Translations under genes and position numbers: made by a program
Notes under the pieces: model-generated
Database searches by the model: none
The model's input: the letters and a program-made list of their open reading frames with translations, nothing else
What the model was told of the DNA's origin: nothing
Shown here: positions 1 to 47,610 of the stretch, piece after piece
Layout of the letters: each line of letters opens with the position of its first letter
How positions within the stretch are numbered: the first letter of the stretch is position 1
Assembly (NCBI RefSeq): GCF_015487465.1
Contig: NZ_WFPS01000059.1
Location: 1 to 47,610, forward strand
Direction of reading: 5' to 3'
DNA from: Persephonella sp.
Lineage (GTDB): Bacteria; Aquificota; Aquificia; Aquificales; Hydrogenothermaceae
Length of the DNA: 47,610 nt

Positions 1-936
1 CCAGAATGTTGAAGAGCCAAAATCTATCTCCTTAAGGTTCATAGAAAGACCAACGGTAACAAAAAATATAGGTGTAAAAAGATAAATAAGAGGTTTCATC
101 TGGGATTCTAACTTTTCAACAAAATGTGGATCTGCTTTTAGGGCTATTCCAAAAGGCAGGAAAAATCTTCTTGAGAGGGCTATTCCTGCTGCAAAGGCAC
201 CTATTATCTCTGGAGCACCAAACAGATGGGCGATGTATGAGAAAAACAGTATAAGGGAAATAATAATGGTCGGGATAAATCCGGGAAGTTTTCTGTATTT
301 TAGATCGTATATATGGATAAATTTAGACATTACAGCTGCCAGAGCAGGAGCTGTTGCGAAGAAAAATGCGACAAGGATTATAATTTTGATTGTATTCTCA
401 AGATTTACCTGTCCTGTTAAGGCAAAATCTGCCAGTATTACAAGGAGAATAACACCTATAACATCGTCAAGCACAGCAGCTCCAACAACGATCTGGGACT
501 CGGTTGTTCTTTCTTTGCCTAAATCTTTCAGCACCCTGACGGTTATCCCGATACTCGTTGCTGTGAGTGTCCCCCCTATAAATAAAGATGTAACAAGAGG
601 CAGTTCAAACATGTAATAACTGATCATAAAACCCCCTAAAAATGGAACAATAGCCCCAAACAGAGCAACAGTTACAGATTTCATTCCTTCCTTTTGGAGT
701 TTCTTTATATCTGTCTCAAGTCCTACCTCAAAGAGAAGCAGTATTATACCCACCTCTGCAAGTATTTTTATAATCTCGTTTACTTCAACTATTCCAAGTA
801 AGCTGGGTCCTATTACAATCCCTGCAAAAACCTCTCCTAATACAGGAGGTATCTTCATATACGAGAAAATCTCAGCAAATATCCTTGCAGACACAAGAAT
901 AATTAAAAGGCTCAAAATAAACTCATGCATTTCCAT
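1..936 (-). CDS. cation:proton antiporter, CPA2/Kef-type membrane domain (partial)
   Basis: This is the N-terminal 312 codons of a monovalent cation:H+ antiporter; the C-terminus lies beyond position 1. The reverse strand reads MEMHEFILSLLIILVSARIF and continues through many hydrophobic helices. Family hallmarks visible are PPVLGEVFAGIVIGPSLLG near residues 30-48, LLLFEVGLE near 66-74, and VLDDVIGVILLV, which carries the paired-aspartate signature of the ion-binding helix. CPA2 proteins exchange K+ or Na+ for protons across the inner membrane. The ATG at 936 has AGGAG about 11 bases upstream; a second in-frame ATG lies two codons in. Whether a C-terminal TrkA-N domain exists cannot be seen, so KefB/C-like versus NapA-like is undecided. 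Confidence 0.9.
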   Translation of the reverse strand, partial: MEMHEFILSLLIILVSARIFAEIFSYMKIPPVLGEVFAGIVIGPSLLGIVEVNEIIKILAEVGIILLLFEVGLETDIKKLQKEGMKSVTVALFGAIVPFLGGFMISYYMFELPLVTSLFIGGTLTATSIGITVRVLKDLGKERTTESQIVVGAAVLDDVIGVILLVILADFALTGQVNLENTIKIIILVAFFFATAPALAAVMSKFIHIYDLKYRKLPGFIPTIIISLILFFSYIAHLFGAPEIIGAFAAGIALSRRFFLPFGIALKADPHFVEKLESQMKPLIYLFTPIFFVTVGLSMNLKEIDFGSSTFW

Positions 937-982
937 GTTTTACTGATCTCCTGAGTGTTTTTGAAAATTAAAAAAAGGAGGT

Positions 983-1396
983 CTATTTCCAGCTTTCCTC
1001 CCCTGTAGTGAACACCTCTTTTTTCCATATAGGTGCTCTTGCTTTTGTTTCATCTACGATGTATCTACAGGCTTCAAATGCTTCCTGTCTGTGTCCTGCC
1101 CAGACTACAACAAGAAATGACGGCACAAGAACAGGAACCACACCTGTTCTGTGATGGACAACAGCATGTTTTATACCAAACTGTTCTTTTGCCTCCTTTA
1201 TTATCTCTCTTATAACCTTTTCTGCCATTGATGTGTATGCTTCATAATGAAGTTCTTTAATGTCTCCATCTTCAGGTGCAGATCTGGGAATTCCCAAGAA
1301 TATATCAACAGCCCCACATGTTTTATCCCTGTAGCTGTTTAGAACCTCGTTTATATCAAACCATTTTTCGCCTATGTAAACCTCAGGTATGCCCAT
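983..1396 (-). CDS. moaE: molybdopterin synthase catalytic subunit MoaE
   Basis: MoaE is the large subunit of molybdopterin synthase. It converts precursor Z (cPMP) to molybdopterin using sulfur carried on the MoaD C-terminus. The 137-residue protein is of normal family length. Diagnostic stretches are LHYEAYTSMAEK, the H-H-R-T-G motif near residue 80, GHRQEAFEACRYIVDE, and a C-terminal KARAPIWKKE, whose lysines correspond to the active-site lysines of the family. No moaD gene is adjacent. It lies downstream of the thioredoxin-like lipoprotein with a 9-base gap, so the two are probably cotranscribed. The ATG at 1396 follows a G-rich GGGGT sequence on the coding strand. Confidence 0.95.
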   Translation of the reverse strand: MGIPEVYIGEKWFDINEVLNSYRDKTCGAVDIFLGIPRSAPEDGDIKELHYEAYTSMAEKVIREIIKEAKEQFGIKHAVVHHRTGVVPVLVPSFLVVVWAGHRQEAFEACRYIVDETKARAPIWKKEVFTTGEESWK

Positions 1397-1405
1397 TTTA
1401 CCCCT

Positions 1406-1924
1406 CTAACATTGTTTTCCCTTTTCTATGTATTTATCAAACTTGAGTTTCTCGTAGCACCCAGAGCCAAGATAATCAAGAATGTTTATAAAGTCCTTCT
1501 TTGGTATGAATCCCGGCTGGTAAAACAGAACTTTAAAGTTATCTTTTGGATCAAAAACTACTATTGTAGGATATCCTGTAACCTTATAAACGAGAGCAAG
1601 AGCAGACTCTTCCATCTTTTCTTTTGTTTCAGGGTCTATAACCATTCTGTCCCCGTTAACATCAATAATGGCTATATTTACATTGTTCTTTATCTTTTTT
1701 TCCTTAAAATCTGGCTGGCTTAAGACCTCTCTGTGAAGTTTCTCACAATACCTGCAGTTTTCTGATTCAAAGATAAGTATAAGAAATTTTTTGTTTTTTA
1801 TAGCATCTTCAATTATAGGATTTGGATCGACAGCGAATTTATCAGATTTCTTTCCTTTTTCTTCACAACCGATAATTCCAAAAATAAAGATTAATAAAAG
1901 TAACGAACTTAATACTTTTCTCAT
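1406..1924 (-). CDS. thioredoxin-fold lipoprotein (SoxW/DsbD-gamma-like)
   Basis: This 172-residue protein starts with a lipoprotein signal peptide: a positively charged start, a hydrophobic stretch and the lipobox GIIGC ending at Cys20. It is therefore probably anchored in a membrane facing the periplasm. The thioredoxin-like domain carries ENCRYC with the redox pair Cys57 and Cys60, followed by a VTGYPTIVVFDPK segment containing the cis-proline typical of the fold. Two further cysteines, one in GSGCYE and one as the last residue, are unusual. The likely role is periplasmic thiol-disulfide exchange. It sits 9 bases from both aspC upstream and moaE downstream. The exact substrate is unknown. 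Confidence 0.85.
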   Translation of the reverse strand: MRKVLSSLLLLIFIFGIIGCEEKGKKSDKFAVDPNPIIEDAIKNKKFLILIFESENCRYCEKLHREVLSQPDFKEKKIKNNVNIAIIDVNGDRMVIDPETKEKMEESALALVYKVTGYPTIVVFDPKDNFKVLFYQPGFIPKKDFINILDYLGSGCYEKLKFDKYIEKGKQC

Positions 1925-1933
1925 TTTCCCACC

Positions 1934-3109
1934 TCAAGACAGTTTTTTTAGAGCCTCTTTTATTCTTCTCATCCCTTCTTTTATATTGTCCATTGATGTT
2001 GCGTAAGATAATCTTATGTAACCTTCCTTCCCGAAAGCAGACCCGGGAACAACAGCAACTTTTGCCTCCTCAAGAAGATAAGCTGTCAGATCAATATCAT
2101 TTTTTATATCCCCTTTTATGTATGCAGAGATATTTGGAAATACATAAAAAGCCCCTTTTGGAATAGGGCATGTAATACCCTCAATTGAAAGAAACTCATT
2201 CACGACATAATCTCTCCTCTTTTTGAACTCTTCTTTCATCATTGCTGGGAATTTTCCTTTGTCCTCAAGTGCTGCCAGTCCACCGTATTGGGCGAAAGAT
2301 GTTGGATTGGAGATTGTCTGGGACTGGATAATTGATAGCTTTTTAATGTGGTCTTCCGGTGCTGCTACCCAACCAAGCCTCCAGCCTGTCATTGAGTAGG
2401 CTTTAGAAAATGCGTTAACTGTGAATGTTATATCCCTGACCTCTTTACCTAAAGAAGCTATACTGACATGTTCTTCCTCATAACAAAACTCCTCATAACA
2501 TTCGTCAGAAATAATCAAAATGTCGTTCTTAAGGCATATTTCTGCTATCTTTTCAAGCTCACTTCGGGGAATGACCGCACCTGTTGGGTTTGAAGGTGTG
2601 TTTATTACAATAGCTTTAGTTTTTTCTGTTATACCGCTTTTAACTATATCGGCAGTAAGAATAAAACCGTTTTCTTCCGTTGTTTCAACTATAACAGGTT
2701 TACCGTCGCAAAGTTTTATCTGTTCTGTGTAAGAAACCCAGTAAGGAGCAGGAACTATCACCTCATCCCCGGGATTTAAAATAACAGCAAATATCTCATA
2801 TAGTCCCATTTTTGCTCCCGGTGTGACGATAACTTCTGAAGGTTTGTAATCGATACCGTTTTTTTCTTTTAGTCTTTTGGCTATACCTTCCCTCAACTCA
2901 GGTATTCCTGCAGATGGAGTGTATTTTGTTTTTCCTTCTTTCAGGGCTTTTATTGCCGCTTCTTTTACAAAATCAGGAGTATCAAAATCTGGCTCCCCTG
3001 CCCCAAAACCAATAATATCTATTCCTTTTTTTCTCATTTCTGCGGCTTTTGCTGTTATAACGAGGGTCTGTGAGGGTTTTACCCTCAAAACTCTATCAGA
3101 GAATTTCAT
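1934..3109 (-). CDS. aspC: aspartate/aromatic aminotransferase, class I PLP fold
   Basis: This pyridoxal-phosphate aminotransferase probably interconverts aspartate and oxaloacetate with 2-oxoglutarate. The PLP-binding lysine is in NAFSKAYSMTGWRLGW, near residue 236. Other hallmarks are GAGEPDFDTP near the N-terminus, NTPSNPTGAV, and the C-terminal substrate-binding arginine in GYIRLSYA. I chose the ATG at 3109 because AGGAGG lies 5 bases upstream on the coding strand; an earlier in-frame ATG at 3139 adds ten residues but has no such site. The resulting 391 residues fit the thermophilic class I gamma-type enzymes. Specificity for aspartate rather than prephenate or other amino acids is inferred from similarity alone. 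Confidence 0.9.
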   Translation of the reverse strand: MKFSDRVLRVKPSQTLVITAKAAEMRKKGIDIIGFGAGEPDFDTPDFVKEAAIKALKEGKTKYTPSAGIPELREGIAKRLKEKNGIDYKPSEVIVTPGAKMGLYEIFAVILNPGDEVIVPAPYWVSYTEQIKLCDGKPVIVETTEENGFILTADIVKSGITEKTKAIVINTPSNPTGAVIPRSELEKIAEICLKNDILIISDECYEEFCYEEEHVSIASLGKEVRDITFTVNAFSKAYSMTGWRLGWVAAPEDHIKKLSIIQSQTISNPTSFAQYGGLAALEDKGKFPAMMKEEFKKRRDYVVNEFLSIEGITCPIPKGAFYVFPNISAYIKGDIKNDIDLTAYLLEEAKVAVVPGSAFGKEGYIRLSYATSMDNIKEGMRRIKEALKKLS

Positions 3110-3148
3110 TCTTTCCTCCTGATAATGTTTGTCATTCAATATTTTATC

Positions 3149-4054
3149 CTAAAATTTGAATAAACATTCTTTTAATATAACTATCTTCCCGTTTTCTGTC
3201 TCAAATTCCCTGTTTTCTTCAGCAAAATCTCTCAGAACATATCCAAGACCATAGCTTTTGTCAGGTGTTAAAGAGGTGATAGTTCCTACTGCTTTTCGGT
3301 TAAACAGTATTTTTTTGTTTTCCCTTAAATTTCCGTCAGTTTTAAAAAGAACAAGGGTTCTCGGGGGTCTTCCCCTGAAATACACCCTTGCGATAGTCTC
3401 CTGTCCAACATAGCAACCCTTTTCAAGGCTAAAAGCATGCAGTATGTTTGCCTCAAGGGGGTGGAAGCCTTTTTTCAGTTCTTTTCCAATCTTTGGGATA
3501 CAGTTTTTTATCCTGAGCTGCTCTAAACCTTTTTCATCAATCTTTTTAAACTGCTGAAGTTTTTGCACTACATCTTCAACATTACCAAAAATCTCATATG
3601 TTCCTTTTCCTATCCTGAGGGGATTTTTTGCGACATACATGTTTTCTTTTTTCATAAAACTAAAATCTTCAGGAATTTCAAATCCTATATCTTCTAAAAA
3701 ATTTTGAGCCCTTTCACCAGAAATAATCAGATGCCTGTATTTTAAAGGTTCAAAATACACTTTGAGAGAAAGTTTTAGTCTGCTCAGCTCTGTTATAAGT
3801 TCTTCAGGGTTCTTGTTTGTGTCAAGGATAAAAAAACCCTCATCACGGTAAACAAAAAAGTCGTCAACAGGTTCGCCACTTCCGGTTAAACGGAGATTGT
3901 AGTTAAAATGTCCCTTTTTTAGACCTTTGATGTCATTTGTTAAAAGGTTGTGGAGAAACAATATATCATCAGTATCTGAAATATTTTTTAACTTGATTTT
4001 GCTTTTTTCTCCATAAACTTTTATTTTAAACCTGTTTAACTCTGCCCAGAACAT
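3149..4054 (-). CDS. ygfZ: folate-binding Fe-S cluster repair protein YgfZ
   Basis: This is a YgfZ/GcvT-like tetrahydrofolate-binding protein that supports assembly or repair of certain Fe-S enzymes in other bacteria. The defining signature K-G-C-Y-x-G-Q-E occurs at residues 212-219 (KGCYVGQE), followed by IARVYFRGRPPRTL. Its cysteine (Cys214) is the conserved functional residue. At 301 residues it is slightly shorter than the E. coli protein. It lies between aspC downstream and tlyA, which is divergent. The ATG at 4054 is preceded on the coding strand by AGGAGG, which fixes the start. Function is by family; nothing in the sequence identifies its client enzymes. Confidence 0.9.
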   Translation of the reverse strand: MFWAELNRFKIKVYGEKSKIKLKNISDTDDILFLHNLLTNDIKGLKKGHFNYNLRLTGSGEPVDDFFVYRDEGFFILDTNKNPEELITELSRLKLSLKVYFEPLKYRHLIISGERAQNFLEDIGFEIPEDFSFMKKENMYVAKNPLRIGKGTYEIFGNVEDVVQKLQQFKKIDEKGLEQLRIKNCIPKIGKELKKGFHPLEANILHAFSLEKGCYVGQETIARVYFRGRPPRTLVLFKTDGNLRENKKILFNRKAVGTITSLTPDKSYGLGYVLRDFAEENREFETENGKIVILKECLFKF

Positions 4055-4129
4055 AGACTACCTCCTAAAAAATTTCCTGATATATTCTATTTCTGGTGAA
4101 ATAAAACTTTTATGAGATAGGTTGTGTTG

Positions 4130-4948
4130 ATGGTAAAAAAAGAAAGGATTGATAAGATTCTTGTTGAAAAGGGGCTTGTTGAAAGCAGGGAAAAAGCCCA
4201 GAGACTTATTATGGCAGGCGTTGTTTTTGTTGATGGAGAGAGGGTTGATAAACCGGGAACAAAAGTAAAAACCGATGTCAAAATCCACATAAAAGAAAAA
4301 GAAAAGTATGTTTCCAGAGGCGGATACAAACTTGAAAAAGGGATAAGAGTTTTTAAACCTGATATAAAAGGAAAAATCTGTATTGATATAGGCTCATCAA
4401 CAGGAGGTTTTACAGATTGCCTCCTACAGCATGGGGCAAAAAAGGTATATGCTGTTGATGTTGGAACACACCAGTTACACGAAAAGCTAAGAAAAGATCC
4501 AAGGGTTGTTTTGCTTGAGAAAACAAATGCAAGGTATCTCACAAAAAAAGAAATACCTGAGAATATACAGTTTTTTGTTTCTGATGTTTCTTTTATATCT
4601 ATTCTGAAAATACTTCCAAACATATGCGATCTTATTGAAGACGGGGCTGAAGGGATAATACTTATAAAACCACAATTTGAGCTTTCAAAAAAAGAGGTAA
4701 AAGGAGGGGTTGTTAAAGATCCTGATCTCCACAGAAAAGCGATTAAAAAAGTAATTCAGGGACTTGAGGAGAACTGTTACTGTGTGAAAGATATCACATT
4801 TTCAGAAACATGGGGACCTGAAGGAAATATAGAGTTTCTTGCTTATCTGGTGAAAAAAGATGACACCAGTCAATGCACAGGAAAAATAACAGATGAGAAA
4901 ATAGATAATGTGGTAAAAAAAGCCCATGAAAAATTCATTAGTAAATGA
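4130..4948 (+). CDS. tlyA: TlyA-family rRNA (cytidine-2'-O)-methyltransferase
   Basis: TlyA methylates the 2'-O of cytidines in rRNA in characterised bacteria. The N-terminal S4 RNA-binding domain covers about residues 3-65 (KERIDKILVEKGLVESREKAQRL region, then a GERVDKPG loop). An FtsJ-like methyltransferase domain follows with the SAM-binding motif IDIGSSTGGFTDCLLQ and the family sequence VDVGTHQL. Later blocks KPQFE and WGPEGNIEFL also match. I prefer the ATG at 4130, with AGG about 8 bases upstream; a GTG two codons earlier at 4124 is the alternative. It is divergent from ygfZ with a short shared spacer. The identity is strong; the methylated sites are not predictable here. Confidence 0.93.
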   Translation: MVKKERIDKILVEKGLVESREKAQRLIMAGVVFVDGERVDKPGTKVKTDVKIHIKEKEKYVSRGGYKLEKGIRVFKPDIKGKICIDIGSSTGGFTDCLLQHGAKKVYAVDVGTHQLHEKLRKDPRVVLLEKTNARYLTKKEIPENIQFFVSDVSFISILKILPNICDLIEDGAEGIILIKPQFELSKKEVKGGVVKDPDLHRKAIKKVIQGLEENCYCVKDITFSETWGPEGNIEFLAYLVKKDDTSQCTGKITDEKIDNVVKKAHEKFISK

Positions 4949-5023
4949 TTATCCTCATAGAAATTGCTTTTGTGAAGAATAATAACTATCTTATGTAGGA
5001 GAAAAAAATAAAAAGGGTATGAA

Positions 5024-5905
5024 ATGGAAGTTTTAGACTACCACAAGCTAAAAATCTTTAAGACTGTTGCAGACACAAGAAGTTTTTCAAAAGCTGCAGA
5101 GCTTTTGTTTCTTTCTCAGCCGACAGTAACTTTGCAGATAAAAAAAATAGAGAACTATCTGGGAATAACACTATTTAAAAGGGAAAAAAAGGGTGTTGTT
5201 CTGACAGAGGAAGGAAAACTTCTTTACCAGTACGCATCTAAAATTCTTGATGACTACAGCCTTCTTGAGGAAGGTCTTTCAAATCTAAGGGAAAATCTCC
5301 AGAGAAATCTCAGAATAGGTGCAAGCACAACTATAGGAGATTTTCTTCTTCCTGATATTCTTCCTGATTTTATAAAGAATAAAGGAGACATAAAGGTAAA
5401 TCTTTTTGTTGGAAATTCCAAAGAGATTGAAGAAGGAATACTATCAAAAACTTTCTACATAGGGCTGATAGAAGATGAAGTCCATTCAAATAAGTATGAA
5501 AAGTTTGAGTTTTTTTCTGATGAGATTATACTGATTGCTTCTAAAAATACAAACATTCCTGATGTTATAGAACCTGAAAATCTAAAAAAATACAAGTTTG
5601 TATTCAGAGAACAAGGTTCAGGAACAAGAAATATCATTGAGAAAAAACTTGAAAAGAAAGGTGTAAGAATAAAGGCTGATATTGAGATAAGCAGTAGTAA
5701 GGCGATAGCGAGATTTGTCGCAAACTCAGATTATTTATCTTTTGTATCAAGACTAGTGGTAAAAAATCTTTTAGGTGTTCATCTAAAAGAGGTAAAAATT
5801 AAAGGTATTAAATTTACAAGAAAGTTTTACTGTATAACCCAGAAAAACATCAGACTTCCAAAGTTGGATAGAGAGTTTATAAATTACCTCATAAGCATTG
5901 AGTAA
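5024..5905 (+). CDS. LysR-family transcriptional regulator
   Basis: This 293-residue protein is of normal LysR length. Residues about 5-65 form the winged helix-turn-helix (FSKAAELLFLSQPTVTLQIK, then LGITLFKREKKGVVLTEEG). The rest is a periplasmic-binding-protein-like effector domain with the segment FREQGSGTR near residue 200, which resembles CysL/CbbR-like members. No effector can be named. LysR regulators usually act on a divergent neighbour, but here the upstream gene tlyA is codirectional, so the target is unclear. An ATG six bases upstream runs into a stop after five codons, so 5024 is the start. The gene is probably terminated by the hairpin near 6012. Confidence 0.92.
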   Translation: MEVLDYHKLKIFKTVADTRSFSKAAELLFLSQPTVTLQIKKIENYLGITLFKREKKGVVLTEEGKLLYQYASKILDDYSLLEEGLSNLRENLQRNLRIGASTTIGDFLLPDILPDFIKNKGDIKVNLFVGNSKEIEEGILSKTFYIGLIEDEVHSNKYEKFEFFSDEIILIASKNTNIPDVIEPENLKKYKFVFREQGSGTRNIIEKKLEKKGVRIKADIEISSSKAIARFVANSDYLSFVSRLVVKNLLGVHLKEVKIKGIKFTRKFYCITQKNIRLPKLDREFINYLISIE

Positions 5906-6011
5906 CAAGCCTTAAACCTGATTTGTCAAAAAACTGCTTGACTTTTTGTAATTTCTTATTAATAATAAATATTGTTATTGTTATCGTTCACCACCACTCT
6001 CCCCCTTTCTC

Positions 6012-6038
6012 GTGGGCCCCTGCGGGCTCGCTTTTTTT
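6012..6038 (+). terminator. intrinsic terminator downstream of the LysR gene
   Basis: GTGGGCCC and GGGCTCGC pair over eight positions (two G-T) around the loop CTGC, and seven T residues follow at 6032-6038. This is a textbook rho-independent terminator for plus-strand transcripts. It starts about 105 bases after the LysR stop and overlaps the last codon of the convergent kdsD gene. Confidence 0.7.
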
Positions 6039-7026
6039 AAATAACACCGCTTTTGAGTATGTCATGCATATGAACAAGTCCTATAGGTTTTCCTTCCTCA
6101 ACTACAGGAAGAACGGTTATGTTAAATTTTTCCATTATTTCAAGAGCCTCAACCACAAGGATCTCTTTTGTTATTTTTTTTGGATTTTCTGTCATTGCAT
6201 CATCGGTTCTGCTTTTGTCTATACTTCCCCCTTTTTTGATAAATCTTCTAAGATCCCCGTCTGTTATTATCCCAACAAGGTTATTATCCCCGTTAACAAC
6301 AAGGGAAGCACCAAATCCTTTTTCTGACATCACAACAACAGTTTCCTTAAGAGGTGTGTCAGGTTTTACAATAGGAAGTTCGTCCCCTGTGTGCATTATT
6401 TCATAAACCCTCATCAGCTTTTTGCCTAATGATCCTCCCGGGTGAAATCTGGCAAAATCTTCAGCTGTAAAGCCTCTTAGCTCAAGAAGAGCTACAGCAA
6501 GGGCATCTCCCAGAGCAAGTGTTGATGTTGATGATGAAGTAGGAGCGAGATTAAGTGGACATGCTTCTTTCTTCACATTTAAAAAAAGATGAACGTCGCT
6601 CTCTTTTGCAAGGGAGGAATTTGGATTATTTGTTATAGAGATAACTTTATATCCCCACCTCTTTATTGTTGGAATTATAGCAAGAAGTTCCGGTGTTTCC
6701 CCGCTGTTTGATATGGCAAGGATCACATCGCCTTTTGAGATCATTCCAAGATCTCCGTGTATCGCTTCTGCAGGGTGAAGGAAAAAAGAGGGAGTTCCTG
6801 TTGATGCAAGAGTTGCTGCTATCTTTTGTCCTATATGTCCAGATTTTCCCATTCCTGTAACTATCACTTTACCCTGAGCATTTAGCATAAGCTCAACGGC
6901 TTTGTTAAAGCTGTCGTCTAACGCTGATATAAGATCCTGTATCGCATTTTTTTCTTCTATTAATACCCTTTTACCTATCTCAACAGCTTTAAGTTCCTTC
7001 AGATTCAATCTTTTCTTCTCCTCCAT
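6037..7026 (-). CDS. kdsD: D-arabinose-5-phosphate isomerase, KpsF/GutQ type
   Basis: This enzyme isomerises ribulose-5-phosphate to arabinose-5-phosphate, the first step toward KDO for lipopolysaccharide. An N-terminal SIS sugar-isomerase domain carries GMGKSGHIGQKIAATLASTG, the family sequence HPAEAIHGDLGM and ISNSGET. Two CBS domains follow in the last 130 residues, ending VHMHDILKSGVI. I place the start at the ATG at 7026, giving 329 residues; extending to 7089 adds 21 residues with no homology to the family and overlaps ricT further. Even so the start lies 38 bases inside the upstream ricT gene, which implies tight cotranscription with tmk-holB-ricT. Confidence 0.93.
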   Translation of the reverse strand: MEEKKRLNLKELKAVEIGKRVLIEEKNAIQDLISALDDSFNKAVELMLNAQGKVIVTGMGKSGHIGQKIAATLASTGTPSFFLHPAEAIHGDLGMISKGDVILAISNSGETPELLAIIPTIKRWGYKVISITNNPNSSLAKESDVHLFLNVKKEACPLNLAPTSSSTSTLALGDALAVALLELRGFTAEDFARFHPGGSLGKKLMRVYEIMHTGDELPIVKPDTPLKETVVVMSEKGFGASLVVNGDNNLVGIITDGDLRRFIKKGGSIDKSRTDDAMTENPKKITKEILVVEALEIMEKFNITVLPVVEEGKPIGLVHMHDILKSGVI

Positions 7027-7864
7027 TTTTGAAACCGCACCCTTCACAAGGAAGTTTTTTGTAAATACCCAGCTTATCAAGCTGATCAAAACTATAAGTT
7101 ACAATCTCCCCAAGATCAGATATGAATGTAATCTCCTCTTTTATAAAATCATACCCTTTTACCCTGAAGGTTTTTCCGTCAATTACAACCTCACTGTCTA
7201 TTTCAGGAAGATTTTTTCTAATTGAGTAGTTGTCAATCTCAAAGGCAAGACAGCACATCAGTCTTCCGCAAATCCCTGTAAATTTTGATGGTGTAGGAGG
7301 GAGATTTTGCTCCTCAAGCATCTCAACATTAACAGTATCAAACCTGTCTATAAACAAAGAGCAACAGCATTGATTTCCGCAAATCCCTATCGCTCCTGCC
7401 ATCTGAACCCCGTCCCTAACGCCAACCTGCCTCATCTCTATTCTCATTCTTAATTTTTTTGCAAGTTCCTTAACAAGCTGTCTGAAGTCGACGCGACCTT
7501 CTGAAACATAGTAAAAAAGTATTTTTGATCTGTTTAGGGGAATGTAGGATTTAAGAAGGTTCATCTTTAGTCCTAGATTTTCAGCCAGCTTTTTACACAG
7601 ATTTAGAGCTTTTTCAGCCTCTTTTTCATGTTTATCAAATATTTCTATATCCTTCTTTGTTGCTTTTCTCAAAAATTTGTAAGTAGATGGATTATCAGGA
7701 TCAGGAACAGACCTTCCAACCACAAGAACAAGTTCCTCACCTTTTTCTGTCTCAACAACGACAAAATCCCCTTTTTGGATATTTTCAGGAACATTATCAA
7801 GATCGCTGAATTTATGTGTATCTAAAAATCTAATTCTCACAGTTTTTGTATCTATAGAAACCAT
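6989..7864 (-). CDS. ricT: PSP1-domain protein RicT (YaaT)
   Basis: This is a PSP1/YaaT-family protein. In Bacillus the homologue RicT forms the Fe-S-containing RicAFT complex that affects RNase Y and mRNA processing. The 291-residue protein has the full cysteine set: Cys162, Cys166-168, Cys199, Cys204 and Cys205 (ICGNQCCCSLF and ICGRLMCCLAFE). These residues bind the clusters in the family. RicA and RicF are not seen nearby, so the partner proteins here are unknown. It lies directly downstream of holB (1-base gap), which matches the tmk-holB-yaaT order common in Firmicutes. The last 38 bases overlap kdsD. Confidence 0.9.
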   Translation of the reverse strand: MVSIDTKTVRIRFLDTHKFSDLDNVPENIQKGDFVVVETEKGEELVLVVGRSVPDPDNPSTYKFLRKATKKDIEIFDKHEKEAEKALNLCKKLAENLGLKMNLLKSYIPLNRSKILFYYVSEGRVDFRQLVKELAKKLRMRIEMRQVGVRDGVQMAGAIGICGNQCCCSLFIDRFDTVNVEMLEEQNLPPTPSKFTGICGRLMCCLAFEIDNYSIRKNLPEIDSEVVIDGKTFRVKGYDFIKEEITFISDLGEIVTYSFDQLDKLGIYKKLPCEGCGFKNGGEEKIESEGT

Positions 7865-7865
7865 T

Positions 7866-8789
7866 TTATCCTCCTGTTTTTAGATTGAAATACATTCCTT
7901 CAACTGCTAATTTTTTCTTTACACCTTTTGATATAGATTTCCTTAGCTCCTGATTTTCCTTAATAAATCTATCATAAAAGTCAGGGCTTATATCCCCTTT
8001 TAATGTCTTTTTATAAAGTATCTTCTCAACAATATCCAGTATCCTGTTTATATCTTCCTGATCAAGTTTATCAAATATCTCTCCCAGAGTAATAATTCCT
8101 TCAGGGTGTAGCTCGTTTAGGGAAAGTATTGTATACAGATCTTTTGCATATTTAAAAAGATTAGGTTTTTTGAGCATTGTTTCAGGTATGCACATACTTC
8201 CATCTGAAAGTGCCACCGCTGTTTTTAACATTTTTTCGTCCATGCCTTCAAGGGAAAGTATATGTTGTATCTCTTCAGGTTTTAAAGGTCTGAACCTGAT
8301 TTTTTTGCATCTTGATACGATTGTCGGAAGTAAAAGCTGTTGATTTGATGTTGTAAGTATTATCATGCTGTCAGAGGGCGGTTCTTCAAGTGTTTTCAGC
8401 AGGGAGTTTGACGCCTCAACATTCATCTTTTCTGCTTTTTCTATTATTACAACTTTTTTACCTTTTAACCTGAGAAAATCAATAACCGATCTTATCTGAT
8501 CTATCTTTATCTCTTTTTCAGGAGAAATCAGCATTATGTCAGGGTGTGGGTTCAGATGGGTGTTTTTGTATATGTTGGATATTGTGTTATCTGTAAGCCT
8601 GCAACTTTCACAATCACTACAACCAAATCCATATCCTTTTTCGCACAGGAAAGCCCTTGCAGTCAGGAGGGCTATCAGCTTTTTTCCTGTGCAATCCTTT
8701 CCCTCAAAGAGAAATGAGTAAGAACTGTAGCCTTTATCTAAAAAAAGTCTTATTATCTTTTTTGTTTCCTCATGTCCTATCACTTTCAT
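7866..8789 (-). CDS. holB: DNA polymerase III delta' subunit
   Basis: This is a clamp-loader AAA+ protein of the DNA polymerase III holoenzyme. The N-terminus has a P-loop-like GKDCTGKK (residues 30-37), then a zinc module with Cys49, Cys57, Cys60 and Cys63. Further on are SLLKTLEEPP and the S-R-C motif in TIVSRCKKIRF, which supplies the arginine finger in clamp loaders. At 307 residues it is similar in size to other delta' proteins. It is placed between tmk (6-base gap) and ricT (1-base gap), a conserved order. The P-loop being nearly canonical leaves some possibility that it binds nucleotide, unlike E. coli delta'. Confidence 0.92.
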   Translation of the reverse strand: MKVIGHEETKKIIRLFLDKGYSSYSFLFEGKDCTGKKLIALLTARAFLCEKGYGFGCSDCESCRLTDNTISNIYKNTHLNPHPDIMLISPEKEIKIDQIRSVIDFLRLKGKKVVIIEKAEKMNVEASNSLLKTLEEPPSDSMIILTTSNQQLLLPTIVSRCKKIRFRPLKPEEIQHILSLEGMDEKMLKTAVALSDGSMCIPETMLKKPNLFKYAKDLYTILSLNELHPEGIITLGEIFDKLDQEDINRILDIVEKILYKKTLKGDISPDFYDRFIKENQELRKSISKGVKKKLAVEGMYFNLKTGG

Positions 8790-8795
8790 GGCAGT

Positions 8796-9419
8796 TTAGA
8801 TTATATTCCTGTTTTTTAAAATCTCTATAACCTGCCTGAATATATTTTCAGGAGGTTCAAGTCCATTTAAAACAACAATCCTGTCTTTTTCTTCCTGTGC
8901 TATTTTTAAAAATCCAGCCCTTAGTTTTTTATGAAAAACTATCTCCTCTTTTTCTATTCTGTCTTTTTCCCTTGTTTTTTGAATTCTCTTTAAGCCCTCC
9001 TCCACAGGAATATCAATCAAAAATGTTATGTCAGGTTTTATACCCTCTGATGCGATGTTGTTAAGTTTCTTCACAAAATCAATGTCTAACTCCCGTGCAT
9101 ACCCCTGATATGCAAGGGTTGAGTCTGTAAATCTGTCGCAGATAACAGTGTAGCCCTGATCAATCTTAGGTTTTATAAGATTGTGGATATGAAAATTTCT
9201 GTCAGCTTCATACAGGAAAAGCTCGGCAAGGGGAGGGAAGATCTCATCTGAAGGGGATAGGAGTATCTGTCTTATTTTTTTGCCTGTTTCTGTTCCTCCC
9301 GGCTCTTTTGTCAAAATCACCTTTTTGTTTTTTTCAACCAGATAGTTGTGGAGCATAACAGACTGGGTTGATTTTCCTGCCCCTTCTATCCCTTCAAATG
9401 TTATAAAGTATCCTCTCAT
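8796..9419 (-). CDS. tmk: thymidylate kinase
   Basis: Tmk phosphorylates dTMP to dTDP for DNA synthesis. The P-loop GIEGAGKS lies at residues 10-17, followed by the DRFTDSTLAYQGYAR substrate-binding segment and a lid region with RIQKTREKDRIEKEE. The 207-residue length is normal. It is the first gene of the minus-strand tmk-holB-ricT-kdsD block. Its ATG is 112 bases from the divergent nfu gene. A TATAAT match for the minus strand lies at 9449-9454, but no convincing -35 box was found. Confidence 0.95.
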   Translation of the reverse strand: MRGYFITFEGIEGAGKSTQSVMLHNYLVEKNKKVILTKEPGGTETGKKIRQILLSPSDEIFPPLAELFLYEADRNFHIHNLIKPKIDQGYTVICDRFTDSTLAYQGYARELDIDFVKKLNNIASEGIKPDITFLIDIPVEEGLKRIQKTREKDRIEKEEIVFHKKLRAGFLKIAQEEKDRIVVLNGLEPPENIFRQVIEILKNRNII

Positions 9420-9480
9420 CTTATTCCCTGCTGAATTTAATCAGACAGATTATACAATAATTGAGCAAGATCATACTTAT

Positions 9481-9501
9481 TATAATTTATTGGGATATAA
9501 T
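9481..9501 (+). promoter_or_regulatory. possible -10 elements of the nfu gene
   Basis: Two TATAAT hexamers occur at 9481-9486 and 9496-9501, 31 to 46 bases before the nfu ATG. A TTGAGC at 9461 is 14 bases from the first, which is short. The assignment is therefore tentative and rests on the -10 boxes and the divergent gene arrangement. Confidence 0.35.
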
Positions 9502-9531
9502 GAAAGGCAAAATAAAATGGAGGTGTAAGTT

Positions 9532-9813
9532 ATGACTCAGGAACAAAAGGAAAAAGTTCAGATAGATAGGGCAAAGGTTGAGGAGGTTCTTGAAAAGATA
9601 AGACCTGCTCTCAGATTTGATGGTGGAGATGTTGAGCTTGTTGATATAGGTGAGGACGGAACAGTTTATGTAAGGCTGATGGGTGCATGTCACGGATGTG
9701 CCATGTCTCTTGTTACCCTGAAAGGCGGAATTGAGATGAAGCTGAAAGAAGAAATCCCAGAAGTAAAAGAGGTAGTTGCTGTAAACCTTGATCAGGGATT
9801 TGGAGGGTTTTAA
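9532..9813 (+). CDS. NifU C-terminal-domain Fe-S scaffold/carrier (Nfu)
   Basis: This 93-residue protein consists essentially of one NifU C-terminal (Nfu) domain, which carries or delivers [4Fe-4S] clusters to apoproteins. The domain begins VEEVLEKIRPALRFDGGDVELVDI, and the cluster-binding pair is Cys53 and Cys56 in GACHGCAMS. A strong GGAGGTG precedes the ATG at 9532. The gene stands alone on its strand between divergent tmk and convergent glnE. Its TAA is directly adjacent to the complement of the glnE TGA. It could feed clusters to Fe-S proteins in this window such as RicT, but this is only inference. Confidence 0.92.
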   Translation: MTQEQKEKVQIDRAKVEEVLEKIRPALRFDGGDVELVDIGEDGTVYVRLMGACHGCAMSLVTLKGGIEMKLKEEIPEVKEVVAVNLDQGFGGF

Positions 9814-9823
9814 TCAACCCTCC
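9802..9823. terminator. hairpin spanning the convergent nfu/glnE stop codons
   Basis: GGAGGGTT (9802-9809) and AACCCTCC (9816-9823) are a perfect 8-base inverted repeat with loop TTAATC. Both stop codons fall in or at the edge of the loop. T-tracts are weak on both sides (CTTAATATTTT on the plus side), so it may be a bidirectional terminator or a 3'-end stabilising stem. Confidence 0.55.
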
Positions 9824-12540
9824 CTTAATATTTTCATTTCCCTGAGGAATATCTCCCTTATCTCTTTTTTTGTTTTAATAAGAATATTCCATAGATCTTC
9901 CGGTTCCATACCGAAGGAGTGGGAAATCCTGTAAAGGAAGGGAGAATTTTTGTATATTTTAGAAAGCCCTACTCCTTTTATCATTCTAAGCCTTGCCTCA
10001 ACCTCCCTGAGAAAAATGTAATCATCAATCAGGTTTCTTTTAAACAGCTCTACCCCCTGAAGTATGTTGGTTATTCTTTTTCCGCTTTTTAGGGTATATA
10101 TTTGGATTAAAAACTCTATATCTGTTATCCCCCCCTTTCCAAGCTTTATATCTATCTCCTCAGGTGTTTCCCTGACAAGACCTTCAAGTCTAAATCTCAT
10201 GTCAATAGCTTCATTAATAAAATCTCTGTCAACAGGCTTTCCAAAAAGGAAGTCCTCAATCAGACTATCCATCTGTTTTTTAACCTCAATATCCCCTGTT
10301 ATAAATCTTGCTTTTGTCCATGCAAGCCTCTCCCATACTCTTGCCTCCTTCTCAAAATAGTTTTTATAAAAAGATAGAGATGGGGAGAGTTCTCCTCCTT
10401 TTCCAAAAGGTCTGAGCCTAAGATCTATATGGTAAAGAATTCCTTCTCCTGAGTAAGAGGTAAGAGCCTTTACTATGTTCTGTGGAATTTTTAAAAATCT
10501 GTTTTTACTATCTTCATCTTTGAACACAAATACCAGATCAAGATCAGAGCCAACATTCATCTCCCTGCTTCCCAGCTTTCCAAGAGAGTAAATAGCAAAC
10601 TCTTTTCCATCAAAATGTCTGTAAAGGCTGTCAAGGATATAGTCTGCAAGGTTTGAAAGGGCTGTGTTTATCTCTACAAGCCTTTCTTCAGGGTTTTCCC
10701 TGTGTATTTTTGAAAGGTATCTGAGAGAGACAAGAACCTCAACTATTTTTTTAAGTTTTTTAAGCCTGTCAATAAAATCCTTTTTTTCAGGTATTATAAA
10801 AAGCTCTTTTTCAAAGTCTTCTTTCTTTTCAGGGACTTCTTCTATCCCGAATGCCCAGTCCAGAAGCTCCCTATCTTTTGATATAAGATCAGATATGTAG
10901 TCTGAGAATTTTGCTATATTCAGCATAAACTCAACGAGATTAGGATTTTGCTCAAGGGCAGAAACAAAGACCCACAGCATTCCACCATCAACCATCATTT
11001 TTCTGAAGTTCAGCAGAAAGTCCTCTCTATCTGGAAATTCCTTTAGTTTTTTTTCTAATATGGGGATAAAATCAAAAAGAACCTCCTTTGAGTTCTCTGA
11101 AAGCTCTATGTATATCTTGCTGAAGAATATATCCTTAAACATCTTCAGAGCCCATTTTGGATCTTTGAACCCGATGGACTTCAGGTAATCAACAGCTTCA
11201 TCTTCATAATGCTTTGTTAGGATAAATCTCTGAAGACTTGTCAGCTTAACATCTATATCAGGAGATAACCCTGTGAAAGTCTCCTTTATTTTATTTTTAT
11301 AGAACTCAATCCTTTTTAAAAATTCCTCCTCAGAAGAAAACCCTAATTTTTGTGCATACTCTTTTGCATCTTTCATAAAAAATGTCTGGGTCTGAACACA
11401 GTTTTTTATCTGGATTATATGCTCAAGCCTTCTTAAAAGATAATAACCTTCTTTCAAGAGTGTGCCTGTTTCCTTATCAATGAGATTATGCATAATTAAC
11501 TTCTCAAGGGCTTTTATAGTTCTTCTTTCCTGAAGGTCTGGAAATTTACCCCCGTACATAAGCTGGAGTATCTGGATTACAAACTCTATCTCCCTTATTC
11601 CCCCATCACCCCTTTTAACGTCCCATTCTCCTTTTATTTTTTTCCGTGATTCCTCCTCAATCAGCTTTTTCATCTCTACTATTTCCTCAAAAACCTCTAT
11701 ACCTGCATGTTTTCTGTAAACAAAAGGTTTTATGATCTTCAAAAACTCGTCTGAGACATTTTTGCTGCCTGCACAATGTCTTGCTTTTATAAGCATATGT
11801 CTTTCCCATGTTCTTCCATGGCTCCAGTAATAAAACTCTACAGCAGGCAAAGAATATGCTATAAATCCTTTACTTCCTTCAGGTCTCAGATCAAGATCAA
11901 CGATCCATGCTCTGCCTTCAACATTTCTCTTTGTCATAAGCATAGTAACGGTTCTGAAAAGCTCGCCAAAAAACTCCCTGTTTGTGATCCCCTTGTCTGT
12001 TTTACCTTCGTTAGAGTATACATAGATAACATCAACATCTGAGTAGTAGTTAAGGTCAAGTCCTCCCAGTTTTCCAAGGGCTATTACACACCCTTCAGCT
12101 TCCCTGCCTGTTTCCTGATCCATAGGGGTTCCAAATCTTTTTTTTGTTTTTTCAAGGGCTTTTTGGTAGCAGACTTCAAAGGATACATCAGCAAGGTATG
12201 AATACTCTTCTGTGAGATCAAGAAGATCATTTTTTTTGTAAATGTCCTTGGCAACAATCCTTGAAAAATGCTTCATTTTAAAAAATGTTAGCTTTTGACA
12301 GAAAAGATCTGTGTTTTCTACCTGAAGAAGATCTTCTGCCTCTTTCATGAGTTTTTCCTTTCCCAGAAGAGGCTGTTCAAGGCTGTTGAATATGTATTCA
12401 AGCTGATCTGTGTGCCTGAAGATAAAGTCTGTTATACATGAGGAATAATCTGACAGTTTTTCCAGAAGTTCATACTGTTCAGCTGTTAAGGAATTAAGAA
12501 AATCTTTCTTCAGAGTTTCAAACTTTGTTAATTTTGCCAT
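9814..12540 (-). CDS. glnE: bifunctional glutamine synthetase adenylyltransferase/deadenylylase
   Basis: GlnE reversibly adenylylates glutamine synthetase in response to PII and glutamine, setting nitrogen assimilation. The two nucleotidyltransferase domains are visible: GKLGGLDLNYYSDVDVIYVY around residues 156-174, and a second with GKLGSREMNVGSDLDLVF around residue 655. The first corresponds to the adenylyl-removing half and the second to the adenylyl-transferring half. At 908 residues it is slightly shorter than the roughly 950 of E. coli. No glnA or glnB is in the window. The ATG at 12540 is divergent from the HtrA-like gene. The 3' end abuts the nfu stop codon exactly. Confidence 0.95.
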   Translation of the reverse strand: MAKLTKFETLKKDFLNSLTAEQYELLEKLSDYSSCITDFIFRHTDQLEYIFNSLEQPLLGKEKLMKEAEDLLQVENTDLFCQKLTFFKMKHFSRIVAKDIYKKNDLLDLTEEYSYLADVSFEVCYQKALEKTKKRFGTPMDQETGREAEGCVIALGKLGGLDLNYYSDVDVIYVYSNEGKTDKGITNREFFGELFRTVTMLMTKRNVEGRAWIVDLDLRPEGSKGFIAYSLPAVEFYYWSHGRTWERHMLIKARHCAGSKNVSDEFLKIIKPFVYRKHAGIEVFEEIVEMKKLIEEESRKKIKGEWDVKRGDGGIREIEFVIQILQLMYGGKFPDLQERRTIKALEKLIMHNLIDKETGTLLKEGYYLLRRLEHIIQIKNCVQTQTFFMKDAKEYAQKLGFSSEEEFLKRIEFYKNKIKETFTGLSPDIDVKLTSLQRFILTKHYEDEAVDYLKSIGFKDPKWALKMFKDIFFSKIYIELSENSKEVLFDFIPILEKKLKEFPDREDFLLNFRKMMVDGGMLWVFVSALEQNPNLVEFMLNIAKFSDYISDLISKDRELLDWAFGIEEVPEKKEDFEKELFIIPEKKDFIDRLKKLKKIVEVLVSLRYLSKIHRENPEERLVEINTALSNLADYILDSLYRHFDGKEFAIYSLGKLGSREMNVGSDLDLVFVFKDEDSKNRFLKIPQNIVKALTSYSGEGILYHIDLRLRPFGKGGELSPSLSFYKNYFEKEARVWERLAWTKARFITGDIEVKKQMDSLIEDFLFGKPVDRDFINEAIDMRFRLEGLVRETPEEIDIKLGKGGITDIEFLIQIYTLKSGKRITNILQGVELFKRNLIDDYIFLREVEARLRMIKGVGLSKIYKNSPFLYRISHSFGMEPEDLWNILIKTKKEIREIFLREMKILREG

Positions 12541-12596
12541 TATAAACCTCTGTAGTGTTATAATTTGTTATTGACAGGATAATACAGAGGGAGTGC

Positions 12597-13679
12597 ATGC
12601 ACCGGTTTATTATTTTTATCTTTTTATCTCTTTTCATTATGGTTTCCTGTGAAAATAAGGAAGAAGAAAAACCCCGTGTTCTCAGCATAGTCCAAAAAAC
12701 TCCCGATCCAGTAAAACAGATACAGGAAAGGATATACTCTGTTATAAAAAAAGTAAAGCCTTCTGTGGTAACGATATTATCAAAGTCTGGAGGGACAAAA
12801 ACGCCGATTATATTTAGATTTAATGAAGAAATCCCACCGATAGAAAATGAATCTTTAGGTTCTGGTTTTGTGCTTAAAAAAGACAAAAAGTATCTGTATA
12901 TAGTTACAAACAGCCATGTTATAGAAAAGGCAAAACTGATAACCGTAAGGTTTTCAAACGGGTTTCAATCTAAGGCAGAGATAGTAGGAAAAGACCCAAA
13001 AAGCGACATAGCCTTAATTAAGGTCAGGGTTTCAAAAGAGATAGCAAATGTAAATCCTGTTAAAATCGGCAGTCCTAAAAATCTAAAAGTGGGATACTTT
13101 GTTATATCAGGAGGAAGCCCTTACAATTTAGGTCTTACCTTTACCCTCGGCATAGTATCTGCCCTAAACAGAAATCTTGGGATATCAGCTTATGAAAACT
13201 ATATACAGACCGATGCAGCTATAAATCCAGGAGACTCAGGAGGTCCTTTGATTGATCTTAATGGTGAAGTGGTCGGTATGAATACAGCCATTATTCAGAC
13301 AGGACAAGGTCTTGGTTTTGCAATACCTATAAATACAGTGGTAGAGATAACAGATCAGCTTTTTAAATACGGCAGGGTAAAAAGAGGTTGGCTGGGGGTT
13401 CTTGTTCAGGAAGTTCCTTTGAAGATAAAAAAATCTCTTCATATACCGCACGGTGTCCAGATAATAAAAGTATTCAAAAACAGCCCTGCTTACAAATCCG
13501 GATTAAGACCAGGTGATATAATACTTTCAATCAAAGGTAAAGAAATAAAAACTCCTTCCGATCTTAAATATATAGTTTCACAGTTAAAACCTGATGAAAC
13601 TGTAGATGTTGAATTTATAAGAGGAAGAAAAAGACAGAAATTAACCATCAAAATTGAGGAACTTGTAGACAGAAAATAA
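12597..13679 (+). CDS. HtrA/DegS-like serine protease, lipoprotein
   Basis: This is a trypsin-like periplasmic protease with one PDZ domain. The N-terminus is a lipoprotein signal with lipobox IMVSC, Cys18, so the enzyme is probably tethered rather than soluble. The catalytic triad is His107 (VTNSHVIEKA), Asp137 (KSDIALIKV) and Ser214 (INPGDSGGPLID). The PDZ domain occupies roughly residues 260-350. A single PDZ and membrane tether resemble DegS, which senses envelope damage, more than DegP. GAGGGAG lies just before the ATG. The next gene, 47 bases downstream, is a sigma factor, so the two may be cotranscribed. Confidence 0.92.
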   Translation: MHRFIIFIFLSLFIMVSCENKEEEKPRVLSIVQKTPDPVKQIQERIYSVIKKVKPSVVTILSKSGGTKTPIIFRFNEEIPPIENESLGSGFVLKKDKKYLYIVTNSHVIEKAKLITVRFSNGFQSKAEIVGKDPKSDIALIKVRVSKEIANVNPVKIGSPKNLKVGYFVISGGSPYNLGLTFTLGIVSALNRNLGISAYENYIQTDAAINPGDSGGPLIDLNGEVVGMNTAIIQTGQGLGFAIPINTVVEITDQLFKYGRVKRGWLGVLVQEVPLKIKKSLHIPHGVQIIKVFKNSPAYKSGLRPGDIILSIKGKEIKTPSDLKYIVSQLKPDETVDVEFIRGRKRQKLTIKIEELVDRK

Positions 13680-13726
13680 AGGAATATAGTAAAATCTCCA
13701 CCAATTTAACGGAGAGTGGTAAGAAT

Positions 13727-14584
13727 ATGAGAAAATTTACCTATGAAGAGGGGATCACTTACTATCTGAAATCTATTTCCAAAATTCCTCTTTTATCTCC
13801 GGAGGAAGAAAAGGAAATAGCAAAAAAGGCAAAAGAAGGAGACAAAAAAGCCCTTGAAAAGCTAATCAAATCAAACCTGAGGTTTGTTGTAAATGTGGCA
13901 AAAAATTACTCAGGCTACGGAATTCCATTTCAGGAGCTTATATCTGCAGGAAATATAGGGCTTATAGAGGCTGCAAAAAGGTTTGATCCTGACAGGGGAG
14001 TAAGGTTTATTTCTTACGCTATCTGGTGGATAAAACAGTCTATTCTCCAGACAATACAAAGTCAAAAAGATGTTATTAAAATCCCCCAAAAAACGCAAAA
14101 TCTGTCCATAAAAATAGATACTGCATATCTTGAGCTGAAAGAAAGGCTAAATCGGGAACCAAAATACTCAGAAATTAAAAACTATTTAAAAGAAAAGGAA
14201 AACATAGATGTGGACGAGGAAACGATAGAAAATTACCTGCTGATAAAAAGGCATTCTGTATCCCTCGATACACCTGTTGATCTTGAAGAAGGAACATTCT
14301 TTATAGATCTTGTATCAAAACACAGCACAAAAGAGATAGAGGAAGATGTTGTAAAAGAGTCTATAGAAAAAGAGATAAACTACATACTATCTCACCTGAG
14401 CGAGAGGGAAAGGTATATCATAGTCCACAGGTTTGGTCTAAACGGTGAAGAACCTAAAACACTGAGAGAAATAGGAAAAGCCCTTGGGGTTTCAAGGGAA
14501 AGGGTCAGGCAGATAGAGATAAGAACCCTAAAAAAGATCAGGGCACTCGCAACAAAAAGACATCTTAAAGATCTTCTCAGCTAA
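13727..14584 (+). CDS. short sigma-70 factor (group 2, RpoS/RpoD-like)
   Basis: This 285-residue sigma factor lacks region 1.1 and the long non-conserved insert of primary sigma factors. Region 1.2 begins at the N-terminus (YYLKSISKIPLLSPEEE). Region 2 includes NLRFVVNVAKNY, GNIGLIEAAKRFDPDRGVRFISYAIWWIKQSI, which contains the -10 recognition helix. Region 4 has a helix-turn-helix in LREIGKALGVSRERVRQIE. This is the pattern of a group 2 factor used in stress or stationary phase. It could instead be the main sigma of a small genome, but the missing region 1.1 argues against that. No anti-sigma gene is adjacent; the upstream gene is an HtrA-like protease. Confidence 0.9.
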   Translation: MRKFTYEEGITYYLKSISKIPLLSPEEEKEIAKKAKEGDKKALEKLIKSNLRFVVNVAKNYSGYGIPFQELISAGNIGLIEAAKRFDPDRGVRFISYAIWWIKQSILQTIQSQKDVIKIPQKTQNLSIKIDTAYLELKERLNREPKYSEIKNYLKEKENIDVDEETIENYLLIKRHSVSLDTPVDLEEGTFFIDLVSKHSTKEIEEDVVKESIEKEINYILSHLSERERYIIVHRFGLNGEEPKTLREIGKALGVSRERVRQIEIRTLKKIRALATKRHLKDLLS

Positions 14585-14634
14585 AACTTCTGTTTGTCGT
14601 ATAATATTCAGAAAATATAACCGGAGGAATAATA

Positions 14635-15879
14635 TTGTCTGAATGGCATGGTAAAACACCTGAAGAACAGCTGAAAATAATAAAAAAAGGTGTTCTTGAT
14701 ATAATCAGCGAACAGGAACTTTTAGATAAACTGAAAGAGGAAAGACCTTTAATAGTAAAAGCCGGATTTGATCCTACAGCTCCAGATCTTCATTTAGGTC
14801 ATACAGTTTTACTCCAGAAACTAAGAACATTCCAGCAGCTTGGTCATACAGTTTATTTCATAATTGGTGATTTTACAGCGATGATAGGAGACCCTTCAGG
14901 AAGGGACAAAACAAGACCTCCCCTAACAAAAGAGCAGGTTCTTCAGAACGCAAAAACATACAAAGAGCAGGTTTTTAAGGTTTTAGATCCGGAAAAAACA
15001 GTTGTTGTTTTTAACAGCGAATGGCTTGGGGAGATGACAGCTCAGGACCTGATAAAGCTTACGGCAAAATACACGGTAGCAAGAATGCTTGAGAGGGACG
15101 ACTTTAAAAAAAGGTTTAAAGAGAACAAACCTATAGCCATACATGAGTTTATATATCCCCTTCTTCAGGCTTATGATTCTGTAGCAATAAAGGCAGATGT
15201 TGAACTTGGAGGATCAGACCAGAGGTTTAACCTTTTGATAGGAAGGGATATACAGAAGGAATACGGTATTGAAAAACCTCAGGTTGCTATTTTATTGCCT
15301 CTTCTTGTTGGAACAGACGGCGTAAGAAAAATGAGCAAATCTTACGGGAACTACATCGGGATAACAGAGCCCCCTGAGGAGATGTTTGGAAAGATAATGT
15401 CAATACCTGACGAGCTTATGTGGGACTACTGGGAACTTCTTACAGATCTGACTGTTGAGGAGATACAAAAAATTAAGGAAGATGTTGAAAATGGAATTCT
15501 TCACCCTATGGAAGTAAAAAAACAGCTTGCTATGTATATAGTGACAAGATTTCATGATGAGGAGTCAGCAATTAGAGCAAAAGAACATTTTGAAAGGGTT
15601 CACTCCAAAAGGGAGCTACCTGAGGAGATACCAGAGCCAGAAGTGATAATAGCAACAGAAAGCAGAAAAATACCTCTTTATGAACTTATCCACAGTATTG
15701 GTTTTGCCCCATCAAAATCTGAAGCAAGAAGGCTTATAAAAGGAGGGGCTGTTAAGATAGACGGAAACAAGATAACAGATCCTTATGCTGAGGTTGACCT
15801 TTCTTCTGAGTTTATTCTTCAGGTAGGTAAACGTAAGTTTGCAAGGATAAAACCTGAAAACATAAAACTACAAACTTAA
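14635..15879 (+). CDS. tyrS: tyrosyl-tRNA synthetase (TTG start)
   Basis: TyrS charges tRNA-Tyr. The class I signatures are HLGH at residues 53-56 and KMSKS near residue 232. The C-terminal S4 RNA-binding domain ([21 protein letters not shown]) is present, as in the bacterial TyrRZ form of about 400 residues. The start is a TTG at 14635 with GGAGG 7 bases upstream; the nearby ATG triplets are out of frame. A TATAATATTC -10-like sequence lies at 14600-14609 between the sigma gene and tyrS, so it may have its own promoter. The dedA-like gene follows after 10 bases. Confidence 0.96.
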
Positions 15880-15889
15880 AGGATAATTT

Positions 15890-16360
15890 ATGTTTGAAGG
15901 CTTAAAACAGTGGGCTGAAGAAGTTGTATCCGATTACGGTTATGCAGGTATATTTTTGATATCCTTTACAGAAAGCATCATACAGCCTGTTCCCCCTGAT
16001 CCTTTTATAACAGGTGGGACAGCTTTTGGTTTGTCTCCTGTTTATGCTGCCTTTATAGCAGCAGTAGGAAGTGTCTTAGGTGGAATAGTCGGGTATTTCT
16101 TAGGAAAATTTTTAGGGGAGCCTGTTTTTAAAAAATTTATGAAACAGAAATACTACGACAAAGGGGAGATACTGTTTAGAAGATTTGGCATATGGGCTGT
16201 GATAATAGCAGCGGTTACACCTATTCCGTTTAAGGCTATATGCTGGCTTGCCGGTATTTTTGAGATGCCATTCTGGGGGTTCGTCCTTGCTGCGTTTATC
16301 GGAAGATTACCAAGATTTTTATTTATGGCTTATTTTGGACAATGGATAGGAAGTCTGTAA
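15890..16360 (+). CDS. DedA/VTT-family membrane protein, YqaA-like
   Basis: This 156-residue inner-membrane protein has the DedA (SNARE-associated/VTT) features. These are an early ESIIQPVPPDPF segment with acidic and proline residues, a glycine-rich GSVLGGIVGYFLGKFLG helix, an RRFGIWAVIIAAVTPIPFK re-entrant region and a GRLPRF arginine near the end. Members act in lipid transport across the membrane and in proton-motive-force-linked stress tolerance. YqaA-like members are short like this one. It follows tyrS after 10 bases and is probably cotranscribed. The next gene is argD after a leader of about 150 bases. Confidence 0.9.
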   Translation: MFEGLKQWAEEVVSDYGYAGIFLISFTESIIQPVPPDPFITGGTAFGLSPVYAAFIAAVGSVLGGIVGYFLGKFLGEPVFKKFMKQKYYDKGEILFRRFGIWAVIIAAVTPIPFKAICWLAGIFEMPFWGFVLAAFIGRLPRFLFMAYFGQWIGSL

Positions 16361-16384
16361 ATTGTTATAAATGTGTTTATTTTT

Positions 16385-16472
16385 ATGTTACTTGGGACAA
16401 AAACTTTCCCTATGGATGCAAGGCTTTTGGTTTTAAAAGCAGGCTTTTACCTTCAGTTGAGGTAAAAAAAGC
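16385..16472 (+). promoter_or_regulatory. possible structured leader upstream of argD
   Basis: The 154-base gap before argD holds four mutually complementary blocks: GCTTTT (16423-16428), AAAAGC (16435-16440), GCTTTT (16443-16448) and AAAAAAGC (16465-16472). Block 2 can pair with 1 or 3. A longer stem TTTTACCT/AGGTAAAA spans 16445-16467. A 26-codon open frame from ATG 16385 to TAA 16465 runs through these, with two AGG arginine codons. No Shine-Dalgarno or U-tract was found, so an attenuator is only a hypothesis. Confidence 0.35.
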
Positions 16473-16514
16473 ATCAGGAAAAGAATGCCTTCAGTTCAAA
16501 AAAAAGGAGGAAAG

Positions 16515-17696
16515 ATGAAGGATTTTGTTTTGGAAGGAAACAGATATCTTATAGGAAATTACGCAAGGTATCCTGTTTCTTTTGTCAGGGGAGAAGGTGT
16601 TTACCTATACGATACTGAAGGAAAAAAATATTTAGACATGCTTGCCGGAATAGCTGTAAACACCCTCGGACATTCTCACCCTGAGCTTTCAAAGGTAATA
16701 TGCCAGCAAGCATCAAAACTTATACATACATCAAACCTTTTTTACATACAGCCCCAGATAGAAGTGGCAAAAATTCTTGTAGAAAACTCCTGTCTTGATA
16801 AGGTTTTTTTCTGTAACTCTGGAGCAGAAGCTAATGAGACAGCCATAAAGCTTGTCAGAAAGTATTTTTATGATAAAGGAAAGCCTGAAAAATTTGAGAT
16901 AATCACATTTACAGGAGGTTTTCACGGAAGAACAATAGGATCTTTAACAGCAACAGCACAGCCTAAATACCATGAAGGATTTAAGCCTCTGCTTCAGGGA
17001 ATAAGATATGCAGAGTTCAACAACATAGAAAGTTTAAAAGAAGCCCTCTCAGAAAACACAGCAGCTGTGATGTTTGAGTTTATTCAGGGGGAAGGAGGAA
17101 TAAATCCGATTGATGAAAATTTTTTAAATGAGATAAAAAAAATGTCAGAGGAAAGGGAGATTTTAATCGTTGTTGATGAGGTTCAAACAGGGATAGGAAG
17201 GACAGGAAAGCTCTTTGCCTATCAGCATTATGACATATGTCCTGATATTGTTACCCTTGCAAAAGGTCTGGGAGGAGGCGTTCCTATAGGAGCTGTTATA
17301 GCAAAAGAAGAGATCGCAAAGGCTTTTACCCCCGGAACACACGGCTCAACGTTTGGGGGAAACTTTTTAGCAACATCTGCAGCAAAGGTAGTCCTGAAGA
17401 ATGTTTTATCTGAAGGTTTTTTAAAAGATGTTGAGGATAAAGGAGAGTATCTGAAGGAAAAACTGAGAAAAATAGGTCTTGATCCACGGGGAAAGGGTCT
17501 TATGATTGGATCAACTCTTCCTGAAAAAATAAATGCAGGTGAACTGGCAAAAAGATGTCTTGAGAATGGTCTGATTGTTGGGACAGCAGGAGGTAACACT
17601 CTCAGACTTGTCCCTCCACTTATAATTACAAAACCTCAGATAGACGAGGGGATACAGATACTGTCAGAAGTTGTTAAACAGATGCATATAGATTAA
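16515..17696 (+). CDS. argD: acetylornithine aminotransferase
   Basis: ArgD is a class III PLP aminotransferase in arginine synthesis, converting N-acetylglutamate semialdehyde to acetylornithine; it may also serve lysine synthesis. Visible motifs are LDMLAGIAVNTLGHSHP near the N-terminus, FCNSGAEANETAIK, DEVQTGIGRTG, and the PLP lysine in TLAKGLGGGVPIGAV near residue 250. At 393 residues it has normal length. The start is the ATG at 16515 with AGGAGG immediately upstream; an in-frame ATG at 16485 has none. No other arg genes are in the window. A putative leader with alternative hairpins precedes it. Confidence 0.94.
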   Translation: MKDFVLEGNRYLIGNYARYPVSFVRGEGVYLYDTEGKKYLDMLAGIAVNTLGHSHPELSKVICQQASKLIHTSNLFYIQPQIEVAKILVENSCLDKVFFCNSGAEANETAIKLVRKYFYDKGKPEKFEIITFTGGFHGRTIGSLTATAQPKYHEGFKPLLQGIRYAEFNNIESLKEALSENTAAVMFEFIQGEGGINPIDENFLNEIKKMSEEREILIVVDEVQTGIGRTGKLFAYQHYDICPDIVTLAKGLGGGVPIGAVIAKEEIAKAFTPGTHGSTFGGNFLATSAAKVVLKNVLSEGFLKDVEDKGEYLKEKLRKIGLDPRGKGLMIGSTLPEKINAGELAKRCLENGLIVGTAGGNTLRLVPPLIITKPQIDEGIQILSEVVKQMHID

Positions 17697-17731
17697 TATA
17701 AAAATTAAGATCAAACATATAAGGGTACTGA

Positions 17732-19831
17732 ATGGAAATAACAGAAAAGGATATTATTAATTTTTTAAAGCACAGGGGAAAACCTGTTTATTTTAAGATG
17801 CTCCAGAGAAAACTTGGAGTGCCCAAATCAGAAAAAAAAGCTCTCAGAAAAATCCTGAAAAAACTCCAGAAAAAAAAGATAATCAGATATGAGAAGGGGA
17901 AATACCTTCTGACAGAATGGAAGTTAAAAGAGGAGGGATTGTTAGAAGGTAGAGTTGAAGCACACCCAAGCGGATACGGATTTTTGATTATAGGTGATGA
18001 GGTTGAAGATCTTTTTATCCCACCTCCGCAGATGAGATACCTCTTTGATGGGGATATAGTTGTAGCAAAAGCTGTAAAAAGAAGAAAAAAAGATGAAGCA
18101 AAGATAGTAAAGGTTGTTGAAAGGGCTATAAAAACAGCTGTAGGGAAATACTACAAAGATAAAACAGGTCATTATATTCTTCTTTCAGATACTGTTATCC
18201 CCCACAGGATTTATATAAACAAAAAAGATGCAAAGAAAAACAGACTTGAGCCTGAAACATATGTGGTCGTTGAGATAACCCAGTACCCGGCACCAAAGCA
18301 GAGGGGAAGGGGCAGGATACTTAAGGTATTGGGAAAAACCAAAAATACACTGACAGTTGCAGAGATAATATCAAGGAAATACAACCTTCCAACAGAACAT
18401 TCAGAAGAAGCCATAAAAGAAGCAGAAAAGCTCTCCCCTGTTGTCAGAATAACAAAAAACAGAAAAGACCTTACAGATCAGGTATGCTTTACAATTGATC
18501 CTGAGTCTGCAAGGGATCACGATGATGCTGTAGCGATAGAAAAAGAGGGAAACAACTACAGGCTTTTTGTTCATATAGCCGATGTTTCGCACTACGTAAA
18601 GGAAGGATCTGCTATTGATCTTGAGGCTTACCAGAGGGGAAATACATACTACCTTCCAGAAAGAGCTCTACACATGCTTCCTGAGAGGCTTGCCGCAGAG
18701 CTTTGCAGCTTAAGACCCAATGAAAAAAAGTATGCATTTACCTGTGAGATGCTGATAAACAGATCAGGAAAGGTAGTTGAATACGACATATATGAGAGCG
18801 TAATAATAAGCAAAGCAAAGCTCACATACGATGAAGCCCTAAGGTTGATAATAGGTGATCCAGCACTTGAAGAAAAATATCCAGAAGTTGTAAAACCTCT
18901 CAGACACATGGAAAAACTGGCAAAAATACTGATGAAAGCAAAAGAAAAAAGAGGAAGCATAGATTTTGACATGCCGGAAAGTAAGATACTGTTTACAGAA
19001 ACAGGAGATCCCTATGATGTTGTTCCTTACGAGAGGCATCTTGCACACAGGATAATAGAAGAGTTTATGATAATAGCCAATGAGACTGTAGCCAGATTTA
19101 TGTTTGAGAAAGACTACCCGTTCATATACAGAACCCACGAAGAGCCAGATCTTGATAAGGTCGTAAAATTTGTTGATCTTGTTGCAGGTTTAGGGTATGA
19201 GGTTTCTTACCCTGAAAAGATAACACCTAAGTTTATACAGAAAATACTTGAAAAAGTTTCAGGAACTCCTGAGGAAACACTTGTAAGGTTTATGGCACTC
19301 AGAACGATGAAACAGGCAAAATACACCATTGAGAACATAGGACATTTTGGTCTTGCATCTGACTGTTATACCCACTTTACATCACCGATAAGGAGATATG
19401 CAGACATAAATGTTCACCGTATGCTTAAAAAAGCGATAAAAGGAAAATTTACAAAGAAAGATCTGCAGACACTTCCTTCAAAACTTGAGGAAATAGCAAA
19501 ACAGTGTTCAAAAATGGAAAGGGTGGCAGATGATGCAGAAAGGGATGCCCTTGACATATTAAAACTCAGAATTCTTTCAAACCATGTTGGAGAGGTTTTT
19601 GAAGGTATAATAACAGGCGTGGTTTCTTTCGGTCTTTTTGTTGAGCTTAAAAGGTATCTTATTGAGGGTCTTATTCCTATAAACACCCTTCCAGACCATT
19701 TCAAATATGATGAGGTTAACCAGAGGCTTGTAAGTGACTGGAAGGTTTTCCGTCTTGGGGACAGGATAAAAGTAAGGATAGAAAAAGTAGATGAGGATCT
19801 TAAAAAATTAGACCTCTCTTATGTGGAATAA
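17732..19831 (+). CDS. rnr: ribonuclease R
   Basis: RNase R is a 3'-5' exoribonuclease that degrades structured RNA. The 699 residues are ordered as an N-terminal winged-helix (DIINFLKHRGKPVYFKMLQ), a cold-shock-like OB domain (GRVEAHPSGYGFLI, LFIPPPQM), the RNB catalytic domain, and a C-terminal S1 domain (GEVFEGIITGVVSFGLFVEL). The catalytic aspartates are in DPESARDHDDAVAIE near residues 251-265. It ends soon after S1 and lacks the long basic tail of E. coli RNase R. It is followed by the atp operon promoter. The start ATG at 17732 has only a weak ribosome binding site. Confidence 0.95.
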   Translation: MEITEKDIINFLKHRGKPVYFKMLQRKLGVPKSEKKALRKILKKLQKKKIIRYEKGKYLLTEWKLKEEGLLEGRVEAHPSGYGFLIIGDEVEDLFIPPPQMRYLFDGDIVVAKAVKRRKKDEAKIVKVVERAIKTAVGKYYKDKTGHYILLSDTVIPHRIYINKKDAKKNRLEPETYVVVEITQYPAPKQRGRGRILKVLGKTKNTLTVAEIISRKYNLPTEHSEEAIKEAEKLSPVVRITKNRKDLTDQVCFTIDPESARDHDDAVAIEKEGNNYRLFVHIADVSHYVKEGSAIDLEAYQRGNTYYLPERALHMLPERLAAELCSLRPNEKKYAFTCEMLINRSGKVVEYDIYESVIISKAKLTYDEALRLIIGDPALEEKYPEVVKPLRHMEKLAKILMKAKEKRGSIDFDMPESKILFTETGDPYDVVPYERHLAHRIIEEFMIIANETVARFMFEKDYPFIYRTHEEPDLDKVVKFVDLVAGLGYEVSYPEKITPKFIQKILEKVSGTPEETLVRFMALRTMKQAKYTIENIGHFGLASDCYTHFTSPIRRYADINVHRMLKKAIKGKFTKKDLQTLPSKLEEIAKQCSKMERVADDAERDALDILKLRILSNHVGEVFEGIITGVVSFGLFVELKRYLIEGLIPINTLPDHFKYDEVNQRLVSDWKVFRLGDRIKVRIEKVDEDLKKLDLSYVE

Positions 19832-19873
19832 ATCCAAAGCTGTATTTTCAAAAAAGCATTCCCCTGCATCTAT

Positions 19874-19903
19874 TTGATCAGGATATAAATATTGTGATAT
19901 GAT
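19874..19903 (+). promoter_or_regulatory. promoter of the atpF'-atpD operon
   Basis: TTGATC (19874-19879) and TATGAT (19898-19903) are separated by 18 bases, and TG at 19895-19896 makes an extended -10 element. It lies between rnr and the first atp gene, 39 bases before the ATG at 19942. The -35 match is only moderate. Confidence 0.55.
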
Positions 19904-19941
19904 AATTAAGATTGAAATTATTCTGTGGAGGATTTAGGAGA

Positions 19942-20385
19942 ATGCCTGAGGTTCATGTAATACCTGATATTACTCTGATTATACAGCTTGGAATTTTCTT
20001 TGTTTTTATGTTTATTATGAAAAAAATATACTTTGACCCCTATCTCGAAGCCTTTGATGAAAGAGAGAGGACTGTAGAACAGCTTCTTAAAGAAGCTGAG
20101 GAAAACAACAAAAAAGCAAATGAGATACTTGAAGAGGTTGAAAAAATCCTTACCCAGACAAGGGAAGAATCAAAAAAAATAATGGAGCAGTATCATAAAG
20201 AAACCTCCCAGATGGTAAGTAACATTCTGAGAAAAGCACAGGAAGAGGCAGAAAAAGAGATTGAAGATGCTAAAAAAGAAGTGGCAATGACAGTGGAGAT
20301 AGAGAAAAAAACAATGGATAAGATTATTGAGAAAATGGCTGAAGAGATAGCTGAAAAACTACTTCTCAAGGAGAAAGCAGCATGA
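19942..20385 (+). CDS. atpF': ATP synthase F0 subunit b'
   Basis: This is the first of two peripheral-stalk b-type subunits. It has a short N-terminal region, one transmembrane helix (LIIQLGIFFVFMFIMKKIYF) and a long charged coiled coil (about residues 30-140) rich in E and K. The dimer of b and b' links F1 to F0 in photosynthetic bacteria and Aquificota. I place the start at the ATG at 19942 (MPEVHVIPD), with GGAGG about 10 bases upstream; the frame stays open ten codons further back but without a sensible N-terminus. The stop overlaps the ATG of the following b gene by 4 bases (ATGA). Confidence 0.9.
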   Translation: MPEVHVIPDITLIIQLGIFFVFMFIMKKIYFDPYLEAFDERERTVEQLLKEAEENNKKANEILEEVEKILTQTREESKKIMEQYHKETSQMVSNILRKAQEEAEKEIEDAKKEVAMTVEIEKKTMDKIIEKMAEEIAEKLLLKEKAA

Positions 20386-20909
20386 AAAACATTCTCTTGT
20401 TCACTCTGGGGATTGTGTCTATAACATTTGCATCAGGAGATATTCAGGGTTTGCTGATCTGGAAAATACTCAATACAGTTGTTCTTCTGGTTCTTTTGGC
20501 ATGGGTTATAAAAAAATGGGGAGTTGCGTTTTTTGAAAACAGAAGAAAATCAATAGCTTCTATGGTTGAAGAGGCTCAAAAAGCACAGGAAGAAAGCAAA
20601 AAAGCCCTTGAAGATGCAAAAGCAAAACTTGAAGATGCAAAGATGAAATTTAATGAGTCGTTAAAAATAGCTGAAGAAACAGCAAAAAAAGAAAGGGAAG
20701 TTGCGATTAAAGAAGCTCAGGAAATAGCAGAAAGAATAAAAGCTCAGGCTAAAGACGCAATAATGGTGGAAATCAAAAGAGGAGAGAATGAACTCAGGAA
20801 GTATGCTGTTCATAAGGCTATAGAAATATCTGAAAAAATAGTAAAAGAGAAAATCAATCCAGAAGTTGAAAAGGAGATCATATTAAAATCCCTAAAAAGC
20901 ATTTCATAA
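20382..20909 (+). CDS. atpF: ATP synthase F0 subunit b with N-terminal signal-like segment
   Basis: This second b-type subunit has 175 residues. It begins with a hydrophobic, signal-peptide-like stretch (MKNILLFTLGIVSITFASG), followed by the true membrane helix (IWKILNTVVLLVLLAWVIKKWG) and a long helical stalk (VEEAQKAQEESKKALEDAKA and onward). The extra N-terminal segment suggests either a cleaved signal or a second membrane pass. It overlaps the upstream b' gene by 4 bases and lies 12 bases before atpH, so translation is probably coupled. Two dissimilar b genes indicate a heterodimeric stalk. Confidence 0.9.
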   Translation: MKNILLFTLGIVSITFASGDIQGLLIWKILNTVVLLVLLAWVIKKWGVAFFENRRKSIASMVEEAQKAQEESKKALEDAKAKLEDAKMKFNESLKIAEETAKKEREVAIKEAQEIAERIKAQAKDAIMVEIKRGENELRKYAVHKAIEISEKIVKEKINPEVEKEIILKSLKSIS

Positions 20910-20921
20910 ACGGAGGGTTTA

Positions 20922-21470
20922 ATGAAGATAGATAAAAAGGTTTTAAAAAGAGTTGTCAAAGTTCTATTAAATAAAATCCCAAAAGAAGAAACAGCTCTCA
21001 TCAAAGTTTCAGATGACCTTGCATTAATTCAGGAGCTTTACAGAAAAGAAAAATCTTTCAGAAACTTTATACTAAACCCCCAGCTTCCTTTTGAAGAAAA
21101 GGAAAAACTGATAGATACTTTATCAGAAAAAACAAACTTAGATAAAAATGTTGTTGAGGCGATAAAATACGCAGTAAAAATAAACAAAGGAAATATTCTA
21201 AGAGAAATATCTGACCAGTTTATGTTTGAGGTTGAAAAGTTTTTCGCCACAGTGAAAGGGGAAGTTATCACAGCCTATCCTATAGATGAAAACCTTCTTG
21301 AACAGATTAAAAAAGCTGTTGAGGAAAAATTAGGCAAAAAGGTTGAGTTTGAAGTGAAACAGGATCCATCAATAATAGGAGGTGTTGTTGTTAAAGCAGG
21401 CAGTTATGTCCTTGATTCATCTGTTAAAACATACCTCAGAAAATTAGAACAACAGTTAACATCTTATTAG
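20922..21470 (+). CDS. atpH: ATP synthase F1 subunit delta
   Basis: Subunit delta caps the F1 head and joins it to the b/b' stalk. The 182-residue protein has the family's helical N-terminal domain (VVKVLLNKIPKEE, LAL/IQELYRKEKSFRNFILNP) and the characteristic C-terminal block VEFEVKQDPSIIGGVVVKAGSYVLDSSVKTYLRKL. GGAGGG precedes the ATG. Its position between atpF and atpA is the standard bacterial order. Confidence 0.93.
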   Translation: MKIDKKVLKRVVKVLLNKIPKEETALIKVSDDLALIQELYRKEKSFRNFILNPQLPFEEKEKLIDTLSEKTNLDKNVVEAIKYAVKINKGNILREISDQFMFEVEKFFATVKGEVITAYPIDENLLEQIKKAVEEKLGKKVEFEVKQDPSIIGGVVVKAGSYVLDSSVKTYLRKLEQQLTSY

Positions 21471-21504
21471 AATTAAAAATTTAAAAGATAAAAGGAGGTT
21501 TTAG

Positions 21505-23019
21505 ATGTCTGCGATAAGAGCTGAAGAAGTAGCAGAAAGCCTTAAAAAACAATTGGAAGAATTTGAAGCTAAAGCAAATTTAGAAGAAGTAGGAACAGTT
21601 CTTCAGGTTGGTGATGGTGTTGCAAGGGTTTTTGGTCTTGAAAAGGCCATGTATGGAGAGATGGTTGAGTTTGAAAACGGAACATTAGGTGTTGCTTTTA
21701 ACCTTGAGGAAGACAATGTAGGTATCATACTTCTTGGAACAGAAGAGGGTATAGAGGAAGGAACTATAGTAAAAAGAACAGGAAAAATCCTTGAAATACC
21801 TGTTGGAATGGGTCTTGTTGGAAGGGTTGTTGATGGAACAGGAAAACCAATAGACGGAAAAGGTCCAATAGAAAATATAGCTTACTACTCACCTGTTGAA
21901 AAAATAGCACCAGGTGTTGTAACAAGAAAATCAGTTCACGAACCTCTCCAGACAGGTATCAAAGCTATTGATGCGATGATCCCAATAGGTAGAGGACAGA
22001 GGGAGCTTATCATCGGTGACAGGGCTACAGGTAAAACAACTATCGCGATAGACACAATTCTGAACCAAAAGGGTGAAGATGTTTACTGTGTGTATGTTGC
22101 CATAGGTCAGAAAAGAGCCGTTGTAAGACAGATAGTTGAAACTCTCCAGAAACATGGTGCTATGGAATACACAACAGTTGTTGCTGCTACTGCATCAGAC
22201 CCTGCAACAATGCAGTATATAGCCCCATTTGTCGGGTGCACAATAGCAGAGTATTTCAGAGATAACGGAATGCATGCCCTTATCATATACGACGATCTTA
22301 CAAAGCACGCATATGCTTACAGACAGCTTTCACTCCTCCTTAGAAGACCACCAGGAAGGGAAGCTTATCCCGGTGATGTTTTTTATCTTCACTCAAGACT
22401 TCTTGAAAGGGCTGCTAAGCTGAATGATGAACTTGGTGCAGGATCATTAACGGCTCTCCCAATTATTGAAACACAGGCTGGTGACGTTGCTGCTTACATT
22501 CCAACAAACGTTATATCAATCACAGACGGTCAGATATTCCTTGAAACCGATCTTTTCCACAAAGGTGTAAGACCTGCTATTAACGTTGGTCTTTCTGTTT
22601 CAAGGGTTGGAGGTGCTGCCCAGATAAAAGCTATGAAACAGGTTGCAGGTACTCTCAGGCTTGAGCTTGCACAGTTTAGAGAACTTGAAGCATTCGTTCA
22701 GTTTGCATCAGAGCTTGACAAAGCAACGCAGGCACAGATCGCAAGGGGGCAGAGGCTTGTTGAGATATTAAAACAACCTCCAAACAAACCTGTTCCTGTT
22801 GAAAAACAGATAGCTATTATATACGCAGGAACAAAAGGATACCTTGATGACGTTCCTGTCAGCGCTATACAGAAGTTTGAGCAGGAGTTTTACACATTCC
22901 TTGATACAGAAAAGCCTGATCTTCTTGAGATGATAAAAGCAGAGAAAAAACTTACAGATGAGATAGAAACAAAGCTGAAAGAGGCTTTAGAAGAATTTAA
23001 AAAGAAAGTTGCCTTTTAG
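21505..23019 (+). CDS. atpA: ATP synthase F1 subunit alpha
   Basis: Alpha is the regulatory nucleotide-binding subunit of the F1 hexamer. At 504 residues it is full length. The P-loop is GDRATGKT near residue 170. Family blocks include [50 protein letters not shown] and [17 protein letters not shown], which contains the conserved arginine region. AAAGGAGG lies just before the ATG. It follows atpH after 34 bases and precedes atpG after 14. Confidence 0.98.
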
Positions 23020-23033
23020 TGAGGTAAAGTGGA

Positions 23034-23909
23034 ATGGCAAAACTCTCACCCAGAGACATAAAGAGGAAGATACAGGGTATAAAAAATACCCAGAGAATAA
23101 CTAAAGCAATGAAAGCTGTTTCAGCTGCAAAGCTGAACAAAGCAAAGGCTATGCTTAATGCCACAAGACCTTACTCAGAAAGGCTTTACGATCTTATAAA
23201 TGATCTTGCTATGTTTGTTGACAGGGATATACATCCTCTTTTGAAAATAAGAGAGGAAAAAAAGATAGATTATGTTGTTATAACAGCTGATAGAGGTCTT
23301 GCCGGAGCTTTCAACTCCTATGTAATAAAGAGAGCACTGTCCGATATAAAAAAGTTTCAGGAAGAGGAAAAAGAGGTAAACCTCATCCTTATAGGAAGAA
23401 AGGCAGTCCAGTTTTTCAAAAACAAAGGATTTAACACAATAGAAGAATATGAAGACATATACAGGGATCACCTTAATCTTGCATTTACATCAAAAGTAGG
23501 CGGGATAATAGCTGAAAGGTATGAAAATGAAAAAACTGACGCAGTCTACATGGTAAACAATGAGCTTATTACAACAGCAACTTACGAAACGAGGGTGAGA
23601 AAACTCTTTCCTATAGAACCTGAGCTTGATTACACAAAACTTTCTGAGCTTTCAAGGTATAACATAGAACCTTCAGCAGAAGAAGTTCTTGAGGAACTTC
23701 TGAAGAGATACATTAACTTCCAGCTTTATAGAGCCCTTGTTGAATCCTCAACAGCTGAACATGCAGCACGTATGCTTGCGATGGACAACGCAACAAGAAA
23801 TGCAGGAGAAGCTATTAAAAGGTGGACAATTATCTTCAACAAAGCAAGACAGGAGGCTATCACAACAGAGCTTATTGATATTATTAACGCAGCAAATGCT
23901 ATAGAATAA
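23034..23909 (+). CDS. atpG: ATP synthase F1 subunit gamma
   Basis: Gamma is the rotating central shaft of F1. The 291-residue protein has the conserved N-terminal helix (MAKLSPRDIKRKIQGIKNTQ, then ITKAMKAVSAAKL) and the C-terminal helix (SSTAEHAARMLAMDNATRNA, then a region ending LIDIINAANAIE). The internal ITADRGLAGAFNSYVIK block is also typical. The usual partner subunit epsilon is not encoded in this operon. It is preceded by GAGG 10 bases upstream of the ATG. Confidence 0.96.
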   Translation: MAKLSPRDIKRKIQGIKNTQRITKAMKAVSAAKLNKAKAMLNATRPYSERLYDLINDLAMFVDRDIHPLLKIREEKKIDYVVITADRGLAGAFNSYVIKRALSDIKKFQEEEKEVNLILIGRKAVQFFKNKGFNTIEEYEDIYRDHLNLAFTSKVGGIIAERYENEKTDAVYMVNNELITTATYETRVRKLFPIEPELDYTKLSELSRYNIEPSAEEVLEELLKRYINFQLYRALVESSTAEHAARMLAMDNATRNAGEAIKRWTIIFNKARQEAITTELIDIINAANAIE

Positions 23910-23931
23910 AAGTAAGATTAGGAGGATATAA

Positions 23932-25368
<1,437 letters not shown>

Positions 25369-25375
25369 TATAAAG

Positions 25376-25397
25376 AAGGGGGCTTTAGTCCCCCTTT
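25376..25397 (+). terminator. hairpin terminator after atpD
   Basis: AAGGGGG and CCCCCTT form a 7-base stem with loop CTTTAGT, 8 bases after the atpD stop codon, followed by only TTT within the tail. Strong stem but short U-tract, so termination efficiency is uncertain. Confidence 0.65.
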
Positions 25398-25400
25398 ACA

Positions 25401-25461
25401 AAACTGCCCTAAAGATCTATTATTAGAAGGCACGAAATAATATTAATAAAAAGGGCAGTTT
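25401..25461 (+). promoter_or_regulatory. long-range hairpin covering the ribosome binding site of the globin-CZB-EAL gene
   Basis: AAACTGCCCT (25401-25410) is the exact complement of AGGGCAGTTT (25452-25461). The right arm contains AGGG, the best Shine-Dalgarno sequence for the GTG start at 25465. When paired, the site would be masked. The 41-base interior is A+T-rich and has no known riboswitch signature that I recognise. It lies directly after the atpD terminator. Confidence 0.5.
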
Positions 25462-25464
25462 ATT

Positions 25465-27441
25465 GTGAATTTTGAGATTATAGAGCCTTACATAGAAGAT
25501 ATCTTTAAAAAGTTTTACAAAGAAATCCTATCAGATCAGTTTCTAAAGACATTTTTTACCACTGAAGATCAGATAAAAAATCTTTTAGAAAAACAGATAA
25601 AAAATTTTAAAGAAACCTTAAAAGAAAATGAAAAACAGCTTGAGGCAAGGTATTACAACCTTGGAAATCTGCATTATGACTTAAAAATTCCTTTTGTCAA
25701 CCTTATGTCCGGAATTGATTTTATAAAAAATGAGATATATAAATCCCTTGCTGACAAAAAATTGCTTGATGAATATTTCTTTAGCATCAGCTTATTGTTT
25801 GAAAGGATCAAAAACAGCCTTGCAAAAGCTTACCTTGATAGATCACTTGATGAAATGACAGTTGGGTACAAACCTGAATACAAAGACTATAAGTTCTTTG
25901 AGTATCACCTCCAGTGGCTTGAGAAACTAAATGAAGTGGCAAAATCATTTGATAAAAGCAGACTACCAGAGCTTGACAGTAGACATTGCAAATTAGGTAG
26001 ATGGATAAGATCCAGAGAGTTTTATCTTATATGTGGGGATAACAAAAAATGCTTTGTGATACATAAACTACACGATCTTGTGCACAACACAGGAAGTAGC
26101 CTTGTGTATTACATCTTTCACAAAAAGTTTGTTGAGGCATACCTTCTTTTTAAAACATTAAATAGTCTTTCCCTCAAAATGATGAATGAGCTTTACGAGA
26201 TATACTTTAATTATTTAAACAACAGGGAAGAGAGATTTCTGAATTTTCTGTCAAAAGAGATAGAAAATATAAAATCAGGTTACCTTACGGTTGTTAATAT
26301 AAAAAAATTAAAAGCCATTAACGAGATATACGGGAAAAAAACAGGAGATTACATACTTGATACAGTTGAGAGATTGATAAGGGATAAATTTATAAAAAAA
26401 GATGAAATTTTGATAAAAGGTATTTCAGGTGAATTTTTTATATTCTCAGATGATAAAGAGGACAGCCTGAAAGAAAGGCTTATAAAACTTAAAAAGAATC
26501 TTGAGTCTTATAAAAATTTTCCTATAGGTGTAAAAGTTGTTATAGGGACAGTTCAAATTCCTGAAAATATCAGTCTTTCTCCAGAGGATATAAGAAAAAT
26601 AGTTGGTATAGCAAGGGAAAAAGCAAAATCGGAAACAGGATTTTACTTTGCTGATGCCTTGGAGGTTAAAGAAAAGATAATCCCAAAAATAAACATTCAG
26701 TTGAAGGACTCAGCCTTTGTGACCCAGGCTATAGCAGAGGGAAGGATTGATCTGTTTTTCCAGCCGGTGGTTAATCTGAAGCTGGGGGACACATACGGTT
26801 TCGAAGTTCTTGCAAGGATAAAGAAAGACGGTGGTTATATTAACGCAGGAGCGTTTATAAACCTATTACACAAGTTGGGAATTATAGTTGATCTTGATAG
26901 GCTGGTAATAAAAAAAGTTATCCAGAATGCAGACAAAATCTCAAATATAACCAACACCATATTTGTTAATATCAGCCCAGAATCACTAAAATCTGAAGAT
27001 TTTATCAGCCTTTTAACAGATGGAATAAAAACATTAAAGAGAAAAAATATAAAACTTATCGTTGAGCTGACAGAGCAGTCTTTTCTGGAAAATATTGAGA
27101 TAATAAAATTTCTACATGAGGAGTTTGGTATATCTTTTGCTGTTGACGATTTCGGAACAGGTTACTCATCTTTAAAAACAGTTATAGATCTGACTGATAC
27201 AGGATTGATAGAAATTCTCAAAATAGACGGCAGCCTTATAAGAGACCTTAAATACTCCATAAGAAACCAGAAAATAGTGCGTCTTATATCATCAATGTCA
27301 AGAAACCTGAAAATAAAAACTGTAGCTGAATTTATTGAGAACAGAGAACTTATAAAAACCGTTAGAGAAATGGGAATACAGCTTGGTCAGGGTTATGCCC
27401 TTGGTAAACCAAAGCTGATAGATGAATTTATCTCCGGCTGA
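25465..27441 (+). CDS. globin-like / CZB / degenerate GGDEF / EAL c-di-GMP protein (GTG start)
   Basis: This 658-residue cytoplasmic sensor has four parts. Residues about 5-130 look like a globin-coupled sensor domain, with His70 in YNLGNLHYDLKIPF as the candidate haem ligand. Residues about 140-250 match a CZB zinc domain: His148 (HLQW), Cys175 (CKLGRW), His203 and His207 (HDLVH), spaced as in E. coli DgcZ. A GGDEF domain follows with GISGEFF (319-325) instead of GGDEF, probably inactive. The EAL domain has EVLAR (447-451), Glu534, the DDFGTGYSS motif at 561-569, Lys586, Glu622 and Gln642, so phosphodiesterase activity is likely. Start GTG at 25465. The 3' end overlaps convergent tsaD by 14 bases. 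Confidence 0.88.
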   Translation: MNFEIIEPYIEDIFKKFYKEILSDQFLKTFFTTEDQIKNLLEKQIKNFKETLKENEKQLEARYYNLGNLHYDLKIPFVNLMSGIDFIKNEIYKSLADKKLLDEYFFSISLLFERIKNSLAKAYLDRSLDEMTVGYKPEYKDYKFFEYHLQWLEKLNEVAKSFDKSRLPELDSRHCKLGRWIRSREFYLICGDNKKCFVIHKLHDLVHNTGSSLVYYIFHKKFVEAYLLFKTLNSLSLKMMNELYEIYFNYLNNREERFLNFLSKEIENIKSGYLTVVNIKKLKAINEIYGKKTGDYILDTVERLIRDKFIKKDEILIKGISGEFFIFSDDKEDSLKERLIKLKKNLESYKNFPIGVKVVIGTVQIPENISLSPEDIRKIVGIAREKAKSETGFYFADALEVKEKIIPKINIQLKDSAFVTQAIAEGRIDLFFQPVVNLKLGDTYGFEVLARIKKDGGYINAGAFINLLHKLGIIVDLDRLVIKKVIQNADKISNITNTIFVNISPESLKSEDFISLLTDGIKTLKRKNIKLIVELTEQSFLENIEIIKFLHEEFGISFAVDDFGTGYSSLKTVIDLTDTGLIEILKIDGSLIRDLKYSIRNQKIVRLISSMSRNLKIKTVAEFIENRELIKTVREMGIQLGQGYALGKPKLIDEFISG

Positions 27442-28450
27442 TATATTCAATAAATCTGTCAAGTCTGAGCCTTGCTTTTCCTTCAAAGTCATAACCTATT
27501 GTTCTTCCTGTTTCTTTGAGCCTTTTGTATCCTGTGTATGCGATCATAGCCCCGTTGTCCGTGCATAGATAAAGAGGGGGGAAATGAACAGAAAAGCTGT
27601 TTTTTTCAGCCTCTTCAAAAAATCTTTCCCTCAGTCTTGAGTTTGCAGATACTCCTCCAGCAACAACAACATTTTTAATATCAAACTCATTTACAGCATC
27701 AACTGTTTTTCCTACAAGAACATCAACAACAGCCTCCTGAAAAGACCTTGCTATATCCTCTTTTCTGTATATACCCTTTTCTACCTCTCTCATAACAGCA
27801 CTTTTTAAACCTGAAAATGAAAAGTTGAAACGGTTTTTTCCCTTATCGTTTAGTAGAGGTCTTGGCAGTTTTATAACCTCTTTTCCTTCTCTTGCCAGTT
27901 TATCAATAATGGGTCCTCCGGGATAACCAAGATCCAGCATCCTTGCAACTTTATCGTAAGCCTCCCCGGCAGCATCATCAAGGGTTCCACCTAAGAATGT
28001 GTAATCCTCAAATTTCCTGATTATATAAAGCTCGGTATGTCCACCTGAAACAACAAGTGAGATGAAGGGGAACTGAACATTATCAGACAAAAATATGGCA
28101 AATATATGAGCCTCTATGTGATGGACAGGTATTAGAGGTTTTTTTAATGCCCATTTCAGAGATTTTGCCGCTGAAATTCCTACCACAAGTGATACTATTA
28201 AACCGGGAGCAACAGTAACAGCAACAGCATCAATGCTGTGTAAGTCTACACCGGATTCTTTTACTGCTCTGTCAAGAACCGGTATTATATTTTTTGTGTG
28301 TTCTCTTGCAGCAAGATCAGGGTATACCCCTCCCCATTGGGCGTGGAGTTTAACCTGAGACGAAACAACATTTGACAGAACTCCCTTTTCTGAATCATAG
28401 ATACAGACTCCTGTGTCATCACAGGAGGTCTCTATCCCCAATATTTTCAT
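27428..28450 (-). CDS. tsaD: tRNA N6-threonylcarbamoyladenosine transferase TsaD
   Basis: TsaD transfers threonylcarbamoyl to adenosine 37 of ANN-decoding tRNAs. The 340-residue protein has the metal-binding HIEAH motif (VHHIEAHIFAIF, near residue 110) and the ASKHA nucleotide-binding blocks ILGIETSCDDT at the N-terminus, SLVVSGGHTELY and VVVAGGVSANSRLR. TsaB, TsaC and TsaE are not in the window. It overlaps ctpA upstream by 4 bases (ATGA) and the EAL gene by 14 bases at the 3' ends. Confidence 0.96.
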   Translation of the reverse strand: MKILGIETSCDDTGVCIYDSEKGVLSNVVSSQVKLHAQWGGVYPDLAAREHTKNIIPVLDRAVKESGVDLHSIDAVAVTVAPGLIVSLVVGISAAKSLKWALKKPLIPVHHIEAHIFAIFLSDNVQFPFISLVVSGGHTELYIIRKFEDYTFLGGTLDDAAGEAYDKVARMLDLGYPGGPIIDKLAREGKEVIKLPRPLLNDKGKNRFNFSFSGLKSAVMREVEKGIYRKEDIARSFQEAVVDVLVGKTVDAVNEFDIKNVVVAGGVSANSRLRERFFEEAEKNSFSVHFPPLYLCTDNGAMIAYTGYKRLKETGRTIGYDFEGKARLRLDRFIEYISRR

Positions 28451-29679
28451 TTTTCAGCTTTTCTTGCAAAATTAAGAATTTTTATTGCGTTTATAGCTGC
28501 ATCAAGCTGGGGATCTTTTATCTCTACCTTTTTCCCATGAATTTTTGCTTCCCTTTCAGCCTTTAGCCTTTCCATCTCTTCCTCATGGCTTACATGAACG
28601 ATAATATCAGGTGTTATACCTTTGTGCATTATCATCTTACCGCTTGGGGTATAGTAATGGGCTGTTGTGAGCTTTATACCAGAACCGTCAGGAAGAGGTA
28701 TTAGGGTCTGGACGGAGGCTTTACCAAATGTTTTATCTCCGACAGCCAGAGCCCTGTTGTTGTCTCTAAGAGCTCCTGTAAGAATTTCTGATGCACTTGC
28801 TGAGCCTTTGTTGACTATAACAACGATAGGAAAATCAAGGGGAATGACAGGATCGTTTCTTGAGAAATATTTTTCATTGGATCTTGGAGTTCTTCCTTTT
28901 GTGTAAACTATCATATCTCCTTTTTTCAAAAGCATGTCAGCTATCATAACTGCAGTAGAAAGAAGTCCACCCGGATTGTTCCTCAGGTCTATAATTATTC
29001 CGTCCTTATCTTTAAACTTAAGAAGAGCCTTTTTGAAATCCTCAGTTGAGTTTTCCTGAAACTGGGTAAGTCTGATATAGCCGATCTTTCCGTTTTCAAG
29101 CTCTTTTGTTTTTACGCTTTTTATTTTTATTATTGCTCTTGTTATTGTTACTTTGAAAGGTTTTTCAACCCCTTTTCTCCATATTGTTAAGGTTACTTTT
29201 GTTCCCGGCTTTCCTCTCATTTTTTTTACAGCCTGAAGGAGGGTCATTTTATCGGTAGGTTCCCCATCTATCTCAATAATAACATCACCTGATTTTAGAC
29301 CTGCCCTCCATGCAGGCGTATCCTCAATGGGAGCCACTATTATAAGTTTGTGGTTTTCCATAGTTATCTCTATTCCAAGACCCCCAAACTCACCGTGGGT
29401 CTCTGTGGTGAAATCTTTAAACTCGTCTGGAGTAAAAAATGCTGAGTAAGGATCAAGGGTATTCATCATTCCCCTTAATGATCCGTATATCAGCTTTTTT
29501 GAATCTACAGGCTCAACATAAAGATCTTTTACAATCTTAAGCACATCTGTGTATATAGATATTAGCTGAAGGTCTTCTTTTAGCTTGTTTTCACGCTCTG
29601 TTTTTGCATTGAGACCGAAACTGATACCAGCGATAAATATAAACAGAATTCCGGCGACAAGGGACAATCTGCTTTTCAT
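28447..29679 (-). CDS. ctpA: C-terminal processing peptidase, S41 family
   Basis: This periplasmic Ser/Lys protease trims C-termini of exported proteins. The 410 residues begin with a signal anchor (RLSLVAGILFIFIAGISFGL). Next is the helical cap (DPYSAFFTPDEF), a PDZ domain around residues 95-180 (GGLGIEI, PAWRAGLKSGDVIIEIDG) and the catalytic core. By family alignment the nucleophile is Ser295 in KGSASASEI and the general base is Lys320 in DKTFGK, 25 residues apart as in Prc. It overlaps tsaD by 4 bases. The gap to the next minus-strand gene upstream is 57 bases. Confidence 0.94.
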   Translation of the reverse strand: MKSRLSLVAGILFIFIAGISFGLNAKTERENKLKEDLQLISIYTDVLKIVKDLYVEPVDSKKLIYGSLRGMMNTLDPYSAFFTPDEFKDFTTETHGEFGGLGIEITMENHKLIIVAPIEDTPAWRAGLKSGDVIIEIDGEPTDKMTLLQAVKKMRGKPGTKVTLTIWRKGVEKPFKVTITRAIIKIKSVKTKELENGKIGYIRLTQFQENSTEDFKKALLKFKDKDGIIIDLRNNPGGLLSTAVMIADMLLKKGDMIVYTKGRTPRSNEKYFSRNDPVIPLDFPIVVIVNKGSASASEILTGALRDNNRALAVGDKTFGKASVQTLIPLPDGSGIKLTTAHYYTPSGKMIMHKGITPDIIVHVSHEEEMERLKAEREAKIHGKKVEIKDPQLDAAINAIKILNFARKAEK

Positions 29680-29736
29680 TATTTTACTCCTGTAATCTTT
29701 ATTTTTAATTCATTATCTCAAAGATATAATATGATT

Positions 29737-31758
29737 TCAAAGGTAATCTTCTGATGGATGCCCAAGGAAATAGCCCTGTCCGTAGTCTATTCCGATCTTT
29801 TTTACGATTTTTAGGATACTTTCGTTCTCTATAAACTCTGCTACCGTTTTTATGTTCAGTCTTTTACACAGAAAAACGATACTTTCAACAAATGCTGTGC
29901 TTTTTGGATCTTTTAGCGACAGTTCTTTTACAAACTCGCCGTCAATTTTTACATAATCTATTGGCAGATGCTTAAGGTAATAAAAAGAGGAATACCCGCT
30001 TCCAAAATCATCAATAGCAAACCTGTATCCCCTGTTTTTAAGTTTTGATATAAGACTTTGGAACTCACCTATTCCTTTTATAGCCTCCCTTTCTGTGATC
30101 TCAAATACTATATCTTCCGGTTTAAGTCCTGATCTGTTTACGATAGAAAAAATGTAATTCCAGAATTGATCGTCAGATAGCTCAGCTGCAGATAAGTTTA
30201 AAAATATTTTGAAATTTTTTTTTGAAGATGCTTTTTTTGTTAAAGCCTTTTTGATTATAACTCTGTCTATATCTTTTACTTTCCCTAATTTTTCAGCAAG
30301 AGTTATAAATCTGTAAGCTGATATTACCTCTCCTGAATGGTCTTTAAGTCGGGCAAGAACTTCATAGGCATGTATCTTTCCAGTTTTTAGATCAACTATA
30401 GGTTGATAATACGGGATAAATAGGCTTTGATCAAGAGCCTCCTGCAGTATGTAAAACTCTTTTCTTTTTTCTTTTATTGTTTGTTTTATTTCCTCCTCCG
30501 TAGGAACATAAACTTTGTTTTTTCCAAGATCTTTTGCCTTATAAAGAGCATTGTCAACGATCATCATCAGTTCTTCTTTAGAAGATCCGTGGGTTGGGTA
30601 TTCTACAACCCCTAAGGAAGCACTCACAGAAATAACGCTTCCGTCAAAAACGCATATTCTATTCTTTTCAAGATTTCTTCTGATCCTTTCTGCCACTTTT
30701 ACAGCTTCTAATAAAGGTGTTTCACTGAGAAGAATAACAAACTCATCTCCTCCTATTCTTGCAACAAGATCCCCATCTCTGATTGATGCTTCCAGCATAT
30801 CTGCAACAGATTTCAGAACAACATCACCTACGTTGTGTCCGTAAGTGTCATTTATGTATTTGAAGTTATCAAGATCAATAAGGATAAGAGAAAATCTGTA
30901 TCCTTTTCTTTTTGCTCTGCTGACCTCGTATCTCAGGAGGTCTTCAAATATTCTTCTATTGTATAGATCTGTTAATGGATCGTGTCCTGCAAAATATTCA
31001 AGCTCTGAAAGTGCTTTAGACAGTGCCCTTGATGAACCTGCAACAAGACCCATTATAGAAAGAAGAGACTGAACCACATCAAGCTCTTTCTTGGGTAGTT
31101 TACTTTTTGATAGAATTATTATTCCTATTATTCCCCCAACGTCCTGTGAATCAGGAAGAAAATTGTATGTCTGCAAGCAGATTTTCTGTTTATTTCCTGA
31201 TGGTTTTTTCTTTGTTACAAAGATTTCTTCAAACTCAATATTTTCTCTATTAAAAAGCTCTTTTTTCAGGTATTCCCTCACTTTTGAGCGGATATCATCA
31301 CCAAATTGAAAGCTGTAAAAAAGATAAACTCTTTTCATGGAATTTTCATTTATTGATATAAAAAACAGGTCAAAAGGATAAACATCAAGCATCTGTTTAA
31401 GGAGCTTAACTGTATAACCTTTCCAATCTGTTATATTTTCCCTTGACAGAACGATTTTTTTTAAGATTTCAGTTTCCTTTTGAAGGAGGCTTTTATCAAT
31501 CACTTCCTTTTCAAGAATTGATACAAGGTCTATTGTCTCAAGACTACCGTTTTTAACAAGTTCAAGGTTTTCATCAAAAACGGTCTGTATTTTTTTAAGA
31601 AGGGTATCGTAAAAAGGAAGATCTTTTTTTTCGCTTTTTCTTAATTCCTGCCTCATTCCCTGGATAAGGGAGTTATACCTGAGAAGGTTTTCCATTATAA
31701 TACCGTTTTTAAGAGCTATCTCTCTCCTAAGATTTTCAAAATCAAGAGACTTTTTCAT
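29737..31758 (-). CDS. GGDEF-EAL cyclic-di-GMP enzyme, both domains intact
   Basis: This 673-residue protein has an N-terminal helical region, a GAF-like sensory region around residues 100-245, and then GGDEF and EAL domains. The cyclase motif GGDEF is at 336-340. The inhibitory-site motif RDGD (RxxD) lies exactly five residues before it. The EAL domain has EVLAR (466-470), DDFGSGYSS (583-591), KIDGEF and the C-terminal EFIENES and YGQGY blocks. Both synthesis and breakdown of c-di-GMP are therefore possible. The start overlaps the stop of the upstream diiron gene by 4 bases (ATGA), so translation is coupled and the two proteins probably work together. Confidence 0.92.
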   Translation of the reverse strand: MKKSLDFENLRREIALKNGIIMENLLRYNSLIQGMRQELRKSEKKDLPFYDTLLKKIQTVFDENLELVKNGSLETIDLVSILEKEVIDKSLLQKETEILKKIVLSRENITDWKGYTVKLLKQMLDVYPFDLFFISINENSMKRVYLFYSFQFGDDIRSKVREYLKKELFNRENIEFEEIFVTKKKPSGNKQKICLQTYNFLPDSQDVGGIIGIIILSKSKLPKKELDVVQSLLSIMGLVAGSSRALSKALSELEYFAGHDPLTDLYNRRIFEDLLRYEVSRAKRKGYRFSLILIDLDNFKYINDTYGHNVGDVVLKSVADMLEASIRDGDLVARIGGDEFVILLSETPLLEAVKVAERIRRNLEKNRICVFDGSVISVSASLGVVEYPTHGSSKEELMMIVDNALYKAKDLGKNKVYVPTEEEIKQTIKEKRKEFYILQEALDQSLFIPYYQPIVDLKTGKIHAYEVLARLKDHSGEVISAYRFITLAEKLGKVKDIDRVIIKKALTKKASSKKNFKIFLNLSAAELSDDQFWNYIFSIVNRSGLKPEDIVFEITEREAIKGIGEFQSLISKLKNRGYRFAIDDFGSGYSSFYYLKHLPIDYVKIDGEFVKELSLKDPKSTAFVESIVFLCKRLNIKTVAEFIENESILKIVKKIGIDYGQGYFLGHPSEDYL

Positions 31759-32492
31759 AACAGATCAATCCCACATTTAAGATCATACAAATATTCAAGA
31801 AGTTTTCTAACGCTTTCACCTTTATACAGGTATCCGTGCTGGGGAGCTATTATGTTTATATCCAATTTTTCAACATTTTTTATCCATTTTCTTAATGCCT
31901 GATTTGAAGCCATGTATCTTTTATGAAAGCCATCTATACATTTTTTATAGTTTTCAAAATCCTCAACAAAAAGATTGTTTTCAGAGCAGGGAAGCATTCC
32001 TGCTCCTATGTCTCCTGTGAACAAAATTTTAGAAACAGGATCATAAACATTTACCTGTCCTGGGGAATGGAGAAAATGGGCGGGTATTAGCTTAAGATAA
32101 AATTTGCCCTCAATGGTAAGATGCATACCTTCATCAGGAATACCAATTATTCTGTCAATCTTCTTAATATCGTAATGTGGCAAAAATCTGAGCCATAAAT
32201 TAGATATGTAAGCATTAGCCTGTGTCATTTCAAGCCATATGTTTAGTCCTCCACAAACATCTGGATCCTGATGGGACAGAACAATAGCCTGTATATCCTG
32301 AAGTTTTGTATGCTTTAAAAGTCTGGAAAGGAGTATAGGAAACAGTCCAAATCCACCAGGGTCTATCAAGATGCTTTTGTTTTTGTGCTGTATAAGATAC
32401 TGATTTGACGGTATTCCCTGTTCATCTTTGCTTTCTGCAAAACCTATCAGTATAAACCTATGGTTTTTTTCATCAAAAAGTATTTTATCCAT
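31755..32492 (-). CDS. ODP-type metallo-beta-lactamase-fold diiron protein
   Basis: This 245-residue protein resembles the diiron domain of flavodiiron proteins without the flavodoxin half. The metal ligands can be placed: His74, Asp76 and Asp78 (SHQDPDV), His142 (HFLHSPG), Asp161 (FTGDIGAG) and His219 (APQHGY). The spacing of 68, 19 and 58 residues matches flavodiiron enzymes. The usual H-x-E-x-D is H-x-D-x-D here. Such ODP domains bind oxygen and have been linked to signalling and chemotaxis. It is the first gene of an operon with a GGDEF-EAL enzyme, so it is a good candidate sensor for oxygen or NO. An enzymatic hydrolase role cannot be excluded. Confidence 0.85.
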   Translation of the reverse strand: MDKILFDEKNHRFILIGFAESKDEQGIPSNQYLIQHKNKSILIDPGGFGLFPILLSRLLKHTKLQDIQAIVLSHQDPDVCGGLNIWLEMTQANAYISNLWLRFLPHYDIKKIDRIIGIPDEGMHLTIEGKFYLKLIPAHFLHSPGQVNVYDPVSKILFTGDIGAGMLPCSENNLFVEDFENYKKCIDGFHKRYMASNQALRKWIKNVEKLDINIIAPQHGYLYKGESVRKLLEYLYDLKCGIDLL

Positions 32493-32590
32493 CTTAATTT
32501 TCTCATAAAGAAGTAAGGTATTTATTTTATTTTCGTAAAAAGTCTTATCAGGTTAAAATAATCTGTGAAATAAAAAATATAGGAGAACAG

Positions 32591-33766
32591 ATGGGAACAC
32601 TGAGATTTTTAAACGCAGGAGAGTCTCATGGTCCAGCATTAACAGCAATAATAGAGGGTATCCCTTCAAATCTTAAAATATCCTCACAGTATATAAACAG
32701 GGAGCTGGCAAGAAGACAGACAGGTTACGGTCGCGGTGGAAGAATGAAAATAGAAAAGGATCAGGTAGAAATACTATCAGGGGTGAGGTTCGGTCTTACC
32801 TTAGGATCTCCTATAACCCTTATGGTTAGAAATAAAGACTGGGAAAACTGGACTGACATAATGGCTGTTGAGGGACAGCCTACCAAGAAAAGAGAAGTGC
32901 TGAACCCAAGACCGGGACATGCAGATTTATCAGGAGGAATAAAGTATGGTTTTTACGACCTGAGAAATGTTCTGGAAAGGGCAAGTGCAAGGGAAACAAC
33001 AACAAGGGTTGCTGTTGGTGCTGTCTGCAAACAGCTTCTTGAGGATGTAGGCATAAAAATAGGAAGTTATGTTATTTCAATTGGAGAGCTTTCTGTAAAA
33101 GAACAGATACAGAACCTTTCTTTTGAGGAAAGATTTGAAAGAGCTGAAAAGTCTGAACTGAGAACACCTCTGCCTGAGGAAGATGAAAAATTCAAAAAAA
33201 TAATAGATCTTGCAAGAGAAGAAGGTGAAAGCTTAGGTGGAGTATTTGAGGTCTTTGCAACGGGAGTTCCTGTGGGACTTGGAAGTTATGTGCAGTGGGA
33301 TAGAAGAATTGACGGAAAAGTCGCGCAGGCAATAATGAGCATTCAGGCGATAAAAGGTGTTGAGATAGGTGAAGGCTTTCATCTATCTGAAAAGTTTGGC
33401 TCACAGGCACATGATGAGATATTCTACGAGGAAGGGATAGGTTTTTATCATAAAACAAACAGAGCAGGGGGAATAGAAGGAGGAATGACAAACGGTGAGC
33501 CTATTGTGGTCAGAGCTGCAATGAAACCTATTCCTACTTTAATGAGAAAAAAATCTTTAAGATCAGTAAATATAAAAACTAAGGAGCCTTTCCTCGCTGC
33601 CAAAGAAAGATCAGATGTGACAGCTGTTCCTGCAGCCGCTGTTGTAGGAGAAGCAATGCTTGCAATAGTTCTGACAGATGCTCTGCTTGAGAAATTTGGC
33701 AATGACAACTGGACTGAGATTAAAAAGAGGATAAAAGAATACAGAGAATACACCAGAGGGTTTTAG
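32591..33766 (+). CDS. aroC: chorismate synthase
   Basis: AroC converts EPSP to chorismate, the last step of the shikimate pathway, using reduced FMN. The family's N-terminal signature FLNAGESHGPALTAIIEG is present, along with RRQTGYGRGGRM, RASARETTTRVAVGAV, and near the C-terminus KTKEPFLAAKERSDVTAVPAA. The 391-residue length is normal for the thermophile/Firmicute type. TAGGAG lies about 5 bases before the ATG at 32591. The 98-base gap upstream separates it from the divergent ODP operon. No other aro genes are nearby. The atpB promoter begins one base after its stop codon. Confidence 0.96.
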   Translation: MGTLRFLNAGESHGPALTAIIEGIPSNLKISSQYINRELARRQTGYGRGGRMKIEKDQVEILSGVRFGLTLGSPITLMVRNKDWENWTDIMAVEGQPTKKREVLNPRPGHADLSGGIKYGFYDLRNVLERASARETTTRVAVGAVCKQLLEDVGIKIGSYVISIGELSVKEQIQNLSFEERFERAEKSELRTPLPEEDEKFKKIIDLAREEGESLGGVFEVFATGVPVGLGSYVQWDRRIDGKVAQAIMSIQAIKGVEIGEGFHLSEKFGSQAHDEIFYEEGIGFYHKTNRAGGIEGGMTNGEPIVVRAAMKPIPTLMRKKSLRSVNIKTKEPFLAAKERSDVTAVPAAAVVGEAMLAIVLTDALLEKFGNDNWTEIKKRIKEYREYTRGF

Positions 33767-33796
33767 TTTACACCTGATATAAAATTCTGATATAAT
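33767..33796 (+). promoter_or_regulatory. promoter of the atpB-usp-atpE operon
   Basis: TTTACA (33767-33772) and TATAAT (33791-33796) are 18 bases apart, with TG at 33788-33789 making an extended -10. It starts directly after the aroC stop codon and lies 45 bases before the atpB TTG. Same spacer and extended -10 as the other atp promoter at 19874. Confidence 0.7.
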
Positions 33797-33840
33797 ATTC
33801 AGAGTTTGTGGAAATCTGAATACACTAAATGGAGGTTGCA

Positions 33841-34476
33841 TTGGAAGGGTTTTACATCGGGCATATACTGTTTGCAGTTGTAGGTCTTGTTGTGGTGCCG
33901 GTCCTGTTTTTGATGTTTGCCAAAAAACCTTCTCTAATTCCAACGCCTCTTCAAAACCTTTTTGAGATGTATATTGAATTTGTTGATAATATGCTTAAAG
34001 AACAGATGGGAAAAGAAGGAAGGAGGTTTTTCCCCCTCGTTGCAGGGCTTGGGCTATTTATCTTTACAGGAAACCTTATGGGAATGATACCCGGTTTTGA
34101 GTCCTACACAGCAAACATCAACACGACACTCGCCCTTGCTTTAATGGTTTTCTTTTACTATAACTATCTTGGTTTTAGAAAACATGGTGTATCATATCTT
34201 AAGCATTTTATGGGTCCAATACCTGCAGCGGCTCCAATATTCTTTATAATAGAGATTATCTCCCATATAAGCAGACCTATAACCCTTGCTCTTCGTCTTT
34301 TTGCAAATATGACAGGGGGAGAGCTAATAACAGTTGTCCTTATTATGCTTATACCATTCCTTATTCCACTCCCGATAATGGTTGTTCACCTTATAGCTGT
34401 CTTCCTCCAGACTTACGTATTTATGATACTGACTACAGTTTATATAGCCGGGGCTCTTGTTGAAGAAGCTCATTAA
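33841..34476 (+). CDS. atpB: ATP synthase F0 subunit a (probable TTG start)
   Basis: Subunit a forms the proton half-channels next to the c ring. The 211-215-residue protein is shorter than in E. coli. Conserved segments are FPLVAGLGLFIFTGNLMGMIPGFE, then ISRPITLALRLFANMTGGELI, which holds the essential arginine of the channel, and a C-terminal LQTYVFMILTTVYIAGALVEEAH. I favour the TTG at 33841 because GGAGG lies 5 bases upstream. The in-frame ATG at 33829 would place this site inside the gene and has none of its own. It starts a second F0 operon, about 8 kb from the F1 genes. Confidence 0.92.
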   Translation: MEGFYIGHILFAVVGLVVVPVLFLMFAKKPSLIPTPLQNLFEMYIEFVDNMLKEQMGKEGRRFFPLVAGLGLFIFTGNLMGMIPGFESYTANINTTLALALMVFFYYNYLGFRKHGVSYLKHFMGPIPAAAPIFFIIEIISHISRPITLALRLFANMTGGELITVVLIMLIPFLIPLPIMVVHLIAVFLQTYVFMILTTVYIAGALVEEAH

Positions 34477-34488
34477 GGAGATAAATAG

Positions 34489-34884
34489 ATGGAAGTGAAA
34501 AAAATTCTCGTTTGTGTTGACCTTACACCTGTTTCGCTAAAAGCACTGGAATGGGCTAAACATCTGGCTGAAAAGTTTGGTTCAGAACTTGTGATTTTCC
34601 ATGAACTTGAAGATGTTTATACAATGATAAGCACCAGTGCCTCATTTGGAATGCCTGCTTCCCCAGATCTGAAAGAGCAGGCAGAAAAAAATGTTGTTGA
34701 CAAATTAAAACCTCTTGTGAAGGATCTGGCAGTGCCATACAGATTTTTGATAGAGGCGAAAGGAAAAACTATAAAAAGACTTATTGATGTTGTTGACGAA
34801 GAAAAACCTGACATGGCAGTAATCCCAATAGATTACGAAAGAGATGTATCAAAGCTGAATTCACAGGTTTTAGTAATAAAATAA
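34489..34884 (+). CDS. universal stress protein family, lacking the ATP-binding loop
   Basis: This 131-residue UspA-fold protein has the typical start (VKKILVCVDLTPVSLKALEWAKHLAEKFGSELVIFHELE). The late ATP-binding G-x2-G-x9-G-S/T stretch normally found after the final buried strand is missing. Instead PDMAVIPIDYERDVSKLNSQVLVIK joins directly to the last strand. It is therefore probably a non-ATP-binding member. The unusual point is its place: it lies between atpB and atpE, 12 and 26 bases from them, so it is made together with membrane F0 subunits. TAAGGAG precedes the ATG. A role in ATP synthase assembly or control is inference only. Confidence 0.85.
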   Translation: MEVKKILVCVDLTPVSLKALEWAKHLAEKFGSELVIFHELEDVYTMISTSASFGMPASPDLKEQAEKNVVDKLKPLVKDLAVPYRFLIEAKGKTIKRLIDVVDEEKPDMAVIPIDYERDVSKLNSQVLVIK

Positions 34885-34910
34885 AAATAAGTAAGGAGGT
34901 TTTTACAGTA

Positions 34911-35264
34911 ATGAAGAAATACTCTACAGCCTTTTTGATGCTCTTTATGGTTGCAGGAGCCCTGTCAGCTGCTTTTGCAGGTGAAGGATCAGACATGCTT
35001 GCAAAAGCGGTATTTTACGGAGGAGTTGCTATTGGAGCAGGTGTTGCCATAGGTGCTGCTGCTGGAGGTGGTGCTGCTGGTCTTGGTAACGCAATTAGAG
35101 GAGTTCTTGAAGGAATGGCAAGAAACCCGAATATGGGTGGTAAACTCCTTACAACAATGTTTATTGGTATGGCGCTTATAGAAACTTTTGTTCTTTATGG
35201 GCTTCTTATTGCAATCATATTCATATTCACAGGAATATTTGATGCTAAGTTTTTAGGTCATTAA
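34911..35264 (+). CDS. atpE: ATP synthase F0 subunit c with N-terminal signal peptide
   Basis: Subunit c forms the rotor ring. The 117-residue precursor starts with a signal peptide (MKKYSTAFLMLFMVAGALSA, cleavage likely after AFA at 23), which most c subunits lack; a similar leader has been described for Aquifex aeolicus. The mature part has a glycine/alanine-rich first helix (GAAAGGGAAGLGNAI), the RNP loop at 71-73 and the ion-binding Glu91 in ALIETF of the second helix. The helix 1 glutamine of Na+-type rings is absent, so proton use is favoured despite Thr92. GGAGG lies 11 bases before the ATG. A terminator follows. Confidence 0.94.
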   Translation: MKKYSTAFLMLFMVAGALSAAFAGEGSDMLAKAVFYGGVAIGAGVAIGAAAGGGAAGLGNAIRGVLEGMARNPNMGGKLLTTMFIGMALIETFVLYGLLIAIIFIFTGIFDAKFLGH

Positions 35265-35288
35265 TAAAGATAGAAATTTAAATATTTT

Positions 35289-35327
35289 AGGGCGTGCATA
35301 CTTGATATGTGCGCTCTTTTATTTTTT
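35289..35327 (+). terminator. terminator between atpE and rpmH
   Basis: AGGGCGTGCATA and TATGTGCGCTCT pair over 12 positions (three G-T) around loop CTTGA, followed by TTTTATTTTTT. It lies 24 bases after the atpE stop and just before the rpmH ribosome binding site (AAGGAGG). It either ends the F0 operon or acts as an attenuator for rpmH. Confidence 0.75.
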
Positions 35328-35341
35328 AAGGAGGTAACAAA

Positions 35342-35482
35342 ATGTCAGGAAAGATACAGAATAGAATATCAAACAAAAAAAGAAAGAGAAGATCAGGGTT
35401 TTTAGCAAGGAAAAGAACAAAAGCAGGTAGAAGAATACTTGCAAGAAGAAGAGCCAAAGGTAGAAAAAGACTTGCAGCCTGA
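35342..35482 (+). CDS. rpmH: 50S ribosomal protein L34
   Basis: This 46-residue basic protein was found by eye. The C-terminal half is classic L34: SGFLARKRTKAGRRILARRR followed by AKGRKRLAA. The N-terminal MSGKIQNRISNKKRKRR departs from the usual KRTYQPS start, being mainly Lys/Arg. AAGGAGG lies 8 bases before the ATG. The TGA stop overlaps the ATG of rnpA by one base, the conserved rpmH-rnpA arrangement. Confidence 0.95.
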   Translation: MSGKIQNRISNKKRKRRSGFLARKRTKAGRRILARRRAKGRKRLAA

Positions 35483-35826
35483 TGGAAACATTAAAAAGTA
35501 AAGATATTCGGGAAGTTCTTAAAAAAGGAAACTCCTTTAAAACAGAAAATCTGATTGTTCTATTCAGGAAAAACAATCTGGGGAAACCCAGATTTGCCTT
35601 TGTTATATCAAGAAGGTTTTCTAAAAAGGCTGTTGAGAGAAACAAAGCTAAAAGAATTATAAAAGAAGCTATCCGCCTTTACGGTGAAACTTTGAAAAAT
35701 ATGGGATATGATATAGTTATAATCCCCAAAATAGGGATAATCGGGAAAAAAACTTACGATCTTATAAAGGATATAAACCTAATTAAAGAGAAACTTGAAA
35801 ATAATGTTAAAGCAAACTGTGGTTAA
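35482..35826 (+). CDS. rnpA: ribonuclease P protein component
   Basis: RnpA is the basic protein cofactor of RNase P, needed to mature tRNA 5' ends. The 114-residue protein contains the RNR signature region [20 protein letters not shown] followed by KEAIRLYGE. Its start overlaps the rpmH stop by one base, and its 3' end overlaps yidD by 23 bases. The RNase P RNA gene is not in the window. Confidence 0.95.
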
Positions 35827-36013
35827 AGCCTTAAAAATTTATCAGAGAATTATTTCTCCCCTGTATCCTGCAAGCTGTAGATATTACCCAACATGCTCCC
35901 AGTATAGTATTGAGGCTGTTGAAAAATACGGGGTAGTGAAGGGATTACTTAAGGCCATATGGAGAATTTTAAGGTGCAATCCTTATTCAAAAGGCGGAAT
36001 TGACAAACCATAA
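35804..36013 (+). CDS. yidD: membrane protein insertion factor YidD
   Basis: YidD is a small membrane-associated protein that assists YidC-dependent insertion. Conserved blocks are [24 protein letters not shown] and the C-terminal [17 protein letters not shown] start at ATG 35804 (MLKQTVV), inside the rnpA 3' end; an upstream TTG at 35795 would add three residues. It sits 12 bases before yidC, in the order rnpA-yidD-yidC seen in most bacteria. Confidence 0.94.
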
Positions 36014-36025
36014 GAGAGGTAACTG

Positions 36026-37651
36026 ATGAATCAGGAACAAGATCTTCAAAAAAGAATGCTGATCTTTTTTGTTATAGTCGCTGTTTTGATGATAGCTTTT
36101 TCCTTCTTCAGTTCTTACTTTTACCAGGATCAAACAGATAAGACAGCTAAACAGCAGACAGCAAAAACTGAAACAAAAGTAGAAGAAACTAAGAACGAAA
36201 CATCACAAGTAAATAAGGAAAACAAAGAGGAAAAAACCCAGATAGTTTACCAGTCAGGAGGGAGTTATAACCTCCTTTTAGGTAGTAGAAGGATAAATGC
36301 AGATGATCTAAACAATATTGTATCTATCAAAACAGATTTTGGTGAGGTTAAAATATCCAAAATCGGTGCAAGAATAATATCAATCTATATTGATAAATAC
36401 AAAACGGATATAATCAGTGATTTTTCAAAGAAAAATAGAATATTCCCAACAGAAATAATAACTACAGATCCTAAGACGACCGAGATAATAAACTTTAGCC
36501 AGTATACATTCAAAAAAGAGGGCGACAGACTTATATTTGTGCTTAAAAAAGAGGGAATAGAGGTTGTTAAAGAGTTTATTCTGAAGGACTCTATCTTTCT
36601 ATTTAATTTCAGATCAAAAGGACTTGAAAAATACGGAATATCTGTTATTAACGGGATTTCCTTAGGGGAGGCTGGAACAGTTTTTGGACATTCAGGTGCG
36701 ATAATAAAAACAGATAAGGAACTGATCAGAATAGATCCGGATATTGAAAGAGAGCAGGTAATCAGGGGTAATATCTTCTGGGCAGGGGAAGAAAATAAGT
36801 ATTTCATACAGATGCTTGCCTCTAAAGATGGATTTACAGCAACCCATGTAATTCCTGTGGCAAAAGAAAAGACGGTTGTTCTCTCAGAAATTCCACCAAA
36901 TCTGGAAGGATTTTTCCTTGGAGGTCCAAAGCTTTACTCCCTCCTTGAAAATATAACAGAGAAATACAAAAAAGAATGGAATAAAGATCTTACCCTTCAG
37001 GATACAGTAGATTTTGGGATATTTGGAATTCTTGGAAAACCGCTTTTTATCGTTCTACACTTTTTCTACAACTACACCCACAACTGGGGTATTGCGATAA
37101 TCCTGCTTACCGTTCTGATCAGAATTATATTTTTCCCTCTAAACCACAAAAGTTTAAAAGCTATGAAAAAGATGGCAGATCTTGCCCCAGAGATAAAAAA
37201 ACTCCAGAAAAAGTACAAAGACGATCCCCAGAAACTACAGCAGGAAATGATGAGGCTTTACGCAGAACATGGGGCAAATCCAATGTCCGGTTGCCTGCCT
37301 ATTATAGTTCAGATACCTGTTTTTATAGCTCTGTATAATGTCCTTATGGTTACTGTTGAACTAAAAAACGCACCGTTTATGCTGTGGATAACAGATCTTT
37401 CATCAAAAGACCCCTATTACATTCTGCCTATACTTATGGGTCTTTCAATGGTTGCCCAGCAATGGATAACCCCTTCTTCAGATAAAAACCAGAGAATGAT
37501 TATGTACATAATGTCTGCTGTTTTCACATTTATGTTTATGAATTTTCCATCAGGGCTTGTTTTATACTGGCTTACGAATAATATATTAGGACTAATACAA
37601 AGTTATTTTATTAACAAAAAAATAGGTAAACCTGAAAAAAATAAAAAGTAA
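36026..37651 (+). CDS. yidC: membrane protein insertase YidC/Oxa1
   Basis: YidC inserts and folds inner-membrane proteins, including F0 subunit c. The 541 residues have an N-terminal anchor (MLIFFVIVAVLMIAFSFFSSYF), a polar linker, a large periplasmic domain of about residues 80-320 as in Gram-negative YidC, and five further helices. The Oxa1 core has NWGIAIILLTVLIRIIFFPL, a cytoplasmic hairpin with KKLQKKYKDDPQKLQQEMMRLY, and GCLPIIVQIPVFIALYNVL. The stop overlaps the mnmE ATG by one base. GAGAGG precedes the ATG. Confidence 0.96.
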   Translation: MNQEQDLQKRMLIFFVIVAVLMIAFSFFSSYFYQDQTDKTAKQQTAKTETKVEETKNETSQVNKENKEEKTQIVYQSGGSYNLLLGSRRINADDLNNIVSIKTDFGEVKISKIGARIISIYIDKYKTDIISDFSKKNRIFPTEIITTDPKTTEIINFSQYTFKKEGDRLIFVLKKEGIEVVKEFILKDSIFLFNFRSKGLEKYGISVINGISLGEAGTVFGHSGAIIKTDKELIRIDPDIEREQVIRGNIFWAGEENKYFIQMLASKDGFTATHVIPVAKEKTVVLSEIPPNLEGFFLGGPKLYSLLENITEKYKKEWNKDLTLQDTVDFGIFGILGKPLFIVLHFFYNYTHNWGIAIILLTVLIRIIFFPLNHKSLKAMKKMADLAPEIKKLQKKYKDDPQKLQQEMMRLYAEHGANPMSGCLPIIVQIPVFIALYNVLMVTVELKNAPFMLWITDLSSKDPYYILPILMGLSMVAQQWITPSSDKNQRMIMYIMSAVFTFMFMNFPSGLVLYWLTNNILGLIQSYFINKKIGKPEKNKK

Positions 37652-39000
37652 TGGTCGAAAAAGACACAATTGTCGCAAATGCAACACCGCTTATTCCTTC
37701 AGCTGTTGGAATAGTAAGGATAAGCGGTGAAAAAGCTCTTTCAATAGGAAAAAAACTTTTTTCTCTTCCAGAAAACTTAGAAGAAAGAAAGGTTTATTTC
37801 GGCAAGATAACAGACAGGAAGGGAGATGTGATTGATGAAGGGCTTTTTGTTTTTTTTAAAGCCCCAAGAAGTTTTACAGGTGAAGACATTGTTGAGATAT
37901 TTCCACACGGAAGTGTTCCGGTAATTAAAAAAATAATTGAAGAAGCTATCTTTTTTGGAGCAAGGATCGCCGAACCGGGAGAGTTTACAAAACGAGCATT
38001 TCTGAATGGAAAGATTGATCTTACTCAGGCTGAAGCAATAGCTGACCTTATAGAGGCAAAAACAGAAAAAGCCTCAAAAGCTGCTGTAAACCTCCTTGAA
38101 GGAAAACTTTCAAAAAAGGTAAAAGAGCTGAGAGACACACTTCTTGAGCTTGTATCACTGATTGAGGCAGAGATAAACTTTCCTGAAGATGTTGAAGAGA
38201 TAGATCCAGATCTTATAAAAGCAAACCTTGAAAAAGTAATAATGCAGATTGAAAATCTGATGAAAACATACAGACAGGGACAGCTTATAAGGGAAGGGAT
38301 AAAACTTGCCATAGTTGGAAAACCAAATGTGGGAAAATCCTCTCTTTTTAATGCTCTTATTGGCTATGAGAGAGCTATAGTATCCAATATAAAAGGAACA
38401 ACAAGGGATTTTATAGAGGAAAGGCTGATAATAAAAGGCATACCTGTCAAACTCCTTGATACAGCAGGAATAAGAAAAACAGAGGATAAGATAGAAAAAA
38501 TAGGGATACAGAAAGCATTAGAAAAGGTAAACGAGGCAGATATTGTTATATTTGTTTTTGATGCTTCAGAAGGAATAGATGAACAGGATTTGGAAATATT
38601 CGAAAAGATAAAGAACAAAAACCCCATAATCGTCGGTAATAAATCAGATTTAATACTTGATAAAAATAAAAAAAAGTATTATTTTAAAGATGTAATTCTT
38701 GTCAGCAGTAAGACATTAAAAAATTTAGATCTTTTAGAGGAAAAAATTCTTCAAGAATTAAACCTATTAGAAGAAAGTGATACAGATGTTTATATTAATC
38801 TCAGACATTACGAATCTTTCAAAAAAGCAAAAGATATTCTCAGCAACATAATCAAAAATTTTGAGTTTTATATTGATCAGAAAGAGATACTTATGCTTGA
38901 GATATCGGAAGCAGAAAAAAATCTTGAAGAGATAACAGGGCAGATCACAACAGAAGATGTTCTTGGAAATATTTTCGGAAAATTTTGTATAGGAAAATAA
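37651..39000 (+). CDS. mnmE: tRNA modification GTPase MnmE
   Basis: MnmE acts with MnmG to modify uridine 34 in tRNAs. The N-terminal tetrahydrofolate-binding domain has [31 protein letters not shown] and DLIEAKTE. The GTPase domain carries the P-loop GKPNVGKSS around residue 225, [12 protein letters not shown] and VGNKSD. The essential C-terminal motif FCIGK ends the protein (Cys446). At 449 residues it is normal. The family's frequent neighbour jag (khpB), usually between yidC and mnmE, is missing. MnmG is not in the window. Confidence 0.96.
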
Positions 39001-39026
39001 AAACAATAAGGAGGTTTAGATATATC

Positions 39027-40295
39027 ATGGCAACCACAGCATTATCTGTAGAAGATCTTAAGAAAATGACCCTTCAAGAACTACAGAAACTTGGGAAAGA
39101 GGTAGGTCTTCAAAGAACAACAGGTTTAAAAAAACAAGAGCTTATTGCAAGAATTCTGGAAAAAAAGGCACAGGAAGAAGGACTTAATTTCATAAGAGGG
39201 GTTCTTGAGGTTCTTCCTGAAGGATATGGTTTTATAAGATCAATAGAAAATAATTACGCTCCCCATTCATCTGATATATATGTCTCCCCTTCACAGATAA
39301 AGAAGTTTGGGTTGAGAACAGGGGATTACATAATAGGGATTGCAAGACTTCCAAAAGACAACGAAAAATACAGAGCTTTAATAAAAATAGAAGCAGTAAA
39401 CACTATAGAGCCTGAGAACTCAAAGAAAAGACCAAGATTTGATTCTCTTATTCCTTACCACCCTACAGAGAGGTTTAACCTTGAATATGATCCTTCTGAT
39501 CTTTCGACACGGGTCGTAAGCCTTATAACACCTATAGGTAAAGGTCAGAGAGGACTTATAGTTGCACCTCCAAAAGCAGGAAAAACTGTTCTTATACAGA
39601 GGCTTGCAAAGGCTCTCATAAAAAACCACCCTGAAACACATCTTATTATACTTCTGATAGACGAAAGACCTGAGGAAGTTACAGAAATGAGGAGAATTGT
39701 TGGAGATGGGGCAGAAGTCGTTGCATCAACATTTGATGAGCCTCCAGAAAGACACATGCATGTTGCTGAGCTAATCATTGAAAGGGCTAAAAGACTGGTT
39801 GAGCTTGGTCAAGATGTTGTTATCCTTCTGGACTCTATGACAAGGCTTGCAAGAGCATCAAACGCAATAACTCCTCCCTCAGGAAGGGTTCTTTCAGGAG
39901 GTCTTGAAGCTACAGCTCTCCAGAGACCTAAAAAGTTCTTTGGTGCAGCAAGGAACATAGAAGATGGTGGAAGTCTGACTATATTAGCCACAGCTCTGGT
40001 TGAAACGGGATCAAAGATGGATGATGTAATATTTGAGGAGTTTAAAGGGACAGGTAATATGGAGCTTTATCTTGACAGGAGACTGATGGAAAGAAGGATA
40101 TTTCCTGCAATAAACATACCTAAATCCGGCACGAGAAAAGAGGAACTGCTTGTTGAAGACTGGGAACTTCAAAGACTGTGGATACTCAGAAAATTCCTCT
40201 CAACTATGGACGAAGTGGAGGCGATGGAGTTTCTACTCAATAAACTGTCCAAGTTCAAAACCAATGAAGAATTTCTCAAATCAATGAATACTTGA
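39027..40295 (+). CDS. rho: transcription termination factor Rho
   Basis: Rho is the hexameric RNA helicase that ends transcription. The 422-residue protein starts with a SAP-like Rho_N region ([19 protein letters not shown]), followed by the OB-fold RNA-binding domain ([33 protein letters not shown]). The ATPase core has [19 protein letters not shown] (P-loop near 175-190), [12 protein letters not shown] and [14 protein letters not shown] 39027 follows AAGGAGG by 10 bases; the 14 extra codons upstream overlap mnmE. No intrinsic terminator separates it from rpmE. Confidence 0.97.
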
Positions 40296-40379
40296 TACAG
40301 CTTAGTATAAACGGTAAAATATTAGTTTGCTTGATTTTTTCGCAGGAATATATTTTAGGACAGAAAAGGAGGTATTAAA

Positions 40380-40580
40380 TTGAAAAAAGGAATACACCCT
40401 GAGCTTAAGCTTACTCATTTTGTTTGCGGTTGCGGTAATGAGTTTGACATTCTTTCAACAAAGGGGGGAACTGTTTATCTTGAGGTCTGCAATCAGTGCC
40501 ACCCATTTTATACAGGAAAACTCAAAATAAAACCTTTTTTCCTTGAAATAAAAGGAGGCACGGCACAGGAAAATAAATAA
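40380..40580 (+). CDS. rpmE: 50S ribosomal protein L31, zinc form (TTG start)
   Basis: This 66-residue L31 has the C+ zinc-binding pattern: CGC near residue 16 and CNQC near 38, in [18 protein letters not shown] and [16 protein letters not shown]. The start is TTG at 40380 with AGGAGG 6 bases upstream. The stop overlaps the prfA ATG by one base. The rho-rpmE-prfA order is common in bacteria. The C+ form implies zinc-dependent storage and possible replacement when zinc is scarce; no C- paralogue is visible here. Confidence 0.96.
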
Positions 40581-41665
40581 TGCTCAACAGACACATCTTA
40601 AACAAACTTGAGAAGTTAGAAGAAAAGCTAAAAAAGTTAGAAACTGCTTTATCGGACCCTGAGGTTTTGAAAGACCAGAAAAAACTCCAGCAGGTAGCCA
40701 AAGAGCATAAAGAAACAGAACATCTTTATAAACTTTACAAAGAGTATAAAAAAATACAGGAAGATATAGAGGAAGCAAGGTCCCTCCTGAATAGCCCAGA
40801 TGAAGAGATGAGAAGTCTTGCAGAAGAAGAACTAAAGCAGCTGCAGGAAAGGAAAGCAAACCTTGAAAGGGAAATCCAGCTTGAACTACTACCTAAAGAT
40901 CCAAACGATGAAAAAAATGTTATCCTTGAGATAAGACAGGGTGCAGGCGGAGAGGAAGCAGCTTTGTTTGCTGCAGAACTTTTCAGAATGTATCAGAGGT
41001 ATGCAGAAAGACACGGCTGGAAAGTTGAGGTTCTCAGTATTCACCCGACAGACAGGGGAGGCATTAAGGAGGTTATAGCCCTTATAAAGGGTAAAGGTGC
41101 CTACTCAAGGCTGAAGTATGAAAGCGGAGTCCACAGAGTTCAACGGGTTCCTGAGACAGAAAGCTCAGGAAGAATTCACACATCAACAGTAACCGTCGCT
41201 GTTCTTCCTGAAGCTGAAGAGGTTGATGTGGAGATAAAACCTGAAGAACTGAAAATAGAAACGATGAGGGCATCAGGGGCAGGTGGACAGCACGTAAACA
41301 CAACAGACTCAGCAGTAAGAATAACCCACTTGCCAACAGGTATAGTTGTCAGCTGTCAAGATGAAAGATCGCAACTCCAGAACAGAGCAAAAGCTATGCA
41401 GATACTCAGAGCAAGACTGAAAGACTATTACGACAGACTTGAAAGGGAAAAGATAGAAAAGGAAAGAAGATCACAGGTTGGAACAGGAGACAGATCAGAG
41501 AAAATAAGAACATACAATTTCCCCCAAAACAGGGTTACAGACCACAGGATAGGATACACATCTCACAGGATAAATGAGATCTTAGACGGCGATCTTGATG
41601 AGATAATAGACAGACTTATAGCGAAAGATCAGGAACAAAAACTCCTTGCCATAGAAAACGATTAA
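40580..41665 (+). CDS. prfA: peptide chain release factor 1
   Basis: RF1 ends translation at UAA and UAG. The catalytic GGQ is in [20 protein letters not shown]. The stop-codon-reading tripeptide P-x-T appears as PET in [18 protein letters not shown], which separates RF1 from RF2 (SPF). At 361 residues it is full length. Its methyltransferase PrmC is not encoded next to it. It overlaps rpmE by one base and is followed by tRNA-Arg after 9 bases. Confidence 0.97.
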
Positions 41666-41674
41666 TCCCCTCTT

Positions 41675-41748
41675 GCGCCCGTAGCTCAATTGGATAGAGC
41701 ACGTGACTACGGATCACGGGGTTGGGGGTTCGAGTCCCTCCGGGCGCA
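41675..41748 (+). tRNA. tRNA-Arg(ACG)
   Basis: A full cloverleaf: acceptor GCGCCCG/CGGGCGC, D arm GCTC/GAGC, anticodon stem CGTGA/TCACG with loop CTACGGA (anticodon ACG, normally read as ICG), T arm with TTCGAGT. Discriminator A at 41748; CCA is not encoded. It lies 9 bases after prfA, so it may be transcribed with it. Confidence 0.97.
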
Positions 41749-41828
41749 CTCAGGAAAATATAGCAAAAATCATAATCAAAACCAATTAGTAGACATATCT
41801 TTATTAAAAAAAATCTGGAGACAAAGGT

Positions 41829-42035
41829 ATGGATTTTATAATTGCCGGCTGGATAGCTGTTTCAACAAATACTTTTTCCCAAAAAGATAAAAACTGTTTT
41901 CAGATAGAGATATGTGCATGCAAAAGAAACGAATGTATGATTTTCCCTACAACCTGTGTTCCTGAAGGCTGGAAGATAGAAGATTTTACAAAATGTGAGA
42001 CAAAGCCCAACAAAATAAATATCCCAATGCATTAA
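41829..42035 (+). CDS. small cysteine-rich hypothetical protein
   Basis: I do not recognise this 68-residue frame. It lies in the 320-base gap between the two tRNA genes. GGAG lies 8 bases before the ATG. The N-terminus (MDFIIAGWIAVSTNTFSQ) is mildly hydrophobic without positive charge. The rest has six cysteines, CFQIEICACKRNECMIFPTTC and a later CETK, spaced in a way that could bind metal or form disulfides. It could be a chance frame, but the cysteine content and ribosome binding site favour a real gene. No terminator or other signal was seen in the rest of this gap apart from the tRNA-Ala promoter. Confidence 0.5.
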   Translation: MDFIIAGWIAVSTNTFSQKDKNCFQIEICACKRNECMIFPTTCVPEGWKIEDFTKCETKPNKINIPMH

Positions 42036-42046
42036 AACCCCTATAC

Positions 42047-42055
42047 TGGTATAAT
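42047..42055 (+). promoter_or_regulatory. extended -10 promoter of tRNA-Ala
   Basis: TGGTATAAT is an extended -10 element ending 13 bases before the tRNA 5' end, an appropriate distance for a short precursor. No clear -35 box was found. Confidence 0.6.
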
Positions 42056-42068
42056 AATATATGTATAA

Positions 42069-42144
42069 GGGGTCGTAGCTCAGCTGGGAGAGCGTTGCCT
42101 CGGCATGGCAAAGGTCGCGGGTTCGAATCCCGCCGACTCCACCA
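42069..42144 (+). tRNA. tRNA-Ala(GGC) with C33
   Basis: A 76-base cloverleaf: acceptor GGGGTCG/CGACTCC, D arm GCTC/GAGC, anticodon stem TTGCC/GGCAA, T arm GCGGG/CCCGC with TTCGAAT. A73 and CCA are encoded. The anticodon loop TCGGCAT gives anticodon GGC, but position 33 is C, not the nearly universal U. All other canonical positions look normal. Confidence 0.95.
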
Positions 42145-42156
42145 TTAAATATATTC

Positions 42157-42705
42157 TTACTTGTTATCTGAAATATACTTTTTCTCAATACCATCTATCA
42201 AAAATGCAAGGATTACAAACCCTAAACCAATTATTACACCAGTTATCATTTTCTCAATACCGTCAAATCCAAACAGATCTGTTAGAGTTGGTTTTCCTAT
42301 CGTTTCGCCGTGGAGAAAGGAGGTGTGATAAAAAGGATATAAAACCGTAAATATAACTCCCCCAATAATACCCGATACAATTCCAAGAAAAGCGTCCATT
42401 CTACCTTCTCCAACAGCCTCAGGCATACTCCCGGGACAGTAACCGACAACAACCATACCAATGCCAAAAACAAGACCTCCCAGAGCAACCCCAACAGGAT
42501 AAAAGGGTTTTATGTGAAACTGTATAAGACCAAAATATTCAGCAGTATAAAGAAATACAGCCCCAATACCCATAGCCACCATAAGGGCTTTTGGGATAGT
42601 AAGATCTTTTAGGAGAAAAGCCCCTATAACTTTGGACAGTCTGTCCAGAAAACCAAGCTGCATAATCGCTCCAAATATTACCCCAAGCATAAAAACCTTT
42701 AACAC
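42157..42705 (-). CDS. YeeE/YedE-family transporter, second half (GTG start)
   Basis: This 182-residue membrane protein is the second half of a split YeeE/YedE (Sulf_transp) unit. Its helices include the family motif VGYCPGSMPEAVGEGR, with a cysteine that handles sulfur species such as thiosulfate in characterised TsuA. It starts at GTG 42705, sharing one base with the TAG of the upstream partner, and AGGAGG lies inside that gene. The convergent tRNA-Ala ends 12 bases beyond its stop. Import of a sulfur compound is family inference; the substrate is not certain. Confidence 0.9.
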   Translation of the reverse strand: MLKVFMLGVIFGAIMQLGFLDRLSKVIGAFLLKDLTIPKALMVAMGIGAVFLYTAEYFGLIQFHIKPFYPVGVALGGLVFGIGMVVVGYCPGSMPEAVGEGRMDAFLGIVSGIIGGVIFTVLYPFYHTSFLHGETIGKPTLTDLFGFDGIEKMITGVIIGLGFVILAFLIDGIEKKYISDNK

Positions 42706-43280
42706 TATTTATACCTCCTTCTATAAAGCAGATGAGCAGCGAATAAACCACCGGCAAAAGCAAAAATTCCAAACCAAAGAGAGCTTACAGCAAGTTGCAT
42801 ACCACCGCTGAACATATGTCCCGACGTGCAACCGCCAGCCATTCTTGCACCAAAAATAAGGAGAAATCCTCCCAAAAAAGCAAACAACATTCGTGATTTT
42901 TTACCCAGATTTAATCTTCTTTCCCAGTAAACAGGAACAAAAGTTAGCCTGAATGTTTTTGTCGCAAATGCTGTTGTTATAGCTCCTAAGAAACCACCTG
43001 CAAGGAACCAGACTTCCCATCTTCCAGCCTTTTCAATTTCTGGAAGATACTCATTATTTATAAATGGGAAGATAAGATTTCCAAGATAAGGAAAGGCTGT
43101 AGAAGCCCCTATAGGTCTGTGTTCTGTAAGAAAAACAACAAAATTTATCATTGCAAGTAAAACACCTGCCCAGAACCAGTTTATTATTGGTTTTTCCAAC
43201 TTAAACCTCCGGTTAGTTTTTTCTAACCACAATTTAACAGAAGTTTCCAACACATGTATTTTGCTTTTTAAATAAGACAA
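42705..43280 (-). CDS. YeeE/YedE-family transporter, first half
   Basis: This 191-residue membrane protein carries the first conserved cysteine block of the family, GARMAGGCTSGHMFSGGMQ, near residue 150. Several hydrophobic helices are present (WFWAGVLLAMINFVVFL, WFLAGGFLGAITTAFA, LFAFLGGFLLIFGA). With the next gene it would make one complete two-repeat transporter, which in some bacteria is a single protein. One-base overlap indicates coupled translation. No sulfur-relay protein (TusA) or rhodanese gene is adjacent. Confidence 0.9.
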   Translation of the reverse strand: MSYLKSKIHVLETSVKLWLEKTNRRFKLEKPIINWFWAGVLLAMINFVVFLTEHRPIGASTAFPYLGNLIFPFINNEYLPEIEKAGRWEVWFLAGGFLGAITTAFATKTFRLTFVPVYWERRLNLGKKSRMLFAFLGGFLLIFGARMAGGCTSGHMFSGGMQLAVSSLWFGIFAFAGGLFAAHLLYRRRYK

Positions 43281-43290
43281 TTAACAAATC

Positions 43291-43299
43291 TGATATAAT
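43291..43299 (+). promoter_or_regulatory. extended -10 promoter of proS
   Basis: TGATATAAT lies 27 bases before the proS ATG, between it and the divergent YeeE gene. The same nonamer occurs upstream of atpB (33788-33796). No good -35 hexamer at 16-18 bases. Confidence 0.55.
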
Positions 43300-43325
43300 C
43301 TAAGAAAAAACAGGAGAGGCTTTAG

Positions 43326-45026
43326 ATGAGAGCATCTCAGTATTTTATTCCAACGCTGAAAGAAGCTCCTGCAGAAGCAGAGGTTCCAAGTCATATATAT
43401 CTTATAAGGGCAGGTTATATAAGACAGCTGGCTGCAGGTCTTTATGAATATCTTCCACTTGGCTTCAGGGTTTTAAAAAAGATAGAAAATATAGTCAGAA
43501 AGCATATGGATAATGCAGGAGCACTTGAGGTTCTCCTCCCTATACTGACACCTTCAGAGCTGTGGCAGGAAACTGGAAGATGGGATGTTTACGGAAAAGA
43601 GCTTTTCAGGGTAGAGGACAGGAAAGGAAGGCTTTTTGCTCTTGGTCCAACCCATGAAGAGACAATAACAGATATGGTGAGAAAAAATATCAGATCTTAC
43701 AAAGACCTGCCTAAAAACTTCTACCAGATACAGACCAAGTTCAGAGATGAGGCAAGACCAAGATACGGACTGATCAGAGGCAGAGAGTTTATTATGAAAG
43801 ATGCCTACTCTTTTGATGTTTCAGAGGAAATGGCTGTCAAGTCTTATGAGATAATGAAACAAACTTACAAAAGGATATTTGATGAGCTTGGTCTTGATTA
43901 CCTTATGGTTGAGGCTGATACAGGAGCTATAGGGGGTAAATACTCCCATGAATTTGTCGTAAAGGTTCCAAACGGGGAAGCACACATCGTTTTTTGTGAA
44001 AAATGCGGATATGCTGCAAATGTTGAGGCAGCAAGATACGAGTTTGAGCTTGACAAACTTCCCCCGGAAGATGAAAAGCCTTTAGAAAAGGTTCACACAC
44101 CTTCAGTATCTTCTGTTGAAGATGTTGCCAGATTTTTAGATGTTGACCCTAAAAAGATAGTAAAAACTCTTGTTTACATACTTGATGATGGAACAGCTGT
44201 GGCTGTTTTGATAAGAGGGGACAGAGAACTTAATGAAACGAAGCTTATAAACTACTTCAACGCCTTAGACTGTCATCTTGCATCATCTGAAGAACTTGAA
44301 AATTTAGGTATTGTTGAAGGGTTTGTGGGACCAATCGGTCTTGACATTCCAGTTTATGCAGATATCTCTGTGAAAGATCTCCACAACTTTGTTGTTGGAG
44401 CAAACGAAAAGGATTACCACTTTATAAATGTGAACATTCCGAGAGATTTTAACCCTGTTGAGTTTGTTGATTTTTCAACAGCAAGGGAAGGTGATCCATG
44501 TCCTGTCTGCAAATCTCCTCTTAAAGAAACAACAGGACTTGAGGTCGGACATATATTTTTACTTGGAACAAAGTATTCTGAAGCTATGAAAGCATATTTT
44601 GTTGACAAAGACGGAAAAGAAAAACCTATCGTTATGGGGTGCTACGGAATAGGAATAAGCAGACTAATGGCTGCTGCCGTAGAACAGAACCATGATAAAA
44701 ACGGTATAATTTGGCCTGAAAGCATAGCCCCATTTAAGCTCCATATACTTGCATTAAACATAAAAGATAACCAGATTAAAAATGTAGCAGAAGAGATTTA
44801 TAACAAAGCAAAAGAAAAAGGGATAGAAGTTCTCTACGATGACAGGGATATATCCCCCGGAGCAAAGTTCAAAGATGCTGACCTGATAGGAATTCCTTAC
44901 AGGATAGTTGTAGGAAAGAAAATTAAGGAAGGGAAGATAGAACTTCAAAAAAGATCAGCAGGGGAAAAAGAGGAAGTTAGTTTAGAGAATGTAGATGGGT
45001 TACTTGAAAGGCTCAAGCAGGATTAA
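43326..45026 (+). CDS. proS: prolyl-tRNA synthetase, bacterial type with editing domain
   Basis: ProS charges tRNA-Pro. The 566 residues begin MRASQYFIPTLKEAPAEAEV, as in the bacterial class II form. The catalytic domain has TEHEE-like ALGPTHEETITD, FRDEARPRYGLIRGREFIMKDAYSF and GCYGIGISRLMAAAVEQ. The central INS editing domain, which removes Ala-tRNA-Pro, spans roughly residues 225-400. The anticodon-binding domain is at the C-terminus. CAGGAGAGG precedes the ATG. One base separates its stop from the following GAF-PAS gene. Confidence 0.97.
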   Translation: MRASQYFIPTLKEAPAEAEVPSHIYLIRAGYIRQLAAGLYEYLPLGFRVLKKIENIVRKHMDNAGALEVLLPILTPSELWQETGRWDVYGKELFRVEDRKGRLFALGPTHEETITDMVRKNIRSYKDLPKNFYQIQTKFRDEARPRYGLIRGREFIMKDAYSFDVSEEMAVKSYEIMKQTYKRIFDELGLDYLMVEADTGAIGGKYSHEFVVKVPNGEAHIVFCEKCGYAANVEAARYEFELDKLPPEDEKPLEKVHTPSVSSVEDVARFLDVDPKKIVKTLVYILDDGTAVAVLIRGDRELNETKLINYFNALDCHLASSEELENLGIVEGFVGPIGLDIPVYADISVKDLHNFVVGANEKDYHFINVNIPRDFNPVEFVDFSTAREGDPCPVCKSPLKETTGLEVGHIFLLGTKYSEAMKAYFVDKDGKEKPIVMGCYGIGISRLMAAAVEQNHDKNGIIWPESIAPFKLHILALNIKDNQIKNVAEEIYNKAKEKGIEVLYDDRDISPGAKFKDADLIGIPYRIVVGKKIKEGKIELQKRSAGEKEEVSLENVDGLLERLKQD

Positions 45027-45027
45027 A

Positions 45028-45882
45028 ATGGAAGATTTTATTTATCAGCTTGCTAAGGAGATCCTTTCGGATCTTCGCCTTGATAAGATGCTTATCAATA
45101 TCTCAGAAAAGATCAAAAATTATATCGGTGCTGAAAGGGCTTCTCTTTTTATCTATGATCAAGAACACAACACATTGAACTCTGTTGTTATACTTGCAGA
45201 TTCCAAAACATTAAAAAATGTCCAGATACCTGTGACGAAAGAAAGTATAGCCGGATATACAGCGATCTCAGGAAAAATACTCAACATCAAAGATGTTCAT
45301 GATTTTGATGAGCTTTACAAGATAGACAGACAGCTCAGATACCACAGTCCATGGCTTTACATTCCGCAGGTCCAAACAAAATCAATGATATCCGTTCCCA
45401 TAACAAAGGACGGAAAGATACTGGGGGTTTTTCAGGCGATAAATAAGAAAGGAGGATTCACAAAAGAGGACGAAAAAAAGCTGAAAAAACTTGTTCCGCT
45501 GATAGCAATAGCTCTTGATAGAGCATTATCGTTAAACCAGCTTGAGATGCTAAGAAGTATAGAAAGAACAATACTTGACAATGTTATGGAAGGTATTGCC
45601 CTTATTGATCTAAACTTTAGGATAAAAGAGGTAAACTCCTCCTTTATAGAGATGTTAGGATTTAGATTTTCTGAAAATGAACTGAAGAATAAGAATATAT
45701 TTGATCTAATACCTTCCCTTAAGTATTACCAAAAAAATTTTAATTTTGTTATTGATAACAACATTTCAGAAGAAATTCCTATGGAAATAATTAGAATTAA
45801 AATAATCCCTATAAACTGGGAATGTCTGCATAGAAAAGATATAAAATATCTTGCACTTATTTTTAACTTTCCCCGTGGGTAG
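45028..45882 (+). CDS. GAF-PAS sensor protein without output domain
   Basis: This 284-residue protein has a GAF domain around residues 15-175 (IGAERASLFIYDQEHNTLNS, SMISVPITKDGKILGVFQAI) and a PAS domain around 195-280 (ILDNVMEGIALIDLNFRIKEVN, SSFIEMLGFRF). No kinase, cyclase or DNA-binding domain follows; it ends soon after the PAS fold. I start at ATG 45028, one base after the proS stop; the frame stays open 11 codons further into proS. It lies 3 bases before the PilB/GspE ATPase gene, so it may be a ligand-sensing partner of the pilus or secretion motor. Its ligand is unknown. Confidence 0.87.
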   Translation: MEDFIYQLAKEILSDLRLDKMLINISEKIKNYIGAERASLFIYDQEHNTLNSVVILADSKTLKNVQIPVTKESIAGYTAISGKILNIKDVHDFDELYKIDRQLRYHSPWLYIPQVQTKSMISVPITKDGKILGVFQAINKKGGFTKEDEKKLKKLVPLIAIALDRALSLNQLEMLRSIERTILDNVMEGIALIDLNFRIKEVNSSFIEMLGFRFSENELKNKNIFDLIPSLKYYQKNFNFVIDNNISEEIPMEIIRIKIIPINWECLHRKDIKYLALIFNFPRG

Positions 45883-45885
45883 AGA

Positions 45886-47610
45886 ATGAGAGTAAAAGTA
45901 AAAAGGGCACTCCCTGAGAAAAGTTTCATTGATCTGATAATAGAGAGGCTCGGGCTTTCACCTGAAGAGATACAAAAATTCCAATCTTTGGCAAAACAGG
46001 AGAAAAAAAGCCTTCTTCAGATACTTATTGAGCAGGGTTATTCAGAAGAAGAAATATCAAAAATAAAGGCAGAATATTTTGGCTACAAATTTGTAAAACT
46101 GACAAACTATGTGCCTCCTGAAGACATAGTCCAGATTTTCAGTAAAGACTTCCTCAAAGAAAGACTTGTTCTTCCCCTTAATTATGAAGGTGGGATCCTC
46201 AGAATAGCGATGGTTGAACCAACAGACATGGTAAGCATAAATGAGGTGATAGAAAGGCTGAAGAACCACGGAATAGAGATAAATGAGGTGGATATAGTTG
46301 TAACGACCAAAAATCAGATCCTTGACAAGATAGATCTAATTTTTGAAGAAAAGAAGAAGATAGAGGAACTTCTTTCAATACTGAAAACAGAAACGCCGGT
46401 GGAAGAAATACCAGCTGAAGAAACGATCTCGGAAAAATCTTCCCCCATAATAGCTCTGGCAAACAAAATAGTTGAAGATGCTTACAGAAAAGGGGCTTCA
46501 GACATACACATACAACCTACAGAGAAAAACTCTGTTATAAGAATGAGAATTGATGGGGATCTTACAGATTATCTTGTTTTGCCTAAATATGCACATGAGC
46601 CTCTCATAACAAGGTTCAAAATAATGTCAAACATGAAAATAGACGAAAAAAGGGTTCCGCAGGACGCAAGGATCAATTTTGAGAGATACAACCCTAACAT
46701 AAAGATAGACCTCAGGGTGTCAACGGTTCCATCAATTTATGGCGAAGACCTTGTGATGAGGCTTCTTATAAAATCAGGTGCCATTCTTGATCTTGAGAAG
46801 TTGGGATTTTCAGAGGATCACCTTAAGCTATACAAAGAGATTATCAGAAAGCCTTACGGGATAATACTACATGTTGGACCTACAGGATCAGGAAAAACAA
46901 CAACCCTTTATTCAGCTTTGAGAGAGATAGACACGCCAGAAAAAAAGATAATCACAGTTGAAGATCCTGTTGAATACACCCTTGGAGGGTCTATAGTCCA
47001 GACAAGTATAAACCCCCTTGCAGGTTATACCTTTGCAAAAGCGATAAAATCATTCCTCAGACATGATCCTGACGTTATGCTTGTAGGTGAGATAAGAGAT
47101 CTTGAAACAGCAAGAATAGCTGTTGAGGCTTCCCTGACTGGACATCTTGTTTTTTCAACCCTTCACACGAATGATGCTGTTTCAACTGTTACAAGGCTTG
47201 AAGAGATGGGAATAGAAAGCTATCTTCTTGCAGATTCCCTTTTGCTTATCTGTGCCCAGAGGCTTGTAAAGAAAATATGTCCAAACTGTAAAACAGAATA
47301 CAAGCCTTCCAAAAAAGAGGAGATCATCATAAAAAATGCAGGGTTTGAAATTGATGAGAACACAAAGGTTTATAAAGGAATGGGTTGTAAGATGTGCAAT
47401 TTTACAGGTTACAAAGGGAGAACTGGAATACATGAGCTTCTCAAAGTTGATGAACAGATCAAGGGAATGCTTATAGAAAGAAGATCAACTGAAGAGATAA
47501 AACAGGTTGCCCTCAGAAAAGGCATGAAAACATTAAGACAGGATGCTGTCATGAAAGCTCTAAAAGGCATAACAACGATTGATGAGGTAATAAGGGTTAC
47601 TATTGAGTAA
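45886..47610 (+). CDS. PilB/GspE-type type IV pilus or type II secretion ATPase
   Basis: This 574-residue motor ATPase is complete, ending in TAA at the last base of the window. The N-terminal GspE/MshE-type domain spans about residues 10-150 and could bind c-di-GMP in some relatives. The core has a P-loop GPTGSGKTTTLYS near residue 330, the Asp box DPDVMLVGEIRD, the His box HTNDAVSTVTRLEEMG, and a tetracysteine zinc site (CPNCKTEY and CKMCNFTGYKGRTGIHELL). Length and N-terminal domain favour PilB, but GspE cannot be excluded because the next genes are outside the window. It is probably cotranscribed with the GAF-PAS gene. Confidence 0.92.
   Translation: MRVKVKRALPEKSFIDLIIERLGLSPEEIQKFQSLAKQEKKSLLQILIEQGYSEEEISKIKAEYFGYKFVKLTNYVPPEDIVQIFSKDFLKERLVLPLNYEGGILRIAMVEPTDMVSINEVIERLKNHGIEINEVDIVVTTKNQILDKIDLIFEEKKKIEELLSILKTETPVEEIPAEETISEKSSPIIALANKIVEDAYRKGASDIHIQPTEKNSVIRMRIDGDLTDYLVLPKYAHEPLITRFKIMSNMKIDEKRVPQDARINFERYNPNIKIDLRVSTVPSIYGEDLVMRLLIKSGAILDLEKLGFSEDHLKLYKEIIRKPYGIILHVGPTGSGKTTTLYSALREIDTPEKKIITVEDPVEYTLGGSIVQTSINPLAGYTFAKAIKSFLRHDPDVMLVGEIRDLETARIAVEASLTGHLVFSTLHTNDAVSTVTRLEEMGIESYLLADSLLLICAQRLVKKICPNCKTEYKPSKKEEIIIKNAGFEIDENTKVYKGMGCKMCNFTGYKGRTGIHELLKVDEQIKGMLIERRSTEEIKQVALRKGMKTLRQDAVMKALKGITTIDEVIRVTIE

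What the first reader, a model, noticed from the sequence alone, without database searches (positions are those of the whole stretch)
25465..27441. Globin-like plus CZB zinc domain on a degenerate GGDEF-EAL protein
Two separate sensory inputs appear on one c-di-GMP enzyme. His70 sits in a globin-coupled-sensor-like helix. His148, Cys175, His203 and His207 reproduce the CZB zinc pattern of E. coli DgcZ with nearly the same spacing. The GGDEF site is GISGEFF, so cyclase activity is probably lost, while all main EAL residues remain. DgcZ uses CZB to control a cyclase; here CZB would control a phosphodiesterase, and haem/oxygen could be a second input. I do not know of a described protein with this exact order.
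Basis: partly seen in the sequence, partly recalled or inferred. Interest (0 to 1): 0.65.

Follow-up and report, generated by a model that had tools for sequence, protein, structure and literature searches.

The report
Globin–zinc sensor on c-di-GMP phosphodiesterase
A heat-loving vent bacterium (Persephonella) has an enzyme that probably breaks down the signal molecule c-di-GMP and carries both a haem-type oxygen sensor and a zinc-binding sensor; the parts are all known, but having both ligand sites intact in this order on a breakdown enzyme is an unstudied variant, conserved across the genus.

Summary
Window 25465-27441(+) encodes a 658-aa Protoglobin–CZB–GGDEF–EAL protein of Persephonella (phylum Aquificota). 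His70 and Tyr18 align with the haem-proximal His98 and O2-stabilising Tyr43 of E. coli DosC. His148, Cys175, His203 and His207 align with the DgcZ zinc ligands and rank 5, 3, 1 and 2 of 250 N-terminal columns for conservation in 29 non-redundant homologues. The GGDEF site has lost its catalytic metal residues; all eight EAL catalytic residues remain. The order is conserved at one syntenic locus in the genus, and related proteins occur in 41 of 136 Aquificota genomes.

Pfam already calls DosC's middle domain "CZB-like" (zinc ligands gone), so globin–CZB-fold–GGDEF is the ordinary globin-coupled-cyclase plan. Acidithiobacillia carry the same four domains with CZB listed last. What is new is the DosC-like plan with an intact zinc site and a phosphodiesterase output, in a family that keeps the zinc ligands more often than the haem histidine. 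Best reading: an O2- and zinc/redox-responsive c-di-GMP phosphodiesterase. Haem and zinc binding and regulation are inferred. New variant of a known kind.

The parts
25465..27441 (+). Complete gene: 658-aa Protoglobin–CZB–GGDEF(degenerate)–EAL protein, GTG start
   Evidence: ORF; Pfam; orthologues at the same locus in Persephonella
25474..25761 (+). Protoglobin / globin-coupled-sensor domain (aa 4-99 by HMM; helices B, C, E, F, G, H, no helix A)
   Evidence: E 4.5e-7, above cut-off; AF2 pLDDT 88; Foldseek: DosC 4zvb TMt 0.63, BpeGReg TMt 0.66, AfGcHK prob 1.00
25516..25518 (+). Tyr18, aligned with DosC Tyr43 (distal, stabilises bound O2 in DosC)
   Evidence: role of Tyr43 from PMC5549716
25672..25674 (+). 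His70, aligned with DosC His98 (proximal haem ligand)
   Evidence: invariant in Persephonella orthologues; 4 state changes on the family tree
25906..26100 (+). CZB zinc-binding domain (aa 148-212)
   Evidence: 30.4 bits, over cut-off; 26.2 bits; hhalign to DgcZ, 90.6%
25906..25908 (+). Zinc ligand His148 (=DgcZ His22)
   Evidence: conservation rank 5 of 250
25987..25989 (+). Zinc ligand Cys175 (=DgcZ Cys52)
   Evidence: rank 3 of 250
26071..26073 (+). Zinc ligand His203 (=DgcZ His79)
   Evidence: rank 1 of 250
26083..26085 (+). Zinc ligand His207 (=DgcZ His83)
   Evidence: rank 2 of 250
26032..26052 (+). Cys190-x5-Cys196, a second cysteine pair in the loop before the two-histidine helix; absent from DgcZ
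   Evidence: both present in 25 of 41 rows, only one in 2; kept in the zinc-less paralogue
26215..26634 (+). Degenerate GGDEF domain (aa 251-390); signature GISGEF at 26419-26436; guanine-contact residues N286 and D295 kept
26722..27411 (+). EAL phosphodiesterase domain (aa 420-649) with E447 N502 E534 D561 D562 K586 E622 Q642
   Evidence: all eight kept in every full-length EAL member

Best explanation
This is a cytoplasmic, probably dimeric, sensor phosphodiesterase built on the globin-coupled-cyclase plan (globin – CZB-fold middle domain – GGDEF) with an EAL domain added. Inferred mechanism: haem held by His70 binds O2 with help from Tyr18. The CZB four-helix bundle binds Zn(II) through His148/Cys175/His203/His207. 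Both inputs act on the CZB bundle and its long C-terminal helix (222-257), which leads into the GGDEF domain. The GGDEF domain cannot cyclise GTP and serves as a relay, possibly still binding GTP, that sets the activity of the EAL domain, which hydrolyses c-di-GMP. The cell would thus adjust attachment or motility to O2 and to zinc/redox state along vent gradients. Shown: the domain order, ligand and catalytic residues, their conservation, and loss of the cyclase signature. Inferred: haem and zinc occupancy, dimerisation, signal direction and physiological output.
For: Domains by Pfam. Ligand alignment to DosC and DgcZ. Zinc ligands are among the most conserved N-terminal columns. Invariance of H70, C175, H203 and H207 in the orthologue alignment, with H148 lost only in the divergent L016. 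CZB match to DgcZ by hhalign. N-terminal AF2 model with pLDDT 88 and globin plus helical-bundle topology, matched to GCS globins. All EAL catalytic residues kept family-wide while the GGDEF metal residues are lost. Syntenic conservation between atpD and tsaD. 21 EAL matches and 5 PilZ matches in the genome, so a c-di-GMP network exists. Precedents: O2-activated PDE in DcpG (PMC10882959), zinc control of DgcZ (PMC8262984), CZB response to redox through zinc (PMC13370339), middle-domain relay in DosC/BpeGReg (PMC5549716, PMC7033309).
Against: The globin lacks helix A, and relatives have lost His70 (Tyr/Phe/Val), so haem binding is not certain. CZB scores are at the Pfam cut-off. The full-length AF2 model was poor (pLDDT 59.8), so the arrangement of domains is unknown. 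Foldseek E-values for the globin were above 0.05. I found no biochemistry for any member.
Confidence: 0.6

Rival explanations
1. Zinc/redox-sensing phosphodiesterase only: the globin fold is a structural or dimerising remnant that does not sense gas.
For: The haem histidine changes repeatedly on the family tree (4 changes; a 15-member clade lacks it) while the zinc ligands are nearly universal. The globin lacks helix A.
Against: In Persephonella both His70 and Tyr18 are invariant, which is unexpected for a dead pocket.
Confidence: 0.2
2. O2-sensing phosphodiesterase in which the CZB zinc is purely structural, stabilising a DosC-like middle domain at high temperature.
For: DosC works with a CZB-like middle domain that lacks the zinc ligands (I189, A215, D246, N250). 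Zinc affinity of CZB domains is extreme (subfemtomolar in DgcZ, PMC8262984).
Against: The paralogue in the same genome lost the zinc ligands and is still conserved in other species of the genus, so zinc is not needed for the fold even in these thermophiles. Members without haem His keep zinc.
Confidence: 0.12
3. Catalytically silent c-di-GMP receptor (LapD-like) rather than an enzyme.
For: Degenerate GGDEF; the second-best PDB sequence match is a GGDEF-EAL chain named 'cyclic dimeric GMP binding protein' (3pjw).
Against: All eight EAL catalytic residues are present and invariant across the family, unlike in degenerate receptors.
Confidence: 0.05

Closest known systems
E. coli DosC (YddV/DgcO) and other globin-coupled diguanylate cyclases (BpeGReg, PccGCS/DgcO)
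   Same: Globin with His98/Tyr43 equivalents, then a CZB-fold middle domain (Pfam PF21118 'DosC CZB-like middle domain'), then GGDEF
   Different: DosC has lost all zinc ligands, has a longer globin and an active GGDEF, and has no EAL; here the zinc site is intact, GGDEF is dead and EAL is added
E. coli DgcZ (YdeH)
   Same: CZB with the same 3His-1Cys ligands and Trp, placed just before GGDEF
   Different: No globin; active cyclase inhibited by zinc; no EAL
Acidithiobacillia Protoglobin-GGDEF-EAL-CZB proteins (AFE_1712; PMC6416229)
   Same: The same four domains on one polypeptide, conserved across a class of chemolithotrophs
   Different: CZB is listed at the C-terminus; no biochemistry or ligand-site analysis was found in the passages read
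DcpG of Paenibacillus dendritiformis
   Same: Globin-coupled GGDEF-EAL enzyme; O2 favours phosphodiesterase activity (as cited in PMC10882959)
   Different: Bifunctional, and no CZB is described in the cited passage
E. coli DosP and V. fluvialis GCS-HD-GYP
   Same: O2/haem-controlled c-di-GMP phosphodiesterases
   Different: DosP senses through a haem PAS domain; the Vibrio protein uses HD-GYP; neither is described with a zinc-sensing domain

Membership tests
Globin-coupled sensor (Protoglobin, PF11563) | Protoglobin HMM match over cut-off | tested here: met
   30.4 bits against 25; orthologues 26-28 bits
Globin-coupled sensor (Protoglobin, PF11563) | Proximal haem histidine and distal Tyr | tested here: met
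   H70=DosC H98, Y18=DosC Y43, invariant in Persephonella orthologues
Globin-coupled sensor (Protoglobin, PF11563) | Complete globin fold including helix A | tested here: not met
   HMM entered at position 27; AF2 starts at helix B. So it is filed as a globin-coupled-sensor-like domain, not a full member
Globin-coupled sensor (Protoglobin, PF11563) | Haem and gas binding | not testable with these tools
   needs protein
CZB domain (PF13682) | HMM match over cut-off | tested here: inconclusive
   26.2 (hmmscan) and 30.4 (genome scan) against 29.4; orthologue L013 33.1
CZB domain (PF13682) | 3His-1Cys ligand set in register | tested here: met
CZB domain (PF13682) | Zinc binding | not testable with these tools
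   needs protein
DgcZ-like cyclases | Active GGDEF output | tested here: not met
   GISGEF; metal residues replaced by N278 and G322
DosC middle domain (PF21118) | HMM match | tested here: not met
   no PF21118 hit at E<=1; hhalign to the DosC middle domain not significant (E 0.3), though aligned in the same register
EAL phosphodiesterase (PF00563) | HMM match and all eight catalytic/metal residues | tested here: met
   177.9 bits; ENEDDKEQ in every full-length EAL member
EAL phosphodiesterase (PF00563) | c-di-GMP hydrolysis | not testable with these tools
   needs protein
Acidithiobacillia Protoglobin-GGDEF-EAL-CZB | CZB at the C-terminus, after EAL | tested here: not met
   CZB lies at 148-212, between globin and GGDEF

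The most novel reading that the evidence does not exclude
A phosphodiesterase that integrates haem-bound O2 and CZB-bound zinc (with Cys175 and a second Cys pair as redox points) in one signalling bundle, and that shows the middle domain of globin-coupled cyclases to be a CZB zinc sensor whose metal site was lost in lineages such as E. coli. The Aquificota proteins would then represent the older, zinc-holding form.
Probability: 0.3. Interest if true: 0.65.

Novelty: new variant of a known kind. Interest (0 to 1): 0.45.

Why it matters
How the 'middle domain' of globin-coupled cyclases passes the O2 signal is an open question; a natural relative with an intact, removable metal site in that domain gives a handle on it. 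If both sites work, one enzyme would join O2 and zinc/redox sensing to c-di-GMP breakdown in vent chemolithotrophs. The family also offers natural variants (haem-less, zinc-less, cyclase output, phosphodiesterase output) for comparison.

Tried and rejected
First genome-contig scan with the full-length protein found no relative; the second, with the N-terminal alignment, found two Persephonella loci, which gave the genus. A census of the architecture outside Aquificota could not be run: E. coli could not be used as a centre and plasmids gave no match. Full-length AF2 with three sequences was poor and was not used for domain arrangement. Direct hhalign of the orthologue CZB with the DosC middle domain was not significant (E 0.3), so that link rests on Pfam's name for PF21118 and on the in-register multiple alignment. 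The Cys190/Cys196 association is strong in raw counts (Fisher p 6e-9) but rests on about 3 changes on the tree, so it is not phylogenetically significant. The LapD-like silent-receptor reading was rejected because all EAL catalytic residues are intact. An active-cyclase reading was rejected because both catalytic metal residues are lost.

Full report
What is there. The ORF at 25465-27441(+) starts with GTG and encodes 658 aa. Pfam finds Protoglobin (4-99, E 4.5e-7), CZB (148-212, E 1.1e-5), GGDEF (251-390, E 1.3e-8) and EAL (420-649, E 2.8e-52) in that order. Every residue number in the finding is correct. CZB is at the edge of its Pfam cut-off here (26.2 or 30.4 bits against 29.4) but over it in an orthologue (33.1), and the orthologue profile matches E. 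coli DgcZ by hhalign at 90.6% probability.

Organism and spread. Two orthologous loci carry the title Persephonella. Orthologues 60-81% identical over the N-terminal 252 residues occur in 9 of 13 other genomes of the genus, and in the six other Persephonella loci checked the gene lies between atpD and tsaD as in the window, in some with two genes between it and atpD. A profile of the globin–CZB module finds relatives in 41 of 136 Aquificota genomes, in four family groups. Most are 660-690 aa with GGDEF-EAL; another branch of about 420-490 aa ends in an intact GGEEF cyclase.

Ligand sites. In a multiple alignment with E. coli DosC and DgcZ, His70 falls on DosC His98 (proximal), Phe17-Tyr18 on DosC Phe42-Tyr43 (distal), and His148, Trp151, Cys175, Gly178, His203 and His207 on DgcZ His22, Trp25, Cys52, Gly55, His79 and His83. 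Across 29 homologues below 62% identity the four zinc ligands rank 1, 2, 3 and 5 of 250 N-terminal columns, while His70 ranks 34. On a tree built without the trait columns, haem His changes state 4 times. A 15-member clade, including the paralogue in this same genome (L064), has Tyr or Val in place of the haem histidine (two members are fragments without that region); three of its members, L064 among them, have also lost the zinc set (N, S, H, F). The zinc site is therefore the steadier of the two inputs, and the Persephonella orthologues keep both.

Structure. AF2 of residues 1-258 with two orthologues gives pLDDT 88 and pTM 0.82: six globin helices (B, C, E, F, G, H by alignment; no A) followed by a helical bundle ending in a long helix 222-257. 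Foldseek's best hits are globin domains of globin-coupled sensors (AfGcHK, DosC, BpeGReg; probability up to 1.00, TM by target up to 0.66), though with E-values above 0.05. The full-length model was poor.

Output. The GGDEF signature reads GISGEF: the Gly-Gly pair and the metal-binding Asp/Glu are replaced (I320, S321, G322), and the first metal Asp is N278. The guanine-contact Asn and Asp of the family (N286, D295; roles from established PleD knowledge) are kept, so GTP binding without turnover is possible. All eight EAL catalytic residues are present here and in every full-length EAL member. The protein should be a phosphodiesterase, not a cyclase.

Comparison with what is known. Globin–CZB-fold–GGDEF is thus the usual plan of globin-coupled cyclases; in DosC the ligand positions are Ile, Ala, Asp and Asn. 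DosC His223/Lys224, essential and on a pi-helix of the middle domain (PMC5549716, PMC7033309), align shortly after the CZB cysteine motif, which suggests, as inference, that the same part of the fold carries the signal in both. The window protein itself does not match PF21118, and a direct profile comparison with the DosC middle domain is not significant. Four-domain Protoglobin-GGDEF-EAL-CZB proteins are listed for Acidithiobacillia (PMC6416229), globin is named among domains found with CZB (PMC8262984), and DcpG is a studied globin-GGDEF-EAL enzyme whose O2 form is an active phosphodiesterase (as cited in PMC10882959). No study of a protein with the order found here turned up in the searches of the held open-access library; subscription papers could not be searched.

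Mechanism. Inference from these parts: haem/O2 and zinc both act on the CZB bundle, which is joined through a long helix to the dead GGDEF and on to EAL. The sign of each input is unknown; by analogy with DcpG, O2 may raise hydrolysis, and zinc release (oxidation of Cys175, or low free zinc) would switch the bundle as in DgcZ. A further Cys190-x5-Cys196 pair, kept in the genus and in the haem-less clade, and kept even where the zinc ligands are gone, may be a separate redox point; the association is not phylogenetically independent.

Verdict. Real, conserved, and mostly as described, but a variant of known kinds, not a new kind.

Noticed in passing
window 26032-26052 (Cys190, Cys196); L064, L049 and others: A Cys-x5-Cys pair in the loop before the two-His helix occurs as both-or-neither in most family members and persists in the paralogue that lost the zinc ligands; possible disulfide or second metal site.
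   Followed up: partly
L064:1357-3414 (G000 contig C51): Paralogue in the same genome with the same layout but haem His replaced by Tyr and zinc ligands N,S,H,F, EAL intact; also found in other Persephonella.
   Followed up: partly
L036:867-2057, L074:3100-4284, L080:4941-6128: In some Persephonella an MglA-like small GTPase and a Roadblock-like protein (names by my reading of the sequences, not by a family search) are inserted between atpD and this gene, directly upstream of it; absent from the window.
   Followed up: partly
L084:1501-2388 (G000 contig C52): 295-aa protein with a full-length, high-scoring protoglobin (109.7 bits) followed by hydrophobic, membrane-like segments and no output domain that I recognise; sits after a SecA-like gene.
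   Followed up: no
window 29737-31758 (-); L078:2103-3962: A second GGDEF-EAL protein with intact GGDEF and EAL lies near the gene; in another genome (L078) a 41% homologue sits immediately upstream of the globin-CZB gene.
   Followed up: partly
L015:1477-2214: Orthologue in G009 (a 55% complete genome) is cut by stop codons after about 236 aa; possibly a broken gene or assembly error.
   Followed up: no
G000 contig C45 (L001, L003), C27 (L002), C77 (L004): Four further CZB domains elsewhere in the genome, so zinc-type CZB sensing is probably used more than once in this organism.
   Followed up: no
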